Positions 1 to 63,013 of a stretch of DNA of 63,013 nucleotides are shown here, piece after piece; positions within the stretch are counted from its first letter, which is position 1; every line of letters starts with the position of its first letter. The notes beneath the pieces are model-generated. The model was not told the origin of the DNA and made no database searches. It saw only the letters and a list, made by a program, of their open reading frames with translations. This DNA comes from an uncultured Prevotellaceae bacterium (GTDB lineage Bacteria > Bacteroidota > Bacteroidia > Bacteroidales > Bacteroidaceae): the NCBI GenBank assembly GCA_900317635.1, contig ONHN01000008.1:2583-65595 (forward strand), written 5' to 3'. The translations under genes and the position numbers were made by a program.

Positions 1-143
1 CGGGCGAGGCGCCTGCGCTCCCAGGGGGGGGCTACGCCTGCGATGTTTGCGGGCGAGGCGCCCGCGCTCCCAGGGGGGCTACGCCTGCGATGGTTGCGGG
101 CGAGGCGCCCGCGCTCCCAGGGGGGCTACGCCTGCGATTAGCG
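1..143. repeat. 47-bp GC-rich tandem repeat, three copies, continuing off the window edge
   Basis: Units begin at 1, 50 and 97, each with CGGGCGAGGCGC, then CTCCCAGGGGG, then GGCTACGCCTGCGAT. Unit 1 has one extra G in its G run. The array abuts a run of 7-bp repeats (148-194). A diverged single copy in reverse orientation lies at about 24665-24712. It is non-coding in my reading; open frames across it are low-complexity artefacts. Confidence 0.85.
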
Positions 144-147
144 CGGT

Positions 148-194
148 TGCAACTCGTCACTTGTCACTCGTCACTTGTCTCTTGTCACTCGTCG
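148..194. repeat. Family A heptamer arm overlapping the end of the AAA ATPase gene
   Basis: Tandem 7-bp units of the type CTCGTCA/CTTGTCA. The minus-strand reading of this array supplies the last codons (Thr-Asp-Glu) and the TGA stop (185-187) of the ATPase gene. The upstream repeat contributes the GGCTACG word that forms the core of the other family A elements. Confidence 0.8.
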
Positions 195-1021
195 GTTTCC
201 ATCGTGATGTCCGAGACTTCGGTGACGCAGTCTTGCCAGCCGTCCATGATGAGGGCAGGGCTGTGGGTGGTGAGAATGATTTGTGCGTTGGGATTGAGTT
301 CGCGGACGATGCTGACGAGTCGTTGCTGCCATTCGAAGTGGAGGCTGGCTTCTGGTTCGTCCATAAAGAGGACGTAGGGCTGACGGTCTTGCGTCAGTGC
401 GGTGAGGAGTATGAGCAAGAGTTGTTTTTCGCCGCTTGATAGTAGGTATGGTGAGAGCGGTTCGTCGTATTGGATGAAGCGCAGTTCGCCACTATCGCGG
501 TCAATCTTCTTCCCTGTTTGCGCAAAGAGTTCGTCCACGATGTCGAGGAATCGCGTTTTTGCATCCACAACTTGTTGCGCCTCTTGCTGGGCGTTGGGTT
601 TTCCCGAGGTGAGTAGGGTAATCATTCGGTTGCCGATGCTGAGCTGATAGTCGAGGTATCGTCGGCCTATTTGGTAGAGTTGCCAGTCGAGTTCTGTGCG
701 CAGGTTGAGGTTTGTGAGCTTGGCCATGCTGTCGGTTTGCAGGAAGGCTCGGTCGAAGCTGCGCAGGATATCGTAGCGTATGGCGTCGGCATTGGCCGGG
801 GCGAAGTGCATCGTTACGCCGTGGCGCGTAGCACAGAGCAGCTCGCCTGAAGTGGGTGCTGTGCGCAGGTGGGCTGTGAGCTTGTTGAGAATGGTGCTTT
901 TCCCCTCGCCGTTGCGTCCGGAAAGGATGTTGACGTCGGGGCGTAGTTGCCAGCGAATGTGCTTGCGGCCTTTCCAGAGGCTCTGGATTTCGATAGAGGC
1001 GATGTAGTTGGCGTATGTCAT
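185..1021 (-). CDS. AAA/ABC-type ATPase of the RecF/SMC-like AAA_21 group
   Basis: A 278-residue stand-alone ATPase. Walker A GRNGEGKST is at residues 35-43, an ABC-type signature LSSGEKQ at 194-200, Walker B with DEPEASLH at 221-228, and a switch histidine in TTHSP at 251-255. This motif order is that of predicted 'ATP-binding protein' AAA_21 families related to RecF and OLD-type ATPases. No nuclease (TOPRIM) domain follows and no toxin or nuclease partner is visible, although the window edge hides what lies downstream. The substrate is unknown. The ATG at 1021 is used; the gene is divergent from the outer membrane protein gene. Its 3' end runs into a heptamer repeat array that provides the stop codon. 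The ATPase fold is certain, the function is not. Confidence 0.85.
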   Translation of the reverse strand: MTYANYIASIEIQSLWKGRKHIRWQLRPDVNILSGRNGEGKSTILNKLTAHLRTAPTSGELLCATRHGVTMHFAPANADAIRYDILRSFDRAFLQTDSMAKLTNLNLRTELDWQLYQIGRRYLDYQLSIGNRMITLLTSGKPNAQQEAQQVVDAKTRFLDIVDELFAQTGKKIDRDSGELRFIQYDEPLSPYLLSSGEKQLLLILLTALTQDRQPYVLFMDEPEASLHFEWQQRLVSIVRELNPNAQIILTTHSPALIMDGWQDCVTEVSDITMETDE

Positions 1022-1106
1022 GGTTGTCGGGATAATGTCTATTGCGCTTCAAAGTTACGTCTTTTTGCTGTTATACGCGCTTAGGTTGGCGAAGAAAACG
1101 GCCTTT

Positions 1107-1140
1107 TTTGCGAAATTTCCGATAAATCGTATTATTTTTG
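1107..1140 (+). promoter_or_regulatory. Bacteroidota-type promoter for the outer membrane protein gene
   Basis: TTTG (1107-1110) and TATTTTTG (1133-1140) match the -33 TTTG and -7 TAnnTTTG elements, with a 22-bp spacer. It lies about 100 bp before the ATG at 1240. This supports the ATG over an upstream TTG (1138), which falls inside the promoter. Confidence 0.65.
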
Positions 1141-1239
1141 CGCTTGCATCTTAAACCTTTAAGGCTTTATCTTGTCAAAAAGAGCGTTGACACGCAATAT
1201 GCAAACACCCCTACACACACAATATTATTATATGTACGT

Positions 1240-4200
1240 ATGAAGAAAAGTTTGTTTCTTCTTTTCTCTTTGTTTATGCTGTCTTTGACCTTGCCAGCCC
1301 AGGTTGTGATTACGGGCGACGTTGAGGACGGCGAGTTACGTCAGAAGATGGTTTACGCCACCGCCGCCATTTTGCAGAAAGACGGCCGTGTGGTGAAAGG
1401 AACGATGACCGACAGCATTGGGCGCTATCGGTTGGAGATGCCCACGACTGGCAACTATCGGGTTCGGCTGAGTTCCATTGGCTATAAGACGCAAATTCTT
1501 CCCGTCACGTTTGAAGAAGGGCAGGACACGGTGCGCTTGGCCACCGTGGTGCTTGAGCAAGATGCCAGCACGTTGGGCACCGCCGTTGTGACGGCCACCG
1601 CCGCGCGCGTGGAGCAGGTAGGCGATACGACGCAGTTCAGTGCCTCGGCCTATCGCACGCCCGAGGGGTCAACGCTCGAAGCCCTCGTCAAGCAACTGCC
1701 TGGCGTTGAGGTGAGCGATGACGGCACCATCAAGTGGAACGGCAAGACCGTGACGGAGTTCCTCGTCAACGGCAAGGACTTCTTTAAGGGCGACACGAAG
1801 GTGGCTATGAAGAACTTGTCGACGGACCTTGTCAGCAAGATAAAGGCCTACGACAAGAAGAGCGACTATACCGAGCAGACAGGTATAGAAGACGGCGAGG
1901 AAACCACGGTGCTCGACATTATGACGAAGCGCGAGTTGAACCAGTCGTGGGTGACGAACGTCGATGTGGCCTATGGTAATCACCATCGCTACAGTGGGCG
2001 TGTTTTCGCCACGCGCTTTACAGACCAAAGTCGCATCACCGTTTTCGGATCGGCCAACAACACGGGCGACCGTGGTTTTGGCGGTCCGCGCGGTTTCGGT
2101 GGGCAGTCGGGCTTGACGGCCTCGAAGATGGCTGGCCTTGACGGAACGTGGGACAACGGCAAGAAGAAGCGCGAGGGAGGCCGCTTCGAAATTGGTGGTT
2201 CGGCCAACTACAGCCATACCGGCAACGACCTTATCTCCCTTTCAAACTCCGAAACATTCCTTACGAGCGGTGCCTCCAAATCGTTCAGCAATGCTCGCAG
2301 CCAGAGCGGTAGCCATTCCACCTCGGTGCGTGCCAATATGCGTTTGCAGTGGAACCCCGACTCGCTGACGTTTATCAACCTTCGCCCGCAGTTTACGCAT
2401 AGCGACAGCCACAACAGTGGCGACAGCTACACCGCCACCTTCAACGACGACCCTTACGCCCTTGACGGCGTGGTGGACCCCCTTGCGCAAGACAGCCTTG
2501 ATGCGCTCAAGGCCATCACCGTGAACCGCAACCGCCGCGAGACGCTGGGCAACTCGGTGAGCAATTCGTTTGGTGTGAACCTGAACATTATCCGTCGTTT
2601 TGGCAGCAACGGTCGCAACCTGAGCTTGCGCGGACAATATAACTATACGCACAGCCACAGCAACGCCTACAGCATTTCCAACATTACGTATTATAATGGA
2701 ACTTCTCCCAGCTTCTTGAACCAATATACCTACACGCCTTCAAAGAGCTGGAATGCTGGTGTTCGCTTAGGCTACGTAGAACCCTTAGGTAAGAACTGGT
2801 TTGCGGAATTACGCTACGACTACTCTTACCGCTACCAGGACAGCGACCGCTCGCTCTATGAGCTTGACAGCATCAAGACGGGCAGTTGGGGCGATCCCGC
2901 CAACTATCCGCCGATAGGCACGTTGCCAACGGAGGCCGACATCCTGCAAAGCGTTCGCGACGACTTCAACAGCCAGTACGCCACTTATCGCTACTCCAAC
3001 AACAACGTGAACGTGGGTGTGCGCTATACGACGGAGGCAATACGCTTCAGTGCTGGCGTTTCGTTCAATCCGCAACACACGAAGATGGAGTATAACCGTC
3101 CGGGCCAGAGCATCGACACGATCATTACGCGCAACGTGTTCAACGTTTCGCCCGACCTCCGTTTCCGTTATCGCTTCTCGCGCACCGACCAGGTTGAGCT
3201 TCGCTATCGCGGCAGTGCGTCGCAGCCTTCGATGACGCAACTGCTCGACGTTGTTGACGACAGCGACCCGCTGAACATATCGATGGGTAACCCTGGGCTG
3301 AAACCGTCGTGGAACAACAGCCTGCGCGCAGAATATCGTGCCTACAACGCCGAGCGTCAGGCCGGAATGAATGCCAACCTCTCGTTCTCGTCAACCAGCA
3401 ACAGCATTTCAACGCGCATTGTCTATGACGACGCGACGGGCGTTCGCTATTCACGTCCTGAGAACATCAGCGGCATTTGGAATGCCAACGGGCGCTTTAT
3501 GTACAACTTTGGCTTTGGCCCTGAGAAACTCTTCACGCTGACCACGAATACCAGCCTCGGGTTCAGTCGCGACGTGGGCTACGTCAGTCGCACGGGTACG
3601 GCCGCCTTTACGCGCCAGCTGCTGCGTAGTTTTGCCAACCCCTACGCGCTGCGCTCTGAGCATAACTCCGATTATTACAGTGCTGTCTTCGACGCAGCCT
3701 CTACGCAGAAGAATGTGTCGAAGACGTGGAACGTTGGCGAGAGCCTGAACCTCAATTACCGTTCCACCTACTTCGACGTGGGCGTGCTCGGAACGCTGAA
3801 CTTCCAGAGTGCCCGCAACAGCGTCAGCACAGCCAGCAACCTCGACACCTGGCACTTTTCCTACGGACTTTCGGGCAACGCTACGTTGCCTTGGGGCAGT
3901 ACGTCGCTCTCTACCGACATCCGCATGAGTTCGCGTCGCGGTTATTCCAACTCGGCCATGAATACGAACGAAGTGTTGTGGAACGCGCAGGTATCGCAGA
4001 GTTTCCTTAAGGGTAACGCGCTGACCGTAAGCGTTCAGTTCTACGACATTCTGCACCAACAGAGCAACATCAGTCGCGTTATCAACGCGCAGTTGCGTCG
4101 CGACACGGAGACCAATGCTATCAACAGCTACTTTATGGTGCACGTCATCTATAAGCTGAACATCTTCGCAGGCAAGAGCAACATGAGTCGCGACGGCGAC

Positions 4201-4326
4201 CGCGATGGTGAAGGCCCGCGTGGCGGACGCGACGGCGAGGGTCCGCGCGGCGGCATGGGTGGCCCTGGCGGTGGCATGGGTGGCCCTGGCGGTGGCATGG
4301 GCGGCCCTGGCGGTGGACGGTTTTGA
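1240..4326 (+). CDS. Outer membrane beta-barrel protein with carboxypeptidase-regulatory-like N-domain and Gly-rich tail
   Basis: A 1028-residue protein starting at the ATG that gives a clean signal peptide (MKKSLFLLFSLFMLSLTLPAQ). Residues of about 25-125 resemble the CarboxypepD_reg-like beta-sandwich. A plug-like stretch with 'LVKQLPGVEVSDDGTIKWNGK' character follows, then a long Tyr/Asn/Ser-rich barrel of the OMP_b-brl_3 kind found in TonB-dependent-receptor-like Bacteroidota proteins. The C-terminus does not end at the barrel: it continues with two RDGEGPRGG units and three MGGPGGG units, encoded by 27-bp and 21-bp DNA repeats. It probably acts as an outer membrane transporter or assembly factor; the ligand cannot be told. 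The M1 peptidase and symporter genes follow, the first after 62 bp that include a C9 tract. Confidence 0.85.
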   Translation: MKKSLFLLFSLFMLSLTLPAQVVITGDVEDGELRQKMVYATAAILQKDGRVVKGTMTDSIGRYRLEMPTTGNYRVRLSSIGYKTQILPVTFEEGQDTVRLATVVLEQDASTLGTAVVTATAARVEQVGDTTQFSASAYRTPEGSTLEALVKQLPGVEVSDDGTIKWNGKTVTEFLVNGKDFFKGDTKVAMKNLSTDLVSKIKAYDKKSDYTEQTGIEDGEETTVLDIMTKRELNQSWVTNVDVAYGNHHRYSGRVFATRFTDQSRITVFGSANNTGDRGFGGPRGFGGQSGLTASKMAGLDGTWDNGKKKREGGRFEIGGSANYSHTGNDLISLSNSETFLTSGASKSFSNARSQSGSHSTSVRANMRLQWNPDSLTFINLRPQFTHSDSHNSGDSYTATFNDDPYALDGVVDPLAQDSLDALKAITVNRNRRETLGNSVSNSFGVNLNIIRRFGSNGRNLSLRGQYNYTHSHSNAYSISNITYYNGTSPSFLNQYTYTPSKSWNAGVRLGYVEPLGKNWFAELRYDYSYRYQDSDRSLYELDSIKTGSWGDPANYPPIGTLPTEADILQSVRDDFNSQYATYRYSNNNVNVGVRYTTEAIRFSAGVSFNPQHTKMEYNRPGQSIDTIITRNVFNVSPDLRFRYRFSRTDQVELRYRGSASQPSMTQLLDVVDDSDPLNISMGNPGLKPSWNNSLRAEYRAYNAERQAGMNANLSFSSTSNSISTRIVYDDATGVRYSRPENISGIWNANGRFMYNFGFGPEKLFTLTTNTSLGFSRDVGYVSRTGTAAFTRQLLRSFANPYALRSEHNSDYYSAVFDAASTQKNVSKTWNVGESLNLNYRSTYFDVGVLGTLNFQSARNSVSTASNLDTWHFSYGLSGNATLPWGSTSLSTDIRMSSRRGYSNSAMNTNEVLWNAQVSQSFLKGNALTVSVQFYDILHQQSNISRVINAQLRRDTETNAINSYFMVHVIYKLNIFAGKSNMSRDGDRDGEGPRGGRDGEGPRGGMGGPGGGMGGPGGGMGGPGGGRF
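4252..4314 (+). repeat. 21-bp coding tandem repeat, three copies
   Basis: Units at 4252-4272, 4273-4293 and 4294-4314 differ at a single base and encode Gly-Met-Gly-Gly-Pro-Gly-Gly. They are preceded by two 27-bp units encoding RDGEGPRGG. Such repeats can gain or lose units by slippage without breaking the frame. Confidence 0.9.
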
Positions 4327-4347
4327 TGCAGTAGCAGTGTTGTTCTA

Positions 4348-4356
4348 CCCCCCCCC
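4348..4356 (+). repeat. C9 homopolymer tract between outer membrane protein and peptidase genes
   Basis: Nine consecutive cytosines, 22 bp after the barrel protein stop and 32 bp before the peptidase start. Tracts of this length are prone to slippage and could alter leader spacing or readthrough. Confidence 0.8.
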
Positions 4357-4388
4357 AGAAACTCCTCATACATAAGAAACATGGATAT

Positions 4389-6920
4389 ATGATGCATCGC
4401 TTATACTCGTTCTTTGTAGCCCTCATAGTATGTCCGTCGGTCTTTGCCGACGGACTGCTTGATTGTGGGGTGTCGGAGTCGTTGGCGCAGTGGCGGCGGG
4501 CGCAGATTTCCGACGTGCGCTACGACCTTCATTTCCGCTTGCCAGCCAGTAAGGCTGAGGCCGTCACGGGAGTGTTGTTGCTGACGTTTCGAAAAGTGAA
4601 CGCAGGCGACGTGGTGGTTGACTTCTGTGGGAAGATAGATAATAATGTATGTCGTGTTGATGGGAGGGCGGTTCGGTGTGACGTACGTAACGAGCACCTT
4701 GTTTTTGCCGACAGCCTGCTGCGTGTGGGTCAGGAACACACCCTTGTCCTCATGTTTACGTCGCAGGACGCGGCCCTCAATCGGCGCGACGGATACCTCT
4801 ACACGCTCTTCGTGCCCGACCGCGCCCGCACGGCCTTTCCCTGTTTCGACCAGCCCGACCTGAAAGCACGCTACACCCTGACGCTGACATTGCCTGCCGA
4901 CTGGGAAGCCCTTAGTACGGGGCGCGTGGCAGCAAGTTCTTCCGGCAGTCAGAGCGCGCAGGGCAGGGGAGAGAAGACGCTGCATTTCTCCGAGACTTTG
5001 CCCCTGCCAACCTATCTTTTCTCGTTTACGGCAGGAAAGTTTAGGAAATATGAAGCTACGCGCAACGGGCGACTTATCACGGCCCTTTATCTTGAAACCG
5101 ACTCGGCGAAGGTGGCCCAGTTGCCAGAGGTGTTTGACGAAGTGGCTCTTTCGCTTGGAGCGTTGGAGGACTACACGGCCATGCCCTGTCCCTTTCCCGA
5201 CTACGGCCTTTGCATCCTGCCCGCTTATCAGTTTGGCGGCATGGAGCACCCGGGTGCTATCCAGCTGACCGACCACGACGTTTTTCTTGACTGTCATCCC
5301 ACGCTGTCCGAACGCTTCCGGCGGCTCGAACTCATTGCCCACGAAACGGCGCACCTATGGTTTGGCGACTGCGTGACGATGCGCTGGTTTGACGACGTAT
5401 GGACCAAAGAAGTTTTTGCCAACTTCTTAGCAGCCAAGGTAGCCCGCCGGCAGTTTCCCTCGCTCGACTACAACACCAGTTTCCTGCGCGTTTACAAGCG
5501 CAGTGCGCTCTCCACCGACCGCACGTCTGGTACTCACCCCATTCGCCAACCCTTGTCGAACCTAAACCGTGCAGGTTTGCTCTACGGCAACATCATCTAT
5601 AAGAAAGCACCCTGCGTGATGCGCCAACTCGAAACGTTGCTTGGCGAGGACGGTCTGCGCGAGGGGCTGAGGCTGTACCTGAAACGCTACGCCTACGCTA
5701 ACGCTACGTGGGACGAACTGGTGGCATGTCTCGACGAGGCCTGCACCGGCCGCGATGTAAAGGATTTCAGCCGGGCGTGGGTATATGAGGGCAGTTTGCC
5801 GCGCGTGGAAGTGTCGGTGAGCCCTGCTGCCGACACGCTCGTTGTGCGCTCTACGGCTCCTGCTGCGGGACGCTGGCGCCAGCAGTTCTGCGTGGCCCTG
5901 TTTTGTAAGGGCGAGTCTGCGCCTATCGTTCAGCCCGTCGTTTTGTCCGACACCTTGCAACGTTTGCCCCTTTCGCTCCCTTCCAAACTGCGCTGGCTCC
6001 TGCCCGATTGCTACGGCACGGGTTATGGTCAGTTTGTGGTTGATGCCGAAATGCTGAAGGACGTAGGCATGGCCATACCGAAACTGCCTGAGGCCATGCG
6101 CCTACCAGCAATGATGACGGTGTTTGAAAACTGGCAAGTGGGCGTATTGACAGCGCGGCAGTGCTACATGATAATGATGTTTGCCTTGTTAGAGGAAATG
6201 GACGAACAGCGTGCCGACGTGCTCTGCCAATATCTTAGGGCAACGTTGCCCTATCTTTCAGCGTCGGAACGTTCCGTGGCGGAATTCGAACTCTTCGAGA
6301 TAGGGCGAGTACATCCCGAGGCTGCTGTCCGCAAACTCATCATGCGCATGCTCTCAACCAATGTGCTGACGGAGGAGGGAGCGGAGCAACTTTATTCACT
6401 TTGGGCCGACCCCTACCTTTATCCTTTCGGTGAGCGCGAGCGTATGCGCATAGCCTACTACTTGGCCGTTTTGTATCCCGAGAGTGCAGAGCAGATACTA
6501 TCCTTTGAGCGCAACAACTTGACGAGCGAGCTATTGCGTCAAGAGTTCGATTTCGTAGCTCGCGCCTGCACACCCGACACCGCTCGCCAGGTAGCCCTTT
6601 TCCGCTCGTTTCTGCAAGCCGAAAACCGAAGGCCCGAAGCGTGGACTGCCTCGGCCCTCGCGCTGTTATGTCATCCAGCCCGTTCGGAGCAAGCCGCCTC
6701 CTACGTATATGATGCGCTTTGTGCTTTGCCCGACGTGCAGCGCACGGGCGACATCTTTTTCCCCACGAATTGGCTGAACGCCCTGCTCAGCGGTCAACGT
6801 TCGCAGGCAGCACGTAGTGGCGTGGAACGATATTTAGCTACCCATCCCGAGCTGCCGCACGACCTACGGCTGAAGCTCCTGCAAGCAGCCGACGAACTGT
6901 TGCGGACGACAGCGAAATAG
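4389..6920 (+). CDS. M1 family zinc aminopeptidase, exported
   Basis: An 843-residue M1 metallopeptidase with a signal peptide (residues 1-20). The zinc site is HETAH at 318-322 with the third ligand Glu341, the exact HEXXH-X18-E spacing. The substrate N-terminus-binding motif is GGMEH (283-287), a variant of GxMEN with His in place of Asn. The motif IIYKKAPCVM at about 413-422 carries the transition-state tyrosine. A helical C-terminal domain follows. It should remove N-terminal residues from peptides in the periplasm or at the surface. Two adjacent ATGs (4389, 4392) are possible starts. It lies between an outer membrane protein gene and a sodium symporter gene, separated by 62 and 37 bp, which suggests one transcript for peptide capture, trimming and uptake. 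That pathway is inference. Confidence 0.9.
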   Translation: MMHRLYSFFVALIVCPSVFADGLLDCGVSESLAQWRRAQISDVRYDLHFRLPASKAEAVTGVLLLTFRKVNAGDVVVDFCGKIDNNVCRVDGRAVRCDVRNEHLVFADSLLRVGQEHTLVLMFTSQDAALNRRDGYLYTLFVPDRARTAFPCFDQPDLKARYTLTLTLPADWEALSTGRVAASSSGSQSAQGRGEKTLHFSETLPLPTYLFSFTAGKFRKYEATRNGRLITALYLETDSAKVAQLPEVFDEVALSLGALEDYTAMPCPFPDYGLCILPAYQFGGMEHPGAIQLTDHDVFLDCHPTLSERFRRLELIAHETAHLWFGDCVTMRWFDDVWTKEVFANFLAAKVARRQFPSLDYNTSFLRVYKRSALSTDRTSGTHPIRQPLSNLNRAGLLYGNIIYKKAPCVMRQLETLLGEDGLREGLRLYLKRYAYANATWDELVACLDEACTGRDVKDFSRAWVYEGSLPRVEVSVSPAADTLVVRSTAPAAGRWRQQFCVALFCKGESAPIVQPVVLSDTLQRLPLSLPSKLRWLLPDCYGTGYGQFVVDAEMLKDVGMAIPKLPEAMRLPAMMTVFENWQVGVLTARQCYMIMMFALLEEMDEQRADVLCQYLRATLPYLSASERSVAEFELFEIGRVHPEAAVRKLIMRMLSTNVLTEEGAEQLYSLWADPYLYPFGERERMRIAYYLAVLYPESAEQILSFERNNLTSELLRQEFDFVARACTPDTARQVALFRSFLQAENRRPEAWTASALALLCHPARSEQAASYVYDALCALPDVQRTGDIFFPTNWLNALLSGQRSQAARSGVERYLATHPELPHDLRLKLLQAADELLRTTAK

Positions 6921-6957
6921 GTCTTCAGGCTTTGCTAAACACACATCTATTATATAT

Positions 6958-8409
6958 ATGACGCTCATAGTCCTCACGGCCATCCTTCTTTATATGCTGC
7001 TATTGTTCGTCGTTTCGCGGCTATCGCGCAGCGGCGGGACAAACGATGCGTTTTTTCGTGCCGAACGGCGTTCGCCATGGTGGCTCGTGGCGTTTGGGAT
7101 GATAGGCGCCAGCGTTAGCGGTGTGAGCCTTGTTAGCGTGCCGGGATGGGTGCGCGCAACGGGGATGACTTACTTGCAGATGTGCGTGGGTTTCTTTGCG
7201 GGCTACGTGGTGATTTCGTTCGTGCTGCTTCCGCTCTACTATCGTTTGCGCTTGACGAGCATCTACGTGTATCTGTCAGAGCGTTTCGGACCGCGAAGCC
7301 ACAGGACGGGGGCTTTGTTTTTCCTGCTGAGCAAGCTGACGGGGGCGGCGGCACGTCTCTACCTTGCCTGCCTCGTGTTGCATCAGTTAGCCTTAGCCCC
7401 GTTAGGCCTTCCCTTTGGCTTGACCGTGGCGTTCGTGCTACTTTCCATCTATCTCTATACGCGGCGCAGCGGAATGGCCACGTTGGTGCGTACCGACGCG
7501 CTGCAAACGCTTTGTATGTTGCTGGCGACGTTGGGCGTTTTGTGGGGCGTGGCCGAACGGATGCAATTAGACGTGGCTGGCATCGTGGCCCTCGTAGGCG
7601 ATAGCGAGATGGGGCGTGTGTTTTGTTGGGAGTGGGGTAGTGCGCAATGCTTTTGGCGACAGTTCCTCAGTGGTATGTTCATAACCATCGTCATGACAGG
7701 CCTTGACCAGGACATGATGCAGAAGAACCTGACGTGTCCGCGCCTGCGCGATGCACAGAAGGACATGTGCTTTTATGGTGCCTGCTTCTTGCCCGTCAAT
7801 TTGTTGTTCCTCGTCTTGGGTGTTTTGCTTTATAGTTATGCTGTAGGTAAAGGCATTGCTTTGCCTGCAGAAGGCGACCGCGTCCTGCCCTACCTCGTGG
7901 GCATCGGTGCTTTGGGCACGTGGGTGGTATTTCCTTTCACGATAGGCATAGTGGCCGCCGCGTTGTCCAGTGCCGACAGTGCGATGACGTCGCTCACGAC
8001 CAGCGTGTGCGTAGATTTCATCAACGTGGAGCGAGCTGACTACGGGCAGCAGCGAGCTGAGCGCATGCGGCGACGCGTCCACGTGGGCGTTGTTGTGGCT
8101 TTTGCCCTCTGCATCGGCCTTTTTGCCTTAGCAGGCGGCGGCACCATCATCGATACCATTTATCGCATGGCGGGCTATACCTACGGTCCCTTACTTGGCC
8201 TCTTCGGTTTTGGCTTGATGTCGAAAAGGCGCGTGCGCGACCGCTTTGTGCCGCTTGTAGCCGTGGCAGCTCCTATTGTCTGCGGGCTGCTCGACTATCT
8301 TGCCCCACGACTATGGGACTATCATTTCAGCTACGAACTACTCCTGCTTAACGCCTTGCTGACGGGCGCGGGACTTTGGATTTTATCGCTAAAAAACGGC
8401 GATTGCTGA
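6958..8409 (+). CDS. Sodium:solute symporter (SSS family)
   Basis: A 483-residue polytopic membrane protein with about 13 hydrophobic segments and the LeuT-fold features of the SSS family (SGG near residue 25, SVSGVSLVSVPGW at about 51-63, a GLDQDMMQ stretch near 248, AALSSADSAMTSL near 339-351). It imports an organic solute with sodium; the substrate cannot be read from sequence. Bacteroidota relatives are often annotated as sialic acid, proline or sugar symporters. It follows the M1 peptidase gene by 37 bp on the same strand, making an amino acid or small peptide plausible. The stop codon TGA (8407-8409) begins the loop of the terminator hairpin, so the transcript probably ends immediately after the coding region. 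Confidence 0.88.
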   Translation: MTLIVLTAILLYMLLLFVVSRLSRSGGTNDAFFRAERRSPWWLVAFGMIGASVSGVSLVSVPGWVRATGMTYLQMCVGFFAGYVVISFVLLPLYYRLRLTSIYVYLSERFGPRSHRTGALFFLLSKLTGAAARLYLACLVLHQLALAPLGLPFGLTVAFVLLSIYLYTRRSGMATLVRTDALQTLCMLLATLGVLWGVAERMQLDVAGIVALVGDSEMGRVFCWEWGSAQCFWRQFLSGMFITIVMTGLDQDMMQKNLTCPRLRDAQKDMCFYGACFLPVNLLFLVLGVLLYSYAVGKGIALPAEGDRVLPYLVGIGALGTWVVFPFTIGIVAAALSSADSAMTSLTTSVCVDFINVERADYGQQRAERMRRRVHVGVVVAFALCIGLFALAGGGTIIDTIYRMAGYTYGPLLGLFGFGLMSKRRVRDRFVPLVAVAAPIVCGLLDYLAPRLWDYHFSYELLLLNALLTGAGLWILSLKNGDC

Positions 8410-8422
8410 TTGGCAATCGCCG
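8397..8422. terminator. Bidirectional intrinsic terminator between converging genes
   Basis: A perfect 10-bp stem CGGCGATTGC/GCAATCGCCG encloses a 6-nt loop. It is preceded by A6 and followed by TTTT, so it can stop transcription from both sides. It serves the symporter gene (+), whose stop codon is in the loop, and the subtilase gene (-), which ends at 8435. Confidence 0.9.
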
Positions 8423-8434
8423 CTTTTGACTCGC

Positions 8435-9838
8435 CTATTGTTTGCTTAGGATGTCGTGTGCTTTCCACATATCGGGAATGCCGTAGCCATAGACCTCGTT
8501 GGGGGCATCTGCATAGTGGCCTGCGGCGTGGATGGCATCGATGATTTGCAAGGGTGTCTTCTCACGATGCGCCTGCCAAAGGCATGTCACGGCACCGCAA
8601 AGGATGGGGCACGAAAAGGACGTGCCGTTGACGTGGGTGATGCGTCCTTTCGTGTCGTAAACGGCACAACTTTGCCCCATAGCCATAGCATCGGGTTTCA
8701 CACGTCCGTCGGCACTGAAACCGAGGGAGGAGAACGTAGTGTTGATGCTGTCGCTCTTCACGGCACCTACAGCCAAGATGTCTACAGCATCGGCGGGGAA
8801 GCCAATCTTTTTCCACGTGTCGTCGCCTTCGTTGCCAGCACTGTTGAGGAGCAACATACCACGGCTGGCGGCCAGCGATGCACTGCGGCTGTTGACGGCT
8901 GTTCGGCCATCGAGGGCAGCGTAGGGCATGTTCATTTCGGGATAGTCGAACTTATAGTAGCCCAGCGAAGCCGTCACGACGTCGCACCCCAGCGAGTCGG
9001 CTAGTTCGAGGGCGGCGCAATAGTTGTCGAGTTCAACCTGCTGTTCGCTACGTCCGTCTTCGGTTTGGAAGAGATAGACGCTGGCTTCGGGAGCCGTGCC
9101 TACCAGTTCGCCAGGCGTGTTGGCGGCGATGCACGAAAGTACTTCCATACCGTGTGCGTCTTCAGCATAGAGGTCGAGGGAGGGATTGACGAAGTTTCGC
9201 GTTCCCAAGATGCGCACCTTGCTCAAGCCTTTAATGGCATCGGCATTGTTGAAGCCGCCGTCAAGGATAGCAATGGTCATGCCTTCACCCTTGAAGCCTT
9301 GGGCGTGGAGGCGTTGCACGCCCAGCATTTCCACCTGCTTCTGAGCTGCACCATAGTGGTGTTCGGATGTCTTAGTTTTGTTGTCCACCTTCTTTTTGCG
9401 GTCGGCTACATTGTGGCGTATTAGGGTGCTGTCAGGACCAACCCATACGAGTTCGACGCTATAAACGAATTTCAGATTTTCCAATGCGCGCGCTTTCAGC
9501 GTGTCGGCTGTTTCAACCACCACGGTGTTGTTCCATTTGCTGACGCAGTGGATGCTCATGCCTTTGCTTCGCAGTTCGTTGATGTATTGCGGCGAAACGG
9601 GCAGATCGTACTCGTCGAGCTTGATGCCGTAACGTTTACGGCGTTCCAAGGCCTTTCGACTGAGGAAAGCTTCGGGCTTCTTGAGCGAGTAGCTGTTGTT
9701 TTGTTTGTCGATTAGACTGACGCGGAAGCGATAGTGCTTCTCCAGCTTTTCGTACTTGAACACGGCATCGTCGTCCGTTTGGGCAAGTGTCGCCAGCCAT
9801 GGCAGGATGGCAATCAGTAAGGAGATAAGTTTTCGCAT
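8435..9838 (-). CDS. S8 family subtilisin-like serine peptidase, exported
   Basis: A 467-residue subtilase from the ATG at 9838, chosen because it begins a signal peptide (MRKLISLLIAILPWLATLAQ); the open frame extends 44 codons upstream without signal-like character. The catalytic triad is Asp193 (AILDGG), His229 (DAHGMEV) and Ser407 (GTSFSCP), with the oxyanion Asn336 in SAGNEG. A prodomain of about 150 residues precedes the catalytic domain. The protein ends directly after the catalytic fold and has no type IX sorting domain, so it is probably periplasmic or released by another route. Bacteroidota homologues of this size are usually annotated 'S8 family serine peptidase'. It converges on the symporter gene. 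Confidence 0.9.
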   Translation of the reverse strand: MRKLISLLIAILPWLATLAQTDDDAVFKYEKLEKHYRFRVSLIDKQNNSYSLKKPEAFLSRKALERRKRYGIKLDEYDLPVSPQYINELRSKGMSIHCVSKWNNTVVVETADTLKARALENLKFVYSVELVWVGPDSTLIRHNVADRKKKVDNKTKTSEHHYGAAQKQVEMLGVQRLHAQGFKGEGMTIAILDGGFNNADAIKGLSKVRILGTRNFVNPSLDLYAEDAHGMEVLSCIAANTPGELVGTAPEASVYLFQTEDGRSEQQVELDNYCAALELADSLGCDVVTASLGYYKFDYPEMNMPYAALDGRTAVNSRSASLAASRGMLLLNSAGNEGDDTWKKIGFPADAVDILAVGAVKSDSINTTFSSLGFSADGRVKPDAMAMGQSCAVYDTKGRITHVNGTSFSCPILCGAVTCLWQAHREKTPLQIIDAIHAAGHYADAPNEVYGYGIPDMWKAHDILSKQ

Positions 9839-9877
9839 TGTGATATTTAGGTTTTGAATTGATATGTTTATAGAACC

Positions 9878-9995
9878 ACGAAGGATACGAATGTTTGTGG
9901 CGTATTGCCAGTGCGTATACGAAAAAAAGGACACGAAGAGTTTAGCGCGTTGTGAGCCTATGGTTGTCACTTGTCACTTGCTACATGTCAACTTC
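9878..9995. repeat. Composite intergenic repeat: CCACGAA-type stretch followed by family A heptamers
   Basis: The stretch from ACCACGAAGGATACGAATG to GGACACGAAGAG (about 9875-9940) resembles 13810-13852 (ACCACGAATGGAGCGAATG ... ACACGAAGAC). Family A units TTGTCAC follow at 9964-9990, immediately beside the stop of the metallophosphoesterase gene (9998-10000). Confidence 0.5.
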
Positions 9996-9997
9996 GT

Positions 9998-11083
9998 TCA
10001 ATGTATCGTTGCAACGACATATTCGGACTGCGTGCCGATGCGGAACTTGCCGCCCCAGATGCCGATGCCGGAGCTGACGTAGTAGCGCGTGCGGCCGCGT
10101 TGGTGGCTGCCCCACGAGCATTCGTACATAGCATCTGTCAGCCATGAGATGGGCCATACCTGTCCGCGGTGCGTGTGGCCGCTGAGCTGGAAGTCGATGG
10201 CAGCACCTTCGGCGCATTCGAGGTTGTAGGGCTGATGGTCGAGGAGGATGGTGAAGGTTGTGTCTGAAGCAATGCCTTTGGCCAACTCCTGAACGCTCTT
10301 GCGGCGCAAGTTGGTTCGGTCGTCGCGCCCTATGACAGCGAAGTGGTTGTCGATGTTGACCGCCTCGTCGCACAAGACGCGGATTCCTGCCTCTTGGCAG
10401 AAGGCCTTAGCGCGCGGCGTTTGGCTGTAGTACTCGTGGTTGCCGAGACAGGCATAGACGGGTGCTTGCAAGCGTTGGAACTCTTGGGCCATACCCTCTT
10501 CAAGCAGTGGTCGCACGCTGATGTCGATGATGTCGCCCGCAATGAGGACGAGGTCGGGACGCTCGGCATTGAAGAGGTCTATCCAGCGCGCCAATTCCTT
10601 TCGAGGATTGTGGTAGCCCAAGTGCAAGTCGCTAACCATAATTACCTTGTAGGGACGTGCTATGGGCTTTTCGGTGGGAATGTCTAAGGCAACGCGCACC
10701 TTATTCTTATAATGTATGTTGCCATAAAGAAAAATGCAGCACAACAGGACGGCGATGGTCGTTGCAACTACGCCGTTTTCGTAGAGCCACGCCTTAGGCA
10801 CGAGGTGTGCCAACCGCCCGATGTCGAGCACGAAGAAGATGAGAATGAGGTAGAGGAAGACGAAGAGACTGCTTGTTCCTACTTCATAGAGCGCTCGAGC
10901 CAAGGGCAGCGGCATGCGGTCGAAGCCCTGACCAAAGTTCATGAAGAGAAGAAGGAAGGAACAGATACCAAGTCCTACCACAAGCCCTTTCCACACAGCA
11001 GAAAAGGGTAGTATTGTCCATACGTGCCATGCCACGTAGCATAGTCCCAACAAAGGCACAGCCAGTATTAATAGAAACTTCAT
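9998..11083 (-). CDS. Membrane-anchored calcineurin-like metallophosphoesterase
   Basis: A 361-residue protein with four hydrophobic segments (about residues 1-25, 32-50, 65-90, 103-122) followed by a metallophosphoesterase domain. The metal-binding motifs are in order: DLHLG (about 153-157), GDIID (182-186), GNHEYY (216-221) and SGHTHRGQ (299-306). The architecture matches YkuE-like and UDP-2,3-diacylglucosamine hydrolase-related phosphoesterases. The active site probably faces the cytoplasm or periplasm just off the membrane. Substrate is not determined; lipid-linked phosphodiesters are possible. The ATG at 11083 is preceded by a near-consensus promoter, and the gene diverges from feoAB. 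Confidence 0.88.
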   Translation of the reverse strand: MKFLLILAVPLLGLCYVAWHVWTILPFSAVWKGLVVGLGICSFLLLFMNFGQGFDRMPLPLARALYEVGTSSLFVFLYLILIFFVLDIGRLAHLVPKAWLYENGVVATTIAVLLCCIFLYGNIHYKNKVRVALDIPTEKPIARPYKVIMVSDLHLGYHNPRKELARWIDLFNAERPDLVLIAGDIIDISVRPLLEEGMAQEFQRLQAPVYACLGNHEYYSQTPRAKAFCQEAGIRVLCDEAVNIDNHFAVIGRDDRTNLRRKSVQELAKGIASDTTFTILLDHQPYNLECAEGAAIDFQLSGHTHRGQVWPISWLTDAMYECSWGSHQRGRTRYYVSSGIGIWGGKFRIGTQSEYVVATIH

Positions 11084-11111
11084 TATTGAAAATAAACGTT
11101 TTTACGAATCG

Positions 11112-11143
11112 CAAAATTACGCACATCCTGCCGTAAAAGCAAG
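11112..11143 (-). promoter_or_regulatory. Probable promoter of the metallophosphoesterase gene
   Basis: On the minus strand, CTTG (11143-11140), a 20-bp spacer and TAATTTTG (11119-11112) fit the Bacteroidota promoter with one mismatch in the -33 element. Confidence 0.55.
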
Positions 11144-11184
11144 CGAGGTTTTAAGTTTTTACTTCCTTCCTATCTACTCAGCAA

Positions 11185-11265
11185 GGGGGGGGTAGGGAAA
11201 GAGATGTTGCGTTGGCAACGCAACAGACAGAACGATGCGGCGGAGCAATGTTTCATGTTTCATGT
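11185..11265. repeat. Intergenic cluster upstream of feoAB: G8 tract, short palindrome, family C heptamers
   Basis: Contains a run of eight G (11185-11192), an odd palindrome GTTGCGTTG-g-CAACGCAAC (11205-11223), and heptamers ATGTTTC-ATGTTTC (11248-11261). It occupies the leader between the divergent phosphoesterase and feoAB genes. No clear consensus promoter for feoAB was found here, and no Fur box was confidently recognised. Confidence 0.6.
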
Positions 11266-11344
11266 CTTCATAAATCCCCTATTTATGGTATTGTCCGTTT
11301 CGAAGAAAAGTGCGAACTTTGCGGCTCAAAAAGTTGAAGTCAGC

Positions 11345-13768
11345 ATGAAGCTAAGCGAACTGAAAGCAGGCGAACGCGGCGTGATTGTGCGCGTGTCGGG
11401 CCACGGCGGTTTCCGCAAACGTATTGTGGAGATGGGTTTCGTGCGTGGTAAGACGGTGCGCGCCATTATGTCGGCCCCCTTAGCCGACCCTGTGGAATAT
11501 GAAGTGATGGACTACAAAGTGAGCCTTCGGCGCGCCGAGGCTGCGCTGGTAGAAGTGGTGAGTGAGGAAGAAGTGCGTCGCGCTGAACATGACACCTGTG
11601 TTGAGGACTTAAGTCCTATCCCCTATACCGAAGAAGAAATTGGGCAAGAGCGTCAGCGCTTGCAGCAGCGTATGGAGCAGCTGGCCGAAGAGCGCCACCG
11701 CTCTATCACTGTGGCCCTTGTGGGCAATCCCAACTGCGGCAAGACAAGCATATTCAACCTGGCCAGCGGTGCCCACGAACATACGGGCAACTACAGCGGT
11801 GTGACCGTTGATGCCAAAGAGGGTCACCTGACCTATCAGACCGAAGGAAAGACTTACAGCATCAAGCTTGTTGACCTCCCCGGTGCCTATTCCTTATCGG
11901 CCTATAGCCCTGAAGAAACCTACGTGCGCCGACAGCTCATTGACCATACGCCCGACGTTGTTGTCAACGTGATCGACTCCTCCAACTTAGAGCGTAACTT
12001 GTATCTCACCACGCAACTCATCGACATGAACCTGCGCATGGTGGGCGCGCTGAATATGTACGACGAGCTGCAGGCACGGGGCGACCAACTCGACCACCAT
12101 GCGCTCGGTACGCTGCTCGGCATGCCCCTCGTTCCCTGCGTAGGCCGTACGGGCGTGGGCGTGAAGGACCTGCTCGAGATGGTGGTGCGCGTCTATGAAA
12201 ATGCGGGAACCGACGAAACCCTTGCGCGCCACATCCACGTCAACCACGGGCGTGTGCTTGAAGAGAGCATCGACCGCGTGAAGGCAGCCTTCCAAAAGAA
12301 CCCCGACATACGCTATAAATACTCCACGCGCTACCTCACTTTGCGCTTTCTTGAAAACGACAAGGCGACGGAACTCATCGTTGACGAATTGCCCAACCAC
12401 GACGAGCTGGCCAGCCTGCGCTATGCAGAGACCCGTCGCCTACGCGAAGAGCTGGGCGAAACGCCCGAGTCGGCCCTGACCGAGGCGAAGTACGCCTTCA
12501 TTGCAGGTGCCCTGCGCGAAACCTTTGTTCCCGCCAACCGCAGCACTGCGCCTACGCTGACCGACCGCCTCGACAGCATAGCGTGCCATCGGCTACTGGG
12601 TTTCCCCATCTTCTTCCTCGTGCTGGCAGCTATGTTCTACCTGACGTTCACGCTGGGGCAGTATCCGATGGACTGGATAGACGCAGGCATCGGTGCCCTG
12701 ACGGACACGCTGCGTGCGGGCATGTCGCCGGGCCTTTTGCGCGAGCTTGTTTGCGATGGAGCCATTGCAGGCGTGGGTGCCGTCATTGTTTTCTTGCCCA
12801 ACATCCTCATCCTCTATTTTCTCATTTCGCTGCTTGAAGATAGCGGCTATATGGCGCGCGCCGCCTTCATCATGGACCGCCTGATGCACCGCATGGGACT
12901 GCACGGCAAGTCGTTCATACCAATGATTATGGGATTTGGTTGCAACGTACCCGCCGTCATGGCAACGCGCACCATTGAAAACCCCAAGAGCCGTCTGCTG
13001 ACGATGCTCGTTGTGCCGTTGATGTCCTGTTCGGCGCGTATCCCTATTTATGTTTTGCTGATAGGTGCTTTCTTTCCGCGTCACGCCGCCCTCGTCATGT
13101 TGGGCCTTTATGCCTTGGGCATGCTGATGGCCGTGCTGATGGCGCGGCTGTTCAGCCGTCTGTTTATGAAGGAAGTTGATTTGCCATTCGTTATGGAACT
13201 CCCGCCTTATCGCATCCCCACGCTAAAGAGCGTCTTTCGCCATACATGGGAGAAAGGGCGTCAGTGTCTTCGCAAGATGGGCACCATCATTCTTGCCGCC
13301 AGCATCATCGTGTGGTTCCTCAGCACGTTCCCGCGCTCTACAGAGGCTTCCGACCTTGCGTCCGCACCCGCGCCAAAGAGCTACCTTCAACAGATAGGCG
13401 AAGCCGCTGCACCCGTTTTCTCCCCCTTGGGTTTCGACTGGCGCATGAACGTAGGTATTCTGGCTGGAACCAGTGCGAAAGAACTCGTTGTCAGCACCCT
13501 CGGTGTTTTGTATGGTGATGGCGACAGGACAGGCGATGAAGATGCTGCCGCACAAGACAGCATGCTGCAAGCATCCGTGCGCGAAGCCATGACACCCGCT
13601 TCCGCCCTGTCTTACCTTATCTTTATCCTCCTATACTTTCCCTGCTTTGCCACCATTGCCGCCATCAAAGGTGAGAGTGGGCGCTGGCGCTGGGCCCTCT
13701 TCACCGCTTTCTACACCACGGCTCTGGCCTACGCCGTGAGTTTCGCGGTGTATAGCCTTTTGTGTTAA
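11345..13768 (+). CDS. feoB: FeoA-FeoB fusion ferrous iron transporter
   Basis: An 807-residue fusion. Residues 1-75 are a FeoA SH3-like domain (start MKLSELKAGERG). A charged helical linker (about 80-118) follows, then the FeoB G domain with G1 GNPNCGKTS (127-135) and G3 DLPGAYS, then the transmembrane core with Gate motifs, including 'LISLLEDSGYMARAAF' and 'GFGCNVPA' character. It imports Fe2+ across the inner membrane with GTPase control. The ATG at 11345 is chosen because it opens the FeoA domain; the frame is open upstream to 11204 but that stretch is repeat-derived (family C heptamers). FeoA-FeoB fusions are usual in Bacteroidota. It stands alone between a divergent phosphoesterase and a converging symporter gene. 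Confidence 0.95.
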   Translation: MKLSELKAGERGVIVRVSGHGGFRKRIVEMGFVRGKTVRAIMSAPLADPVEYEVMDYKVSLRRAEAALVEVVSEEEVRRAEHDTCVEDLSPIPYTEEEIGQERQRLQQRMEQLAEERHRSITVALVGNPNCGKTSIFNLASGAHEHTGNYSGVTVDAKEGHLTYQTEGKTYSIKLVDLPGAYSLSAYSPEETYVRRQLIDHTPDVVVNVIDSSNLERNLYLTTQLIDMNLRMVGALNMYDELQARGDQLDHHALGTLLGMPLVPCVGRTGVGVKDLLEMVVRVYENAGTDETLARHIHVNHGRVLEESIDRVKAAFQKNPDIRYKYSTRYLTLRFLENDKATELIVDELPNHDELASLRYAETRRLREELGETPESALTEAKYAFIAGALRETFVPANRSTAPTLTDRLDSIACHRLLGFPIFFLVLAAMFYLTFTLGQYPMDWIDAGIGALTDTLRAGMSPGLLRELVCDGAIAGVGAVIVFLPNILILYFLISLLEDSGYMARAAFIMDRLMHRMGLHGKSFIPMIMGFGCNVPAVMATRTIENPKSRLLTMLVVPLMSCSARIPIYVLLIGAFFPRHAALVMLGLYALGMLMAVLMARLFSRLFMKEVDLPFVMELPPYRIPTLKSVFRHTWEKGRQCLRKMGTIILAASIIVWFLSTFPRSTEASDLASAPAPKSYLQQIGEAAAPVFSPLGFDWRMNVGILAGTSAKELVVSTLGVLYGDGDRTGDEDAAAQDSMLQASVREAMTPASALSYLIFILLYFPCFATIAAIKGESGRWRWALFTAFYTTALAYAVSFAVYSLLC

Positions 13769-13787
13769 GTTTCGGATTCTCAGCGAA

Positions 13788-13914
13788 ACAATGTTTCACG
13801 TTTTATTGAAACCACGAATGGAGCGAATGTTCAGCGAATATACACACGAAGACATTTGCGCTCGGTGCGCGGCTGTTAATGTTTATTGTTTCTTGTTTAA
13901 TGTTTAATGTATGA
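13788..13914. repeat. Intergenic repeats after feoAB: family C heptamers and CCACGAA-type stretch
   Basis: Heptamer-like ATGTTTC-ACGTTTT occurs at 13790-13804. A CCACGAA-type stretch (13810-13852) shared with 9875-9940 follows. A second heptamer run is at 13877-13914 (TTTATTG, TTTCTTG, TTTAATG, TTTAATG). The block separates two converging genes and may act as 3' end structure. Confidence 0.6.
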
Positions 13915-13925
13915 GGGGCTGCTGT

Positions 13926-15311
13926 TTAACCGTTTAACAGTCCGCTGACGAACACTGCCGCGATAGCTATCGGCACGAAGTAGCGCAGCATCCAGACGAG
14001 CCAGCGTCGGCCAGCGTAATTCAGCGTTCCGTTGTTGGTGAGTTCCTCGCGCAAGATGCGTCTGTCCATCACCCATCCTACAAAGCTTGAAACAAGGATG
14101 CCGGAAAGCGGCAGCAATACTTGCGACGCTACCCAGTCAAAACCATCGAAGAGGTTTTTCCCACCAATCGTCAGCCAGCTGAGCGGTCCCATCGACAGCG
14201 CGCAGGCTGCTCCTACAACAAGGCAGACGCCCGAGACGATACTCGTGGCGCGGCGGCGCGAAATACCCAGTTCCTCTGAAAGCCAAGCTGTAGGCACTTC
14301 GTGGATGCTGATGACGCTTGTCAGCGTGGCTAAAACGAGCAGGGCGTAGAACATGACGCTGACAATCCAGCCCAAAGCGGGAATGCCCGCAAACACATCG
14401 CGAAACACGTCGGGCAAAGCTACGAACACCAGCGAAGCCCCACTGTCGGGCTGAATGCCAGCAGAAAAGACGGCAGGGAAGATAACAACGCCTGCAAGGA
14501 TAGCCACCAGCGTGTCGATGATACTCACGCGAAAGGCTATGCCCGCCAGGTCGGCCTTGCGGTCGAAGTAAGAAGCATAGGTGCACAGAACGCCCATCCC
14601 GATACTCATCGAATAGAAAGCCTGTCCCAAAGCCGACAGACATACCGCCGGTGACAGTCGGCTGAAGTCGGACTTGAAAAGAAAACCGAGACCCGCCGCT
14701 GCACCGTCGGTGAAGAGCGAACAAACGCTCAGCAGCAGCATAATGATGAACAGCAGGGGCATCAGGAGTTTTGAAAAACGCTCTATGCCACGTTGCACCC
14801 CTCGCGTGATGACGAAATGCGAAGCCAGAACAAAAGCCGCCATGCACACGACGGGTTTCCACGGGCTACTGATGAACGCCACGAAATGCGAACCAAAAGT
14901 TTCGCCGCCAGGCTCGCGTCCCAGCGTCTGGAACGTGCCGGCGAGCGTATCGAAGAGGTAGCCCAGCGTCCACCCCGACACAACCACGTAGTAGCACATG
15001 ATGAACCACGGTGTCAGTACGCCCAACAGCCCGATGTTGCGCCAAAATGCGTGGTTCGTCAGTTTCCTGAACGCCTCTGCCGTGTTGGTGCCGCTGTGGC
15101 GACCCACAGCAAATTCGGCCACCATCATCGGTATGCCTAAAAGGACGACGCTGAGCAGATAGACAAGGATAAACGCCCCGCCGCCCCCTTCGCCCGCCGT
15201 GGTAGGGAAGCGCCATATATTGCCTATGCCCACGGCACTTCCCGCCGTTGCCAGCAACAGTCCAATCTTTGAGCCAAAGCTGGCTCGAACCAACGATTTT
15301 TTTGCAGACAT
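13926..15311 (-). CDS. Neurotransmitter:sodium symporter (SNF family)
   Basis: A 461-residue LeuT-fold transporter. The N-terminal signature 'GSKIGLLLATAGSAVGIGNIWRFP' region (about residues 14-36) is the first transmembrane segment with the unwound sodium/substrate site, and 12 hydrophobic segments follow. Bacterial members co-transport amino acids (leucine, tryptophan, tyrosine) with sodium. The ATG at 15311 (MSAKKSLVRASFGSK) is preferred; the 12 codons upstream come from the family A heptamer array. A minus-strand -7 element TATCTTTG lies at 15523-15516, beyond the array, so the array would be in the 5' leader. Confidence 0.9.
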   Translation of the reverse strand: MSAKKSLVRASFGSKIGLLLATAGSAVGIGNIWRFPTTAGEGGGGAFILVYLLSVVLLGIPMMVAEFAVGRHSGTNTAEAFRKLTNHAFWRNIGLLGVLTPWFIMCYYVVVSGWTLGYLFDTLAGTFQTLGREPGGETFGSHFVAFISSPWKPVVCMAAFVLASHFVITRGVQRGIERFSKLLMPLLFIIMLLLSVCSLFTDGAAAGLGFLFKSDFSRLSPAVCLSALGQAFYSMSIGMGVLCTYASYFDRKADLAGIAFRVSIIDTLVAILAGVVIFPAVFSAGIQPDSGASLVFVALPDVFRDVFAGIPALGWIVSVMFYALLVLATLTSVISIHEVPTAWLSEELGISRRRATSIVSGVCLVVGAACALSMGPLSWLTIGGKNLFDGFDWVASQVLLPLSGILVSSFVGWVMDRRILREELTNNGTLNYAGRRWLVWMLRYFVPIAIAAVFVSGLLNG

Positions 15312-15325
15312 AATAATATAGGAAA

Positions 15326-15470
15326 GTTTACGAGTGACAAGTGACAAGTTACAAGTGACAAGTTACAAGTGACAAGTTACGAGTGACAAGTTACAAGTGA
15401 CAAGTTACAAGTGACGAGTTTGGCTACGTCAACGAACAAGTGCTACTGCAACTCGTCACTTGTCACTTGA
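15326..15470. repeat. Family A element, largest copy: 12 heptamers, core, inverted arm
   Basis: Twelve exact-phase 7-bp units run from 15334 to 15417, mostly alternating GTGACAA and GTTACAA. A 30-bp core (15421-15450) begins TGGCTACGTC and ends GCTACTGCA. The inverted arm ACTCGTC-ACTTGTC-ACTTGA (15451-15470) pairs with the left units. It lies between divergent genes in a 447-bp gap that otherwise holds two or three -7 promoter elements. Confidence 0.85.
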
Positions 15471-15699
15471 GTACTTCTGTGGGATGAAACGTAACGTTGA
15501 TTTTTTATGTGGCGGCAAAGATAGCAAGAATGGTGCATAATGTAATGCTTTATCTTTGTATTCTTTCCTCTTTGTAAAGATTTTCCGCAAGTATTGCTCT
15601 TTTTGTAAACTTGCCTTGCCATAATCCGCCAGTGAGATAGAAACTTTCCTAAGGAGAGAAACAATCATAATAAGCACAGCTTTTTTGCCAAAATCTCTG

Positions 15700-15707
15700 T
15701 ATCTTTG
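15700..15707 (+). promoter_or_regulatory. -7 element upstream of the acetyltransferase gene
   Basis: TATCTTTG matches TAnnTTTG exactly, 52 bp before the ATG at 15759. A second plus-strand TATCTTTG is at 15551-15558. No TTTG at the right spacing was found for either, so the assignment is tentative. Confidence 0.45.
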
Positions 15708-15758
15708 CGGCCGCATCCATTGTTAGGATGTAGAAAACATCTTAACCGATTCAACATT

Positions 15759-16316
15759 ATGACAGAAAAAGATAAAATGCTGCGTGGCGAAGTCTATTGG
15801 GCTTCAGACCCTGAACTCTTGGCCGAACTGCGTCGCGTGAAAGACCTTTTACACGAGTACAATGCTTTGCAACCCTCCAACACCTTGGCACTGCGCGCTA
15901 TGCTGAAGCAAATTTTGGGATATATGGCCGACGATGAGGCTACGGTTTTGCAACCCTTCCGGTGCGACTACGGGCGGCAAATAAGCATAGGCCGGCGTTT
16001 TTTTGCCAACTTCAATTTGAGCATCCTTGACGAAGCGCCTGTTACGTTTGGCGACGACTGCTTCGTAGGGCCTAACGTCAGCATCTACACCGCCTGCCAC
16101 AGCACCACCCCCGCAGAGCGCAACACGCGCTGCGAGTGGGCTCGCCCCGTCAGGATTGGCCACAGCGTGTGGATAGGCGGCAGCGTCACTATCCTGCCAG
16201 GCGTGACTATTGGCGACGGCACAACAATCGGTGCAGGTTCGGTGGTCGTGAGCGATATTCCTGCCCACTGTGTGGCCGTAGGCAATCCCTGTCGAGTTGT
16301 GAAACGGCTGAAATAG
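15759..16316 (+). CDS. Hexapeptide-repeat sugar O-acetyltransferase (maltose/galactoside type)
   Basis: A 185-residue left-handed beta-helix acetyltransferase. Residues 1-60 match the maltose acetyltransferase N-terminal cap (MTEKDKMLRGEVYWASDPEL). Hexapeptide repeats follow, with the typical 'GDDCFVGPNVSIYTA' region and the C-terminal 'PVRIGHSVWIGGSVTILPGV' region. The catalytic histidine is in YTACHS (about residue 115). It transfers acetyl from acetyl-CoA to a sugar hydroxyl in the cytoplasm. The ATG at 15759 is chosen because it opens the family N-terminus; the upstream frame runs into the promoter. Sugar specificity cannot be read. It is transcribed toward ruvA, 91 bp away. Confidence 0.9.
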   Translation: MTEKDKMLRGEVYWASDPELLAELRRVKDLLHEYNALQPSNTLALRAMLKQILGYMADDEATVLQPFRCDYGRQISIGRRFFANFNLSILDEAPVTFGDDCFVGPNVSIYTACHSTTPAERNTRCEWARPVRIGHSVWIGGSVTILPGVTIGDGTTIGAGSVVVSDIPAHCVAVGNPCRVVKRLK

Positions 16317-16407
16317 GGTAGGGGGCGCAAAAATCCTTGATACGGACATACAATAAAACGGCTCGGCAAGCGTTATTATAAAGAGTACATACGCTAAAAA
16401 GCTATAT

Positions 16408-17013
16408 ATGATAGAATACGTTAGAGGCGAATTGGCCGAACTTACTCCCTCCGAGGCCGTAGTGGATGCAGGGGGAGTGGGCTATGGCATGCTTATATCA
16501 TTAGGCACCTACACCGCCTTGCAAGGTAAGCGCGAAGCTAAGTTATACGTTTTTGAGCAAGTGCGCGAAGATGCCTACCAGCTCTATGGCTTTGCCACGC
16601 GGCAGGAGCGCACGCTCTTCGAACTCCTGCTCAGCGTTAGCGGCATTGGCGGGCAAACAGCGCGCATGATGCTGTCGGCTTTTTCGCCTGCCGAACTCTG
16701 CATGCTCATTCAAAGCGAGGATGCCCGCAGCATCAAGAGTGTGAAAGGCGTAGGTCCGAAAGCGGCGCAGCGCGTCATTGTAGAGCTGAAGGATAAAGTG
16801 GCCGTGCTGCTGGGCGAGATGCCTTCTTCGGGCAACTCGGGGGCAGCGGCTAATGCCGTCGTTGACCCCGAAAAGACGAAGGAGGCTGTAGGAGCACTCC
16901 AAACTTTAGGCTTCCCGCCCGCCGCAGCCCACAAGTGCGTACAAACCATCATCAAAGATCAACCATCCTTGCCTGTTGAAGGTGTCATAAAGCTGGCACT
17001 GAAGATGCTCTGA
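16408..17013 (+). CDS. ruvA: Holliday junction branch migration protein RuvA
   Basis: A 201-residue protein of normal RuvA length. It begins with the OB-fold (MIEYVRGELAELTPSEAVVDAGGVGYGM). The tandem helix-hairpin-helix region follows (LLSVSGIGGQTARMML at about 75-90 and IKSVKGVGPKAAQRVIVELK at about 110-129), and a C-terminal domain III binds RuvB. The tetramer holds Holliday junctions for RuvB-driven branch migration. The gene precedes sprA by 44 bp on the same strand; ruvA next to sprA is a recurring arrangement in Bacteroidota, so the two may share a transcript. Confidence 0.97.
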   Translation: MIEYVRGELAELTPSEAVVDAGGVGYGMLISLGTYTALQGKREAKLYVFEQVREDAYQLYGFATRQERTLFELLLSVSGIGGQTARMMLSAFSPAELCMLIQSEDARSIKSVKGVGPKAAQRVIVELKDKVAVLLGEMPSSGNSGAAANAVVDPEKTKEAVGALQTLGFPPAAAHKCVQTIIKDQPSLPVEGVIKLALKML

Positions 17014-17057
17014 CAATATAGGGGTGTTCTATAAATTAGGCTTAAACGTTAATTTCC

Positions 17058-20000
17058 GTGTCTCGTTCCTCACTTTTCCCCGCTATGCTCCTGCTTGCTG
17101 CCACCGCTGTGGCGGCTCGAGGTGTGTTGCCCTTAGTTAAAGGGGAACATAAGGCGAAGGAAGTGAGTGAGGCTAAGGTGCAGGCCGAAAATACCACAGC
17201 GCGTAACAGCAAAACTGTCGACGCGCTACACAATATTAATATTGTATCCTCCGATGAGGCACAGGTGCCCTTAGCCTCGGCAGACACCATCCTCTTTCCC
17301 GTGAAGAAAACCACGCCGCAGAGTGAAGACGGCGACCACCCTGGACGCATCGACTTGAAAGACCCTGAGAACCTGAAGACGGGCGTATTCTACGACGACC
17401 GCACAGGGACGTATCGCTTCGGCACGAAGGTGGGTGAGAACTTTGTGGAAACTCCCTTCTTTATGTCGCCCGAAGACTATCAGAACTGGAGCGTGCGGCG
17501 CGAGATGCAGAAGTACTACAATAAGAAAAACCGTGAAGAGGCACAATCAAAGGGCAAGCAGAAGTTCGACTTCACCGACATGAAGTTCGACTTGGGGCCT
17601 GCCAACAAGATATTCGGCCCGGGCGGCGTTCGCATCAAGACGCAAGGTTCGGCAGAGCTGAAGCTGGGTGCCAACATGCGTTCGGTTGACAACCCTTCGC
17701 TCTCCGAGCGCAACCGCAATGTGTTTGGCTTTGACTTTGACGAGAAAATCAACATCAGCGTCAGTGCTAAGGTGGGCGACAAGATGGGGATGGACTTCAA
17801 CTACAACTCCGACGCAACGTTCAGTTTTGATGCGCAGAAGCTCAAACTGAGTTATGCGGGCAAAGAGGACGAAATCATTAAGCTCATTGAAGGCGGCAAC
17901 GTGTCGATGCCCTCGAACAATAGCCTTGTGCGCGGTGCGTCATCGCTCTTCGGTATTCGCACCGACTTGCAGTTTGGCAAACTGAAGCTGCAAACCATCA
18001 TTGCACAAAAGAAGAGTTCTACACAAAGCGTGCAGAGCAGCGGCGGCGTGCAACTCTCCAACTACGAATTCAGTGCCCATGACTACGACGAAAACCGCCA
18101 CTTCTTCCTTGCCCACTTCTTCCGCGACCATTACGACGAGAACATGTCGCAGCTGCCCAACGTGTTGAGCGGTATAGAGATAAACCGCATAGAGGTCTGG
18201 GTGACGAACAAGACGGGGCAATCGTCCAACACGCGCAACATCGTGGCTTTTACCGACCTGGGCGAATATAGCCACATCAGCAACCCTGTTTGGAGCGCAT
18301 CGGGTTCGCAGAATCCGGCCAATATGTCCAATACGCTCTATAGCTCTGTCACGCCCCTGACCGATGCGCGCGACATTTCGCTGACAACGCCCACCCTCGA
18401 CGGTGCTGGCCTCGTGGGCGGTAAGGACTACGAGAAACTCGAGAACGCTCGCCTGCTTAGCTCATCGGAATATACGGTGAACAAATCGTTAGGCTACATT
18501 AGCTTGCGTTCCACCTTACAGACGGACCAGGTGTTAGCCGTGGCCTACGAATACACCTATCGCGGCACAACCTACCAGGTGGGTGAATTCAGCACCGACC
18601 AACGCGACAACACGCAGGCGCTCTTCGTGAAATCGCTGAAAAACACAGCTGGTACACCCACGCAGGGAAACTGGGACTTGATGATGAAAAACGTCTATTC
18701 CCTCGGTGCGTCCTCTGTGCAAAAAGAGAAGTTCCGCCTCGACGTTAAGTTCCTTTCCGACACCAGCGGCGTATATCTCTCCTACCTGCCCGAACCTACG
18801 CTGAAAGACAAAATCCTTATTCAGCTTTTAGGCCTCGACCGCTTGGACAATAACAACAAGCGCAACCCCAACGCATACTTCGACTTCGTGCCTGGCTACA
18901 CTATCGACACGCAGAGTGGGCGCGTCTTCTTCACCACCGTAGAGCCCTTTGGCGCCTATCTGCGTAAGGTGATTGGTAACGATGAGATTGCCGACCGCTA
19001 TGTCTTCGAAGAGCTTTACGACTCAACGAAGACCATAGCTAAGCAGATAGCCGAAAAAGATAAGTTTCAAATCACGGGTCAGTATAAGGCCTCCCGCGAA
19101 GACGAAATCAGCCTCGGCGCATCCAACGTGCCGCGCGGTTCTGTAGTTGTGACCGCTGCTGGCGTTGAGCTGACAGAAGGTTCAGACTATACCGTCGATT
19201 ACAACAGCGGTATTGTCCACATCCTCAACAAGAGCCTGCTCGATGCCCACACCGACATCAAGGTGAGCTTGGAGAGCGATACGGAATATGGCATGCAACG
19301 CAAGACGCTGCTCGGCTTGAACTTCGAGTACGATTTCTCAAAATCGTTCCAAATAGGCGGTACGCTGATGCACTTAGGCGAAAAACCGCTTACAACGAAA
19401 GTCTCAATGGGTAGCGAAGCACTGAACAATACCATTTGGGGCTTGAACCTATCGTGGAAGAAGGAAAGCCAATGGCTAACGAACGTGCTCGACAAGTTGC
19501 CCCTGCTTAGTGCCACAGAGCCTTCCAGCATCAACTTTAGTGCCGAGTTCGCACAGCTCATTGCAGGCAAGAACAAAGGGGCGCAAGGCAATGCCTCCTA
19601 TATTGACGACTTCGAAACCGCTACGGGTGACATCGACATCAGCAACCCGAAGGAATGGACCATCAGTTCCGTGCCCTCCATGTTTGCCGAAGCAAGCAAG
19701 ACGAACGATGAAAGCTATGGCTATAACCGTGCCCTGCTGGCTTGGTACTACGTTGATCCGCTCTTCACGCGTCGTAACTCCGCACTCACGCCAGGCCACA
19801 TCAAGGGTGACCTCGAACAACTTTCCGACCCCGACGTGCGTGAGGTTTACATGACCGAACTCTTCCCCAATAAACAAATCAACTATAAAGAGAGCAATAC
19901 GCTCAACGTCTTCAACCTTGCATTCTATCCGAACGAGCGTGGCCCCTACAACCTCGACCGCAACATCGACGCCCAGGGACATCTGCTCCAGCCGCAAAAG

Positions 20001-23000
20001 CGTTGGGGCGGCTTGCAGCGCAAGATTGACCAAAACGACTTCATCACAGCCAACATCGAGTATATCGAATTCTGGATGATGGATCCCTTCATCAAGGCGC
20101 GCGAGCAAGGTACGACTTTTAGTGGCGACCTATACTTCAACCTTGGCGAAGTGTCGGAGGACATCCTTAAGGACGGCAAGAAATTCTACGAAAGTGGACT
20201 GCCCATTGACGGAGACGCTTCGCTCTATACCGAAACATTCTGGGGGCGTGTGCCCAATCAAAACAGCGTTACGTATGCGTTCAATACATCCAGCGGGTCA
20301 CGCGACCGTCAGGACGTAGGCTTCAACGGATTGAGTTCTGAAGAGGAACGCAGCTTCGGCATCTATCAGCAATACCTCGCCGATGTACGTCCCATACTGA
20401 ACGATAGTGCCTATACAGCTGCCGAGGCCTCCCCATCGGCTGACCGCTACCACTATTTCCGTGGTTCAGACTACGACGAGCGGCAACTCTCCATCCTTGA
20501 ACGCTATAAATACATCAACAACCCCAACGGCAATAGCGCCGAGGCCGACAGTTCGCCTGAAAACTACAGCACGGCCTACAAAACTACGCCCGACGTAGAA
20601 GATACGAACCAAGACTTCACCCTCAACGAGTATGAGAAATACTATCAGTACCACGTGCGCATAAGCCCCGAGGAAATGCAGGTGGGCCGTAACTACATTG
20701 TCGATACGCGCACCGCCTATCCCAAGTTGCGCAATGGCGAACAAGGGCCCGTCAACTGGTACCTCTTCCGCATACCCGTCAATAGCTACGAAAAGAATGT
20801 GGGCAACATTGCCGACTTCTCCAGCATCCGCTTCCTACGTATGTTTATGACAGGCTTCGAACGCCCCGTTGTCCTGCGTTTGGCAACGTTCAACCTCGTC
20901 AGTGGCGAATGGCGCCCCTACGAGCAGAGCCTCTATATCGGAAAGACGGCAGCGCAGAGCGGAACGCTTGAGCCTAACAGCGTCAGCTTCGAAGAGAACA
21001 ACGAAAAACTGCCCGTCAACTACGTCATTCCTCCCGGCATCAGTCGCGTAGTGGACTATGGTAACGAGCAAATCCTCGAAAACAACGAGCAGGCTCTCTC
21101 GCTCGTGGTGAAAGACCTCGTTTCGGGCGAAGCACGTGCCGTCTATAAAAACACTACGCTCGACCTGCGTCGTTATAAGCACCTTCAGATGTTTGGCCAC
21201 GCCAACTCCCTTGAAGGACGTGACGAGGTGGAGAACGGACAGACCAGCCTCTTTATCCGTCTCGGTTCCGACTATAAGAGCAACTTCTACGAATACGAAA
21301 TACCGCTTGAGGTAACGCCCGCGGGACACTATGCCAACTCGCAGTCGGGGGCACGTGCCGTATGGCCCGAAAGCAATATGCTTGACATCGACCTTGACCT
21401 GCTCACCACCATCAAGCGAAACCGCAACCGACAGAAGAGTCTCGGACTGGCTTCCTACGGACAGCTCTATTCTGAGTATGACCCAGACAAGCCAGCCAAC
21501 AAGGTCAGCGTGATGGGTAATCCTACGCTTGGCGAAATACGCACTATTATGATTGGTGTGCGCAACAACTCACGCCGCGTGCAGAACGTAGAAGTGTGGG
21601 CTAACGAGCTCCGCCTGCAGCAGTTCTCTAACAAAGGCGGCCTGGGGGCAAAAGCCAACCTTAACATCAAACTTTCCGACGTGGCAACCGTCGATTTGCA
21701 AGGCCACCTCGAGACCGAAGGCTTCGGAGGTTTGGAGGAGGGCGTAAGCCAACGCCGCAACGACAACCTCTATCAGTTCAGCGTTACCACCAACGTACAG
21801 CTCGGACGCTTCCTGCCTGAAAAAGTCAAGCTCAACGCACCGCTCTACTATAGCTACAGCAAAGAGAAGATTGTGCCGCAATACAATCCGCTCGACTCCG
21901 ACATGTCGATGGAGGATGCCCTCGACGGCCTCACTACCGATGCCGAGAAAGATTCGCTTCGCGCCATTGCCGACCGCGTGGTCGTTTCGAAGAACTTCTC
22001 GCTCACGGGCATACGCTTCAATATCTCCACCAAAGGCACACCCATGCCCTACGACCCCGCCAACTTCACCTTTGGCTACTCCCACTCTTCGCGCCACACC
22101 TCGGGCGAGACCACCGTTTGGGAGAAAGACCTAAACTGGAAGTGGAGCTTCGCTTATGCCTATTCGCCCAACTTCCCCGCCTTCGAACCTTTCAAGAAAA
22201 TGAAGTCGAAGAGCAAGTGGCTCAAAATATTGAAAGAGTTCGGACTGAATTACGCGCCACAAAGCATAGCGTTCAACTCCGACATCACACGTTCCTACTA
22301 CGAACTGCAAGAGCGCGACATGGAGAACCTCGAAAACCGCTCTCTGCCACTGACGTGGAACAGCGACTTCCTCTGGAACCGCTCCTTCCAACTGCGCTGG
22401 GACCTGACGAAGAACCTCCACGCCAGCTTCCAAAGTGGTACGAACGCCGAGGTGGAACAACCCTACACAGCTATCAACAAGGACCTCTTCCCCGACGATT
22501 ACAGTGCTTGGAAAGATAGCATCTGGCGCAGCATCAAACATTTCGGAACGCCGCTTTCCTACGCGCAAGCCTTCGATGCCTCGTGGAAATTGCCTCTCAA
22601 CAAGATACCCCTTTTCGACTGGCTTACAGCAGACGTTTCTTACAAGTCAAGCTATAACTGGACGCGCGGTGCCGACCTCGACGATGGCACCTCATTAGGT
22701 AACGTTATCTCCAACAGCCGCGATATAACGGGTAATGCGCGACTGAACCTTGAAACACTCTACAATCACGTGCCGTTCCTGAAAGAAACGAACAAGAAGT
22801 TTGCTTCACGCAGCACGTCGAAGAAAACCAATAAAAAGGAAGACGAAAAGAAACGTTTTGAGAAGGAAATCACCCTCCAGGCCGACACAACTATAACCTT
22901 GCAACACAACCAGCGCTCGAAGAAACTGCGCGTAACGGCCATCAATAGTGCTGGTCAGCGCGTCAAGTTGCGTTACAAGGTGCTCGACCAAAACCGCATC

Positions 23001-24566
23001 CTCATCCTTAACCAAGACACCACAAAACTCAAGATAACCATCGCTCCTAAGATGCGAACGGAAGACACACCGCTCTACAAGGCAGCGCAGTATGTCACAC
23101 GTTTCCTTATGATGGTTCGCAACGTCAGCGTCAACTACTCCAACAAGTTTAATATGTCCATCCCTGGCTTCTTGCCACAAGTGGGCGATATATTCGGACA
23201 ACGTTCAGGCGGCGGCCACTTGGCTCCAGGCGTGGGCTTTGCCTTTGGTATGGAAGGCGAAGGATACATCAAGAAAGCTGCCGAAAGAGGATGGCTCCTC
23301 ATGAGCGACAGCATTATCACACCCGCCGTTACCAACTCAACCGAAGATTTCCAATTCCGCGCCACGCTCGAACCTTTCCGCGACTTTAAGATAGACCTCA
23401 CTGCTTCGCGCAACGTCAATCGTGCAAAAAACATACAATATATGTATGCGGGTATGCCTAAGACTCAGACAGGTTCGTTCACACAGACAACCATCTCCTT
23501 CGGTACAGCTTTCGAGGGAATTGGTAGTGCTGAGAAAGGCTATCCCAGCAAAGCGTTTGAGAAGTTCGTTGGTAGTTTGGAAACCTATCGGCAGCGCGTA
23601 GAAGCGCAGTATGCGCAGGCGGCCGCCGATGGTATCTATAATCCTGAAATCTCACCCGTCAGCAAGTATAGTGCCGACGTTATGGTGCCCGCTTTCCTGA
23701 ATGCTTACACGATGGGAGGCAGTGGGAAACTCGATATTTTCCCTTCGCTTTCGCGCATACTGCCCAACTGGACTATCTCCTATGGCGGTCTGGCGCGTTT
23801 GAATGGGATGAAAAATATATTCAAGAGTTTCAACCTGAACCATGCCTACAAGAGCATCTACAACGTAGGTTCCTACAACACCTTCACCTCTTGGCAAGAA
23901 TACATTGGCGGCCTCGGCTTTATCGCAGACGTGACGACAGGCCAACCCCAGCCCTCGTCTATGTTCGACGTTTCAACAGTGAGCATCAACGAGTCGTTCT
24001 CGCCGCTCTTCGGTATCGACATGACGTTTAAGAACAACCTTACCGCTAAGGTCGAATATCGCAAAACGCGCGTGCTGACGCTCTCCATGACCAACCTGCA
24101 AATCAACGAAACTCGTTCCAACGACTTCGTTATCGGTGTTGGTTACAAAATTGCCGACTTCAAACTGGGAAGTTCCAAACGAGCCGTGCGCGAGCGCAAA
24201 GCCAAACCTTCACGCAAAAAAGGTGCCGCCGACGAAGAGGAGGAGGGAGAAAGCAATAGCAGCAAGCTAAGCGCTCGTCCCACAGGAGGTAAAAACCAAG
24301 TGAGCCACGACCTCAACATTCGTTTCGACATCTCCTTCCGCAATCAAGCAACGCTCAATCGCGACATACAAACCCTGCTCACGCAAGCAACCAACGGCAA
24401 TAAAGCGGTGCAGTGCAGCTTCTCGGCCGACTACACCATATCGCGCTACCTCACGCTCACACTCTACTACGACCGACAAATGAACAAGCCGCTACTGACC
24501 AGCAGCAGCTATCCCACCACTACACAAGACTTCGGCGTAAGTCTGAAGTTCTCGCTCAATCATTAA
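17058..24566 (+). CDS. sprA: SprA, outer membrane translocon of the type IX secretion system
   Basis: A 2502-residue protein, the size expected for SprA/Sov (roughly 2300-2500). It starts with GTG at 17058 and a signal peptide (MSRSSLFPAMLLLAATAVAARG); an ATG at 17085 would cut into the hydrophobic segment. Recognisable stretches include 'FDFTDMKFDLGPANKIFGPGG', 'SVSAKVGDKMGMDFNYNSDATFSFDAQ', 'NLSWKKESQWLTNVLDKLP', 'SYIDDFETATGDID' and the C-terminal barrel strands. In Flavobacterium and Porphyromonas this protein is the giant outer membrane barrel through which type IX cargo passes. A Lys/Glu-rich linker (about residues 2385-2415) lies near the C-terminus. It follows ruvA and ends at a strong terminator. 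Its presence implies a functional type IX system elsewhere in the genome. Confidence 0.95.
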   Translation: MSRSSLFPAMLLLAATAVAARGVLPLVKGEHKAKEVSEAKVQAENTTARNSKTVDALHNINIVSSDEAQVPLASADTILFPVKKTTPQSEDGDHPGRIDLKDPENLKTGVFYDDRTGTYRFGTKVGENFVETPFFMSPEDYQNWSVRREMQKYYNKKNREEAQSKGKQKFDFTDMKFDLGPANKIFGPGGVRIKTQGSAELKLGANMRSVDNPSLSERNRNVFGFDFDEKINISVSAKVGDKMGMDFNYNSDATFSFDAQKLKLSYAGKEDEIIKLIEGGNVSMPSNNSLVRGASSLFGIRTDLQFGKLKLQTIIAQKKSSTQSVQSSGGVQLSNYEFSAHDYDENRHFFLAHFFRDHYDENMSQLPNVLSGIEINRIEVWVTNKTGQSSNTRNIVAFTDLGEYSHISNPVWSASGSQNPANMSNTLYSSVTPLTDARDISLTTPTLDGAGLVGGKDYEKLENARLLSSSEYTVNKSLGYISLRSTLQTDQVLAVAYEYTYRGTTYQVGEFSTDQRDNTQALFVKSLKNTAGTPTQGNWDLMMKNVYSLGASSVQKEKFRLDVKFLSDTSGVYLSYLPEPTLKDKILIQLLGLDRLDNNNKRNPNAYFDFVPGYTIDTQSGRVFFTTVEPFGAYLRKVIGNDEIADRYVFEELYDSTKTIAKQIAEKDKFQITGQYKASREDEISLGASNVPRGSVVVTAAGVELTEGSDYTVDYNSGIVHILNKSLLDAHTDIKVSLESDTEYGMQRKTLLGLNFEYDFSKSFQIGGTLMHLGEKPLTTKVSMGSEALNNTIWGLNLSWKKESQWLTNVLDKLPLLSATEPSSINFSAEFAQLIAGKNKGAQGNASYIDDFETATGDIDISNPKEWTISSVPSMFAEASKTNDESYGYNRALLAWYYVDPLFTRRNSALTPGHIKGDLEQLSDPDVREVYMTELFPNKQINYKESNTLNVFNLAFYPNERGPYNLDRNIDAQGHLLQPQKRWGGLQRKIDQNDFITANIEYIEFWMMDPFIKAREQGTTFSGDLYFNLGEVSEDILKDGKKFYESGLPIDGDASLYTETFWGRVPNQNSVTYAFNTSSGSRDRQDVGFNGLSSEEERSFGIYQQYLADVRPILNDSAYTAAEASPSADRYHYFRGSDYDERQLSILERYKYINNPNGNSAEADSSPENYSTAYKTTPDVEDTNQDFTLNEYEKYYQYHVRISPEEMQVGRNYIVDTRTAYPKLRNGEQGPVNWYLFRIPVNSYEKNVGNIADFSSIRFLRMFMTGFERPVVLRLATFNLVSGEWRPYEQSLYIGKTAAQSGTLEPNSVSFEENNEKLPVNYVIPPGISRVVDYGNEQILENNEQALSLVVKDLVSGEARAVYKNTTLDLRRYKHLQMFGHANSLEGRDEVENGQTSLFIRLGSDYKSNFYEYEIPLEVTPAGHYANSQSGARAVWPESNMLDIDLDLLTTIKRNRNRQKSLGLASYGQLYSEYDPDKPANKVSVMGNPTLGEIRTIMIGVRNNSRRVQNVEVWANELRLQQFSNKGGLGAKANLNIKLSDVATVDLQGHLETEGFGGLEEGVSQRRNDNLYQFSVTTNVQLGRFLPEKVKLNAPLYYSYSKEKIVPQYNPLDSDMSMEDALDGLTTDAEKDSLRAIADRVVVSKNFSLTGIRFNISTKGTPMPYDPANFTFGYSHSSRHTSGETTVWEKDLNWKWSFAYAYSPNFPAFEPFKKMKSKSKWLKILKEFGLNYAPQSIAFNSDITRSYYELQERDMENLENRSLPLTWNSDFLWNRSFQLRWDLTKNLHASFQSGTNAEVEQPYTAINKDLFPDDYSAWKDSIWRSIKHFGTPLSYAQAFDASWKLPLNKIPLFDWLTADVSYKSSYNWTRGADLDDGTSLGNVISNSRDITGNARLNLETLYNHVPFLKETNKKFASRSTSKKTNKKEDEKKRFEKEITLQADTTITLQHNQRSKKLRVTAINSAGQRVKLRYKVLDQNRILILNQDTTKLKITIAPKMRTEDTPLYKAAQYVTRFLMMVRNVSVNYSNKFNMSIPGFLPQVGDIFGQRSGGGHLAPGVGFAFGMEGEGYIKKAAERGWLLMSDSIITPAVTNSTEDFQFRATLEPFRDFKIDLTASRNVNRAKNIQYMYAGMPKTQTGSFTQTTISFGTAFEGIGSAEKGYPSKAFEKFVGSLETYRQRVEAQYAQAAADGIYNPEISPVSKYSADVMVPAFLNAYTMGGSGKLDIFPSLSRILPNWTISYGGLARLNGMKNIFKSFNLNHAYKSIYNVGSYNTFTSWQEYIGGLGFIADVTTGQPQPSSMFDVSTVSINESFSPLFGIDMTFKNNLTAKVEYRKTRVLTLSMTNLQINETRSNDFVIGVGYKIADFKLGSSKRAVRERKAKPSRKKGAADEEEEGESNSSKLSARPTGGKNQVSHDLNIRFDISFRNQATLNRDIQTLLTQATNGNKAVQCSFSADYTISRYLTLTLYYDRQMNKPLLTSSSYPTTTQDFGVSLKFSLNH

Positions 24567-24599
24567 GGGAAAGTTCTGCGACGAAGCGAAGTGACATAA

Positions 24600-24639
24600 A
24601 CAAGCACGGTGAATAGTGACTACTATCAACCGTGCTTGT
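24600..24639 (+). terminator. Intrinsic terminator of sprA
   Basis: Stem ACAAGCACGGT (24600-24610) pairs perfectly with ACCGTGCTTGT (24629-24639). An inner ATAGT/ACTAT stem extends the hairpin inside the loop. It begins 33 bp after the sprA stop. Confidence 0.85.
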
Positions 24640-24647
24640 CTTGTATA

Positions 24648-24712
24648 TTGCGTTGCCAACGCGACATACTCATTGTAGGCGTAGCCCCCTGGAACCGCAA
24701 CCACCTCGCCCG
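24648..24712 (-). repeat. Diverged reverse copy of the window-start 47-bp repeat, beside a short palindrome
   Basis: Read on the minus strand it contains GCGGGCGAGG, then TTCCAGGGGGCTACGCC and ACAATG, matching the repeat at 1-143 in order. The adjacent GCGTTG-c-CAACGC (24650-24662) resembles the palindrome at 11205-11223. The 293-bp gap after sprA holds only this and the terminator. Confidence 0.6.
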
Positions 24713-24859
24713 CATCATATATGGGACGCAACCGTCTCGCTTGCGGAATAAATAGGTACGCAGGCGGTCCGCTGGAAGAAATATCTGCATTGCCTCAACA
24801 CAAACCTCATACTCCATGAAGAGCATAAAGCGCGCAGGAAAGCATTGTTGAAGCGATTA

Positions 24860-25093
24860 TCAGGGGATGTCCCGACCCTTACTGGGGTCAAGGTCGGCCA
24901 ATAAAATGCCTAAGCCTGCCGCGCAAACAAGAGCTGCAATAAAAAATATTGCGCAGGTATCGCCCGACAAACCAAACGCAGTGCCAGTCGCAGCAAGTAA
25001 AATGCCTAATACGACTCCGCATCCTAAGCAGCCAAAGCAGCCTTGATAGCGTTCGCGCGTTTCTTTTATTTTCTCTTCTTCTTCGTCTTTCAT
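24860..25093 (-). CDS. Small predicted membrane protein, 77 residues
   Basis: An unrecognised protein. The N-terminus is highly charged (MKDEEEEKIKETRERYQ). A Cys/Gly stretch (GCFGCLGCG, about 18-26) and two hydrophobic segments (about 27-42 and 47-66) with a short Asp/Cys-containing turn follow, and the tail is polar. The composition and helix layout look like a real small membrane protein rather than a shadow frame, and no competing gene overlaps. It lies 91 bp downstream of the tRNA-Lys terminator on the same strand. No promoter was recognised. Function is unknown. Confidence 0.5.
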   Translation of the reverse strand: MKDEEEEKIKETRERYQGCFGCLGCGVVLGILLAATGTAFGLSGDTCAIFFIAALVCAAGLGILLADLDPSKGRDIP

Positions 25094-25150
25094 AAAGCAA
25101 TTAGATTAGTTGACACAGCAAAAATAGCTCTTTTTTATGACAATATAAAA

Positions 25151-25181
25151 AATGAAGGCACTGAATTTCAGTGTCTTCATT
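25151..25181 (-). terminator. Intrinsic terminator of tRNA-Lys
   Basis: Stem AATGAAGGCACTGA/TCAGTGTCTTCATT (13 of 14 pairs Watson-Crick, one wobble) with a 3-nt loop is followed on the minus strand by TTTTATATTG. It starts two bases past the tRNA 3' end. Confidence 0.85.
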
Positions 25182-25183
25182 AG

Positions 25184-25259
25184 TGGTACACCCTCAGGGG
25201 CTCGAACCCTGGACCCACTGATTAAGAGTCAGTTGCTCTACCAACTGAGCTAAGGGTGC
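25184..25259 (-). tRNA. tRNA-Lys(CTT)
   Basis: A 76-nt cloverleaf on the minus strand. The acceptor 5' strand is GCACCCT, the D loop contains AGCTCAGTTGGTAGAGC, the anticodon loop is CTCTTAA (anticodon CTT), the T loop is GGTTCGAGCC, and the 3' CCA is encoded in the DNA. G1 pairs with T72 as a wobble. Confidence 0.95.
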
Positions 25260-25296
25260 AACGCTTGCAAAACGCTTCATTTTTCGTTTGCGAGTG

Positions 25297-25328
25297 CAAA
25301 GTTAGGCTTTCTCTTAAAACCTACCAAA
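25297..25328 (-). promoter_or_regulatory. Promoter of tRNA-Lys
   Basis: On the minus strand, TTTG (25328-25325), a spacer of exactly 20 bp and TAACTTTG (25304-25297) match the Bacteroidota consensus TTTG-N19..21-TAnnTTTG at every fixed position. It lies 38 bp before the tRNA 5' end. Confidence 0.85.
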
Positions 25329-25493
25329 CTTTTTCAGCACTTTTTCAAAACTTTTTTCGCTTAAGTATGCAGGAATAGCTTCCTGAGTAGGGCTACAGCG
25401 TTGATGTTCGCTTCTGTATGTAAGTAATAGCGTGGCCACTTCGCAAGTAATGGAAGTGGCCACGCTCTATAGTTTAGGAGTTGCGCGAGCCTA

Positions 25494-27527
25494 TTATTCG
25501 GCAGGCGTTTCTTCTTTTTCTTCTTTTTCTTTGTTGCCTTCGGCTTCAGCTTTCTCTTGGTCGCGCACGGCACGTATCTTTTCTTTTACGGCCTCTACGT
25601 CGTCTTTCAGACGTTCGATTTTGCGTTTCACGTCGTCGATGAAGCTGTTGGCTTCTTTACTCTTAACTGTGAAGAAGGAGAGGTTGGTTTCGTAGGTCTT
25701 AATCTCGTCCATCTTCGTTTCGAGGATGGTTTGCAGGCGTTGACGTTCGCGCGTGAGGGCGTTACCAGCCTTTTCGGCTACGCTGCGACGGAAGTTTTCT
25801 ACGTTGCGACGACGGGCTGAAATGTGGAGCTCGTTGTAGATGCGGTCGAGCACTTCGCGATAGCGCGCATAGAGCTTGTCCTTTTTGCGGAAAGGCACGT
25901 GGCCCGTAGCGTTCCATTCATCTTGCAGGTCGCGCACGGCTTGCTGTGCATCTTCCACGGTTTCGGTGAGCAATGCTTCAAGGCGAGCGATGATGTCGTT
26001 CTTCTTTTCGAGGTTTGCTTCCTGTTCGCGGCGTTGGTCGCCAGTGGCTTCGTTTTTACGCTCGAAGAAGTAGTTGCAGGCATCGTTGAAGCGGCGCCAG
26101 ATGCTTTCGCTGACGCGGTGTGCAACGGGGCCAATGGTCTTCCATTCCTTTTGAAGGGCAATGAGCTTGTTGGCGGTGCTGTTCCATTCGGTGCTTTCCT
26201 TCAAGGCTTCGGCCTGTTCTACGAGTGCCGTTTTCTTTTCAAGGTTAGCAGCTTGTTGTTCGCGATTTTGCTTGTAGAACTCGGCTTTGCGTTGGAAGAA
26301 GCGGTCGCAGCCAGCGCGGAAACGCTCAAAGATTTTAGCGTTCATCTTGCGCGGTGTGAAACCGATGGTCTTCCACTGGGCCTGCATGTCGAGCACTTCT
26401 TTCTGCAGGCGATCCCATTCTTTTGCGGAATTGATGCCTTCCAGCTCGAGGGCTTCTACCTTTTCGCAGAGTTCGGTCTTGCGGCGCAGGTTTTCTTCTT
26501 CTTGTTCCTTCAGTGCATCGAAGTGGGCTTGATGGCGCTTGTTGACAGCGGTGCTGGCAGCCTTGAAGCGCGCCCAGATTTCTTCGCGCTTTTCGCGTTC
26601 TACGGGCCCTGTTTCGCGCCATTGAGCGTGGAGGTTTTGCAGTTGGTGGAAAGCGGAGATGGGGTCTTCTACTTCGGCCAATTTCTCGGCGGCTTCGCAA
26701 AGGCGCTCTTTCTCTTCGAGGTTCTTGCGGAAGTCGTACATGCGTGCTTCGTGGTTGAGGTGAAGCTGGTCGTAGAAGTGTTCAACGTAGAGCTGATAGT
26801 TCTTCCAGAGTTCGGTAGCGTTTTCAGCGGGCACCTGACGAATTTCGCGCCATTCGGTTTGCAGGCGCTTGAAGTCTTCGTAGTTCTTGTCGGCACTTTC
26901 GGGCGACTCGGCATATACCTTTATCTTCTCTATAATGTCGAGCTTTCGCTTGAGATTTTCTTTCTTTTCGGCTTCTTGCGAAGCGGCGTCGGCAGCACGC
27001 AGTTCCTTGATGCGGTCCATTTCGGCCTTGAATTCGGCTTCGAGTGGGTCGGGCGCGGGTTGGAAGTCTTCGGCGTTGCCGCCTGCTTGCAGGAAGGCTT
27101 CGCGGGCAGCGGCGGCTTCCTGTGCTTGGAAGTGGTAGTAAGCTTGCTTTATCTGTTCGAGTTCTGGACGGCGAATTTGTCCGCCAGTGGCAGCTATTTC
27201 GCGTAGGCGCTCGATGACTTCTTCTTTATTGGCTGGTGCTTTGCGGGGGGCTGCATCGTCGGCATCGGTAGTGGCGGCGGTGCTTGTGTCCTCGCTCCCG
27301 TCGGACAGAGGTTCCGGCACTTCGGTTGTTTCGTCGTCGGTAGTAGCGGGTGCTTCAGGTTCTTCCTGAACGGCTTCTACGGCTACTTCTTCCACAGCGG
27401 TTGTTTCCGCTTCGGCATTGACCACGGGTTCTTCGGTTACGGCAACTTCTTCGACGGCAGCTTTTTCTTCTGCGGCGGGAGTTGGCTGAAGTTGTTCTTC
27501 TGTCTCGATGGGTTTCTTTTCTTCCAT
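25494..27527 (-). CDS. DUF349 repeat coiled-coil protein
   Basis: A 677-residue protein. Residues 1-110 are acidic low complexity, rich in Glu, Ala, Thr and Val. From about 140 onward it carries repeated DUF349 modules of about 70 residues, each with a W..I/TG pattern (for example 'LQTEWREIRQVP', 'LHAQWRETGPV', 'MQAQWKTIGFTP', 'LQKEWKTIGPVA', 'LQDEWNATGHVP') and a following F/F(C)D..F helix. The last 80 residues form a coiled coil ending in an acidic tail. DUF349 proteins are widespread in Bacteroidota and Actinobacteria; their role is not established. No signal peptide or membrane segment is present, so it is cytoplasmic. It has its own promoter and a tRNA gene downstream. Confidence 0.9.
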   Translation of the reverse strand: MEEKKPIETEEQLQPTPAAEEKAAVEEVAVTEEPVVNAEAETTAVEEVAVEAVQEEPEAPATTDDETTEVPEPLSDGSEDTSTAATTDADDAAPRKAPANKEEVIERLREIAATGGQIRRPELEQIKQAYYHFQAQEAAAAREAFLQAGGNAEDFQPAPDPLEAEFKAEMDRIKELRAADAASQEAEKKENLKRKLDIIEKIKVYAESPESADKNYEDFKRLQTEWREIRQVPAENATELWKNYQLYVEHFYDQLHLNHEARMYDFRKNLEEKERLCEAAEKLAEVEDPISAFHQLQNLHAQWRETGPVEREKREEIWARFKAASTAVNKRHQAHFDALKEQEEENLRRKTELCEKVEALELEGINSAKEWDRLQKEVLDMQAQWKTIGFTPRKMNAKIFERFRAGCDRFFQRKAEFYKQNREQQAANLEKKTALVEQAEALKESTEWNSTANKLIALQKEWKTIGPVAHRVSESIWRRFNDACNYFFERKNEATGDQRREQEANLEKKNDIIARLEALLTETVEDAQQAVRDLQDEWNATGHVPFRKKDKLYARYREVLDRIYNELHISARRRNVENFRRSVAEKAGNALTRERQRLQTILETKMDEIKTYETNLSFFTVKSKEANSFIDDVKRKIERLKDDVEAVKEKIRAVRDQEKAEAEGNKEKEEKEETPAE

Positions 27528-27599
27528 TTCTTTAAGTTATTGAGAGGGTAAATATATCACGCGACTACGCGCAGCAGTCGCTCCACACGAATTTCGGTG

Positions 27600-27631
27600 C
27601 AAATAAAATGTATTTTTTTGTTACTACCAAA
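27600..27631 (-). promoter_or_regulatory. Probable promoter of the DUF349 gene
   Basis: On the minus strand, TTTG (27631-27628), a 20-bp spacer and TTTATTTG (27607-27600), one mismatch from TAnnTTTG, about 75 bp before the start codon. Confidence 0.5.
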
Positions 27632-27641
27632 TAGTTTGGCA

Positions 27642-28763
27642 TTATATCCATGTTTTTTTTCTGAAAAGCCACCAAAACAGTCCCGTAACGATAACGGACG
27701 TGCCTATAACGAGCGGGAAACCCCACGGCCATTCCTCCATGCCGTTGATGAGGTTCATACCATAAATGCTGGCTATCAGCGTGGGGAACATGAGGATAAT
27801 GCTGACGCTGGTCATTTGTTTCATCACGCCGCTCATGTTGTTGTTGATGATGCTGGCGTAGGTTTCCATGGTGGAGTCGAGGATGTTGTTGTAGATATTT
27901 GTGGTCTCGCGCGCCTGACTCATTTCGACGTTGATGTCTTCGATGAGGTCGGCATCAAGTTCGTCAATGGGCAGTCGGCCTTTCAGCTTTGATAGCAACG
28001 ACTCGTTGGCGCGGATGGAGGTGATAAAGTAGGTCAGGCTGTCCTGCAAGCGCGAGAGGGCGATGAGGGAGTTGTTGTCGATGGTGTGGTCGAGGTTGCG
28101 CTTGGCTTCTTCTAACTTCGTGTTGATTTGCTTCAAGCGCTTTAGGTACCAAACGGCGCTGGAGAGGAAGAGGCGGAAGGTGAGGTCAACGTTGTCAATA
28201 AATCCGCTGGTGCGCTTCGTGGTGTGATACTGCACGAAGTCGAGCATCATGTTCGTTTCGTAGTAGCAAACCGTCACGAAGACGCCTTTGTTGAAAATGA
28301 TGCCAAGGGGCACCGTCGTGTAGGGGCGTTGCAGGTCGGCGTCGTCGTTCTTCAGGTCGAGCTTCGTGTAGTGGGGTTTAGCGGGGCGTTGCGGTTGCGG
28401 CGTTTCGTCTGCACTTTCTGGGCACATAGCCTCGGGGGGCGTGGTGCTGTCGGCCATGTCGGCAGCAGCTACATCGGCAGCGAAACCCTCCTTCGCCGTG
28501 TCTTTCTGTTTGCGATAGAGGTCTTTGTCCTTATTGCGAACGTAGGGTATGCGCAGGATAATGAGCGTCCAGCCATCGTCATATTCGTAGCGGGCACGCT
28601 CGTCCTTATCTCGTATGTCGCTAAGGAAATCGTGGGGTATCTCTAACGTATCGGTGAGGAACTTCTCCTCTTTCTCCGTGGGGCACGTAGCTTGCAACCA
28701 GCACCCTTCGTTCCAGGCTTGCTGACTGCGCAAGCCACCTTTGTAATTCCAGAAACTCAGCAT
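27642..28763 (-). CDS. corA: CorA-type magnesium transport protein
   Basis: A 373-residue CorA homologue. The soluble N-terminal domain and long stalk helix lead to two transmembrane segments at the C-terminus (about residues 313-333 and 346-364), with the signature YGMN between them (IYGMNLINGMEEWP). The pentamer carries Mg2+ and other divalent ions across the inner membrane. An unusual insertion of about 50 residues, rich in Ala, Pro, Asp and Thr (about 90-140), interrupts the soluble domain. A -7 element TAATTTTG is at 28919-28912 on the minus strand, implying a leader of about 150 nt. The ATG at 28763 is supported by the family N-terminus. Confidence 0.92.
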   Translation of the reverse strand: MLSFWNYKGGLRSQQAWNEGCWLQATCPTEKEEKFLTDTLEIPHDFLSDIRDKDERARYEYDDGWTLIILRIPYVRNKDKDLYRKQKDTAKEGFAADVAAADMADSTTPPEAMCPESADETPQPQRPAKPHYTKLDLKNDDADLQRPYTTVPLGIIFNKGVFVTVCYYETNMMLDFVQYHTTKRTSGFIDNVDLTFRLFLSSAVWYLKRLKQINTKLEEAKRNLDHTIDNNSLIALSRLQDSLTYFITSIRANESLLSKLKGRLPIDELDADLIEDINVEMSQARETTNIYNNILDSTMETYASIINNNMSGVMKQMTSVSIILMFPTLIASIYGMNLINGMEEWPWGFPLVIGTSVIVTGLFWWLFRKKTWI

Positions 28764-28975
28764 AGGCTTCTCCGTTCGAGTTTAATGCGCAAATCGACGG
28801 GCGGGAAGCCTCTTGCTCCCTACCACGTCACACTTGTTTTTCCGCGTGATAGTCGTCCATTTTCTGTTTGTAATACATTGCGCCGAGTTGTTAGCGACGC
28901 ATTTATCGCCGCAAAATTACACATTTATTTGGAAAAAGCAACGACAGAGAGGCCTAAAAATAAGTGTGCAACGCA

Positions 28976-30079
28976 CTATTTCTCTATCAAAAACAAGTAC
29001 TCGCGATGCGCTGCCGTCGGATTGATGCCCCATTCGTTGGTCCTGCGCATGGCGTGCATCACGTTTTGCGTGTAGTCTATTTCGCGCGCTTCGAGCAGGC
29101 GTCCGCTGCTATATATAATATTGTATAGCTCGTCTTTCGTGGCTCGGCCGCCGGAACTATAGGACAGCAGGATGTAGCGCGCTTGGGTTTGGGCTATCAG
29201 TTGCTTTAGGGCTTTCAGTGCTACAGACTGGCCCGCGTCGTCCGTACGAAAGTCTTCGAATGGTGAGCTCGAAGCATTGTCGCGCGAGTCTTCGCGGCGG
29301 TTGGCACGGCCGAAGAGGGTGGGGTGGTCGTTCAAGACAAGGGTTTTCCAAAAATGATAGTAGGCCGCATAGCGCACACGGCTGGGCGGCATCTTCCTGT
29401 TGTTCGAACCGTAGGGCGGGTCGAGATAGACGAGGTCGTGAAATTGCCGAACGGCTTGCAACGCATCTGTCTGTAAAACGACATTTTGGCTGCGGAGGGG
29501 AAAGCGGCGTGGCAGGCGCAGGTGGAGGTCGCGCTGCGAGCGGGCCGACCAGCCTGAAAGGTAGGAGGCGAAGTGGCCCAGCGTGTTGTCGACGGCATCG
29601 AGGGCAAGCATCAGGCTCACGAGCAACACGCTCTTGTCCTCCTCAGGCAATGGCCACGCGTCTATCTTGTCTCGGATGGCATCGAGGCGCATCGTGTTTT
29701 TCAGGCGGAACGGGTGCTTGCCGGCAGGGTCGTCGCTGCCGTAGTGAGCCGAAAACCAGCCGTGCCTGCCAGGAAGGGCGTTCAGTTTGTCGAGTAGGGG
29801 CTGGTAGTAGCTATCGGGCTTCGTTGATAGCAGGTAGCACGTGGCGAAGACGCGCGACCAGGGGGCTATGTCGTTGGCCGTTGTGTCAAGCCCCATTTGT
29901 GCAAAGGCTTGCGCCACGCGCGTCGTACCGCTGAAGGCATCGAGGGCGGTCTTGACGCGAAGTCCTGACGTCATCTGCACGATGTGGGGCAGTAGCCTCC
30001 GCTTCGAGCCAGCGTATTTTATGCCTTCCGTGGATGGGACTGCAATGCTTGACGAACGTGGGTTACAATCTGTCGGCAC
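28976..30079 (-). CDS. D12-class (Dam-like) adenine-specific DNA methyltransferase
   Basis: A 367-residue alpha-type N6-adenine methyltransferase. An N-terminal KYAGSKRRL (21-29) corresponds to the conserved K-x-x-G-S-K motif of D12 enzymes. The AdoMet-binding motif is [13 protein letters not shown] (47-59), and catalytic motif IV DPPY is at 220-223 ([11 protein letters not shown]). It methylates adenine in a specific DNA sequence that cannot be predicted. No restriction nuclease gene is adjacent, so it is either solitary or paired elsewhere. It starts with GTG at 30079 and overlaps the end of aroC by 17 bp; there is no internal ATG before the AdoMet region. The aroC-methyltransferase overlap implies co-transcription of a modification gene with a housekeeping gene. 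Confidence 0.88.
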
Positions 30080-31142
30080 GGCTTACCAAATAACTGTCAA
30101 GAATGGTCAGTGCGGCCATTGCCTCAACGATGGGCACTGCACGGGGCAAGACGCAAGGGTCGTGGCGCCCACGAGGGTTCAGCGTGACGGGCTGACCGCT
30201 GACGTCGATAGTAGCTTGCTCACGAAGCAGGGTGGCCACGGGCTTGAAAGCTACTCGGAACGTGATGTCCTCGCCGTTGGCAATGCCGCCTTGTAGGCCG
30301 CCGCTGTGGTTAGTGTGGGTGCGAACGTGGCCGCTCGCGTCGGTGTAGAACACATCGGCCACTTCCGAACCGCGCCGTGCAGCCATAGCAAAACCATCGC
30401 CATACTCAAAGCCTTTGGCGGCGTTGATGCTCAGCATGGCGGCTGCAAGGCGCGCTTGCAGTTTGCCAAATAGTGGTTCGCCAAGACCCAACAGGGTGCT
30501 CCCGCTGATGCGCCCACTGACCACGCCGCCTATCGTGTCGCCCTCGCGCTTCACGGCCTCAACGAGTTCTTCCATTTGCTTGGCCGTAGCTGGGTCGGGA
30601 CAGCGCACGAGGCTCCGCTCAACCTCAGCCTCACTGCCGGGTGCGAAGTGGGGTGGCAGGCTGATATCGCCTATCTGTGAGGTCCAGGCTAACACGTCGA
30701 TGCCTACTTCGCGCAAGGCCAGTTGGGCCAAAGCGCCTGCGCAGACGTGGGCGGCCGTAGCGCGTGCCGAAGAGCGACCGCCGCCACGATGGTCGCGCAC
30801 GCCATATTTGGCCTGATAGGTATAGTCGGCGTGCGAGGGGCGGAAGCATTGGCGCAGGGCGGCGTAGTCGTTGCTGTGCTGATCCTTATTGCGGATGAGG
30901 AAGGCTATGGGCGTTCCCGTGCTACGCCCTTCAAACACGCCCGAGAGTATCTCCACGCGGTCGGTTTCGTTGCGCGCCGTGGTCAGCGTGCTTTGGCCTG
31001 GCCGCCTACGGTCGAGGCGCGACTGCACATAGCTTTCGTCAATGGCAATGCCAGCAGGAAAACTGTCCAACACGCCGCCTACGCCGGCACCGTGGCTTTC
31101 GCCAAAGCAGGTAAAGCGCAATAGGGTTCCAAGGGTGTTCAT
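30063..31142 (-). CDS. aroC: Chorismate synthase
   Basis: A 359-residue chorismate synthase of normal length. Family signatures are visible: '[19 protein letters not shown]' near the N-terminus (about 13-31), '[18 protein letters not shown]' (about 117-134) and '[11 protein letters not shown]' late in the protein. It converts 5-enolpyruvylshikimate-3-phosphate to chorismate with reduced FMN, the last common step to aromatic amino acids and folate. The ATG at 31142 fits the family start. Its 3' end overlaps the methyltransferase gene. Upstream lies a 378-bp gap filled with repeat elements rather than a recognised promoter. Confidence 0.97.
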
Positions 31143-31168
31143 AGTGATGAGGTGACGAGAGGGTTTGA

Positions 31169-31175
31169 GGGGGGG
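31169..31175 (+). repeat. G7 tract upstream of aroC
   Basis: Seven consecutive G about 27 bp before the aroC start codon on the opposite reading strand (a C7 tract in the aroC leader). Confidence 0.7.
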
Positions 31176-31326
31176 TAAGAGGTAGTGGTTTAACGATTGT
31201 ATAACGTTGTGTCAGCTAAGAGCCTGCGTATCTGCCACACCATGTTTAATCGCGTACCGCGAGGAGCGCAGTAACGAGTGGTGCGCGGCAAACAAACTAT
31301 TACGCACCATCGCAGCAGGCACAGCC

Positions 31327-31528
31327 AAAGCTTGAATTACTTATTCAAGTTTCGGATGTTGGAGGAGTTAAGGAAGTTAAAGGAGTTAAGGGAGTTAAAG
31401 ACGATACTTCTATCCCCTATAATATATCCCTATAAGACTTTCGTCTTTAACTCCTCAGCAGCCAAGGGCTGCGATAACTCCTTTTAACTCCTGGGAAGCG
31501 AAAGCTTCCGAAAGCTTGAATTACTTAT
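31327..31528. repeat. Family D element: 9-bp repeats with inverted arm, flanked by an 18-bp direct repeat
   Basis: Direct repeats AAAGCTTGAATTACTTAT lie at 31327-31344 and 31511-31528; the second contains the stop codon of the FKBP gene. Between them, 9-bp units (GAGGAGTTA, AGGAAGTTA, AAGGAGTTA, AGGGAGTTA) run into AAGACGATA (about 31363-31406), and an inverted arm TCGTCTTTAACTCCT is at 31441-31455, with more AACTCC units to 31492. A diverged family E stretch lies at 31250-31311. Together these fill the 378-bp aroC-FKBP gap. Confidence 0.7.
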
Positions 31529-32171
31529 CCTTGCAGCAGCAGCCGTCGCCGTGCCCTTCGCCGTGGTGGTGGCAGTGTCCGTGCTCATGGCCGTGCTCGT
31601 GGTGGCAGTGGCCGTGCTCATGGCCGTGTTCGTGGTGGCAATGCTCGTGGTCGTCGCCGCAACCGCATCCACAGCCGCAACCTTCGCCGCTCAGCATGTT
31701 GAGGGCACCTTGCAATTCTTCGTCTGTTGCGGGGCGGTTTTCTACAACGAAGCCCGTGAACTTCAGCGTCTTGCCAGCCAGCGGGTGGTTCAGGTCAACG
31801 CGCACGCGCTCTGCGCCTACTTCGAGGATGGTGCCTTGGAAATAGTTGCCGTCTTCGTTCATCAAGGGAATGACGTTGCCAGGAAAGATGTTTTTAGCAT
31901 CAAACTTACCGTCGATGCAGAACATGTCGCGGTTGAGGTTCACCACGTGTTGCTCGTCATATTCGCCGTAGGCCTCTGCGGGCGGGAGCGTGAAGTTGAA
32001 TTCCGCCTGCGTGGCAAGGTCGCGCACGCGCGCTTCGAAGGCATCGAGGGCAACGCCTATGCCCGTGATAAACTGAAAGGGTTGCGACGGTGTGGCGCGT
32101 TCTACCAAACTTTCAGTGCCGTCAGCTTCAATCGTGAAAAGGCTGTAGGATACTTTGATGTTGTTATGCAT
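31521..32171 (-). CDS. FKBP-type peptidyl-prolyl isomerase, SlyD-like, with His/Cys-rich tail
   Basis: A 216-residue SlyD-like protein. Residues 1-165 carry the FKBP domain with the inserted IF chaperone domain (PPAEAYGEYDEQHV at about 62-75 leading into the insert; 'DLNHPLAGKTLKFTG' at about 126-140). The last 50 residues are almost entirely His, Cys, Gly, Glu and Asp, with repeated HEHGH and a Cys-Gly alternation, ending in CCCKDK. SlyD uses such a tail to bind nickel and other metals and helps hydrogenase maturation in Enterobacteria; here the partner is unknown. It is a cytoplasmic proline isomerase and chaperone. It starts 46 bp after dnaX ends, on the same strand, so it is probably in one operon with dnaX. 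Confidence 0.93.
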   Translation of the reverse strand: MHNNIKVSYSLFTIEADGTESLVERATPSQPFQFITGIGVALDAFEARVRDLATQAEFNFTLPPAEAYGEYDEQHVVNLNRDMFCIDGKFDAKNIFPGNVIPLMNEDGNYFQGTILEVGAERVRVDLNHPLAGKTLKFTGFVVENRPATDEELQGALNMLSGEGCGCGCGCGDDHEHCHHEHGHEHGHCHHEHGHEHGHCHHHGEGHGDGCCCKDK

Positions 32172-32217
32172 GATATGGGGGGATTTGTTAATTATTCAAG
32201 TGTCGGAAGTTAAGCCC

Positions 32218-34011
32218 TCAAGCCAGCTCCAACTGCAACTCCTTTGCCAGCGTTTGCAGCTGCGGGTTCTTTTTCAGCATCTCAGCAAAGAGCTCGCGCT
32301 TACCGTAGGCCCGATGTTGTTCGTTGGCTTGGATAAGGCGAAACGCCACGTTGATGTTGCCGTTGTCAAGCTCGCGGCGTAGGTAGTTGGTCAAGTCGCC
32401 TTTAATAGCTTCAAGGTCTTTCACGACCAATGCATTGTCCACGGCCACTTCTATCTGGTTCGATCCGTCGGCGGCCAGCGTGGGTTGCATGTTCTTCATG
32501 CGGCCCGCCGTGGCGGCTTGCTCTTGTGGCAGCGAGCCTACGTAGCGCAGCCACTGATAGTTAACGTCGGCCTGTGTGAAAGCTTTGTTGCCGTAGCTGG
32601 CTTTGGGCTCGGCTGCAGGTTGGGGCGTTTCTGCTTGCGCGGCGGGTTGGCCCATGATGCTCACCGTGCGCTTGTGCAGGGGGCGGTGGCCAGCCGGCGG
32701 GGTAGGGGAGGACGGGCGCACAGCGGTGGCAGGTGTAGCCGATGCCGGCGCAGGATGGGCAGCGGGTGTGGCTGCATTTGGCGTTGGTGTAGCGGTTGCA
32801 GTTGTTGGCGTTGCAGCAGGAGGTGCTTGAGTCGTTGCGGGGGCGGGGGTGCCATTAGACGCGGCGGCCTGGAAGATGGGTTTTAGTTCGTTCGTAGGGC
32901 CAAGCCCACCAGGCGGATCGTCTTCAGCTTGTGCGGCACGTATCAGTGCCAGCTCTACAAGCAAGCGTTTGTTGCGGCTCTGACGATAGTTCAAGTCGCA
33001 CTCGTTCAGGATGCGGACAGCCCGAAACAGGAAGCGCGGCGAGCACAGCTTAGCTTGCTCGGCATAGCGACCACGAACGGCCTGTGACACCTCAAGCAGC
33101 GGCAACGTTTGCTCGTCGCGACTGACAAGGAGGTTGCGCAGGTGCGAGGCCAAACCACCAACGAATTGGTTGGGAGGGAACCCCTTCATAATGATTTCGT
33201 TCAGCGTCAGCATCACGCCTGCCACGTCGCCCGCCAGCAACTGCGTCGTCGTGCGGAAATAGTAGTCGTAGTCGAGGACGTTGAGGTTTTCTATCACCTT
33301 GTCGTACGTCAGGTTGCCCCCCGTGAAACTAACGACTTGGTCGAAGATGGAAAGCGCGTCGCGCATGCCGCCATCGGCCTTTTGAGCTATCACGCCGAGG
33401 GCCTCTTCTTCAAACTGCACACCTTCGTTTTGGGCCACATTGCGCAGGTGACCCACGATGTCGTCGGCCTCCATGCGGTTGAAGTCGTAGATTTGACAAC
33501 GACTCAAGATAGTAGGCAATATCTTGTGCTTCTCGGTCGTGGCAAGAATGAAGATGACATGGGCAGGCGGCTCCTCCAACGTCTTCAAGAAGGCGTTGAA
33601 GGCACTCTGCGAGAGCATGTGAACCTCGTCGATGATGAACACCTTATAGCGTCCTACCTGCGGCGGCACACTCACCTGCTCAATGAGTTGGCGAATGTCG
33701 TCAACGGAGTTGTTGGATGCCGCGTCAAGCTCGTGGATGCTTAGGCTGCGACCTTCGTTGAAGGCGCGACAGCTTTCGCACTCCTCGCAAGCTTCACCGT
33801 CGGGGCGAGGATTGAGGCAGTTGATGGTCTTAGCAAAGATGCGGGCGCACGTCGTTTTGCCCACACCGCGAGGACCACAGAAAAGGTAGGCATGAGCCAG
33901 CTTGCCCGTAGCAATAGCGTTCTTCAGCGTTGTCGTCAAAGCCTTCTGACCTATGACGCTGTCAAACGTCTGAGGTCGATACTTGCGCGCAGATACTATA
34001 TAGTTGTCCAT
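32218..34011 (-). CDS. dnaX: DNA polymerase III subunit gamma/tau
   Basis: A 597-residue clamp-loader ATPase. Walker A GPRGVGKTTCAR is at about 45-56, a zinc module with four cysteines (CLNPRPDGEACEECESC) at about 64-80, Walker B FIIDEVHML at about 119-127, and sensor region LATTEKHKI. Domain III ends near residue 365. It is followed by a linker of roughly 110 residues made mostly of Ala, Pro and Thr, then a conserved C-terminal domain (about 480-597). It loads the beta clamp and links polymerase cores at the fork. No clear programmed frameshift signal for a short gamma form was recognised. It is followed by the FKBP gene. Confidence 0.97.
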   Translation of the reverse strand: MDNYIVSARKYRPQTFDSVIGQKALTTTLKNAIATGKLAHAYLFCGPRGVGKTTCARIFAKTINCLNPRPDGEACEECESCRAFNEGRSLSIHELDAASNNSVDDIRQLIEQVSVPPQVGRYKVFIIDEVHMLSQSAFNAFLKTLEEPPAHVIFILATTEKHKILPTILSRCQIYDFNRMEADDIVGHLRNVAQNEGVQFEEEALGVIAQKADGGMRDALSIFDQVVSFTGGNLTYDKVIENLNVLDYDYYFRTTTQLLAGDVAGVMLTLNEIIMKGFPPNQFVGGLASHLRNLLVSRDEQTLPLLEVSQAVRGRYAEQAKLCSPRFLFRAVRILNECDLNYRQSRNKRLLVELALIRAAQAEDDPPGGLGPTNELKPIFQAAASNGTPAPATTQAPPAATPTTATATPTPNAATPAAHPAPASATPATAVRPSSPTPPAGHRPLHKRTVSIMGQPAAQAETPQPAAEPKASYGNKAFTQADVNYQWLRYVGSLPQEQAATAGRMKNMQPTLAADGSNQIEVAVDNALVVKDLEAIKGDLTNYLRRELDNGNINVAFRLIQANEQHRAYGKRELFAEMLKKNPQLQTLAKELQLELA

Positions 34012-34083
34012 ATCAGTGGTATAGTTGTTGAGGTCTCGTTAGTTGTAAAGTTTCGTAAGATATACAGTGTTGTTTGCAAGTTA

Positions 34084-34134
34084 GACGTCGGCGTAGCCCA
34101 ACTCGTAACCCGTCACTTGTTACTCGTCACTTTT
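34084..34134. repeat. Family A element, core plus one arm
   Basis: The core in reverse sense (GACGTCGGCGTAGCCCA, 34084-34100) is followed by heptamer units ACTCGTA-ACCCGTC-ACTTGTT-ACTCGTC-AC. It lies between the dnaX start and the end of the ClC gene. A purine/pyrimidine-rich stretch (34147-34196, CCCTTTTGGGG and G-rich) separates it from the ClC stop. Confidence 0.7.
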
Positions 34135-34201
34135 TATTAGTATCTACTCCCTCCTCGCCCTTTTGGGGAGAGGGGGGCAGGGGAGAGAGAGGGGCTTCTC
34201 C

Positions 34202-35989
34202 TTACTCCTCCGAATAGTCCTTCACGAGCTGTCGATAGTTCTCGAGCAACCTACTATGATTGATGAAGCCAACAAAGCGGTTTTGGTTGTCAACAACAGG
34301 CAGCACCCCAGCTCCCGACTTGCGGAACTTCTCCATCACGCGCTCCATTGTGTCGTCCTTATAGAGCTCAGCCTCGGGCTGGCTCATCAGTTCGCTCACG
34401 CGGAAGCGTTGGTAGAGCTCACTGCGGAAAATGTAGCGCCTAATGCGTCCAAAGTCTATGATGCCTACAAGGTTGCCAAGGGGGTCGCATACGGGAAATA
34501 TGCTGCGCTCGTCGTTCGCCACGGTCTGCACCAACTGACCCAACGTCATTTCGGGCGTCAGGCGCGGAGCACCCGCATCCACCACGGTGTCGAGGCTCAT
34601 CAGCGTAAGCACGTTGCGGTCGGTGTCGTGTGTCAGCAGGTTGCCTTGCTTGTCGAGGCGAATGGCATAGATATTACGGCGAAGGAAGAGTTGCACCGTC
34701 AGATAGGCCGTGGCCGAAACAATCATTAGCGGAAGGAATAGCTGATAGCCGCCCGTCAGTTCCGCAATGAGAAACACGCCCGTCAGCGGAGCCTGAAAGA
34801 AAGCACTCATCAAGCCCGCCATCCCTAAAAGCACGTAGTTGCGCACGGGGAGCGTAGTTGACAGTAAGCCCAGGCGGTTCCATAAGTCGCTGAAGATAAA
34901 ACCCGTCAAGCATCCAAGGAAAAGGCTTGGTGCGAACGTACCACCGCATCCGCCCGCACCATTCGTGGCCGCCGTAGCAAACGACTTCACGCCCACAATA
35001 AGTGCCAGAAATAGCAGCAACAACTCCGGATGGGCATAGAACAACGAATTGCGCAACACGTCCGTTGCCTCCAACTCGCTGTTGGCCGCCAGCAACGTGC
35101 TCACCGTGTCGTAGCCCTCACCATATAGCGGAGGGAAGAGGAAGATGAGCACCGCCAGCAACGCACCGCCAAGCAGCACGCGCCAGAGCATGCCGCCAAT
35201 GCGACGGAACATGCCTTCCGTCAGCACCATCGTCTGCGTGGCGTAGAATGCCACTAAACCGCACAGCGCACCAAGCAACAGGCAGCTCGGCACTTGACGT
35301 ATGCCGAAAGCATCAACAAGCTGAAAGTCGAACATAGCGTCCGTCCCGCTGATGGCGTAGGCAACGCATGTAGCCGTTAAGGCCGAAATGAGCAACGGTA
35401 GCAACGACGACATCGTCAGGTCTATCATCAGCACCTCCAGCGCAAACAGCACACCCGCAATGGGAGCCTTGAAAATGCCGGCCGTCGCTGCAGCAGCACC
35501 GCAACCAATGAGCAGGATGCGCCGCTTGTGCGTCAGCTTGAAAACTTCGCCAAGGTCGGCGCCTATGGCCGAGCCCGTCAGAACAATAGGACTCTCTGCA
35601 CCTACCGACCCACCAAAACCTATCGTCAACGCCGATGCAATCAAGCTCGACCACGTGTTGTGCGGCTTCAGCCGTCCCCGCTCGCGCGACAGACTATAAA
35701 GTATTTTTGTAATGCCATGGCCTATGTTGTCGCGAACAAAGATGCGAACAAACAACGTCGTCAGCAAGATGCCCACCACGGGATAGACAAGATACAAGCG
35801 GTTGGCCTGCGTAGCATCAAACTGGTAGGTCAGCAGAAATTTAATCTCTTCAATAAGCCACTTCAATAGCTGCGCCGCTAACGAGGCAGCTACACCTACG
35901 GCCAGCGACAGTAGCAACAAGAGTTGCCTGCCGCTGAAACGTCCTAAGAGAACGGACAGAAGAGATGTAAGCCAACTTTTTGCAGACAT
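34202..35989 (-). CDS. ClC-family chloride channel/antiporter with C-terminal CBS pair
   Basis: A 595-residue protein. The N-terminal 430 residues form a ClC transmembrane domain; the selectivity loop GSVGAESP (about 124-131) keeps the glutamate that gates proton coupling in ClC exchangers. The second conserved loop is GGCGGTFAPSLFLG (about 355-368), equivalent to GGxFxP. Two CBS domains follow (about 440-500 and 525-590) and probably bind nucleotides. The likely activity is Cl-/H+ exchange across the inner membrane. It has its own consensus promoter at 36063-36093. The ATG at 35989 fits the family start. Confidence 0.93.
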   Translation of the reverse strand: MSAKSWLTSLLSVLLGRFSGRQLLLLLSLAVGVAASLAAQLLKWLIEEIKFLLTYQFDATQANRLYLVYPVVGILLTTLFVRIFVRDNIGHGITKILYSLSRERGRLKPHNTWSSLIASALTIGFGGSVGAESPIVLTGSAIGADLGEVFKLTHKRRILLIGCGAAAATAGIFKAPIAGVLFALEVLMIDLTMSSLLPLLISALTATCVAYAISGTDAMFDFQLVDAFGIRQVPSCLLLGALCGLVAFYATQTMVLTEGMFRRIGGMLWRVLLGGALLAVLIFLFPPLYGEGYDTVSTLLAANSELEATDVLRNSLFYAHPELLLLFLALIVGVKSFATAATNGAGGCGGTFAPSLFLGCLTGFIFSDLWNRLGLLSTTLPVRNYVLLGMAGLMSAFFQAPLTGVFLIAELTGGYQLFLPLMIVSATAYLTVQLFLRRNIYAIRLDKQGNLLTHDTDRNVLTLMSLDTVVDAGAPRLTPEMTLGQLVQTVANDERSIFPVCDPLGNLVGIIDFGRIRRYIFRSELYQRFRVSELMSQPEAELYKDDTMERVMEKFRKSGAGVLPVVDNQNRFVGFINHSRLLENYRQLVKDYSEE

Positions 35990-36062
35990 ATTGAGGCGTC
36001 AACGAGGTGAGTGGTCTTTTGTCCTGTGCCCGCGCACCAAGCACGAGGGCACATTGTAGGTG

Positions 36063-36093
36063 CAAAGGTACGTTAAGCCAGCCGCAAAACAAA
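36063..36093 (-). promoter_or_regulatory. Promoter of the ClC gene
   Basis: On the minus strand, TTTG (36093-36090), a 19-bp spacer and TACCTTTG (36070-36063) match the Bacteroidota promoter exactly, 73 bp before the start codon. Confidence 0.8.
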
Positions 36094-36282
36094 ACCACGC
36101 GCCCATTTTTTGCGCAAATACCTCAGTGCCTACATCCAATATCTACATAGCCCACCAGCCAGTCCTGCAAACGCTCCGTTTTCAAACATTCTCTGTGGAA
36201 GACATCAAGCCTAACTTTCAAAACATTACGCGCTTCAGCTGAAGTTTTACTACACGCCTCACAAGTTTTCCGCGAAGCATAC

Positions 36283-36379
36283 GAAGTTATAAATCTCGGC
36301 GGCAAATGTACATTTACCGCCGAGATGATATACATTTCCCGCCGAGAAATATACATTTACCGCCGAGATTTATAACTTC
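36283..36379. repeat. Family B palindromic element, copy 1
   Basis: A 97-bp element with 20-bp perfect terminal inverted repeats (GAAGTTATAAATCTCGGCGG at the left end). Inside are one CTCGGCGG (36295-36302) and three CCGCCGAG words (36317, 36339, 36360) spaced 21-22 bp apart, separated by ATGTACATTT/ATATACATTT spacers. It can fold as one long hairpin or as smaller ones. A near-identical copy is at 46597-46690. It lies in a 504-bp gap upstream of the ClC gene that otherwise holds only the ClC promoter. Confidence 0.95.
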
Positions 36380-36493
36380 CGTGCCTTGCAAGAATTCTTC
36401 ATGGCCTCTCCGCAAAACTTCAAAGCCAGGGAAGAAAACACCTAAAGCTTCTATGAGCGTTGCCTAGCGTTCACGCGAACGCACGAGCCCTAC

Positions 36494-36898
36494 TCAACCC
36501 TTCGGGTTAGCCCCGTACTCGTTGCTCCCAGCGTTGCCCTCTATAAACAGAAGCACGAGCGGAAAAGCCGGAATGAGTTGCATCCAACCCGACCAACCAA
36601 CATCGTGGCACCGCTTGGCTCCCTGCGCAAAAAAGAACCAGTAGAGCACAATCGTCGCAGGCAAACCAATGATGAGGAAAAGTGCCGCACTCACGTCATC
36701 GCTCGGCCCAGAAGCCGAAGCCCCCGTTATGGTTATAACGAAGCCATAAACAAGCGACCCAATAAGCATTGACAGCCCATACTCAAGCCGACGTATGCGC
36801 CCCTCAAACGAAAATGGTGCCGAAAACATCGGACGAGGCCCCTGCGAATCCTCTCGCCCGTACGAACCCGACGGCGGCGGCGGTGGTGTGTTGTACAT
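36494..36898 (-). CDS. DUF805 membrane protein
   Basis: A 134-residue protein starting at the ATG that opens MYNTPPPPPSGSYGRE. The Pro-rich head leads to a DUF805 domain: 'FSFEGRIRRLEYGLSMLIGS' at about 26-45, hydrophobic segments near 35-58, 70-92 and 108-124, the family's 'AKRCHDVGWSGWMQLIPAFPL' motif at about 94-114, and the closing 'NEYGANPKG'. DUF805 proteins are inner membrane proteins of unknown function. It is the last gene of a run of very small genes on the minus strand (38.5 to 36.5 kb), 73 bp after its neighbour. The longer open frame upstream adds only polar, non-family residues. Confidence 0.88.
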   Translation of the reverse strand: MYNTPPPPPSGSYGREDSQGPRPMFSAPFSFEGRIRRLEYGLSMLIGSLVYGFVITITGASASGPSDDVSAALFLIIGLPATIVLYWFFFAQGAKRCHDVGWSGWMQLIPAFPLVLLFIEGNAGSNEYGANPKG

Positions 36899-36971
36899 GA
36901 TAAGTGTATTTGTTTGAATGATGTTTGGCTTTTGATAACATCCCAAAGGATGCTATATTTTCATCGTGTTA

Positions 36972-37169
36972 CTATCCAAACAACCAATTAAATAGAGAGA
37001 TGATTATCAGTAAACTCAGTCCAATTAAGAAGATGCGGAATAAGCAGTTGGCAGCCATACAGCCACCGGCCAGGCCGCCTTGCACAGCTTCCTCCGAGTC
37101 TCCATTACTTCCAAGGAACCCTATAACAGCTCCTATGATTACCGCGATTATGATTATCCAAATCCACAT
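36972..37169 (-). CDS. Small two-segment membrane protein, 65 residues
   Basis: An unrecognised protein. It consists of two hydrophobic segments (about 1-19 and 41-64), the second starting with a CLFRIFLIGLSLLIII stretch, and a short acidic and Gly-rich loop (GSNGDSEEAVQGGLAGGCMAA read in pieces) between them. It lies 35 bp after the J-domain gene and 73 bp before the DUF805 gene on the same strand, so all are probably co-transcribed. The composition is typical of real small membrane proteins. Function is unknown. Confidence 0.65.
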   Translation of the reverse strand: MWIWIIIIAVIIGAVIGFLGSNGDSEEAVQGGLAGGCMAANCLFRIFLIGLSLLIIISLFNWLFG

Positions 37170-37204
37170 ATTGATGTTAATTAAAGTAATTATGTTTGCA
37201 AATG

Positions 37205-37672
37205 TCAGAAGGCACTAAATACTAAGTATAGGACAAGGAAAATGATATTCAAGACAAGGATACTGACAATCCAACCCAAAACTGCATCCCAAGCACCTTT
37301 TGCAGCACGCTTATTTGCAGCATGAAGGTCTTTAAAGAATTGGTCAACAAAGTCTTTTGCCTGTTGGTGAGCCTGAGCAATATCTTCTCTAAGCTCATCG
37401 TCATGAACATCGTAGCTATAGTTCCACGACTGTTGTTGTTTCTCTTTTGTCTCACTTCTAAATTTACTATATTCTCGATCGTATCTTTTGCGCCTCTCTT
37501 CATTACCAAGAATGCTGTAAGCTTCGTTAATGTCCTGCATGACGGACGTAACCTCAACATTTGGGTTTCTGTCTGGATGCCATTTCAGAGACAATGCCCG
37601 ATAAGCCGCCTTAACCTCTTGATATGAGGCCGAGGGGGCTATGCCTAATACTTGGTAGTAGTCTTTAAACAT
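37205..37672 (-). CDS. J-domain protein with C-terminal membrane anchor
   Basis: A 155-residue protein. The N-terminal J domain (residues 1-68) carries the diagnostic HPD at 32-34 (KWHPDRNP) and the usual DYYQVLGI start. A charged helical middle region (about 70-125) follows, and a hydrophobic C-terminal anchor (about 130-153). There is no Gly/Phe region, zinc finger or substrate-binding domain, so it is not DnaJ itself but a dedicated co-chaperone that would recruit DnaK to the inner membrane face. It lies in a tight run of small membrane protein genes (gaps of 35-36 bp on both sides), which suggests those products are its clients or partners. That link is inference. Confidence 0.88.
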   Translation of the reverse strand: MFKDYYQVLGIAPSASYQEVKAAYRALSLKWHPDRNPNVEVTSVMQDINEAYSILGNEERRKRYDREYSKFRSETKEKQQQSWNYSYDVHDDELREDIAQAHQQAKDFVDQFFKDLHAANKRAAKGAWDAVLGWIVSILVLNIIFLVLYLVFSAF

Positions 37673-37708
37673 TCGTGATGTTTGTCACTTATAAAGGATT
37701 GTGGGGGC

Positions 37709-37900
37709 TCAGTTCTCGTTTCCCTTGTCGTCTTTCTTCCAAATGGCTTTAAGGGCATAGAAAAGAGCGGCAAAAGCAATGAGACCGAAAATACCAGGCG
37801 TTTTCATTCCTGCATCTGAACTTATGCCCACTATGGGGACAAAGATTAATAAGAACACCACAAGGGCAATGAGCGTTGCAACGACTTTTGATGATTTCAT
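37709..37900 (-). CDS. Small two-segment membrane protein, 63 residues
   Basis: An unrecognised protein with two hydrophobic segments (about 7-27 and 35-52), a short Gly/Ser/Asp loop and a basic then acidic tail (WKKDDKGNEN). It starts the run of four closely spaced genes leading to the J-domain protein, 36 bp upstream of it. The positive-inside arrangement of its lysines places both ends in the cytoplasm. Function is unknown. Confidence 0.65.
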   Translation of the reverse strand: MKSSKVVATLIALVVFLLIFVPIVGISSDAGMKTPGIFGLIAFAALFYALKAIWKKDDKGNEN

Positions 37901-38022
37901 AGTGTACGAAATTTGATGTTTATGTGTTATACATGAGTATGTGTCTCCAGCAAATAGACATTTCCTTATTAAGGAGAACTGGGTAATAGATAAAGCGGCG
38001 CGAACTACCTTATTCCGCTCGT

Positions 38023-38143
38023 CTTTGGAGGTCCTGAGAAACCTGGTTGCACGAGAGGTGTAGGCAGTCCACGCCGCAATGCAGCGTGAACCGTTACACT
38101 ATAGCCCGTTGCAACGCATTAGAAATTTCTCAGGTTTCCAAAG
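38023..38143. repeat. Long-range inverted repeat in a gene-free stretch
   Basis: CTTTGGAGGTCCTGAGAAA (38023-38041) is the imperfect inverse of TTTCTCAGGTTTCCAAAG (38126-38143). The enclosed 84 bp contains GTTGCAC ... CGTTGCAACG words and a CACGC/GCGTG mini-stem. It lies in a 385-bp gap with no other supported gene. It could be an RNA element or a decayed repeat. Confidence 0.6.
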
Positions 38144-38285
38144 TCAGGGCAAGCATAACGCTTCTGTTTTCGTATGTCGTGCTGCGGGAACTCTTGGAGG
38201 GAGTTCGCTGCCAGCGTGGCAAAGTTACGAAAATGTTTGCAGAAGTGCCTACAGTTTTCATAGCTTTTTCATTCTATTTGTGTTT

Positions 38286-38486
38286 TTAATTCTCTAGTTG
38301 GTTTCTTATTAGATTTACGCCAACCATGCATAGCGCAAAACTGGCGAAGAAATGGAAAAATCGTTCGGTCGTGTCGGTGAACAACAAGTAGAAATTGTAG
38401 AGGCCACACAATATCATTATTATTGCAAATAATATGCATAGGACATCCTCTATTCTTTCAAGGATTGTTTTTAGTCGTTGATTCAT
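38286..38486 (-). CDS. Small membrane protein, 66 residues
   Basis: An unrecognised protein. A short amphipathic N-terminus (MNQRLKTILERIEDV) precedes two hydrophobic segments (about 16-33 and 40-58) and a polar end (IRNQLEN). The ATG at 38486 is chosen over the longer open frame because a -7 promoter element (TACTTTTG, minus strand 38518-38511) lies between the two possible starts, 25 bp before it. It is separated from the small-gene operon by 385 bp. Function is unknown. Confidence 0.6.
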   Translation of the reverse strand: MNQRLKTILERIEDVLCILFAIIMILCGLYNFYLLFTDTTERFFHFFASFALCMVGVNLIRNQLEN

Positions 38487-38510
38487 ATCTACAGTATTGT
38501 TGTTTGGCTG

Positions 38511-38518
38511 CAAAAGTA
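38511..38518 (-). promoter_or_regulatory. -7 element for the 66-residue membrane protein gene
   Basis: TACTTTTG on the minus strand fits TAnnTTTG. The nearest TTTG is 24 bp further upstream, slightly too far. It decides the start codon at 38486. Confidence 0.5.
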
Positions 38519-38598
38519 CGGCTTCAAGGGATAATATAAAAGCAAATCCCTTTCGCAAGGCTTGCGAAAGGGATAGATTGTGGGGTTTAGGCTTCTGT

Positions 38599-39765
38599 TT
38601 AGGCTTCTGTTGTGGCCTCGAGTTCCCAATGTATCATGTTGGGCTTTAGTTTGATGAACTTTGGGAGGCCTTGGTTGCCGTTGACGTAGTAGAAGCTGGC
38701 CACTTCGTCGTTTAGTTGTTGGGAGAAGGCGTGGCGGATGTGGCTAAGTTTTTCGTTGAGACTGTTGCTTAGCGGGTCGGTCAGGCGGAGGATGCTTCGG
38801 GAGTAGGTGCGAAGGCCGAGGAGCTGCTTGAGGGGGCGGCGTCCCTTGATGCGCTCGTAGAGCTGGGCAAGTTCTTCGCGATAGTCGGCAATGTGTTTGA
38901 GGATGATGCCGTCGGGGTGGCGCAGGAAGAGGAAATAGACGGCTTTGTCGAGGGGCTCGAGCTTGATTTCCATGTTGTCGAAGTCGGGTAGGAGGATGCG
39001 GTGGTCGGACGTGATGTGGAGCGGACTGAGCTTTGGTTCGGGAAAGAGGGCTTGCTTTAGGACGACGTCGCTGATGCCCAGTCGGCGCAGGTGACCGATG
39101 CTTTCACGTGCTTCCTTCAGAAGGGCTTTCGCCTTTTCGTCGTAGTCGGCATCGTCGGGAGAGTACTTGCGAAGGCAGTACCTGGCTCCTTTGTAGTAAG
39201 GATATTGGGATATGCAATAGTGCATGGCCAAGAAGTAAGCTTCGGGCTCATGCTCGGCAAGAAGGAGGGATAGGGGATAGTATGAAAAGATGTAGGCAGG
39301 CCCCTGTTCGCTATTCTCGAAGGTGGTTTTGCAGTAGCAGGCAAAGCCTGGTGGGACGGGATGCTCATCAGGGTGAGGGTGGGCGCGAAACTGAAGTAGG
39401 TAGTCGTTGGGGAGTGAGGGTAGGGGCTTCGTGGGCAGAGGCAGGTCAGGATAGTTCTTGCGCCATATTGCCTGGTCTTCGGCAAGCTCTTGCCCAAGCG
39501 AGGGCAGGTAGATAAAGCGATGCCAGCCATGGTCGTTTATCTTTTCTCGAATAAGGTCGAGGTGTTGCGCTACGTATTCGTCTATGTCGGGGCGGCTGCC
39601 GTCGCTGACATAAAAGACTTCACGATTGGACGGAACAAAGGGAATGTTGCGCAATAGCAGCCCTCCCTTTTCCATGTTCTTGCAAAACCTTTCGGCCAAG
39701 TCTAAGACTCGTTGTTCCTCTTCACTACGGCGTTTCTTCTTGCGAAACAAATTGAAAATGCTCAT
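38599..39765 (-). CDS. Conserved-looking protein of unknown function, 388 residues
   Basis: I do not recognise this family. It starts MSIFNLFRKKKRRSEEE, a basic amphipathic head that could touch the membrane, but there is no signal peptide and no clear transmembrane segment. The body is a mixed alpha/beta soluble protein with many aromatic residues (Tyr, Phe, Trp) and Pro-rich connectors. A stretch of repeated short helices (about 205-245) contains Asp, Lys and Glu. Codon use matches its neighbours, and the Met at 39765 is preferred over an upstream start because the preceding codons are not protein-like. It lies between a small membrane protein gene and trmD, all on the minus strand. Length and composition support a real cytoplasmic protein. 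Confidence 0.8.
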   Translation of the reverse strand: MSIFNLFRKKKRRSEEEQRVLDLAERFCKNMEKGGLLLRNIPFVPSNREVFYVSDGSRPDIDEYVAQHLDLIREKINDHGWHRFIYLPSLGQELAEDQAIWRKNYPDLPLPTKPLPSLPNDYLLQFRAHPHPDEHPVPPGFACYCKTTFENSEQGPAYIFSYYPLSLLLAEHEPEAYFLAMHYCISQYPYYKGARYCLRKYSPDDADYDEKAKALLKEARESIGHLRRLGISDVVLKQALFPEPKLSPLHITSDHRILLPDFDNMEIKLEPLDKAVYFLFLRHPDGIILKHIADYREELAQLYERIKGRRPLKQLLGLRTYSRSILRLTDPLSNSLNEKLSHIRHAFSQQLNDEVASFYYVNGNQGLPKFIKLKPNMIHWELEATTEA

Positions 39766-39843
39766 GTGGTGTATGGCTCGTATCAGTTTCTTCGCGCGCG
39801 CGTACATATTTATATAATATAGTATGGCGTTTGTGCGCGGTGC

Positions 39844-40518
39844 TTATTTTAGCAAATCGGGGCGCAGGCGGCGAGTGCGTTCTAAGCTCTGCGCCAGTTC
39901 CCATTCCTTGATTTTGGCCTCGTGGCCCGAAAGCAGCACCTCGGGCACGCGCCAGCCCTTGTAGTCGGCGGGGCGCGTATAGACGGGGGCGGCCAGCAGG
40001 TTGTCTTGGAAACTGTCGGAGAGGGCGGACTGTTCGTCGGAGAGCACGCCAGGGACGAGGCGCACCGTGGCGTCGGCAATGGCGGCGGCGGCAATCTCGC
40101 CACCCGTCAGCACGTAGTCGCCCACGCTGATTTCGCGTGTGATGAGGTGTTCGCGCACGCGATAGTCAACGCCTTTGTAGTGGCCGCAAAGGATGATGAG
40201 GTTCTCCTTCAGCGACAGCTCGTTGGCCATGGGCTGGTCAAACTGTTGGCCGTCGGGCGTAGTGAAGATGACCTCGTCATAGTCGCGCTCGGCTTTCAGC
40301 GCACTGATGCAGGCATCGATGGGCTGACACTGCATCACCATGCCCGCAAAACCGCCGTAGGGATAGTCGTCAACGCGGCGGTGGCGGTCGGTGGTGTAGT
40401 CGCGCAGGTTGTGGAGGTGTATCTCGCAAAGACCTTTGCGCTGGGCGCGGGCAAGGATGCTCGTTTCGACGAAGCCCTCCAGCATTTCGGGCAGGACGCT
40501 GATGATGTCTATTCGCAT
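39844..40518 (-). CDS. trmD: tRNA (guanine-37-N1)-methyltransferase
   Basis: A 224-residue TrmD of the usual length. The start [13 protein letters not shown] at 40518 is the family N-terminus. The SPOUT trefoil knot is visible in '[19 protein letters not shown]' and '[19 protein letters not shown]' (about 108-150), with the [10 protein letters not shown] segment (about 56-65) binding AdoMet. It methylates G37 of tRNAs reading CNN codons and prevents frameshifting, relevant to tRNA-Pro nearby. It diverges from ligA; the two -7 elements lie 23 bp apart in the shared intergenic region. Confidence 0.97.
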
Positions 40519-40545
40519 AGTGTGTAATCTACTTTTTAGGAGATG

Positions 40546-42652
<2,107 letters not shown>

Positions 42653-42700
42653 ACGCATGGATAAACGCTGGCGCCTCGCGTAAACTTTTCGGCCTTTCGC

Positions 42701-42731
42701 TTTTCCGTTTTCAATATAATTACTAAATTTG
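42701..42731 (+). promoter_or_regulatory. Promoter of tRNA-Pro
   Basis: TTTT (42701-42704), a 19-bp spacer and TAAATTTG (42724-42731) fit the Bacteroidota promoter with one mismatch in the -33 element, 17 bp before the tRNA. Confidence 0.65.
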
Positions 42732-42748
42732 CACCCGCAAAAGCGGAA

Positions 42749-42823
42749 CGGGGTGTAGCGCAGTCCGGTTAGCGCACCTGCTTTGGGAGCAGGGGGTCGA
42801 AGGTTCGAATCCTTTCACCCCGA
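42749..42823 (+). tRNA. tRNA-Pro(TGG)
   Basis: A 75-nt cloverleaf. Acceptor stem CGGGGTG/CACCCCG, anticodon stem CCTGC/GCAGG with loop TTTGGGA (anticodon TGG), T loop GGTTCGAATC and discriminator A. The 3' CCA is not encoded, unlike tRNA-Lys in this window. Confidence 0.96.
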
Positions 42824-42835
42824 CGTTCTTAAGAA

Positions 42836-42886
42836 CGAACAACTACTGCAACGTGGTATTATGTACCTACTTGCAGCAGTTGTTCG
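42836..42886 (+). terminator. Hairpin after tRNA-Pro, probable terminator
   Basis: A 16-bp stem CGAACAACTACTGCAA/TTGCAGCAGTTGTTCG with one mismatch and a 19-nt loop, 12 bp after the tRNA, followed by TTTCGCTTTCATTT. Its words resemble the core of the family A elements (ACGAACAAG ... CTACTGCAAC). Confidence 0.75.
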
Positions 42887-42924
42887 TTTCGCTTTCATTT
42901 AAGATTCGGAAGCTCTTGCTGCTA

Positions 42925-42988
42925 TGGTGCGCAGAGCGCACTGCACGTTAAAAGAAACTTTGTGGCGTGCACTACGCTTCGCGCACCA
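42925..42988. repeat. Family E inverted repeat, copy 1
   Basis: The left arm begins GGTGCGCAGAGCGCACTGCAC (read in two parts, 42926-42946) and the right arm (42966-42988) is the imperfect inverse, GTGCACTACGCTTCGCGCACC. It resembles 62874-62967 at the window end. With tRNA-Pro and its hairpin it fills the 635-bp gap between ligA and clpS; the rest is AT-rich leader. Confidence 0.7.
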
Positions 42989-43116
42989 CGTTATTCCACT
43001 TTATCACAACAAGCGAAACTTGAAACGCTTTATCCCTTCGGCGCCCCTGCCCAAGGCCGCAGCATCGTAATCAGAGGCTCACGCGTCGGTTGCGGCTTGA
43101 TTTTCTTTGCTTTTTG

Positions 43117-43148
43117 CTTGTTTTTTTGCAAATTATTTGTTATCTTTG
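43117..43148 (+). promoter_or_regulatory. Probable promoter of clpS-clpA-aat
   Basis: CTTG (43117-43120), a 20-bp spacer and TATCTTTG (43141-43148) fit the Bacteroidota promoter with one mismatch. It is about 140 bp before clpS, leaving a long leader. Confidence 0.6.
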
Positions 43149-43287
43149 CCCTGAAAAGACAAAACAGACAGACGTGCGCAATGCGTTTTCTCATAGCGCG
43201 CTGGCATTTTGGAGGAACACCGAGGCTTGAAAATACCTGAAAAGGGAATACCTGAAAAGCAAGACGAACCAACACAACGACGAAGAT

Positions 43288-43596
43288 ATGCCGAAGGAAA
43301 AGTCACAAGTTAAGCAGCGTCAAGACATCAAGCTCAATGTCCCGCGCCGTTACAGCGTCATCATTCATAACGACGATTTCACCACGATGGACTTTGTTGT
43401 CATGATTCTCAAGCAAGTTTTCTTTAAGGACGATGCCGATGCCGAGCAACTCATGCTCCGTGTGCATCAGTTCAACCAGGCCGTTGTAGGCATCTATAGC
43501 TACGACATCGCCACCTCTAAAGCGCATAGGGCCACCGCCCTTGCTCGCGACAATGGTTTCCCGCTCCGTTTAACCGTTCAGCCCGAAGAGGAATAG
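43288..43596 (+). CDS. clpS: ATP-dependent Clp protease adaptor ClpS
   Basis: A 102-residue adaptor. The core 'RRYSVIIHNDDFTTMDFVVMIL' (about 20-41) contains the Asn-Asp-Asp and Met residues that form the pocket for N-terminal Phe, Leu, Trp or Tyr. ClpS binds N-degron substrates and the N-domain of ClpA and passes the substrate on. The ATG at 43288 gives an extended polar N-terminus (PKEKSQVKQRQDIKLN), the flexible tail that enters the ClpA pore. It ends 2 bp before the clpA start, so translation is likely coupled. Confidence 0.96.
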   Translation: MPKEKSQVKQRQDIKLNVPRRYSVIIHNDDFTTMDFVVMILKQVFFKDDADAEQLMLRVHQFNQAVVGIYSYDIATSKAHRATALARDNGFPLRLTVQPEEE

Positions 43597-43598
43597 CT

Positions 43599-45824
43599 AT
43601 GGCCGAGATTAAGCAGACCGACCGCGTAGCATCGCTCCTTGCTAAGACGTTCGATTGCAGCAAGCAGTTTCGACACGAGTTTATGCTGCCCGAGCACATG
43701 CTATACGTGTTGAAAGACGACGCTACGTTTAAATACGCCTTCGAAATCTTTTGCAGCCTGCAGGAGCTGACGGAAAGGCTGGAGGCCGTGCTCAGGAGCA
43801 TCGAGTGCGTGCCCGAGGGCGTAGAATGCAAGGGCATCGCCTCAGAGCAACTTATGGCGGTTGTCAAAAGTGCTATGGCCGACGTGGCTCACAGCAATGC
43901 CGAGGCACTCGACATACCGCATCTGGTTCGCGGGATACTTCAACTTGAAGAATCCTGGGCGGCGTACATACTGAAAGATTGCCTTTACAAGAAAGAGACC
44001 AACTTCCTGAGCCGACTTATTAGCTTCTATGAAACCGACGACCGATTAGAGCAGATGAAAGCTGCACGCGGCGAGGAACCTCACTACGAGGAGAGCCCGG
44101 CAGCCTGGCGCATGCTCGTCACGTGTATGAACGAGCATTACCGTGAGCACAACCCCCTCATAGGTCGCGAAGCAGAGCTGCAGCGCACGATGCAGGTGCT
44201 GTGTCGGTGCGATAAGAACAATCCGCTCCACGTTGGCGAGCCTGGCGTGGGCAAGACGGCTCTGGTCTGGGGTTTGGCCCGTCTTATGGAGGAGGGCAAC
44301 GTGCCGCCGCGCCTCTTGCAAAGCCGTATCTATCAGCTCGACATGGGCACGCTCATGGCTGGCACGCAGTATCGCGGCGACTTCGAGGAACGCTTGAAGA
44401 TGATAATGGAAGGCATTCAGAATGAAAGTAAATACAACATTGTCTATATCGACGAAATCCATACGCTTGTGGGTGCTGGTGCTACGAACGAGAGTTCCCT
44501 CGACGCGTCCAACTTACTGAAGCCATATTTGGAGTCGGGCACGCTTCGCTTCATAGGCTCGACAACCTACGAGGAGTACAACAAATACTTCTCCCGCTCG
44601 AAGGGCCTTGTCCGCCGTTTCCAGCAAATAGACATTGCCGAGCCTTCCGTTGAAGAAACGGTGGACATCATCACGCAGCTCTTGCCCCGCTACGAGGTCT
44701 TCCACGACGTGACTTACGCCTCCGAGGCTGTACGCTTTGCGGTGGAAGCCAGTGCGCGCCATATCACCGACCGCTACCTGCCCGACAAGGCCATCGACCT
44801 CATTGATGAGGCTGGGGCGGCCATGGAGATGCGCGAGGAACCCGTGCGTATAGGTAAGAAAGAAATTGCCGACGTGCTTTCGAAGGTGTGTAAAGTCGAT
44901 GCGCTGACGGTGGCCGACGATGCCGACTACAAGCGCCTAAAGACCCTTTCGTCGCGTATGCAGTCACAAATTTTCGGCCAGGACGCAGCCATCAGGCAGG
45001 TAGTGGAAGCCGTGCAAATGTCGAGGGCTGGCCTGCTCGACGATGGCAAGCCGCTGGCCTCCTTGCTCTTCGTTGGTCCTACGGGCGTGGGCAAGACGGA
45101 GGTGGCGCGCGTGTTGGCGAAAGAGTTAGGCATAGCGCTGTTGCGTTTCGATATGAGCGAATACGCCGAGAAACACACCGTTGCCAAGCTCATAGGTTCG
45201 CCCGCCGGCTATGTTGGCTACGAGGACGGCGGACTGCTGACCGACGCTATTCGTAAGACGCCCAACGCCGTCCTGCTGCTCGACGAGATCGAAAAGGCCC
45301 ACCAGGATATCTACAACGTGCTCCTGCAAGTGATGGACTATGCACGCCTGACCGACAACAAAGGCCGTCAGGCCGACTTCCGCCACGTCGTGCTCATCAT
45401 GACGTCGAACGCGGGAGCCCAATACGCCTCACAGCGCATAGGATTCAGCGGCGAAGCCCATAGGGGCGAAACCATGATGAAGGCCATCAAGAAAACCTTC
45501 AAGCCCGAGTTTCTGAACCGCTTGTCGGGCGCGGTGGTGTTTCGCGATATGGACCGCGAGATGGCCACGCTCATCCTGAAGAAAAAGCTGAAGGAGCTGA
45601 ACCTTAAGTTAGAGGCAAAAAACGTGAAGATGACGCTTCGCAAGGCGGCGTTCGATTATCTGCTTCGCGAAGGCTATACGCCCGAATATGGTGCCCGCGA
45701 GATGGACCGCGTCGTCAGCCAGCAGCTGAAGCCGCTGCTCATGCGCGAAATCCTCTTCGGCAAGCTCAGAAAGGGCGGCACAATAACCATTGGAGTGAAA
45801 GATGGCAGTTTATCAGTTAGATGA
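43599..45824 (+). CDS. clpA: ATP-dependent Clp protease ATPase subunit ClpA
   Basis: A 741-residue class I Clp ATPase. After the N-domain (1-150) come two AAA modules: D1 Walker A GEPGVGKTALVWGLARL (about 207-223) with DEIHTLVGAG, and D2 Walker A GPTGVGKTEVARVLA (about 495-509) with DEIEKAHQDIY. It has no ClpB-type middle coiled coil, and the ClpP-docking loop is RIGF (about 613-616). With ClpP it unfolds and degrades proteins delivered by ClpS. It starts 2 bp after clpS and overlaps the aat start by 23 bp. ClpP is encoded 15 kb away (60.6 kb). Confidence 0.97.
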   Translation: MAEIKQTDRVASLLAKTFDCSKQFRHEFMLPEHMLYVLKDDATFKYAFEIFCSLQELTERLEAVLRSIECVPEGVECKGIASEQLMAVVKSAMADVAHSNAEALDIPHLVRGILQLEESWAAYILKDCLYKKETNFLSRLISFYETDDRLEQMKAARGEEPHYEESPAAWRMLVTCMNEHYREHNPLIGREAELQRTMQVLCRCDKNNPLHVGEPGVGKTALVWGLARLMEEGNVPPRLLQSRIYQLDMGTLMAGTQYRGDFEERLKMIMEGIQNESKYNIVYIDEIHTLVGAGATNESSLDASNLLKPYLESGTLRFIGSTTYEEYNKYFSRSKGLVRRFQQIDIAEPSVEETVDIITQLLPRYEVFHDVTYASEAVRFAVEASARHITDRYLPDKAIDLIDEAGAAMEMREEPVRIGKKEIADVLSKVCKVDALTVADDADYKRLKTLSSRMQSQIFGQDAAIRQVVEAVQMSRAGLLDDGKPLASLLFVGPTGVGKTEVARVLAKELGIALLRFDMSEYAEKHTVAKLIGSPAGYVGYEDGGLLTDAIRKTPNAVLLLDEIEKAHQDIYNVLLQVMDYARLTDNKGRQADFRHVVLIMTSNAGAQYASQRIGFSGEAHRGETMMKAIKKTFKPEFLNRLSGAVVFRDMDREMATLILKKKLKELNLKLEAKNVKMTLRKAAFDYLLREGYTPEYGAREMDRVVSQQLKPLLMREILFGKLRKGGTITIGVKDGSLSVR

Positions 45825-46505
45825 GGAACTATGGTTTCCCAGTCCCTATTATGGTGAGCGCAATGGCCTCGTAGCCGTTGGCGGCGACTTGTCCGCCGAG
45901 CGCCTCCTGCTGGCCTACAGCAACGGTTTCTTCCCGTGGTTTTCTTTTCGAGGCAAGAAGCAGCCTCATTGGTATTGCCCCTTAGACCGCTTTGTGCTTT
46001 TCCCCAACGAAGTCCACGTCAGCCACTCGATGAAGCAGCTCCTCAAGCAGGAGAAGTATGCACTGACCTTCAACGAGGACTTTAGCAGCGTGATTTCGGG
46101 ATGCGCTACCGCAGGACATCGCTACGAAGAGCGGGGCGCATGGCTGGGCACGGACATGATAAGCGCCTACACCGCGTTGTACCATCAGGGCTACGCCGCC
46201 AGCGTGGAGGTGTGGGAGCGTCCGTTGGCCGACAATGGCGCGGGCGACCGGCGACTTGTTGGCGGGCTCTACGGCGTTGCGCTTCACCGCGCATTCTTTG
46301 GCGAAAGCATGTTTTCGTTAGTGCCTAATGCGTCGAAGCTGGCCCTCACTTTTTAGCCCAGATTCTTCTTCGGCACGGGGGCGTATTTATCGACTGCCAG
46401 TTCGAAACGCCCCACCTTAAGTCAATGGGGGGCCGCCATATATCCTACGAAAGATATATGAGCCTTTTAAGAAATAGCGACGCCGCAAGCAGAAATTGCT
46501 TGTAG
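45802..46505 (+). pseudogene. aat: Leucyl/phenylalanyl-tRNA-protein transferase with an apparent -1 frameshift
   Basis: The first 184 residues (45802-46353) match Aat: FFPWF at about 44-48, 'HRYEERGAWLGTDMISAYTALYHQGYAASVEVW' region, and GGLYGVALHRAFFGESMFS near the end. The frame stops at TAG (46354-46356) within ACT-TTT-TAG, a T5 run. Reading the -1 frame from TTA at 46353 gives 50 further residues with the family's C-terminal signature (FIDCQFETPHLKSMGGRHIS), ending at TAG 46503-46505. The sum is 234 residues, exactly the length of E. coli Aat. So either one T was lost from a T6 tract, the assembly has an error, or the ribosome shifts. Aat adds Leu or Phe to N-terminal Lys/Arg, making the substrates that ClpS-ClpA recognise; it overlaps clpA by 23 bp. 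Confidence 0.9.
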
Positions 46506-46596
46506 CTTGTGGAATATAAAACCTTAACCTCCAAAGTTTTCCTAAATCCTTTTTAAGTTTTCATAGAAGGCTCTCAAGTACTCTTGTCGAGCCATG

Positions 46597-46690
46597 AAGT
46601 TATAAATCTCGGCGGGAAATGTATATTTCCCGCCGAGGTTTATATATTTCCCGCCGAGAAATGTACATTTCCCGCCGAGATTTATAACTT
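46597..46690. repeat. Family B palindromic element, copy 2
   Basis: A 94-bp element with perfect 20-bp terminal inverted repeats (AAGTTATAAATCTCGGCGGG). Word order matches copy 1: CTCGGCGG at 46608, CCGCCGAG at 46630, 46651 and 46672, spaced exactly 21 bp. It lies between the converging aat and fRMsr genes, where it could serve as a bidirectional terminator. Nothing else is seen in this 282-bp gap. Confidence 0.95.
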
Positions 46691-46787
46691 AGAAGGCGGC
46701 GTGGAAAGTTTGGTGGCTTCTGGGAAAAAGTGGTGAGGGGGAGAGAAAAGTTTGGTGGCGTGCTCGTAGGCAGGGCGTTGGGGGGCG

Positions 46788-47249
46788 TCAGAGCAGGGGG
46801 GCTACGAGTTCGGCAATCAGGCCGTGGTAGTGTGCATCGGTAGCGTCGAAGGTATTGAGGCGGTCGCTGTCAACATCGAGCACGCCCAAGGGGCGACCGT
46901 CGGGGGCGTACATGGGAACGACGATTTCGGAGCGCGAGAGGCTGCTGCAGGCGATGTGGCCTGGAAAGCGCTCCACGTCGGGCACGACGAGCGTCTCGCG
47001 GCGTTCGAGTGCTGCGCCGCACACGCCTCGGCCAGCGGCTATGTGCATGCACGCCACGCTTCCCTGGAACGGCCCGAGGCGCAGTTCGTCCTTGCGCCAG
47101 AGGTAGAAGCCCGTCCAGAAAAAGCCCATCGCCTCGTGCACCGCCGCGCAAACATTGGCCATCACGCTGACGGCTTCGTCCTCGCCCGCTATTAGTGCGC
47201 GCAGGCCTTGTAGCAGTTCTTCGTATTTCGCTTTCTTGTTGGTTTCCAT
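46788..47249 (-). CDS. Free methionine-(R)-sulfoxide reductase, GAF domain
   Basis: A 153-residue single GAF domain. It matches fRMsr: 'GFYLWRKDELRLGPFQGSVAC' region with Cys67, GRGVCG with Cys77, and GHIACSSLSRSEIVVP with Cys101, the three conserved cysteines of the active site. It reduces free methionine R-sulfoxide, an oxidative stress repair step. The ATG at 47249 is preferred because it fits the family's helix start; an in-frame ATG at 47276 would add nine residues. It is 15-42 bp downstream of the helicase gene on the same strand and probably shares its transcript. Confidence 0.9.
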   Translation of the reverse strand: METNKKAKYEELLQGLRALIAGEDEAVSVMANVCAAVHEAMGFFWTGFYLWRKDELRLGPFQGSVACMHIAAGRGVCGAALERRETLVVPDVERFPGHIACSSLSRSEIVVPMYAPDGRPLGVLDVDSDRLNTFDATDAHYHGLIAELVAPLL

Positions 47250-47291
47250 GGCGTTTGTGGAGATTTGTTCGTGCATAGGGAAAAGTGCTTG

Positions 47292-49217
47292 CTATGCGTT
47301 TTGGTTGAGGGCTTGACAGCTTTCGTAGAGTTTTCGATAGAAGGGGTGGCGGCAGAGGGTGCGCGCTGCGCCGAGGATGAAGAGCTTCATGCGTGCGCGG
47401 GTAATGGCCACGTTCATGCGTCGGAGGTCGCGCAGAAAGCCTATGTCGCCAGCTTGGTTGTCGCGCACGAGGGAGATGAGAACGACATCGCGCTCCTGCC
47501 CTTGAAAAGAGTCAACCGTGTTGACGGCGATTTGCGCTCGCAGCGGGCGCAGGACGTCGTCGGTCTTGATGAGGCGGCGCAGGTATTGCACCTGTGCGCG
47601 GTAGGGCGAGATGATGCCAAAGTCTGTGCGCTCGTCGATGAGGCGTTGACGTCCGAACTGCTCGACGAAGTTGCGGAGTACGTGCAGGGTCAGTTCGGCT
47701 TCGGCCTTGTTGATGCGTCCGTAGGAACGGCCCACGAACGTTTCGTGGTAGCCGTCGGCGGCAGTGCCGTCGGCATCGGCGGCTTCTGCTATTTCGGAGG
47801 TATCGACCCACGTCAGCGGCGCAGCCATATCGTCGAGTATGCTGCGGTGGCGCACTTCGGGCGCGGCGGTGAGCTTTCCGCCGTAGAAGTAGTCTGACGA
47901 GAAGCGCATCAGCGTTTCGTTCATGCGGTATTGCACGGTCAGCAGGCGGACGGCTTCGCTGTGGCGCGCCGCCAGCTCCTCCATCAGCGTCGTGCCCAAA
48001 CCGCCGCGCAGCGCCTCGGGACATTTCACGGTGGGCGGCAGCTGACAGTGGTCGCCCGCGAGGACTACGCGGTCGGCCTTTTGCAGGGCAATCCAGCAAG
48101 CGGCTTGCAGGGCTTGGGCGGCCTCGTCGATGAAGAGTGTGTGGTAGTGTTGGCCGTAGAGTAGGGGATTGGCACTGCCTGCCAGGGTGCAGGCAACGAC
48201 GCGCGCCTCGGTGAGGAGTTGGAGGCGAATGCGCGTCTCAATTTCGTCGGCTCGTTCGCGCAGTCGGCTCAGCTTTTGGTGGAAGTTGGCAGGGCGGTTC
48301 TTTCGCGGTGCGCTGAGCAGTTGGCGGCGCGTGCGGCGCAGTTGCCAGAGGGTGGAGTAGTCTGGGTGGTCGGCAAAGCGGCGCTCGTAGGTGCAGGCCA
48401 GCATTTCGTCCGTGACGCGTGTGGGGTTGCCTATGCGCAGGACGCTGATGCCGCGTCGCGCGAGTTGCAGCGCAATCCAATCGACGGCCATATTGCTTTG
48501 CGCGCACACCAGCACCTGCGCTTCGCGGCGCAGCACTTCGCTAATAGCTTCGACAAGCGTAGTGGTTTTGCCCGTGCCTGGGGGGCCGTGAACAACCATA
48601 GCATCGCGACACGCCAGGACGTCGGCCACGGCTTGCTGCTGCGAGGCGTTAAGCCAGGGCAGGGAGGGTGTTGCACGGTGGGGGCTGAAGCTGAGTGGTG
48701 CGCTGCCAGCAAAGGCATCGCGCAGGGCGGCCACGCGTCCTTCCTTTGCCTGCTCGGTCCGGTTCAGTGCCTCGAACATCAGGCGGTAGGTTGTTTCGTC
48801 GAAGTGGAGTTGCACGCCCAAGCGTTCGGACGTAGCCAAGCGCGCGAGGGCTTCTTCGTCGGGCAGGCACACGACCATTTTGCTCTCTTCGGCATAACTC
48901 ACGGTGGCTGCAAAAGGCAGGTAGCTGATGGCTCCTGCTGCATCGAGCGTGAAGAAGCTGACGCTGCGTCCGTATTCGAAGTTGTGGGTTATGTCGGTGT
49001 CTTCGCGCCGCGAGATTTCAACCACGAAGCGGTCGAGCGAGTTGTAGTAGCTACGCCCGACGGAGACGGGAAACCAGCATTCGCCGCGCTTGACGCGGCG
49101 TCCTATGCCCATTGCTTCGGTTTCGCGTTGCATCTGCGCTTTCTCGTATTCGTATTCAAGACGCAGGAGGGCACGTTGGCGCGAGAGGGAGAGTGGTGTC
49201 ACAACTTTTGCGAGCAA
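47292..49217 (-). CDS. Superfamily 1 helicase, UPF1/IGHMBP2-like
   Basis: A 641-residue helicase. In order: a beta-barrel-like N-terminal region, Walker A GPPGTGKTTTLVEAI (about 211-225), motif II FIDEAAQA (about 368-375), motif III VLAGDHCQLPPT, motif IV region VQYRMNETLMRF, motif V DSFQGQERDVVLISLVRDN and motif VI MNVAITRARMKLFILG. This is the UPF1-like 5'-3' helicase group (DNA2/NAM7/IGHMBP2), acting on DNA or RNA. The start used is a TTG at 49217; the first internal ATG (49133) would drop 28 residues with family-like helix, so the TTG or a nearby start is likely. fRMsr follows it. Role in the cell is not known. Confidence 0.9.
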   Translation of the reverse strand: MLAKVVTPLSLSRQRALLRLEYEYEKAQMQRETEAMGIGRRVKRGECWFPVSVGRSYYNSLDRFVVEISRREDTDITHNFEYGRSVSFFTLDAAGAISYLPFAATVSYAEESKMVVCLPDEEALARLATSERLGVQLHFDETTYRLMFEALNRTEQAKEGRVAALRDAFAGSAPLSFSPHRATPSLPWLNASQQQAVADVLACRDAMVVHGPPGTGKTTTLVEAISEVLRREAQVLVCAQSNMAVDWIALQLARRGISVLRIGNPTRVTDEMLACTYERRFADHPDYSTLWQLRRTRRQLLSAPRKNRPANFHQKLSRLRERADEIETRIRLQLLTEARVVACTLAGSANPLLYGQHYHTLFIDEAAQALQAACWIALQKADRVVLAGDHCQLPPTVKCPEALRGGLGTTLMEELAARHSEAVRLLTVQYRMNETLMRFSSDYFYGGKLTAAPEVRHRSILDDMAAPLTWVDTSEIAEAADADGTAADGYHETFVGRSYGRINKAEAELTLHVLRNFVEQFGRQRLIDERTDFGIISPYRAQVQYLRRLIKTDDVLRPLRAQIAVNTVDSFQGQERDVVLISLVRDNQAGDIGFLRDLRRMNVAITRARMKLFILGAARTLCRHPFYRKLYESCQALNQNA

Positions 49218-49232
49218 TGATGGTTGACGGAG

Positions 49233-49274
49233 AAGCCCCGCCCAAGGCGTTGAGAGTTTGCTTAGGCGGGGCTT
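49233..49274. terminator. Hairpin between the lipoprotein and helicase genes
   Basis: AAGCCCCGCCCAAG (49233-49246) pairs with CTTAGGCGGGGCTT (49261-49274), 13 of 14 pairs plus one wobble, loop 14. It follows the lipoprotein stop by 28 bp on the minus strand but lacks a T run, so it may be an attenuator rather than a full terminator. Confidence 0.6.
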
Positions 49275-49302
49275 GTAAGGTTTGGGGGGACAGCGTGTGG
49301 CT

Positions 49303-49839
49303 TTATTTGCCCAGTGCTTTGCCTATGGCATTAGCTGCAGCATCCTTCGCCTTGTTGGTGGCTTTGTCGGCTGCATCTTTGCCCTTGTTGATAGCTTTGT
49401 TGGCCGCGTCCTTCACTTGACCCTTGGCATTGTTGACGGCTTCTTTGCCAGCGGTTTTTGCGTTGTCGATAGCTTCCTTGGCAGCCCCTTTGGCAGCGTC
49501 GGGAATTTTCTCGGTTTTATCGACAGCAGCTTTACCGGCTTCGGCAGCCTTGTCGATGGCACCGTGAGCGGCGTTGACGGCTTTGTTGGTAGCATCGTCG
49601 GCAACAGCAGCATTGTCGGCAGCAGCGTTGTCGGCTTGTGTAGCACTTTCGCCTTGGGGCGCGGGCGCGTCGGCGGCTTCCGTGCCGTCGCCTTCGATGG
49701 GTGCGTCGGTAGCTTCAACGTTTTCAACGTTGGTTGCGGTGTCGGTGCCTTCAGCGGCAGCGTCGGTGTTGTTGCCGCCGCAGGAGCTGACGGTCAGACC
49801 CAATACGAGGGTAGCGGCGAAAAAGAAAATCTTCTTCAT
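49303..49839 (-). CDS. Ala/Lys-rich amphipathic-helix lipoprotein, LEA-like
   Basis: A 178-residue lipoprotein. The signal peptide ends in a lipobox (LTVSSC, Cys20), followed by GGNNTDAAAEG, which suggests outer membrane sorting. Residues 20-85 are acidic, rich in Ala, Thr, Asp and Glu. Residues 85-178 are an alternating Ala/Lys/Asp/Asn pattern (KDAANKA, KGKDAADKA, NKAKDAAANA) that forms a long amphipathic helix like LEA proteins or apolipoproteins. Such repeats in bacteria are linked to desiccation or membrane protection; here that is inference. It has a near-consensus promoter and is followed by a hairpin before the helicase gene. Confidence 0.85.
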   Translation of the reverse strand: MKKIFFFAATLVLGLTVSSCGGNNTDAAAEGTDTATNVENVEATDAPIEGDGTEAADAPAPQGESATQADNAAADNAAVADDATNKAVNAAHGAIDKAAEAGKAAVDKTEKIPDAAKGAAKEAIDNAKTAGKEAVNNAKGQVKDAANKAINKGKDAADKATNKAKDAAANAIGKALGK

Positions 49840-49897
49840 TTTGTTTGTGCTTTGTGTTTATGAGTTGAACAATGTTTGCTTGACTTTTGAGCGACTG

Positions 49898-49929
49898 CAA
49901 AATTAGTGCGTTTTGCCTGCTATTCCAAG
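49898..49929 (-). promoter_or_regulatory. Promoter of the LEA-like lipoprotein gene
   Basis: On the minus strand, CTTG (49929-49926), a 20-bp spacer and TAATTTTG (49905-49898), one mismatch from the full consensus, about 59 bp before the start codon. Confidence 0.65.
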
Positions 49930-49999
49930 CGAAGCAACGACTTTTTTGCTACGTTTAATGTTTTTTAGTAACGCGTGCAATCCTCGTGGCTTTTGCGTG

Positions 50000-50464
50000 C
50001 TATTTGCGCCAAAAGCGCGACGTGATGTCCTGCAGTTTATAGTCCTTGACGCGATAGAGCCGCTGGTTGGTGGTGCGTGCCGTCAGCGGGCCGCACTCAG
50101 CTACGTAGGGGCCTATCTTGATGTAGTCGAACGCTTCGAGGCGTATGCCTTCGGGCAGCTCTTTGCGACCGCTGTACCAGCCCGTGCGCAAGCCTGGGAA
50201 TTCGCGTTTTGCAGCCAGCAACAGCCGTTCAACCTCGGCCGTATCGTTGTCGCCCCCCATGAGTCCGACGCACGTCACTTCGCCCTCGTAGTCGGCAAGG
50301 AGCGAGAAGAGGCGCAGCTCGGTGAGCTCATCGCCAATGTCGCCGCTGAGCTGCGGACTGTGGCAACCGGGGCAGAAGTTCGGACACAGGGAGAGGTTGA
50401 TGGCAAGCGTTACTTCGTCGGGGTATTCCTGAAAGACGATGTCGTGGTTGACGTACTTAAGCAT
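50000..50464 (-). CDS. nrdG: Anaerobic ribonucleoside-triphosphate reductase activating protein
   Basis: A 154-residue radical SAM protein. The cluster motif is C27-x3-C31-x2-C34 (LCPNFCPGCHSPQL), as in NrdG. A short alpha/beta barrel follows (TCVGLMGGDNDTAEVERLL at about 64-82, then FDYIKIGPYV). It uses S-adenosylmethionine to make the glycyl radical on NrdD, the class III reductase that makes deoxynucleotides without oxygen. The nrdD gene is not visible next to it; upstream lies icd and downstream the lipoprotein gene. The ATG at 50464 fits. It fits an obligate anaerobe lifestyle. Confidence 0.92.
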   Translation of the reverse strand: MLKYVNHDIVFQEYPDEVTLAINLSLCPNFCPGCHSPQLSGDIGDELTELRLFSLLADYEGEVTCVGLMGGDNDTAEVERLLLAAKREFPGLRTGWYSGRKELPEGIRLEAFDYIKIGPYVAECGPLTARTTNQRLYRVKDYKLQDITSRFWRK

Positions 50465-50550
50465 AGTGTTGAGCGTGTATTAGTTCATGCGTTCGTATCA
50501 GCTTCCGTTTTCTCGCCAAGGCATAAAGCGGGGCTTTCTGCTCTTTTGGC

Positions 50551-51747
50551 TTAACGAAGACGTTGGCGAATGGCGGCAATGAAGCCAGCGGAGGTGGTGG
50601 GTCGAGGCGTGATGCCCTCCATAAGGCTGGCCAGGTCTTTGGTGCAGATGCCTTCGGCGAGGGTGCTGAAGCAGGCCTTTTCAAGGCGGTCGGCAAAGGC
50701 TTGCAGCTCGGGCAGGTTGTCCAGCTCGCCGCGCTTGCGCAGTGCGCCCGTCCAGGCGAAGATGGTGGCCATGGGGTTGGTGGAGGTTTCTTCGCCTTGC
50801 AGGTAGCGGTAGTAGTGGCGCGTGACGGTGCCGTGAGCGGCTTCGTACTCGTATTTACCATCGGGGCTGACAAGTACGGAGGTCATCATGGCCAGGGAGC
50901 CGAAGGCGGTGCTGACCATGTCGGACATGACGTCGCCGTCGTAGTTTTTGCAGGCCCAGATGTAGCCGCCTTTCGAGCGGATGACGCGGGCAACGGCATC
51001 GTCGATGAGCGTGTAGAAATACGTCAGGCCCAGCTCTTCGAACGCTGCCTTGTACTCTTCATACACTTCGTCGAAGATCAGGCGGAACTGCGCGTCGTAC
51101 TTCTTCGAAATGGTGTCCTTTGTTGAGAACCAGAGGTCTTGCCGCGTGTCGATGGCAAACTTGAAGCAACTGTGGGCGAAGGAGCGGATGGACTTGTCGG
51201 TGTTGTGCATGCCTTGCAGCACGCCCGGGCCTTTGAACTCGTGCACGACGACTTCCTCGCGCTGTCCGCCTTTGCCTTCAAAGACGAGTTTAGCCGTACC
51301 TTCATCGGGCACGCGGATTTCAACGCTCTTATACACATCGCCGTAGGCATGGCGCGCAATGGTGATGGGGCGTTCCCAGTTTTTCACCACGGGGTGGATA
51401 GAGGGAATGGTGATAGGCGTGCGAAAGACGGTGCCGTCGAGGCGCGAGCGTATGGTGCCGTTGGGCGACTTCCACATTTCGTGGAGCTTGTATTCTGTCA
51501 TGCGTGCGGCGTTGGGCGTTATGGTGGCGCACTTCACGGCCACGCCCAGTCGCTTGGTAGCCTCGGCGGCATCGATGGTGATTTGGTCGCGTGTTTCGTC
51601 GCGCTTCACCAGTCCGAGGTCGTAGTATTCGGTTTTTAGGTCAACGAAGGGGAGGATGAGTTCGTCTTTGATCATTTTCCAGAGGATGCGCGTCATTTCG
51701 TCGCCATCCATCTCCACAAGGGGAGTCAGCATTTGAATTTTTTCCAT
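50551..51747 (-). CDS. icd: NADP-dependent isocitrate dehydrogenase
   Basis: A 398-residue enzyme of the eukaryote-like homodimeric type. 'PLVEMDGDEMTRILWKMIKD' (about 9-28) and 'KCATITPNAARMTEYKLHEMWKSPNGTIRS' (about 73-102) bind isocitrate and Mg2+. 'IWACKNYDGDVMSDMVSTAFGSL' (about 266-288) carries the metal-binding aspartates, and 'EAAHGTVTRHYYRYLQGEETSTNP' (about 304-327) binds NADP. It oxidises isocitrate to 2-oxoglutarate and CO2 and makes NADPH in the cytoplasm. The ATG at 51747 fits. The gene stands between nrdG and the papain-like protein gene on the same strand; a family D repeat precedes it. Confidence 0.96.
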   Translation of the reverse strand: MEKIQMLTPLVEMDGDEMTRILWKMIKDELILPFVDLKTEYYDLGLVKRDETRDQITIDAAEATKRLGVAVKCATITPNAARMTEYKLHEMWKSPNGTIRSRLDGTVFRTPITIPSIHPVVKNWERPITIARHAYGDVYKSVEIRVPDEGTAKLVFEGKGGQREEVVVHEFKGPGVLQGMHNTDKSIRSFAHSCFKFAIDTRQDLWFSTKDTISKKYDAQFRLIFDEVYEEYKAAFEELGLTYFYTLIDDAVARVIRSKGGYIWACKNYDGDVMSDMVSTAFGSLAMMTSVLVSPDGKYEYEAAHGTVTRHYYRYLQGEETSTNPMATIFAWTGALRKRGELDNLPELQAFADRLEKACFSTLAEGICTKDLASLMEGITPRPTTSAGFIAAIRQRLR

Positions 51748-51767
51748 AAGGTATTAGATTTGTTGTT

Positions 51768-51863
51768 TGAAGGAGTTAAGGGGGTAAAAGACGACAAGCT
51801 TTACAGGCAAATACCATAAGTGGCATTATATGTATCGTCTTTAGCTCCCTAAACTCCTAAAAC
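51768..51863. repeat. Family D element, copy 2
   Basis: Left arm GAAGGAGTTAAGGGGGTAA then AAGACGA (51768-51795), right arm ATCGTCTTTAGCTCCCT and AAACTCCT (51834-51858), enclosing about 38 bp. The arms match those of 31363-31492. It lies just past the end of the papain-like protein gene. Confidence 0.7.
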
Positions 51864-51882
51864 ATCAGAAGAATCAGTTATG

Positions 51883-54800
51883 CTATTTCACCATCACTTT
51901 GCGTCCGTCTTGGATGAAGATGCCTTGAGCGGGACGCAGTACGCGGCGGCCTTGCAGGTCGTAGCTGTTAGTGTTGGTGAGGGTTGTTACGGCTGGACTT
52001 TCAACGCCCGTGAAGACGAAGCTGAAGTCGTCGTTGGTTCCTTTGCGGTGGAGGTAGAAAGCATCGATGAGCGTAGCGGTTTCGCCCGAGAGCGTAGCCG
52101 TGATGCCCAGCGTTACTTCCGTTTCTTCCATCAGGCTGAACGATACTTTACCATCGGCTAAGGGTGCGTAGCCAAGCACTTTCTCGACGTCGGCAGTGTT
52201 GGGCAGCTTTTGTCCGCGCGCCACGGCGAGGTAAGCGCCTTGCGCGTTAACGTCGGCGGCAGCATCGATGCCGAAGGTGTAGTAGCCGGCAGGCAGCGTG
52301 ATGGTTTGTGCGAGCTTGTGGTTGGTAAGTTGGTTGGCAAAACCTTCTTTACCCGTCATGAGTGCCAAAGCGTCTTCGGCCTCTTTGTCAACGAAGAAGC
52401 AGGTCGTTACGTCGCCCGTTTCAACGGCATTCTGCATGGTCCACGTGCTTTCAGGCGTGCCGGTTTCGAGCTCTTGGAAACGCTCCTGGTTGGCATTGAC
52501 ACTGTAGGCTGTGTGGCGGAAGGGTTTAGCGGGGTTGGTGAGGTAGTCGGCGGTAATGTCGTGAGCCTTACGTGGGCTGAGGCAGAAGACACCGAGCGAG
52601 CTGCTCCAAGCGTCGCCTTCAGGACCGAATCCGATGCGCTGACCTGCATTGCCGGCGGAGCAGGCATCTTGCACGTTACCGCTGGTTTGGTTGAACTGGT
52701 AGTAGAGAGCCAGCTTCTTGTCGGCTTCCACTTTTGAAACGTTCTGGATAGGCTGGTTGGCGTATTCGGTGAGGTCGTCCAGCGTGAGGGCGGCGTTCCA
52801 GATGCGGAGCTCATCAACGATGGCGTTCATGGGCGATGTAGGCCCGCCGAGGGTGAGCTGGCGCGACATGCTGTCGAAGATGTTGCCTCCTTCGTTGTGG
52901 AGCGTGCCCACTTTCTTCAGGTCGCAATAGACGTCGCAGTCGGCACCGCTGACAACGAAGGCGTAGTGGTGCCACTCGGAGGGAGCTACAACGCCTGCGC
53001 GCGTCTGCATCTTGTTTCCGCCTGCGTTGAGGATGAAGCGTCCTTGGGCATCGTTTTCGAGCATGAAGGCTTTGCGGTTGGTGCCGATTTGGTTGCAGTA
53101 GTCGCTCAAGCCCTTTGCATACATCCAGAATTCAATAGTAAAGTCCTTGTCGGTGATAGGGTTGGTGTAGCGCACGTATTCCGTTTGCTTGCCGTAGAAG
53201 TTAAGACCCGTTTCGCTGTCGGCGTTGCAAACGATGTAGGCACGTTTCTTCGTCTTCGAAGAGCCGCCCTTTTCGTTTTGTGCGGTCAGCCTTACGTCGA
53301 ACACGCCTGGCGTGCGGAGCGAGAGGTTTCCGTTATGGAAGGTCTTGACGATGACGGTGTCTTCGTTGGCAATCTCCCACTTCCATTCTTTTGGCGCGCG
53401 TGTGGACTGGTCGCTAAACTTGGCGGGCTTCAGTTTCAGCACCGTGTTGGGCGAAACGGTGAAGTCGGCCACGGGCCAGAGGTCGTTCACTTGTATTGAC
53501 TTCGTGACGGAGGTCGTGCCTGCGGCGTTGGTGGCTTTCAGCGTTACCTCGAAGGTGCCGGGCTCGTCGAACGTCGTGGTGAAGTGAGTGGAGGTGGCTT
53601 TCTTCGTTACGGCGTTAGGCACGTCCCATTCGAAGGCTGTAGCGTTTTCGCTCTTGTTGACGAAGCTGATGCGGTCGCCAACGGCCACGGTGGGCGTAGA
53701 GAATTCGAAATCGGCCACGGGCTTGGGGGCTTCAACGACGTTGAAGGTCTTGACTGTGGAGGCTTCGTTGCCGGCAGCGTCTTTCACGGTGAGCTTGACG
53801 TTTTGTTCGCCCACGTTGTTGAAGACGATGGAGGGGGCATCGAGCGCGTAGGTCTTGTCGGTCGTTTCGTAGAGGAACGAGACGGCGTTGCCGCTGCTGA
53901 GGTTTTTCACTTGCAGTGGTGTCTGTGCATAGACGGGACCTTCGGGCAGGGCGAAGTCGGCTGCGAGTTCGCGCGTGTCGGTACGCGTGGTGTTGGTCAT
54001 GCGCGTGGGTTGCGGCGTGAACATCGTCAGGGTGTGGCCTTTGGCGTGGTCGGTGATGCGTTGGTCGGAGGGTTCGTCCATGGGGATGTCAACCAGCAGG
54101 CCTGGCGTGTTGGCGGGGTCGGCAATGCGTGCATACATGTATTGCTGGATTTGTGTTTGCGTGCGTGCCGTGCTCCAGATGCGGAAGTTGTCGTATTCGC
54201 CCGCCAGGCCATTGGCACCAGCCTTACCCACGGAGAGGTTGCCAAAGCCGCCGATGCCTTTCGCTGCACCGCTGCATTCGCCTTCTTTCTCGCCGTTGAT
54301 ATAGACCGTCGTCGTGTTGCCGTCAACGACAACGGCTACGTGCGACCACTTGCCCGAGGCCAGGGCGCGGCTGCCCGTGATGACGCGGTTGTTCTCGCTC
54401 CAGCCTGCATTGAGCTGGCCGCTGACGGTGGTGTGGATGAGGAACTGTCCCCAGCCCGGACCAATCTGCTGGTTCCAGTTGCTGCAGCTCGTGGGTTTCA
54501 CCCAATACTCGATAGTAGCCTGGTCGTAGCGGTCGGCAAAGACGTTGGCAATAGAGAAGCCCGAGGCCGTGAACTTTCGTGTGCCGTCGTCTTCAACGGT
54601 TTCGCCTCGGTAGGTCGTTTCGGCTGCGAGGACGGACGGGCTGTAGGTGTCGGAGCCGTTGTAGGCATAGATAGCGGCCACGGCGTAGCTGGCTGCTGCG
54701 TCGTCAACCGTATAGCTTGTTGCGTCGGCTGCCAGCGTTGCAGTTTGTACGCCATCCTTGAAGACGGCAAAGCCTTTGAGCTGGTAACCCGTCTTTTCGG

Positions 54801-56295
54801 GGGCTTCCCACGTCAGGTTCTTGTCGGCGATGACCACGTTGCGCGGACCGCTCAGCGTTTCGCCTTTCACGACGCACGAAATGATGGTCTTGTTGCCTTG
54901 CGTTTGAATGTCAACGCCCTCGGCACCAATGGGGAAGGGAAATTCCGTGCCTTCGGTGTCGAACTCGTAGTCCATCATCGAAACGTTGTGAACCTTACCC
55001 TTGCCGTTGGCACCGTCCTTCGACTGAATGATGAAGAAGTACTTCACGGGCTTGCTCAGGTCAAGGCCAGCCGAGATATCGGTAATATCGTAGCCGAACT
55101 CCATAGGTTCGTAGTGCAGACCGTCGGTCCAGCGTCCGAGCATAGGCACTTCGGGATCCGTCTCGGACGTGCCACGTCCGGCATAGCGGAAGTGTTCCAT
55201 TTCCGTTGAACGTTCGGGCTCGGTGGCCGTGGTGTCTTGCGCTACGCCTGCGCTGAGGCATAGTTCGGAGCGTTTGCTGTATTCCATCTTGATCTTCAGC
55301 GTGCGGAGGGGTGTGTAGTTTTTGCGCACGTAGTAGATTTCGGGCTGATAGTAGCCAGCGCCGCTGGAGTTGGGCGTAGCCTTTTTGTAGGGACAGTAGA
55401 TGAAGCCCTTGTTACACCACCAGCCGCCCCAGCTGTTGACAATAATCCAGGCACCCACTTCGTCCTTGTCCTTCTCGCCTGCCACGCCGTTGCCGTCGAG
55501 GTCGAACTCGATGCGGTCGTCGTAGCCCACGATGGTCAGTGCGTGGTCTACGCTCTTGCCCCAGTTGCCCACGTAGTATTGTCCCACTACGCCGGCTTCT
55601 TTGTTGGCCTCTGTGTTGGGAATTTTCTTCCAGTCGCCGCCGCTGGCCACGCCAATGCCGCAGACGCCGCCCACGCCGTCCCAGTCGGGGTCGCCGTTGT
55701 GGTTCCAAATCCAGTTTTTGACGGCTTCGCGTCCAGCTTCGGACTCAACAGATGTGGGGAAGTTGGCATTGCCTTCGATGCGGTTGTGCATGGCTGCGAA
55801 CCATTTGTCGTAGCCTTGCATCCAGCCAAAGTCGTTTTGCGTAGCGTCTTGGTTTCCGAAGAGTTGGCTGTAGGTCTTACCGCCGTAGGTTGTCACGTTA
55901 GGGATACCATTGGCAGCCGCCATCGTTTCTTTACCGCTCGGCGTGTAGGTCAGTAGCCACGTGAAGTGCGAGGGATACTGATTGTCGGGGCTGCTGGCGT
56001 CGGCACGGCGCCACGCATTGATTTCGTACGTGAACATGTACCAGATGCGGCTGGCAGAGCCGCAGGAGCCGCCGTCCTGGTTGATTACCTCGGGGAAATA
56101 GGGCGTCAGTGCATTGTTCACGTAAGCAGGGCGCGTTTCGCCAGCCCTGCGGACGGGGGCTGCCAAACGCTTGTCGGCTTTCACCACGGGCGAATAGTCG
56201 GGATACTTCTTGTAGTCAACGTCCTGCGCAGAACCTTGCAGGGCCAAGGCTGCAGCGGCTGAGAACAGCAGACTACGGAACATCATCTTTTTCAT
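51883..56295 (-). CDS. Papain-like (C1) secreted protein with LamG and PKD domains and type IX-like C-terminal tail
   Basis: A 1470-residue protein with a signal peptide (1-23, ending GSAQ). The peptidase-like domain (about 55-320) has Gln73 and Cys78 in NQDGGSCGS, His251 in DHALTIVGY and Asn287 in IIVNSWGG, so the papain triad order is kept, but the residue after Cys78 is Gly rather than Trp. A DxDGNG loop (265-270) looks calcium-binding. A LamG/concanavalin-like domain lies at about 590-740, PKD-like repeats at about 760-1030, and a second LamG at about 1060-1230. The last 30 residues (NSYDLQGRRVLR ... IFIQDGRKVMVK) resemble the short type IX sorting tail. It is likely an extracellular adhesive peptidase exported with SprA. 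Substrate unknown. Confidence 0.88.
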   Translation of the reverse strand: MKKMMFRSLLFSAAAALALQGSAQDVDYKKYPDYSPVVKADKRLAAPVRRAGETRPAYVNNALTPYFPEVINQDGGSCGSASRIWYMFTYEINAWRRADASSPDNQYPSHFTWLLTYTPSGKETMAAANGIPNVTTYGGKTYSQLFGNQDATQNDFGWMQGYDKWFAAMHNRIEGNANFPTSVESEAGREAVKNWIWNHNGDPDWDGVGGVCGIGVASGGDWKKIPNTEANKEAGVVGQYYVGNWGKSVDHALTIVGYDDRIEFDLDGNGVAGEKDKDEVGAWIIVNSWGGWWCNKGFIYCPYKKATPNSSGAGYYQPEIYYVRKNYTPLRTLKIKMEYSKRSELCLSAGVAQDTTATEPERSTEMEHFRYAGRGTSETDPEVPMLGRWTDGLHYEPMEFGYDITDISAGLDLSKPVKYFFIIQSKDGANGKGKVHNVSMMDYEFDTEGTEFPFPIGAEGVDIQTQGNKTIISCVVKGETLSGPRNVVIADKNLTWEAPEKTGYQLKGFAVFKDGVQTATLAADATSYTVDDAAASYAVAAIYAYNGSDTYSPSVLAAETTYRGETVEDDGTRKFTASGFSIANVFADRYDQATIEYWVKPTSCSNWNQQIGPGWGQFLIHTTVSGQLNAGWSENNRVITGSRALASGKWSHVAVVVDGNTTTVYINGEKEGECSGAAKGIGGFGNLSVGKAGANGLAGEYDNFRIWSTARTQTQIQQYMYARIADPANTPGLLVDIPMDEPSDQRITDHAKGHTLTMFTPQPTRMTNTTRTDTRELAADFALPEGPVYAQTPLQVKNLSSGNAVSFLYETTDKTYALDAPSIVFNNVGEQNVKLTVKDAAGNEASTVKTFNVVEAPKPVADFEFSTPTVAVGDRISFVNKSENATAFEWDVPNAVTKKATSTHFTTTFDEPGTFEVTLKATNAAGTTSVTKSIQVNDLWPVADFTVSPNTVLKLKPAKFSDQSTRAPKEWKWEIANEDTVIVKTFHNGNLSLRTPGVFDVRLTAQNEKGGSSKTKKRAYIVCNADSETGLNFYGKQTEYVRYTNPITDKDFTIEFWMYAKGLSDYCNQIGTNRKAFMLENDAQGRFILNAGGNKMQTRAGVVAPSEWHHYAFVVSGADCDVYCDLKKVGTLHNEGGNIFDSMSRQLTLGGPTSPMNAIVDELRIWNAALTLDDLTEYANQPIQNVSKVEADKKLALYYQFNQTSGNVQDACSAGNAGQRIGFGPEGDAWSSSLGVFCLSPRKAHDITADYLTNPAKPFRHTAYSVNANQERFQELETGTPESTWTMQNAVETGDVTTCFFVDKEAEDALALMTGKEGFANQLTNHKLAQTITLPAGYYTFGIDAAADVNAQGAYLAVARGQKLPNTADVEKVLGYAPLADGKVSFSLMEETEVTLGITATLSGETATLIDAFYLHRKGTNDDFSFVFTGVESPAVTTLTNTNSYDLQGRRVLRPAQGIFIQDGRKVMVK

Positions 56296-56390
56296 GAATG
56301 TAGGGATTAGATGTTTGGTTTGATGTATTATTATGCTTAATCTTCGCTTAATTGGGGAGCTGAGGGCGATACTCTTATCAACGTTTCATG

Positions 56391-56417
56391 TTTAATGTTT
56401 CATGTTTAACGTTTATT
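56391..56417. repeat. Family C heptamers at the end of dapA
   Basis: Units ACGTTTC-ATGTTTA-ATGTTTC-ATGTTTA-ACGTTTA (period 7) end where the dapA stop codon TAA (56417-56419 on the minus strand) begins. The family also occurs at 11248, 13790 and 13877. Confidence 0.75.
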
Positions 56418-57316
56418 TACTCGTCGGCAAACGTAGCCGTATAGTTTTTGATTGTCTCTTCTGTTTGCTGGCTGACGGGCACGAGCGGGAGGCGTAAAAC
56501 ATTTTGTATTTTACCCTGTGCCGCCATAACGGCTTTTATACCGGCGGGATTGCCCTCCTTGAAACTCAGTTTGTAGAGTTCGCCAAATTCGCGGTGGAGC
56601 GCAAGGGCTTCTTTCGTTTGTCCGTGGAGCGCATCGCTGACCATTCTTGCGAACTTATGCGGATAGGCGTTGCCCACGACGGAGATGACGCCCACGGCTC
56701 CCGCCTCGATGAGTTCGAAGGTGATGGCGTCGTCGCCGCTGATGACGTCAAAACCTTCGGGTGCCTGGCGCAGGATGTCGTCAATCTGGTCGATGCGCCC
56801 CGAAGCTTCCTTGATAGCCACCACGTTCGGGCAGTTCATGGCAATGCGCAGCGTGGTGGCAGCTTCGAGGTTGACACCCGTGCGCCCCGGCACGTTGTAG
56901 AGCACGACAGGCAGGGGCGAGGCTTCGGCCACGGAGCAGTAGTGGCGGTAGAGGCCCTCCTGCGTGGGCTTGTTGTAGTAGGGCGTGACGATGAGCACAC
57001 CGCTGAAGCCCGTGAGGTCTTCGTTTTGCAAGAAATTGACGACATCGGACGTGCTGTTGCTGCCACAGCCTAAGAGCAGGGGCACGCGACCGCCGCCGAT
57101 GCGCACGGCATGCTGGCGAATGGCGCGCTTCTCGTCGGGCGAAAGGGTCGGGGTCTCGGCTGTGGTTCCGAGAATACACAAGAAATCGACACTGGCACCA
57201 ATGAGGCTATCTATCAACGTGTCAAAAGCGGCAAAGTCAATCGTGCCGTCGGCCAGCATCGGCGTACAGACGGCAATACCCGTGCCGTGAAAGGGATTTG
57301 TGCGAGGCATATTCAT
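56417..57316 (-). CDS. dapA: 4-hydroxy-tetrahydrodipicolinate synthase
   Basis: A 299-residue (beta/alpha)8 aldolase. Tyr140 (VLYNVPGRTG) and the Schiff-base Lys169 (VVAIKEASG) are in place, with GTTAE (50-54) and TPYYNKPTQEGLY (111-123) typical of DapA. It condenses pyruvate with aspartate semialdehyde, the first step to diaminopimelate and lysine. The start ATG at 57316 overlaps the stop of the lipoprotein gene (ATGA), so translation is coupled. Its 3' end meets the family C heptamers. Confidence 0.96.
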   Translation of the reverse strand: MNMPRTNPFHGTGIAVCTPMLADGTIDFAAFDTLIDSLIGASVDFLCILGTTAETPTLSPDEKRAIRQHAVRIGGGRVPLLLGCGSNSTSDVVNFLQNEDLTGFSGVLIVTPYYNKPTQEGLYRHYCSVAEASPLPVVLYNVPGRTGVNLEAATTLRIAMNCPNVVAIKEASGRIDQIDDILRQAPEGFDVISGDDAITFELIEAGAVGVISVVGNAYPHKFARMVSDALHGQTKEALALHREFGELYKLSFKEGNPAGIKAVMAAQGKIQNVLRLPLVPVSQQTEETIKNYTATFADE

Positions 57317-57684
57317 TTTATTGTGAACTGGAGTGTGTCGCCGTAAGAGGTACCTACGCCGTTGGTGGCAAAGGCATGGGCATAGTAGCTACCAGCTTCC
57401 AGGCTGTCGGCTACGGCTTGAAAAAGGTCGGTGGTATCTTCCGAAACAACCTGAACGCGCAAGGTGTCGTTGCCATAGATGAAACCACGGCCACGAAGCG
57501 CGCTATTAGGCGACTCAACAATTTCGCCTGTCAGCCGCACGCTATCGCCTTCAGCATAAGCGTCCAACGTGCGTACGGTGGGAGCGAAAGGTTGTTCGCC
57601 GCTGCGATCTTCACCCTTGCACGAACCGAGGCCCGCAGCAAAGACACACATATACAATATTATATATATAGGAGAACGTTTCAC
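57313..57684 (-). CDS. Small predicted lipoprotein, 123 residues
   Basis: It starts with GTG at 57684, needed to include the basic residues of the signal peptide (MKRSPIYIILYMCVFAAGLGSC); lipobox Cys22. The mature part is about 100 residues, mostly beta strands, with a fibronectin-like pattern (APTVRTLDAYAEGDSVRLTG, then YYAHAFATNGVGTSYGD near the end) like the single fibronectin type III-like modules of Bacteroidota lipoproteins. It overlaps dapA by 4 bp (ATGA). A -7 element TATCTTTG is at 57717-57710 on the minus strand, 26 bp before the start. Function unknown; coupling to dapA may be only for expression. Confidence 0.75.
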   Translation of the reverse strand: MKRSPIYIILYMCVFAAGLGSCKGEDRSGEQPFAPTVRTLDAYAEGDSVRLTGEIVESPNSALRGRGFIYGNDTLRVQVVSEDTTDLFQAVADSLEAGSYYAHAFATNGVGTSYGDTLQFTIK

Positions 57685-57777
57685 TTTTTTGATTTACGCA
57701 TTATCGCTGCAAAGATAACAAAAACTGTAGAGAAACGGAGATTGTAGAAAAAGAAAAAGGCGTGCGGTTAAGCTCTT

Positions 57778-58644
57778 TTAAGGTTGTAGGGCACTGAAGC
57801 TAATGCGAGCCAGGACGGGATAGTGGTCGGAGAGGGTGCGCCGCTGGCCTTGCTTATCCCAATAGCCGTCGGTAAGTACGGCGTAGTTCTCAACGAAGAT
57901 AGTGGGCGAGACGAAGATGTGGTCGATGCGGGAGTCGGTATGCTTGTCGGGGTCGAAGCTATTGAACGTGCCCGTAGGAGCATAGCGCTGTCGGGTGCAG
58001 ACGTAGGCATCTTTAAGATAACTATCTGCTGTAAGAACAAGGTAGGGCTCGCTCCGTTGGTCAACGTTGAAGTCGCCTGTCAGTACGATGGGCGCATTGC
58101 CGGCAATTTCTTTTGTCTTGTATAATATAAGCCGTGCACTCTCTTTGCGAGCCGTAGTGCCTACGTGGTCGAAATGAAGATTGAAGAAGAAGAACCTTTG
58201 CTTGCTCGCCACGTCCTCAAACTCGCCCCACGTGCAAATGCGCGGCAGGGCTGCATCCCAGCCTCTGGAAGCAACGTCGGGCGTCTGACTCAGCCAGAAG
58301 TTGCCCGAACGAAGCAGGCGAAGGCGGTCCGTGCGATAGAAGATGGCACTATGCTCGCCACGGCTTATGCCGTCGTCGCGGCCTACGCCGATGTGCCTAT
58401 AGGCAGGCAGACCCGTTTGCAAATCGTCCAACTGAGCGGCCAGACATTCCTGCGTACCGAAAATGTCGGGTCTAAGAAAATCGATTTGTGCGCAAAGCTC
58501 GGGCAAGCGCCTCTCCCAACCATTCCCTTTCAGGCTGTCGGACGTATTTTGGTAGCGCACATTGTAGGAGCCGACGAGCAAGGACTGCGCATGTACGGGG
58601 ACGGCAGACAGCAAGGTGATGATAAGTAGAACGAACTTTTTCAT
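57778..58644 (-). CDS. Secreted endonuclease/exonuclease/phosphatase-fold protein
   Basis: A 288-residue protein with a signal peptide (MKKFVLLIITLLSAVPVHAQ). The DNase I-like motifs are present: SYNVRYQN (about 27-34), FGTQECLAAQ (about 58-67), the catalytic His in FNLHFDHVG (about 150-158), GDFNVDQ (about 184-190) and the final SDHYPVLARI (about 272-281). Such proteins hydrolyse phosphodiesters of nucleic acids, phosphoinositides or sphingolipids; the last is common in Bacteroidota. The exact substrate cannot be told. A consensus promoter with a leader of about 190 nt is at 58840-58871. Confidence 0.9.
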   Translation of the reverse strand: MKKFVLLIITLLSAVPVHAQSLLVGSYNVRYQNTSDSLKGNGWERRLPELCAQIDFLRPDIFGTQECLAAQLDDLQTGLPAYRHIGVGRDDGISRGEHSAIFYRTDRLRLLRSGNFWLSQTPDVASRGWDAALPRICTWGEFEDVASKQRFFFFNLHFDHVGTTARKESARLILYKTKEIAGNAPIVLTGDFNVDQRSEPYLVLTADSYLKDAYVCTRQRYAPTGTFNSFDPDKHTDSRIDHIFVSPTIFVENYAVLTDGYWDKQGQRRTLSDHYPVLARISFSALQP

Positions 58645-58839
58645 GGAGGAGAAAACCTTTGTCGTTGAGGCGAAGTTTGTAGCAGGCGGCCCACTCTGTT
58701 ACTACCGTGAGACAGACTGAGTGTGCCGCTTTCGTAAGGCGTGACGAGCGTCTCGTTATTTCAGCTTGATGCTTTCAACAGCTCCTGCACGCTACCGCCT
58801 GCCAGTAAAGCGAGGCAGTTGTGATAAAGCTTCTTTGCG

Positions 58840-58871
58840 CAAAGATAATCAGTTGCTTGCTAACGCCCAAA
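58840..58871 (-). promoter_or_regulatory. Promoter of the endonuclease/exonuclease/phosphatase gene
   Basis: On the minus strand, TTTG (58871-58868), a 20-bp spacer and TATCTTTG (58847-58840) match the consensus exactly. The transcript would carry a leader of about 190 nt. It shares the 390-bp gap with the tig promoter; nothing else was recognised there. Confidence 0.8.
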
Positions 58872-58941
58872 ACGTTTCGAGAGTTTTTGCTCCTGAAAAG
58901 AAAACATAGGGCGAAAGCATGTCCTTTCTATAAAAAATATG

Positions 58942-58949
58942 TATATTTG
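58942..58949 (+). promoter_or_regulatory. -7 element of tig
   Basis: TATATTTG fits TAnnTTTG, 85 bp before the tig ATG. No TTTG at the standard distance. A short hairpin-like CCGACTTTCGG lies in the leader (58961-58971). Confidence 0.55.
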
Positions 58950-59034
58950 CAGCCCGTGTGCCGACTTTCGGCACGTTTGTTGCATAATCAAAGCAAATAA
59001 TAAACAAAAATCATAATCCGTAACACATCAACCG

Positions 59035-60411
59035 ATGAACATTACATTCGACAAAACTTCAGATGCAGCTGCTGTTCTGACGCTGCAAATCGTTAAAAGC
59101 GACTACGAACAAAAGGTTGCTGCTGAAATCAAGAGATATGGCGCAAAGGCTCAAATAAAGGGTTTCCGTCCTGGCCACGTGCCTCAAAGCATGTTGCGCA
59201 AACTCTTCGGTACGCAAATCAAGCTCGAAACAATCAACAGGCTCGTTGATGAAAGCGTGCGCAACTACATCGTAGAGAATAAAGTGGACATGCTGGGCTT
59301 CCCCATGCAACACGAAGACCACGAAGCACAAGACATTGAGCATCAAGACGACTTTGAGTTTAAGTTCGACGTAGCCCTGACGCCTGCCTTTGAACTTGAA
59401 CTTACGTCTAAGGACAAGGTTGCCTACTACGACCTTGAAGTTTCCGACAAGGAAGTGGACCAGGAAATCAGCATGATGCAACGCCAGATGGGCCACAACG
59501 AACTTGTTGACGAGTATCAGGAAGGCGACATCATGCGCGGCCTTATTGCAGAGCTCGATGCCAAAGGGCAACCCCTTGAAGGCGGACTGCAAAACGAAAA
59601 AGGTTTGCTCATGCCCCAGTATTTCAAGAACGAAGACCAGAAGAAACTCTTTGCTGCCGCGAAGAAGAACGACGTTATCACCTTCAGCCCCAATGAAGCT
59701 TACGAAGGTAGCGAAGTGGAACTGGCCAGTCTGTTGGGCGTGAAGAAGGAAGAGCTGGGCGAGCACAAAGAAAGCAAGTATAGCTTCCAAGTGAACGAAA
59801 TTTCGCGTTACGTGCAGGCTCCCATCGACCAGGAACTCTTCGACAGCGTCTTCGGTAAGGATGCCGTAAAAACTGAAGACGAGTTCCGCACCCGTGTCAA
59901 GGAAAACCTACAGCAGCGTGCCGCCAGCGAGAGCGACTCGCGCTTCGGTGTTGACCTGCGCGAATACTGCGAGAAGAAAGTGGGTGTGTTGCCTTTCGAT
60001 GAAAAGCTCATCAAGCGCATTATGAAGAACAACAACCCCGACAAGGACGATGCCTACTTCGACGAAAACTACGCTGACACCGTCAAGGCCCTGACGTGGC
60101 AAGTCATTAGCGACCGCCTCGCTCAACAGTTCGGCGTGAAGATTGAGCAAAACGAATTGAAAGAAGCTGCCATGATGACCACGCGCATGCAGTTTATGCA
60201 ATATGGCTTCGGACAGGTGCCCGAGGAATTTGTTGAGAAGTATGCTAACGAAATGCTCGAAAAGTCCGAACAGCGCGAAAATCTCGTTTATCGCATCATG
60301 CAAAACAAGGTGACGCAGGCAGCCAAAAACGTCGTTTCGCTCAAGCGCAAGAGCGTGGACCGCGCTGCCTTCGACAAACTTTACAAAACCAAAGAAGAGA
60401 AAAAGAAGTAA
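59035..60411 (+). CDS. tig: Trigger factor
   Basis: A 458-residue trigger factor. The ribosome-docking loop GFRPGHVPQSMLRKLFG (about 43-59) is the family signature. The PPIase-like middle domain (about 150-240) is degenerate, as in other Bacteroidota, and a helical C-terminal chaperone domain follows (about 250-440), ending in a Lys/Glu-rich tail. It binds nascent chains at the exit tunnel. It is followed by clpP and clpX, the classical tig-clpP-clpX order, but with a repeat element in each junction (gaps of 183 and 130 bp). Confidence 0.95.
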   Translation: MNITFDKTSDAAAVLTLQIVKSDYEQKVAAEIKRYGAKAQIKGFRPGHVPQSMLRKLFGTQIKLETINRLVDESVRNYIVENKVDMLGFPMQHEDHEAQDIEHQDDFEFKFDVALTPAFELELTSKDKVAYYDLEVSDKEVDQEISMMQRQMGHNELVDEYQEGDIMRGLIAELDAKGQPLEGGLQNEKGLLMPQYFKNEDQKKLFAAAKKNDVITFSPNEAYEGSEVELASLLGVKKEELGEHKESKYSFQVNEISRYVQAPIDQELFDSVFGKDAVKTEDEFRTRVKENLQQRAASESDSRFGVDLREYCEKKVGVLPFDEKLIKRIMKNNNPDKDDAYFDENYADTVKALTWQVISDRLAQQFGVKIEQNELKEAAMMTTRMQFMQYGFGQVPEEFVEKYANEMLEKSEQRENLVYRIMQNKVTQAAKNVVSLKRKSVDRAAFDKLYKTKEEKKK

Positions 60412-60413
60412 AA

Positions 60414-60515
60414 CAAGTAAGTGACGAGTTACGAGTGACAAGTGACGATTGACAAGTCTGGCTACGCCGACGGCAAGCGCATCTGCAACTCGTCACTCGT
60501 GACTTGTCACTCACT
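60414..60515. repeat. Family A element between tig and clpP
   Basis: Left heptamers (CAAGTAA-GTGACGA-GTTACGA-GTGACAA-GTGACGA-TTGACAA), core TGGCTACGCCGACGG ... ATCTGCA (60459-60487), right heptamers ACTCGTC-ACTCGTG-ACTTGTC-ACT. It begins 2 bp after the tig stop codon. Confidence 0.85.
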
Positions 60516-60594
60516 AACTCAGGCAATTGTGTCGTCTTTGACTCTTCTGACTTTCGAAACTTGTATTATTACATAACCATAATATCAATAAAAG

Positions 60595-61260
60595 ATGAAC
60601 AACGATTTCCAACGGTTTGCTACCGGACACGCGGGGATTAGTTCAATGACCCTCGACAGCGTCATCAGCACACAGAACAACTACCTCAACCCCTACATCC
60701 TCGAAGAGCGCCAACTCAACGTGACGCAGCTCGACGTGTTCAGTCGCCTGATGGCCGACCGCATCATCTTCCTTGGCACGCCCATCGAAGACTATACGGC
60801 CAACGTCTTGCAGGCGCAGCTCCTTTACCTCGACTCTATCGACCCTGGTAAGGATATCAACATCTACATCAACTCGCCCGGCGGCAGCGTGCACGCAGGT
60901 TTGGCCATCTACGACACGATGCAGCACATCACGTCCGACGTTTGCACCATTTGCACGGGTATGGCAGCATCCATGGCTGCCGTGTTGCTCGTGGCAGGTC
61001 ATGAAGGTAAACGTGCCGCCTTGCCCCACAGCCGCACGATGATCCACCAACCTATGGGTGGAGCGCAAGGACAAGCCAGCGACATTGAAATCACCGCACG
61101 CGAAATTCAGAAACTTAAAAAGGAACTCTACAACATCATTGCTCAACACAGCCACCAAAGCTTCGACAAGGTTTGGGCCGATAGCGACCGCGACTATTGG
61201 ATGACAGCAGAAGAGGCTAAAGAGTATGGTATGATTGACAAGGTGCTTGTTAGAAACTGA
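60595..61260 (+). CDS. clpP: ATP-dependent Clp protease proteolytic subunit
   Basis: A 221-residue ClpP. The serine protease triad is Ser126 (GMAASMAAVL), His151 (TMIHQP) and Asp200 (SDRDYW); spacings of 25 and 49 residues equal those in E. coli ClpP. 'YINSPGGSVHAGLAIYDTMQ' (about 91-110) forms the oxyanion loop region. The N-terminal 25 residues are longer than in E. coli and may be a propeptide. The tetradecamer works with ClpX and, here, ClpA. It sits between tig and clpX, with family A repeats on both sides. Confidence 0.97.
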   Translation: MNNDFQRFATGHAGISSMTLDSVISTQNNYLNPYILEERQLNVTQLDVFSRLMADRIIFLGTPIEDYTANVLQAQLLYLDSIDPGKDINIYINSPGGSVHAGLAIYDTMQHITSDVCTICTGMAASMAAVLLVAGHEGKRAALPHSRTMIHQPMGGAQGQASDIEITAREIQKLKKELYNIIAQHSHQSFDKVWADSDRDYWMTAEEAKEYGMIDKVLVRN

Positions 61261-61270
61261 AATAGGAGTT

Positions 61271-61378
61271 AACAAGTAACTTTTAAGTGACGAGTGACGA
61301 GTGACAAGTTGCAGCCGCGTTTGTTCGTCGGCGTACCCAAACTCGTAACTTGTCACTCGTCACTTGTCGCTTGTAACT
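61271..61378. repeat. Family A element between clpP and clpX
   Basis: Left heptamers run to 61310, the core is in the opposite sense (TGCAGCCGCG ... GTCGGCGTACCCA, 61309-61339), and right heptamers ACTCGTA-ACTTGTC-ACTCGTC-ACTTGTC continue to 61378, 13 bp before the clpX ATG. The inverted core shows that the core can flip relative to the flanking genes. Confidence 0.85.
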
Positions 61379-61390
61379 AATAATCTTTCT

Positions 61391-62641
61391 ATGGCTACAA
61401 AGAAGAAACATTGCTTCGTGTGTGGACGCACGGAGAATGAGGTGTCTTTGCTCCTCTCGGGGAACGAAGGCTTCATTTGTGATGACTGCATTATGTCGGC
61501 CTACAAACTGCTTGTTGATGCAGGCTATCAAGTTCCGTCTGGCATTACTCCCTCATCATCTTCGCATCAGCATAAAGCCACCGACTTTAAGAGCATACCC
61601 AAGCCACAAGAGATAAAGGCCTTTCTCGACCGCTACATCATAGGTCAGGACGATGCAAAGCGTTACCTTTCCGTAGCCGTTTACAACCACTATAAGCGCC
61701 TATCACAAACGGGGGGCGACGATGGTGTGGAAATAGAGAAGAGTAACATCATCATGGTGGGGCCCACGGGAACGGGTAAGACCTTGCTCGCTCGCACCGT
61801 GGCCCGCTTGTTGGACGTGCCGTTCTGCATTGTCGATGCGACGGTCTTTACCGAAGCCGGCTATGTGGGCGAAGACGTGGAGAGCATCCTCTCGCGTCTG
61901 TTGCAAGAAGCCGACTACGACGTAGCGCGTGCGGAATGCGGCATTGTCTTCATCGACGAGATAGACAAAATTGCTCGCAAGGCCGACAACCCCAGCATCA
62001 CGCGCGACGTGAGTGGCGAGGGTGTACAGCAAAGTATGCTGAAACTTCTTGAGGGCAGCATTGTCAACGTGCCGCCAAAGGGAGGTCGCAAGCACCCCGA
62101 CCAGGACTACGTGAAAGTTGACACACACAATATTCTATTTATATGCGGCGGCGCATTCGACGGCATTGAGAAGAAGATTGCGCAACGCCTCAACACCCAC
62201 ACCGTGGGTTTCGAAAACGTGCGCCAGACCCACCGCATTGATCCCAAGAACCTCCTGCAATACGTTGATCCTACCGACCTGAAGAGCTTTGGTCTTATCC
62301 CCGAAATCATCGGTCGCCTGCCCGTATTGACCTATCTCTATCCGCTCGACCGCGAAGCCCTGCGCCGCATCCTCATCGAGCCGCAAAACTCGTTAGTTCG
62401 GCAATACGAGAAACTCTTCGCCATGGACGGCACGAAGCTGACGTTCGAGCCAGAGGCGCTCGACTTCATCGTAGATAAAGCCGTGGAGTACAAGCTTGGG
62501 GCACGCGGCCTGCGTAGCATCGTCGAGGCTATCATGTCGCAAGCCATGTTCGACAATCCTTCGCAAGCAAACAAGAAGTTCTGCGTCACAGCCGACTATG
62601 CGCGCACAGAGTTCGAGAAGAACGGACGGCTGTCTATCTAA
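61391..62641 (+). CDS. clpX: ATP-dependent Clp protease ATP-binding subunit ClpX
   Basis: A 416-residue ClpX. The zinc finger has Cys8, Cys11, Cys30 and Cys33. Walker A is [11 protein letters not shown] (about 119-129), Walker B VFIDEID (about 181-187), with a GYVGED pore-loop segment (about 158-163) and an [19 protein letters not shown] segment (about 192-210). The ClpP-binding loop reads TVGF (normally IGF), about residue 277-280. It unfolds tagged proteins for ClpP. The ATG at 61391 is chosen because it opens the zinc finger; the nine codons upstream come from the heptamer repeat. A strong terminator follows. Confidence 0.96.
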
Positions 62642-62675
62642 GGTACAATAAGCCCACTCCCACTTCTCCACATCC

Positions 62676-62722
62676 AACGTTCCCCTATATGCCAAACGAC
62701 AATAGGCATATAGGGGAACGTT
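62676..62722 (+). terminator. Intrinsic terminator of clpX
   Basis: A perfect 18-bp stem AACGTTCCCCTATATGCC/GGCATATAGGGGAACGTT with an 11-nt loop, followed by GTTTT. It starts 34 bp after the clpX stop. Confidence 0.92.
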
Positions 62723-62725
62723 GTT

Positions 62726-62836
62726 TTAAGTGACAAGTAAGTTAAGGAGTGACGAGTGACAAGTGACGAGTAAGGCTACGCCCTAATAAGTGCTGCTACA
62801 ACTCTTCACTTGTCACTCGTCACTTGTCACTTGTTA
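62726..62836. repeat. Family A element after clpX
   Basis: Left arm with AAGTGACAAGT and GTGACGA-GTGACAA-GTGACGA units (to 62772), core AGGCTACGCCC ... TGCTGCTACA (62772-62800), right arm ACTCTTC-ACTTGTC-ACTCGTC-ACTTGTC. Same layout as the copies after tig and clpP. Confidence 0.85.
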
Positions 62837-62873
62837 ATTCAAGTTTCTGAAGTTGTGATACGGGTGTGATAAA

Positions 62874-62967
62874 TGGTGCGCGAAGCGTACTGCACGTCAC
62901 AAAGTTCCACCCCAGACATGACTTATTAGTTATACATTCTTATCATGTGCGGTACGCTCTGCGCACC
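62874..62967. repeat. Family E inverted repeat, copy 2
   Basis: Left arm GGTGCGCGAAGCGTACTGCAC (62875-62895, read in parts) and right arm GTGCGGTACGCTCTGCGCACC (62947-62967, its imperfect inverse) match copy 1 at 42925-42988. No gene was found from 62642 to the window end. Confidence 0.7.
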
Positions 62968-63013
62968 GTCTTTCTCCTCCCGTCACCTACCGCGCATTCC
63001 TCTTCGCTTCGCT

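Follow-up and report, generated by a model that had tools for sequence, protein, structure and literature searches.

Dispersed intergenic repeats with a short core between inverted heptamer arms in an uncultured Prevotellaceae bacterium

The window, i.e., the whole stretch of 63,013 nucleotides analyzed here, carries tandem arrays of degenerate 7-bp units (GTKACRA) in the gaps between its genes, and clpP, assigned by Pfam like its neighbors tig and clpX, has an element on either side. The pattern for a tandem pair of units, GTKACRAGTKACRA, had 26 matches in the window, compared with 0.02 expected, and none of 100 shuffles reached 26, which confirmed the tandem 7-bp units that an earlier sequence-only reading had listed at seven places. 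In its full form, the element consists of GTKACRA units, a core of mostly 29–31 bp (GGCTACGCCGACGAACAAGCGCGGCTGCAAC), and inverted units, and is located between genes; the complete copies bore out the layout proposed in that reading. The copies in the window are listed in Table 1.

Table 1. Heptamer arms, cores, and partial elements in the window
Feature	Coordinates	Strand	Details
Copy A (15327–15466), left arm	15327..15417	+	13 units (GTGACAA/GTTACAA/GTGACGA), one mismatch per unit allowed
Copy A, core GGCTACGTCAACGAACAAGTGCTACTGCAAC	15422..15452	+	85.4 bits
Copy A, right arm	15453..15466	-	2 inverted units
Copy B (60421–60510), left arm	60421..60455	+	5 units; starts 9 bp past trigger-factor gene
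Copy B, core	60460..60489	+	74.1 bits
Copy B, right arm	60490..60510	-	3 units, one mismatch allowed
Copy C (61287–61377; - strand element), right arm	61287..61307	+	3 units; clpP–clpX gap
Copy C, core GGGTACGCCGACGAACAAACGCGGCTGCAAC	61308..61338	-	81.3 bits
Copy C, left arm of - strand element	61343..61377	-	5 units
Copy D (62749–62830), left arm	62749..62769	+	3 units
Copy D, core GGCTACGCCCTAATAAGTGCTGCTACAAC	62774..62802	+	72.9 bits
Copy D, right arm	62803..62830	-	4 units
Partial element: core start and one decayed arm	34070..34131 (ends approximate)	-	upstream of dnaX-like gene
Core without left arm, joined on left to 47-bp GC-rich tandem repeat (1–138)	124..153	+	
Single arm of the 124..153 core copy	154..188	-	heptamer units
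Two units without core, at gene boundary	9964..9977	-	exact pair

Four of the seven places are complete two-armed copies (A–D), and three are incomplete: the copy at 34084–34134 has one decayed arm, that at 148–194 has one arm, and that at 9964–9990 is coreless. The 34084–34134 copy gave no match to the exact 14-mer, and no array was seen by eye directly upstream of the ortholog of the dnaX-like gene in a relative, G016. The unit number does vary, as had been claimed, with a range of 2 to 13 per arm in the complete window copies when a mismatch was tolerated in each unit, rather than the 3 to 12 given earlier. At 61271–61378, the core indeed runs in the opposite sense, but the entire element is reversed, not the core alone; because the arms are symmetrical, this copy reads as a whole element in the other orientation. 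Units on the + strand lay to the left of those on the - strand in all 12 groups with units on both strands, in line with the claim that arm polarity is kept. In an Rfam search of the window, two tRNAs were the only matches at the gathering score, and the heptamer elements matched no known Rfam family at that score. Separately, similar 21-bp tandem repeats (TACATTTACCGCCGAGATATA and variants) occur at window positions 36309–36374 and 46622–46686 and at 14832–14896 of L328.

The genome from which the window was taken (G000) is a draft of 2,416,467 bases in 62 contigs and is 85 percent complete, so repeats are likely to be collapsed in it or missing from it. It contains 306 GTKACRA pairs (182 forward and 124 reverse), while the reversed-pattern control gave none. 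A covariance model of the complete element, the scan proposed in the sequence-only reading, found further copies, with matches at 68 places in G000 at an E value of 0.001 or better when 90 of 2370 candidates were scored under strict filters. The core consensus from an alignment of 21 complete copies is GGCTACGCCGACGAACAAGCGCNGCTGCAAC. The exact core pattern GGCTACGYC..TGCAAC matched 26 times in G000, at least three of these matches being coding and unrelated as judged by eye (in L031, in L050, and at window position 48829). The family shares with intergenic heptanucleotide tandem repeats (SSRs/STRRs) the occurrence of tandem units at many loci in numbers above chance, the intergenic position, and array lengths that differ by whole units.

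The position of the arrays relative to genes was examined in 249,801 bases of G000, comprising 27 stretches (the window and 26 picked for holding arrays), with genes called by a simple home-made caller whose calls are approximate. No called gene was overlapped in 40 of 48 array groups, and the remaining eight overlapped by 1–21 bp. Of the gaps in this sample, which is biased to array-bearing stretches, 38 of 137 co-directional ones held an array, as did 4 of 16 that were divergent and 3 of 19 that were convergent; these counts indicate no clear preference, including for convergent gaps. Among 34 one-sided groups (exact pairs on one strand only, with both neighbors known and in some cases a decayed second arm), 27 had their outer end closer to a gene than their inner one (p 0.0008), with median distances to the gene of 15.5 bp for outer and 117 bp for inner ends; this would be expected of an element that fills the gap and truly terminates at its outer end. 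In one G000 gap, a copy is separated by just 7 bp from the DnaJ-like gene on one side and by the same distance from the Mur-ligase-family gene on the other. Among 26 of the 27 model loci on these stretches (the weak L159:2984 was left out), whole elements ran with their co-directional neighbors in nine cases and against them in 10, while three were in divergent gaps, one was in a convergent gap, and three were at an edge; the weakest model matches score alike on both strands, and their orientation means little. Together with an orientation that does not differ within a strain pair or within either of two ortholog pairs, this even ratio does not support the invertible core suggested in the sequence-only reading.

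A scan of public contigs with the core and two right-hand units, which may leave out the window's own genome, gave one match, on contig JAGAYF010000019.1 of the metagenome-assembled genome RGIG8882 from water deer omasum. This contig covers the same locus as G000:C28:1734, with 2474 of 2548 aligned columns identical, 47 mismatches, and four gaps, namely +7 bp in the left arm, -14 bp in the right arm, and two 3-bp gaps in a gene. The strain-level comparison consists of one pair, 98 percent identical over the aligned part. All seven pair matches of RGIG8882 are on this contig, and because the rest of its contigs contain none, the contig is probably mis-binned and from a strain of the species of G000. 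Between the relatives G016 and G039, the element in the gap between the ATP synthase alpha and gamma genes (atpA–atpG) differs by one unit on the left and two on the right. The element shared by G000 and G016 between two adjoining Proton_antipo_M genes (Pfam), which we take to be nuoM and nuoN from gene order, shows one 7-bp gap, as well as 1–3-bp gaps in the left arm. The 7- and 14-bp indels in the arms of the strain pair and the atpA–atpG orthologs support the slippage suggested in the sequence-only reading.

The two arms changed independently. Across 38 elements (each distinct core-plus-flank string among the G000 loci analyzed counted once, both sides having one unit or more), the left arm had 1–13 and the right arm 1–8 units when one mismatch per unit was allowed, and the two numbers were uncorrelated (Spearman 0.09, p 0.59, n = 38). 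Facing units showed no concordance at the two variable positions (p 0.40 to 1.0, n 11–38). In the 21-copy alignment, arm pairing was only a little higher than in shuffled data, at 84.2 percent versus 82.5 percent (17 of 500 shuffles were as high), and six pairs had changed on both sides versus 3.8 (32 of 500). The power of both the concordance and the pairing tests is limited because G-U lets most mixed pairs form. The uncorrelated unit numbers and the non-concordant variants leave selection for exact arm pairing unsupported, and the earlier suggestion that the folded form may be what is selected was not supported. Of the outcome that the sequence-only reading had named as refuting it, independent drift of the arms until pairing is lost, the drift was observed and the loss of pairing was not, as pairing persists because the units stay alike. 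Within 40 arrays, neighboring units alternated (identity 27 at lag 1 versus 35.7 shuffled and 35 at lag 2 versus 27.5), which fits changes by two units at once.

For RNA of the complete window copies, the predicted folding energies are -46 to -56 kcal/mol, with z scores of -4.3 to -8.1, and such strong predicted folds are as expected of inverted arrays of one word. No T-run was seen by eye beside the arms of the tig–clpP–clpX copies (60421–62830), and none of the nine terminator-like sites found in a scan of 59000–63013 was at an arm, the scan detecting loops of up to 8 only and the copy at 15327 lying outside it. These results speak against the termination signal proposed in the sequence-only reading, and the presence of copies inside clpP–clpX, nuoM–nuoN, and atpA–atpG would likewise argue against a strong terminator.

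The inner end of an array mostly joins one or the other core end (79 arrays listed, by eye), and one-sided arrays often lead from the core into a GC-rich hairpin module of the GCAGGCGTCTCGCCTGC type and have no second arm (by eye). The window copy at 124–188 is of this mosaic type, its left side being the 47-bp tandem repeat of positions 1–138. Such fusions of core, arm, and GC hairpin seem comparable to the mosaics known as BIMEs. The 47-bp GC-rich repeat and single GC hairpin modules of the GCRGGCGNGRCGCCYGC type, often followed by CCCAG..GGCTACGCC, are fused to heptamer cores at window 1–138 and in L041, L151, L155, and L159, and belong to a family of their own, perhaps REP-like. At several loci (window ~34130–34195, L001, and L037), a second module, CTCCCTCCTCGCCC..GGGGAGAGGGGGCAGGGGGAGAGAG, directly adjoins heptamer arms, and a further repeated module, resembling GTGACAATTTTTTGTCT..GGGTGACAATTTTTTGAGTAG, is the outer flank common to three arrays (L144, L153, and L156). 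G000 also has a second heptamer family, with words such as TAAACAT and GAAACGT, at window positions 56380–56415 and 11248–11271 and in L147 and L330; in L147, its array directly adjoins a GTKACRA array.

Orthologous gaps showed both presence or absence of the element and whole-unit differences, the comparison that the sequence-only reading had proposed. The clpP–clpX gap is 103 bp long with its element in G000, whereas it is at most 65 bp in 27 relatives and 210 bp in two; no array was found at any of these 29 relatives' loci (51 of 58 genomes matched, and 30 loci were taken, 29 of them from relatives). The nuoM–nuoN core is identical at 28 of 30 positions between G000 and G016, and the gap has no element in G019 (where it is 10 bp), G045, or G020. 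Elements are absent from the tested gaps of the examined relatives save at one shared site. In the atpA–atpG gap, G016 and G039 share an element of another core type, the non-arm part of which is identical at 75 of 77 positions, whereas the flanking genes agree at 1522 of 1887 (p 3e-5), suggesting that this gap may be under constraint in these two genomes; the corresponding values for nuoM–nuoN are 48 of 53 and 2112 of 2506 (p 0.25). Two copies are common to species approximately 16–19 percent apart in the flanking genes, indicating that not all copies are recent and that some elements are long-lived. A third shared position lies just past the stop codon of a transglutaminase-like gene, where both G000 and G016 have arms and approximately 10 of 17 core bases agree by eye. 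Heptamer elements of different families also occur on the 3' side of a gene in G000 (L271, ~1090–1215) and G015 (L093, ~2190–2330) that looks like efp; the other neighbor of this gene differs between the two genomes.

Among 58 genomes of the genus, GTKACRA pairs matched in eight (G000, 306; G039, 82; G016, 72; G019, 8; G008, 3; and G020, G051, and G057, one each). The covariance model matched in five, including G000, and not in the other 53, with 10 rows in G039, five in G016, four in G045, and one in G019 (both strands of one locus included); one of these scored 67.9 bits and the others 43.2 or less. A second word was surfaced by the reversed-pattern control, as G015 has 116 ARCAKTG pairs. 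Its elements have GAMCRTT arms around a 27–29-bp core close to RCCAATACCGGYWGCAAWGGGTTTTGC, with 12 two-sided pairings among 36 arrays at 14 loci, two of the 12 re-counting a neighbor's arm or core. G039 has both words, GTKACRA and ARCAKTG, and some of its GTKACRA elements contain a nested heptamer (AACCAAT/AACCGTT) within the core. In G016, core-less arrays were seen by eye at unrelated sites. Five local alignments among the cores of G000, G016/G039, and G015 were no better than shuffles (p 0.10 to 0.70), giving no indication of core homology.

Beyond the genus, three-unit GTKACRA runs were found in nine genomes, in six of 30 genera, of an even family sample of 399 genomes that is without G016 and G039; one of the nine positives (G280) is the probably mis-binned RGIG8882 contig. 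Two genomes of other genera, G188 (L164) and G289 (L174), have 11–12 units, a spacer of approximately 17–19 bp, and inverted units (by eye), with words such as GTTACGA/GCTACGA and GTTAGGA/GTGAGGA. Period 7 was the commonest class of intergenic tandem repeat in a survey of 20 stretches of 20 kb (37 of 87 clusters versus two of 17 rows in shuffled stretches), which were unselected except that G133, G351, G398, and G405 were chosen for the second word. The period-7 clusters numbered 11 in G351, 10 in G133, eight in G405, and six in G000, and the six stretches of G003, G004, G017, G056, and G057 together had one. In two 20-kb stretches of G351 (L343 and L344), we observed dense arrays of many heptamers and some octamers (TTAACCC, TTCACTC, GTGAGAA, and AGAGTTTA), with no inverted arms at the places looked at. 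Three-unit runs were also present in 40 viral-labelled stretches, four of which had two-sided arrays with other spacers; carriage by viruses was considered and rejected, and a scan with the present core gave no match.

The sequence-only reading had also proposed a mobile non-autonomous element. As a class, this was upheld by the 68 model matches and by element-free gaps in relatives, of the kind seen for MITEs, at clpP–clpX (29 relatives) and nuoM–nuoN (G019, G045, and G020), but the analysis turned up neither a mobilizing gene (sought among Y1 transposases only) nor a target duplication nor an exact end. The outer flanks shared no more than shuffled pairs did (n = 38, p 0.55), in a test whose power is limited by the fuzzy ends, and when the terminal inverted repeats of MITEs were considered, the arms were inverted but of variable length, with no fixed end. 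A single full-length Y1 gene was found in G000 (L051, 1495–1953; G000:C42:35981), an intact IS200-like transposase ORF that passes the IS200 model and is below the cut-off for the REP-associated model. Both of its sides carry inverted and direct repeats (82–171 bp) as well as GC hairpin modules that are inverted relative to each other. Its product is only 32–34 percent identical to the Y1 proteins of G015, G016, and G039. No heptamer array of either family was found at 23 of 24 Y1 loci (23 genes, that of G000 counted twice), including that of G000, and the remaining one (L223 of G016) has three units approximately 1.8 kb away. A full-length Y1 match is present in 21 of the 58 genomes by hand count, including all four heptamer-rich ones (G000, G015, G016, and G039), but with that many genomes having a match, the association is weak, and it was spotted only afterwards. 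Mobilization by RAYT/Y1 was rejected, since the heptamer-rich genomes have Y1 genes that are neither closely related to that of G000 nor located beside arms.

One core and one heptamer occur at many loci, in intergenic positions, with whole-unit changes that are independent in each arm. We consider it probable that these elements make up one intergenic repeat family, dispersed, non-coding, non-autonomous, and MITE- or BIME-like, with slippage-driven arms, and what we see looks like a dispersed repeat that is tolerated rather than a switch. Because the same core is found at dozens of loci, the copies would have spread by copying, the inverted polarity being inherited from the copied unit, and the arms would then have lengthened and shortened by replication slippage, as the 7- and 14-bp steps suggest. 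Insertions in genes or promoters would have been purged, leaving copies in short gaps, often within operons. Transcripts through a copy would fold as a long intercistronic hairpin, and the pattern could be explained without a function. Against this reading, no transposase or autonomous partner was found among the Y1 genes, the only ones examined, and there was no target duplication; the conservation of the atpA–atpG non-arm part hints at constraint, of which nuoM–nuoN gave no significant repeat; and arm pairing was slightly above that of shuffles in the 21-copy alignment. The core-less arrays of G016 are not explained by the copying of a core-bearing unit and leave room for a process at the level of the heptamer.

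Such a process, an undescribed copying of 7-bp units that homogenizes heptamers genome-wide within a species and swaps them between species, beyond slippage, seems to us unlikely. If it existed, with templated fold-back synthesis or gene conversion between arms as conceivable mechanisms, it would put one and the same word at sites with and without a core, surround unrelated loops of comparable length with inverted arms, and insert a newer heptamer into an older element, as in the G039 cores. Selection on the folded RNA, as an intercistronic processing, stability, or termination hairpin, is a doubtful but not negligible explanation: the strong predicted folds, the same sense of inversion in every two-armed group, the small pairing excess, and the unusual conservation of the G016/G039 atpA–atpG gap would all suit it, whereas the uncorrelated unit numbers, the non-concordant facing variants, the lack of T-runs by the tig–clpP–clpX arms, the copies within clpP–clpX and nuoM–nuoN of G000 and atpA–atpG of G016 and G039, and the absence of a clear preference for convergent gaps point away from it. 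That the arms are putative sites for a DNA- or RNA-binding protein, with unit number tuning occupancy, is rather improbable, given that the word varies between species, several heptamers coexist in one genome, arm lengths are uncorrelated, and orientation to genes is about even, although one word with units near the consensus recurs at many loci and the outer ends of one-sided arrays lie so close to gene boundaries. There is only a small chance that these are REPIN-type elements mobilized by a RAYT/Y1 transposase; the inverted GC hairpin module flanking the G000 Y1 gene is elsewhere fused to heptamer arms and all four heptamer-rich genomes have a Y1 match, but the divergence of the G000 protein, its fit to the IS200 rather than the REP-associated model, and the array-free Y1 loci argue otherwise. 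We give barely more than slight credence to the idea that slippage created the arrays separately at every site from chance seeds, with no dispersal: the core-less G016 arrays and the prevalence of period 7 with many words are compatible with it, but a common core, with its exact sites and model matches, cannot form locally, and two-unit seeds seldom arise by chance (0.02 per 63 kb). A phase-variable switch, in which recombination between the inverted arms inverts the core, would account for both orientations among copies, but is very improbable considering the unchanged orientation in the strain and ortholog pairs.

The favored reading, a dispersed repeat with slippage-driven arms, can be set beside several known systems, and it carries the warning that such gaps are not to be read as regulatory hairpins without data. 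REP/BIME mosaics and REPINs are palindromic intergenic modules in varying combinations, and the fusion of heptamer arms and core to GC hairpin modules resembles them; tandem heptamer arms are, to our knowledge, not part of REPs, and unlike REPINs, the elements had no arms beside the Y1 genes examined, save three units 1.8 kb from one. The cyanobacterial STRR heptamers are short tandem heptamers dispersed between genes, and we know of no core with inverted arms among them. Porphyromonas gingivalis, which we take to be of the same bacterial order as the source organism, offers a further comparison. Its MITE BrickBuilt, which has 23-nt tandem units (PMC4596501), is likewise described in the part of that report consulted as intergenic, dispersed, and non-coding, with variable tandem units joined to conserved segments and with partial copies. 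Its units are enclosed by a leader and a tail, with small inverted repeats at the ends, whereas here the 7-bp arms lie outside a short core (PMC4596501, same part). Membership in BrickBuilt was rejected on the unit, 7 bp rather than 23 nt, not on leader or tail sequence.

Intergenic heptanucleotide repeats are known from Xanthomonas (GGGAATC) and Nostoc (GGGGA(C/T)T), and the same paper states that heptamers were found in 2007 to be over-represented among the simple repeats of many bacterial genomes and cites, as an explanation, the idea of slippage linked to the polymerase footprint (PMC4692102). Like ours, the Xanthomonas and Nostoc arrays are dispersed, degenerate, mostly non-coding, near genes, and variable in unit number, with some inverted pairs, the same gaps occupied at different lengths in related species, and slippage cited as an idea; they differ in a four-unit preference and G-quadruplex potential, and the text of PMC4692102 at hand describes no conserved core between inverted arms. 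TAACTGA direct repeats occur in Beggiatoaceae, cyanobacteria, and five Bacteroidetes (PMC4679880). They too are intergenic heptamer arrays with indels between strains mostly in 7-nt steps, near start codons in some species and mixed with other heptamers in some genomes, but they are another word and direct, with one indirect repeat in the main genome, and the sections of PMC4679880 consulted describe no core. In the open-license literature on heptamers, tandem repeats, and REPINs, as far as its accessible text goes, no report of a dispersed core with inverted heptamer arms was recognized. Judged against these sources in the parts consulted, intergenic heptamer arrays are already known, and the dispersed core flanked by inverted heptamer arms looks new. 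Given the variety of heptamer words among related gut bacteria, the sites common to different species, and the strain-variable arm lengths, the family is a test bed that, set beside the known repeats, would allow us to measure whether slippage, copying, or function sets period 7.

Follow-up and report, generated by a model that had tools for sequence, protein, structure and literature searches.

A dispersed intergenic repeat with inward-reading heptamer arms in an uncultured Prevotellaceae genome

Gaps between genes in an uncultured Prevotellaceae bacterium carry many copies of a repeat built from a degenerate heptamer, GTKACRA, whose 7 bp combine fixed and variable positions, and from a core that the copies share. 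The best explanation, to which we give a probability of about 0.63, is that this is a dispersed non-coding intergenic repeat that spread into short gene junctions, its arms then slipping.

Arrays, cores and copies in the window

The 63,013-nucleotide stretch that we analysed, hereafter the window, lies on contig C38 of the source assembly (G000; 2.42 Mb, 62 contigs, 85% complete). Units of the form GT[G/T]AC[A/G]A were present at all seven places where tandem GTGACAA, GTGACGA and GTTACAA units had been predicted, and the tandem pairs are beyond chance: the window holds nine tandem arrays of perfect units, while 200 first-order Markov sequences of the same length held no tandem pair. The original prediction staked its case on a genome-wide scan turning up further copies; a two-unit arm pattern (CTYGTMACTYGTMAC) gave 292 matches across G000 against none for the reversed control, and a core-plus-arm pattern gave 50, some of them overlapping.

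Our detailed survey covered 215,896 bp of G000, comprising the window and stretches picked for carrying matches. It contains 174 of the 292 matches, in 79 clusters, which implies a rough figure of 130 clusters genome-wide. Counts of the four units in the surveyed stretches were 137 (GTGACGA), 126 (GTGACAA), 27 (GTTACAA) and 26 (GTTACGA). Among the 117 arrays, neighbours within 90 bp of each other faced inward 32 times and outward never, with six same-sense neighbours (five +,+ and one −,−); arm polarity is thus kept, as predicted. Combined with the unit steps seen at two loci below, this polarity bears out a dispersed intergenic family with inward arms that change by 7-bp units.

Four of the seven predicted places are two-armed (15327–15466, 60421–60510, 61287–61377 and 62749–62830) and agree with the expected layout of left units, core and inverted units; the other three (147–193, 9964–9977 and 34103–34130) are one-armed. 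Their parts are listed here, with trigger factor, ClpP and ClpX named from Pfam results; at gathering thresholds, Rfam reported two tRNAs only in the whole window.

124–146, + strand: core (GGCTACGCCTGCGATTAGCGCGG) adjoining a 47-bp GC-hairpin tandem in place of a left arm
147–193, − strand: one-armed copy with a right arm of about 6 heptamer units and no left arm
9964–9977, − strand: right arm only, 2 units, one-armed copy without a clear core
15327–15417, + strand: left arm, 13 units, 12 of them perfect
15418–15452, + strand: core, 35 bp, forward sense
15453–15466, − strand: right arm, 2 units
34087–34102, − strand: half core GTCGGCGTAGCCCAAC, reverse sense
34103–34130, − strand: right arm only, 4 units, one-armed copy, then TTTTTA
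60421–60455, + strand: left arm, 5 units, starting 9 bp past the trigger-factor ORF
60456–60489, + strand: core, 34 bp, forward sense, tig–clpP gap
60490–60510, − strand: right arm, 3 units, tig–clpP gap
61287–61307, + strand: left arm, 3 units, clpP–clpX gap
61308–61342, − strand: core, 35 bp, reverse sense, clpP–clpX gap
61343–61377, − strand: right arm, 5 units, ending 13 bp upstream of the clpX ATG
62749–62769, + strand: left arm, 3 units; a partial unit lies outside it at 62730–62737
62770–62802, + strand: core, 33 bp, forward sense
62803–62830, − strand: right arm, 4 units, after clpX

In the stretches surveyed, the shortest arms had 1 unit and the longest 14; unit number therefore varies as foreseen, but not within the limits of 3 to 12. 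Most arms of the two-armed set have two or three units, and across the 31 two-armed elements left and right lengths are uncorrelated (r = −0.04). The arms are inverted yet of variable length, and the ends of two-armed copies are not fixed. Alignment of 25 of the 31, leaving out six whose cores or arms were odd or truncated, gave the core consensus GGCTACGCC-(GACGA or CTA)-ACAAGCGC-nnCTGCAAC, in which the middle differs between loci and is followed by AAGCGC and then CTGCAAC.

On the contigs, 13 of the 31 cores read forward, 16 reverse and 2 have no assignable sense; relative to co-directional genes, sense is unbiased (11 same, 9 opposite, omitting the two without assignable sense). The core at 61271–61378 had been predicted to lie in the opposite sense and to be invertible by itself. 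It is indeed reversed (61308–61342), but because the arms are inverted repeats, inversion of the core is indistinguishable from turning of the whole element, and we reject separate core inversion as being the same as whole-element orientation. Stop codons did not explain the polarity either: in GTGACRA, GAACATT, GACCRTT and AGTAAAA a stop is confined to the inward strand, but GTTACRA has the opposite pattern and AAACATT has stops on both strands, which makes this an oddity and not a rule. A gene end overlaps the array at 5 of 49 nearby 3′ gene ends.

The family has other repeats for neighbours. By eye, a GC hairpin (GCGGGCGAGGCGCCCGCGCTCCCAG) or another repeated module stands next to many of the one-armed copies. 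At window positions 1–138 a GC hairpin (GGGCGAGGCGCCCGCGCTCCCAG) is repeated as a 47-bp tandem that ends in GGCTACGCC, which is also a core word of the GTKACRA family, and similar modules lie beside one-armed copies elsewhere. A further module, CTACTCCCTCCTCGCCCTTT-GGGGAGAGGGGGGCAGGGG, adjoins GTKACRA arrays at 34141–34195 in the window and at about 1540–1600 of L001 and 1420–1480 of L045. Two separate 21-bp tandem repeats, whose units (TACATTTACCGCCGAGATATA and TATATTTCCCGCCGAGATTTA) are related to each other, lie at window 36309–36374 and 46622–46686. AAACAWT with its variants makes up a second heptamer family in G000; one-sided AAACAWT/AAACRTT arrays lie on the minus strand at window 11247, 13878 and 56380, and several such arrays are followed on the inner side by a TTCGTG...CCTTCGTGGTTTC module. 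The two families meet in mixed elements with an AAACAWT-family arm on one side and GTKACRA on the other (L061 at 2942/3059 and 5629/5822, and L006), while a locus in a same-genus genome, G007, combines a GTGACRA left side with a CAATGTT right side; arms drawn from different heptamer families cannot pair.

Gene junctions with and without a copy

We placed the 79 clusters among genes called with a simple ATG-to-stop ORF picker, which makes gene starts approximate. Four lie inside a called ORF (at least 100 aa), six have no neighbour within the stretch and 69 lie between genes, in 52 co-directional, 11 convergent and 6 divergent gaps. All gaps of at least 30 bp, taken for comparison, divide into 91, 22 and 22 (135 in total), so that divergent gaps are depleted (p = 0.019, each cluster treated as one gap). 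Two-armed copies make up 29 of the 69 placed clusters and sit a median of 15 bp from the gene on either side. The 40 one-armed copies mostly have their outer end near a gene: it lies within 30 bp of one in 27 of 40, a number reached by none of 5000 random placements, and in 32 of 40 the inner end is the farther of the two from a gene. Gene ends abutted within 40 bp comprised 48 3′ ends and 29 5′ ends.

The arm pattern is patchy among relatives. In one draw of 61 genomes it occurred in four of the 36 from the same genus (G007, 7 matches; G023, 81; G024, 69; G026, 1), and it occurred in the other-family genomes G038 (6), G055 (38) and G058 (17). The reversed control matched 10 of the same 61 genomes, compared with 8 for the arm pattern, mostly with 1–5 matches but with high counts in G012 (114), G023 (22) and G048 (20). 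Matches in G012 are GAACATT arrays, whose elements are likewise two-armed around a different core; their pairs in 13 loci were 17 inward, none outward and 2 same-sense. The clpP–clpX gap of G010 carries AGTAAAA arms. Period-7 arrays were absent from 18 of 20 genus stretches scanned and present in G010 and G012. The other genus genomes are distant, the best match to tig–clpP–clpX among 58 having 77% DNA identity.

Comparison of flanking proteins matched 5 of 73 G000 gaps in about a quarter of G024, a portion partly picked for carrying elements. Four of the five matched G024 gaps were empty of an element and almost closed, two of them resting on a one-side flank identity of only 50–53%:

clpP–clpX gap: 7 bp in G024 against 130 in G000, flank identities 83/74%
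L030 gap: 12 bp in G024 against 111 in G000, flank identities 85/91%
L022 gap: −4 bp in G024 against 96 in G000, flank identities 50/76%
L070 gap: −7 bp in G024 against 40 in G000, flank identities 78/53%

We infer gain rather than loss from the short clpP–clpX gaps seen by eye in many relatives. The fifth matched gap, between genes whose proteins we read as nuo-like, holds an element in both G000 and G024, with the locus-specific middle of the core kept, the arms different and T/C mismatches between the arms kept in both species. Elsewhere, the L052 site is two-armed in G000 and one-armed in G024; the stop codon of its gene falls within the array in G024 and within a degenerate unit-like stretch in G000. 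The L041 site of G000 is also occupied in G023, where it is one-armed.

Two comparisons caught the arms changing length. A copy in an atp-like gap, also named from our reading of the proteins, is common to G023 and G024 (flank proteins 97% and 80% identical), with 2 against 3 units on the left, 4 against 6 on the right and near-identical core and flanks. The second comes from L233, a 4.85-kb contig of the MAG Bacteroidaceae bacterium isolate RGIG8882 (water deer omasum) and the only named match of the core-plus-arm scan, which is 97.1% identical to L069 of G000 over 2,547 bp. Its element has 5 units on the left against 4 in G000, 6 on the right against 8, and an identical core; in a 550-bp alignment the sole indels are one of 7 bp within the left arm and one of 14 bp within the right. 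As these run in opposite directions, the arms change in unit steps and do so separately. All seven matches in the genome to which L233 is assigned (G476) fall at one place (L233 3898–4009), and with no matches elsewhere the contig may have strayed in from a close relative of G000, perhaps by mis-binning; the comparison of the two sequences is independent of which genome L233 belongs to.

On the favoured reading, that of a dispersed intergenic repeat, a copy consists of two tandem arrays of the degenerate heptamer (GTKACRA), each of which reads inward from the gene next to it, with a core of about 33–36 bp between them. Copies would arise in or insert into very short junctions, an act suggested by the occupied and closed states of the same four junctions, and would survive where no gene is broken; they mostly avoid divergent promoter gaps, though the depletion is modest. 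The arms, which grow and shrink separately in 7-bp steps at two loci, would do so with replication slippage or unequal recombination as the likeliest mechanism. One-armed and mixed-arm copies suggest that an arm or core may later disappear or be swapped with another repeat module. Two-armed copies, if they are transcribed, would fold into very stable hairpins (computed at −47 and −59 kcal/mol) that are apparently tolerated in tig–clpP–clpX, with secondary consequences, if any, for mRNA ends or decay. The spreading agent would not obviously be the RAYT-like gene of G000, which has a different flanking repeat, or an RVT_1 reverse transcriptase, for which G000 gave no match.

Hairpins, movers and heptamer-rich genomes

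Units at mirror positions of the two arms were identical in 30 of 56 cases, with 37% expected from shuffled partners (p = 0.0026), which exceeds what two independently slipping neutral arms need. Single-position in-register tests gave p = 0.10 (position 3) and 0.04 (position 6) when cores read as a unit were accounted for, and 0.06 and 0.07, respectively, under the uncorrected register. The original prediction had named independent drift of the arms, to the point of lost pairing, as what would count against it, and half of this is seen. Drift is evident in the near-strain arms, which differ by one unit and by two in opposite directions, in the absence of a length correlation, in the prevalence of one-armed clusters and in mixed-arm gaps that cannot pair; the mirror-position match speaks against a loss of pairing.

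Predicted RNA folds of the clpP–clpX copy (−59.4 kcal/mol, z −8.8) and the tig–clpP copy (−47.1 kcal/mol, z −5.3) are far beyond those of shuffles; the long copy at 15326–15474, folded as DNA, did no better than shuffles (z −0.06). Such folds, the mirror-position match and the 52 of 69 placed clusters between co-directional genes would suit a folded RNA hairpin that is itself the selected trait, as an mRNA-processing, stability or differential-expression signal in operons. We consider this unlikely, given that 40 of 69 placed clusters are one-armed, that some arm pairs come from different heptamer families, that arm lengths change separately, that core sense is unbiased and that co-directional gaps make up 91 of 135 anyway; moreover, the consensus fold of 25 copies has 12 pairs with a compensatory change in only one, and because that fold is weak, the covariance model (R1) that we built was set aside. 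Runs of at least five T in 8 nt occur at 13 of 62 two-armed ends, compared with 9.9% of sampled intergenic positions (p = 0.007), so that some copies may terminate transcripts; 3′ gene ends are also abutted more than 5′ ends (48 to 29). That transcription terminators are what at least some copies represent is nonetheless hard to credit, as 49 of 62 ends have no T run, element ends are A+T-rich generally and copies lie between trigger factor, clpP and clpX, which are probably co-transcribed. Our terminator scan, which accepts loops of 3–8 only and is blind to these hairpins, lists none here. If a DNA- or RNA-binding protein used the arrays as its binding sites, the sharp word with its two fixed variable positions would be accounted for, but the word is missing from most relatives sampled, and unit number and arm presence vary freely; we find this reading scarcely credible.

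A non-autonomous transposon of the MITE or REPIN-like kind, mobilised by a specific transposase, would also leave inverted arms, copies dispersed in both senses, a common core and lineage-specific occupation, and G000 does have one Y1_Tnp gene. The array scan found no GTKACRA array in the Y1 locus (L213), where by eye GTGCGGTACGC hairpins, another repeat family, stand instead, and we reject the RAYT as mobiliser. Y1 matches over the cut-off occur in 26 of 58 genus genomes and the arm pattern in 4 of 36 same-genus relatives, and a 108-bp copy found no match among plasmids, leaving this origin improbable. Slippage by itself, with arrays growing de novo in each gap and no movement of an element, would explain the prominence of period 7 among tandem arrays in the scanned stretches, the unit-number changes and the published heptamer excess of bacteria (as cited in the available extract of PMC4692102). 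It is very unlikely, since a core of about 30 bp is common to dozens of gaps on many contigs and this requires copying, not independent growth.

The REP-like hairpins, GTGCGGTACGC-TCTGC-GCACCGC, flank the single Y1/RAYT-like gene (window 62840–63013; L213 1200–2550); the GTGCGGTACGC family matches further places on contigs C14, C33, C50 and C52, and the 3′ end of the Y1 gene is apparently duplicated downstream (L213). Two candidate makers of arrays were also discarded. RVT_1 is present in 18 of 58 genomes, and among six heptamer-rich genus genomes there was one match in G012 and none in G000, G007, G010, G023 or G024 (G000 being 85% complete and the other five 71–94%); a reverse transcriptase missing from five of six is not a plausible array maker. 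SbcD exceeded the cut-off in 44 of 58 genomes, including G000, G007, G012 and G023, and had no match in G010 and G024, both incomplete; loss of the SbcCD palindrome nuclease would be an inconsistent cause, as SbcD presence does not track arrays.

To see how far the word extends, we searched 395 Bacteroidota genomes for three units (CTYGTCACTYGTCACTYGTCAC) and found 938 matches in 10: 73 in G000, 192 in G182, 234 in G194, 215 in G202, 206 in G217, 11 in G238 and 1–3 in each of four others. The word had no match in G225, of the genus of G194 and G217, or in G186, of the genus of G182. The reversed word occurred in 8 of the 395, all other than those 10, with 48 matches in total. At the loci inspected from the nine genomes other than G000, its core was not seen by eye, save for GGCGTAGC beside an arm in G421. 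In IMG/VR, GTGACRA in three copies occurred in 47 contigs, at least four pairs of which seem identical in the surroundings of the array; the counts for three permuted heptamers were 2, 5 and 9 stretches, and that for the reversed word 49 stretches in 42 contigs. With the reversed word as frequent in viral contigs (49 against 47), GTGACRA is not privileged; a class of heptamers recurs, and GTGACRA is one frequent word of several. Array pairs in the 47 viral contigs were again inward (10 inward, none outward, 2 same-sense). PHROG matches were obtained for five of seven flanking proteins from five viral contigs. These were a major head protein beside the L360 array, an L350 neck protein, a protein with an Ig domain, a tail-fibre protein (weak match) and a protein of unknown function. 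Among arrays of these 47 contigs outside ORFs and outside the GTKACRA family, 49 had period 7, and 5, 2, 8 and 1 had periods 5, 6, 8 and 9; 16 control viral contigs, picked for another heptamer, likewise had period 7 as the commonest (23 against at most 3), and the excess therefore partly reflects choosing contigs by heptamer. Several different intergenic heptamer arrays (for example CAGGCTG, AGCTGAT and ACTAGGC) accompany GTGACRA in viral contigs L296, L330, L331, L350 and L359.

Heptamer-rich genomes and phage contigs tend to hold several heptamer words with inward pairs, and the tested word is absent from most of the sister species sampled. One doubtful but broader reading is that heptamer arrays mark a heritable, patchy genome-level activity, either a mobile system or a polymerase activity, that would lay down or amplify arrays in 7-nt steps at gene ends; the equal frequency of the reversed word in viral contigs led us to drop a privileged word from it. 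Whatever the agent, the family is a workable test bed for the heptamer excess: it offers numerous copies built on one core, junctions that are closed in a relative, strict inward polarity, sites common to species with changed unit numbers, and a near-identical contig with separate 7-bp and 14-bp arm steps. Sister species with hundreds of matches and with none could reveal an agent, if one exists; if there is none, this would be a clean case of near-neutral repeats filling operon junctions without putting essential pairs such as clpP–clpX out of action.

Comparison with known heptamer repeats

Degenerate heptamers on both sides of a stem, with lengths that change by slippage, are familiar from cyanobacterial STRRs and from P6b of the tRNA-Leu intron; these use other words, and one lies in a tRNA intron. 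The words GTGACAAGTGACAAG and GTGACGAGTGAC were not found in the set of open-access papers searched.

The prediction that no named element has this design did not stand. Inward heptamer pairs are published in Xanthomonas, where, in the available extract of Rehm et al. (2015, PMC4692102), GGGAATC repeats form paired arrays in convergent orientation, 70 in Xcc and 75 in Xac; the same extract cites heptamer excess in bacteria, with polymerase slippage as a guess. As described there, those repeats resemble ours in their 7-bp unit with variable positions, many copies, over-representation in non-coding DNA, scarcity between divergent genes, and variable length in a gene context that is mostly kept. 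The GTKACRA family shares the 7-bp unit, the inward pairs and a mainly intergenic position. It differs in its word, as the Xanthomonas word is GGGNATC, for which a G-quadruplex is proposed, whereas GTGACRA has no G-run, and neither GTGACRA nor GTTACRA contains a GG or forms a G-quadruplex word. No shared core is described for the Xanthomonas repeats in that extract.

Other families share fewer features. TAACTGA repeats of Beggiatoaceae, cyanobacteria and five Bacteroidetes are, in the excerpted account of MacGregor (2015, PMC4679880), intergenic heptamer arrays that are patchy across phyla and show 7-nt indels between close strains; they have another word than GTKACRA, and that account describes no core. 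The GTAG/CGTC-tagged REPs are likewise short, palindromic and extragenic, and lie mainly in co-directional and convergent gaps, but in the portion of Di Nocera et al. (2013, PMC3733652) available they measure 20–40 bp and carry GTAG or CGTC at one end; in our family, GTAG is found inside the reversed core (GCGTAGCC), away from the element ends, and the GTKACRA repeats do not flank the Y1 gene of G000, which sets them apart from a REP/RAYT system. The BrickBuilt MITE of Porphyromonas gingivalis, also of the Bacteroidales, is intergenic with tandem repeats and small inverted ends; as far as the extract of Klein et al. (2015, PMC4596501) goes, it differs in having a 23-nt unit, 19 copies, distances of 49–591 nt from genes and no inward heptamer arms. 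The kind of repeat described here is thus already known, from the inward heptamer pairs of Xanthomonas (PMC4692102) and the TAACTGA arrays (PMC4679880), in so far as those extracts describe them; what is new is the word GTGACRA, the shared core, the polarity that brackets gaps and the copies with mixed arms.
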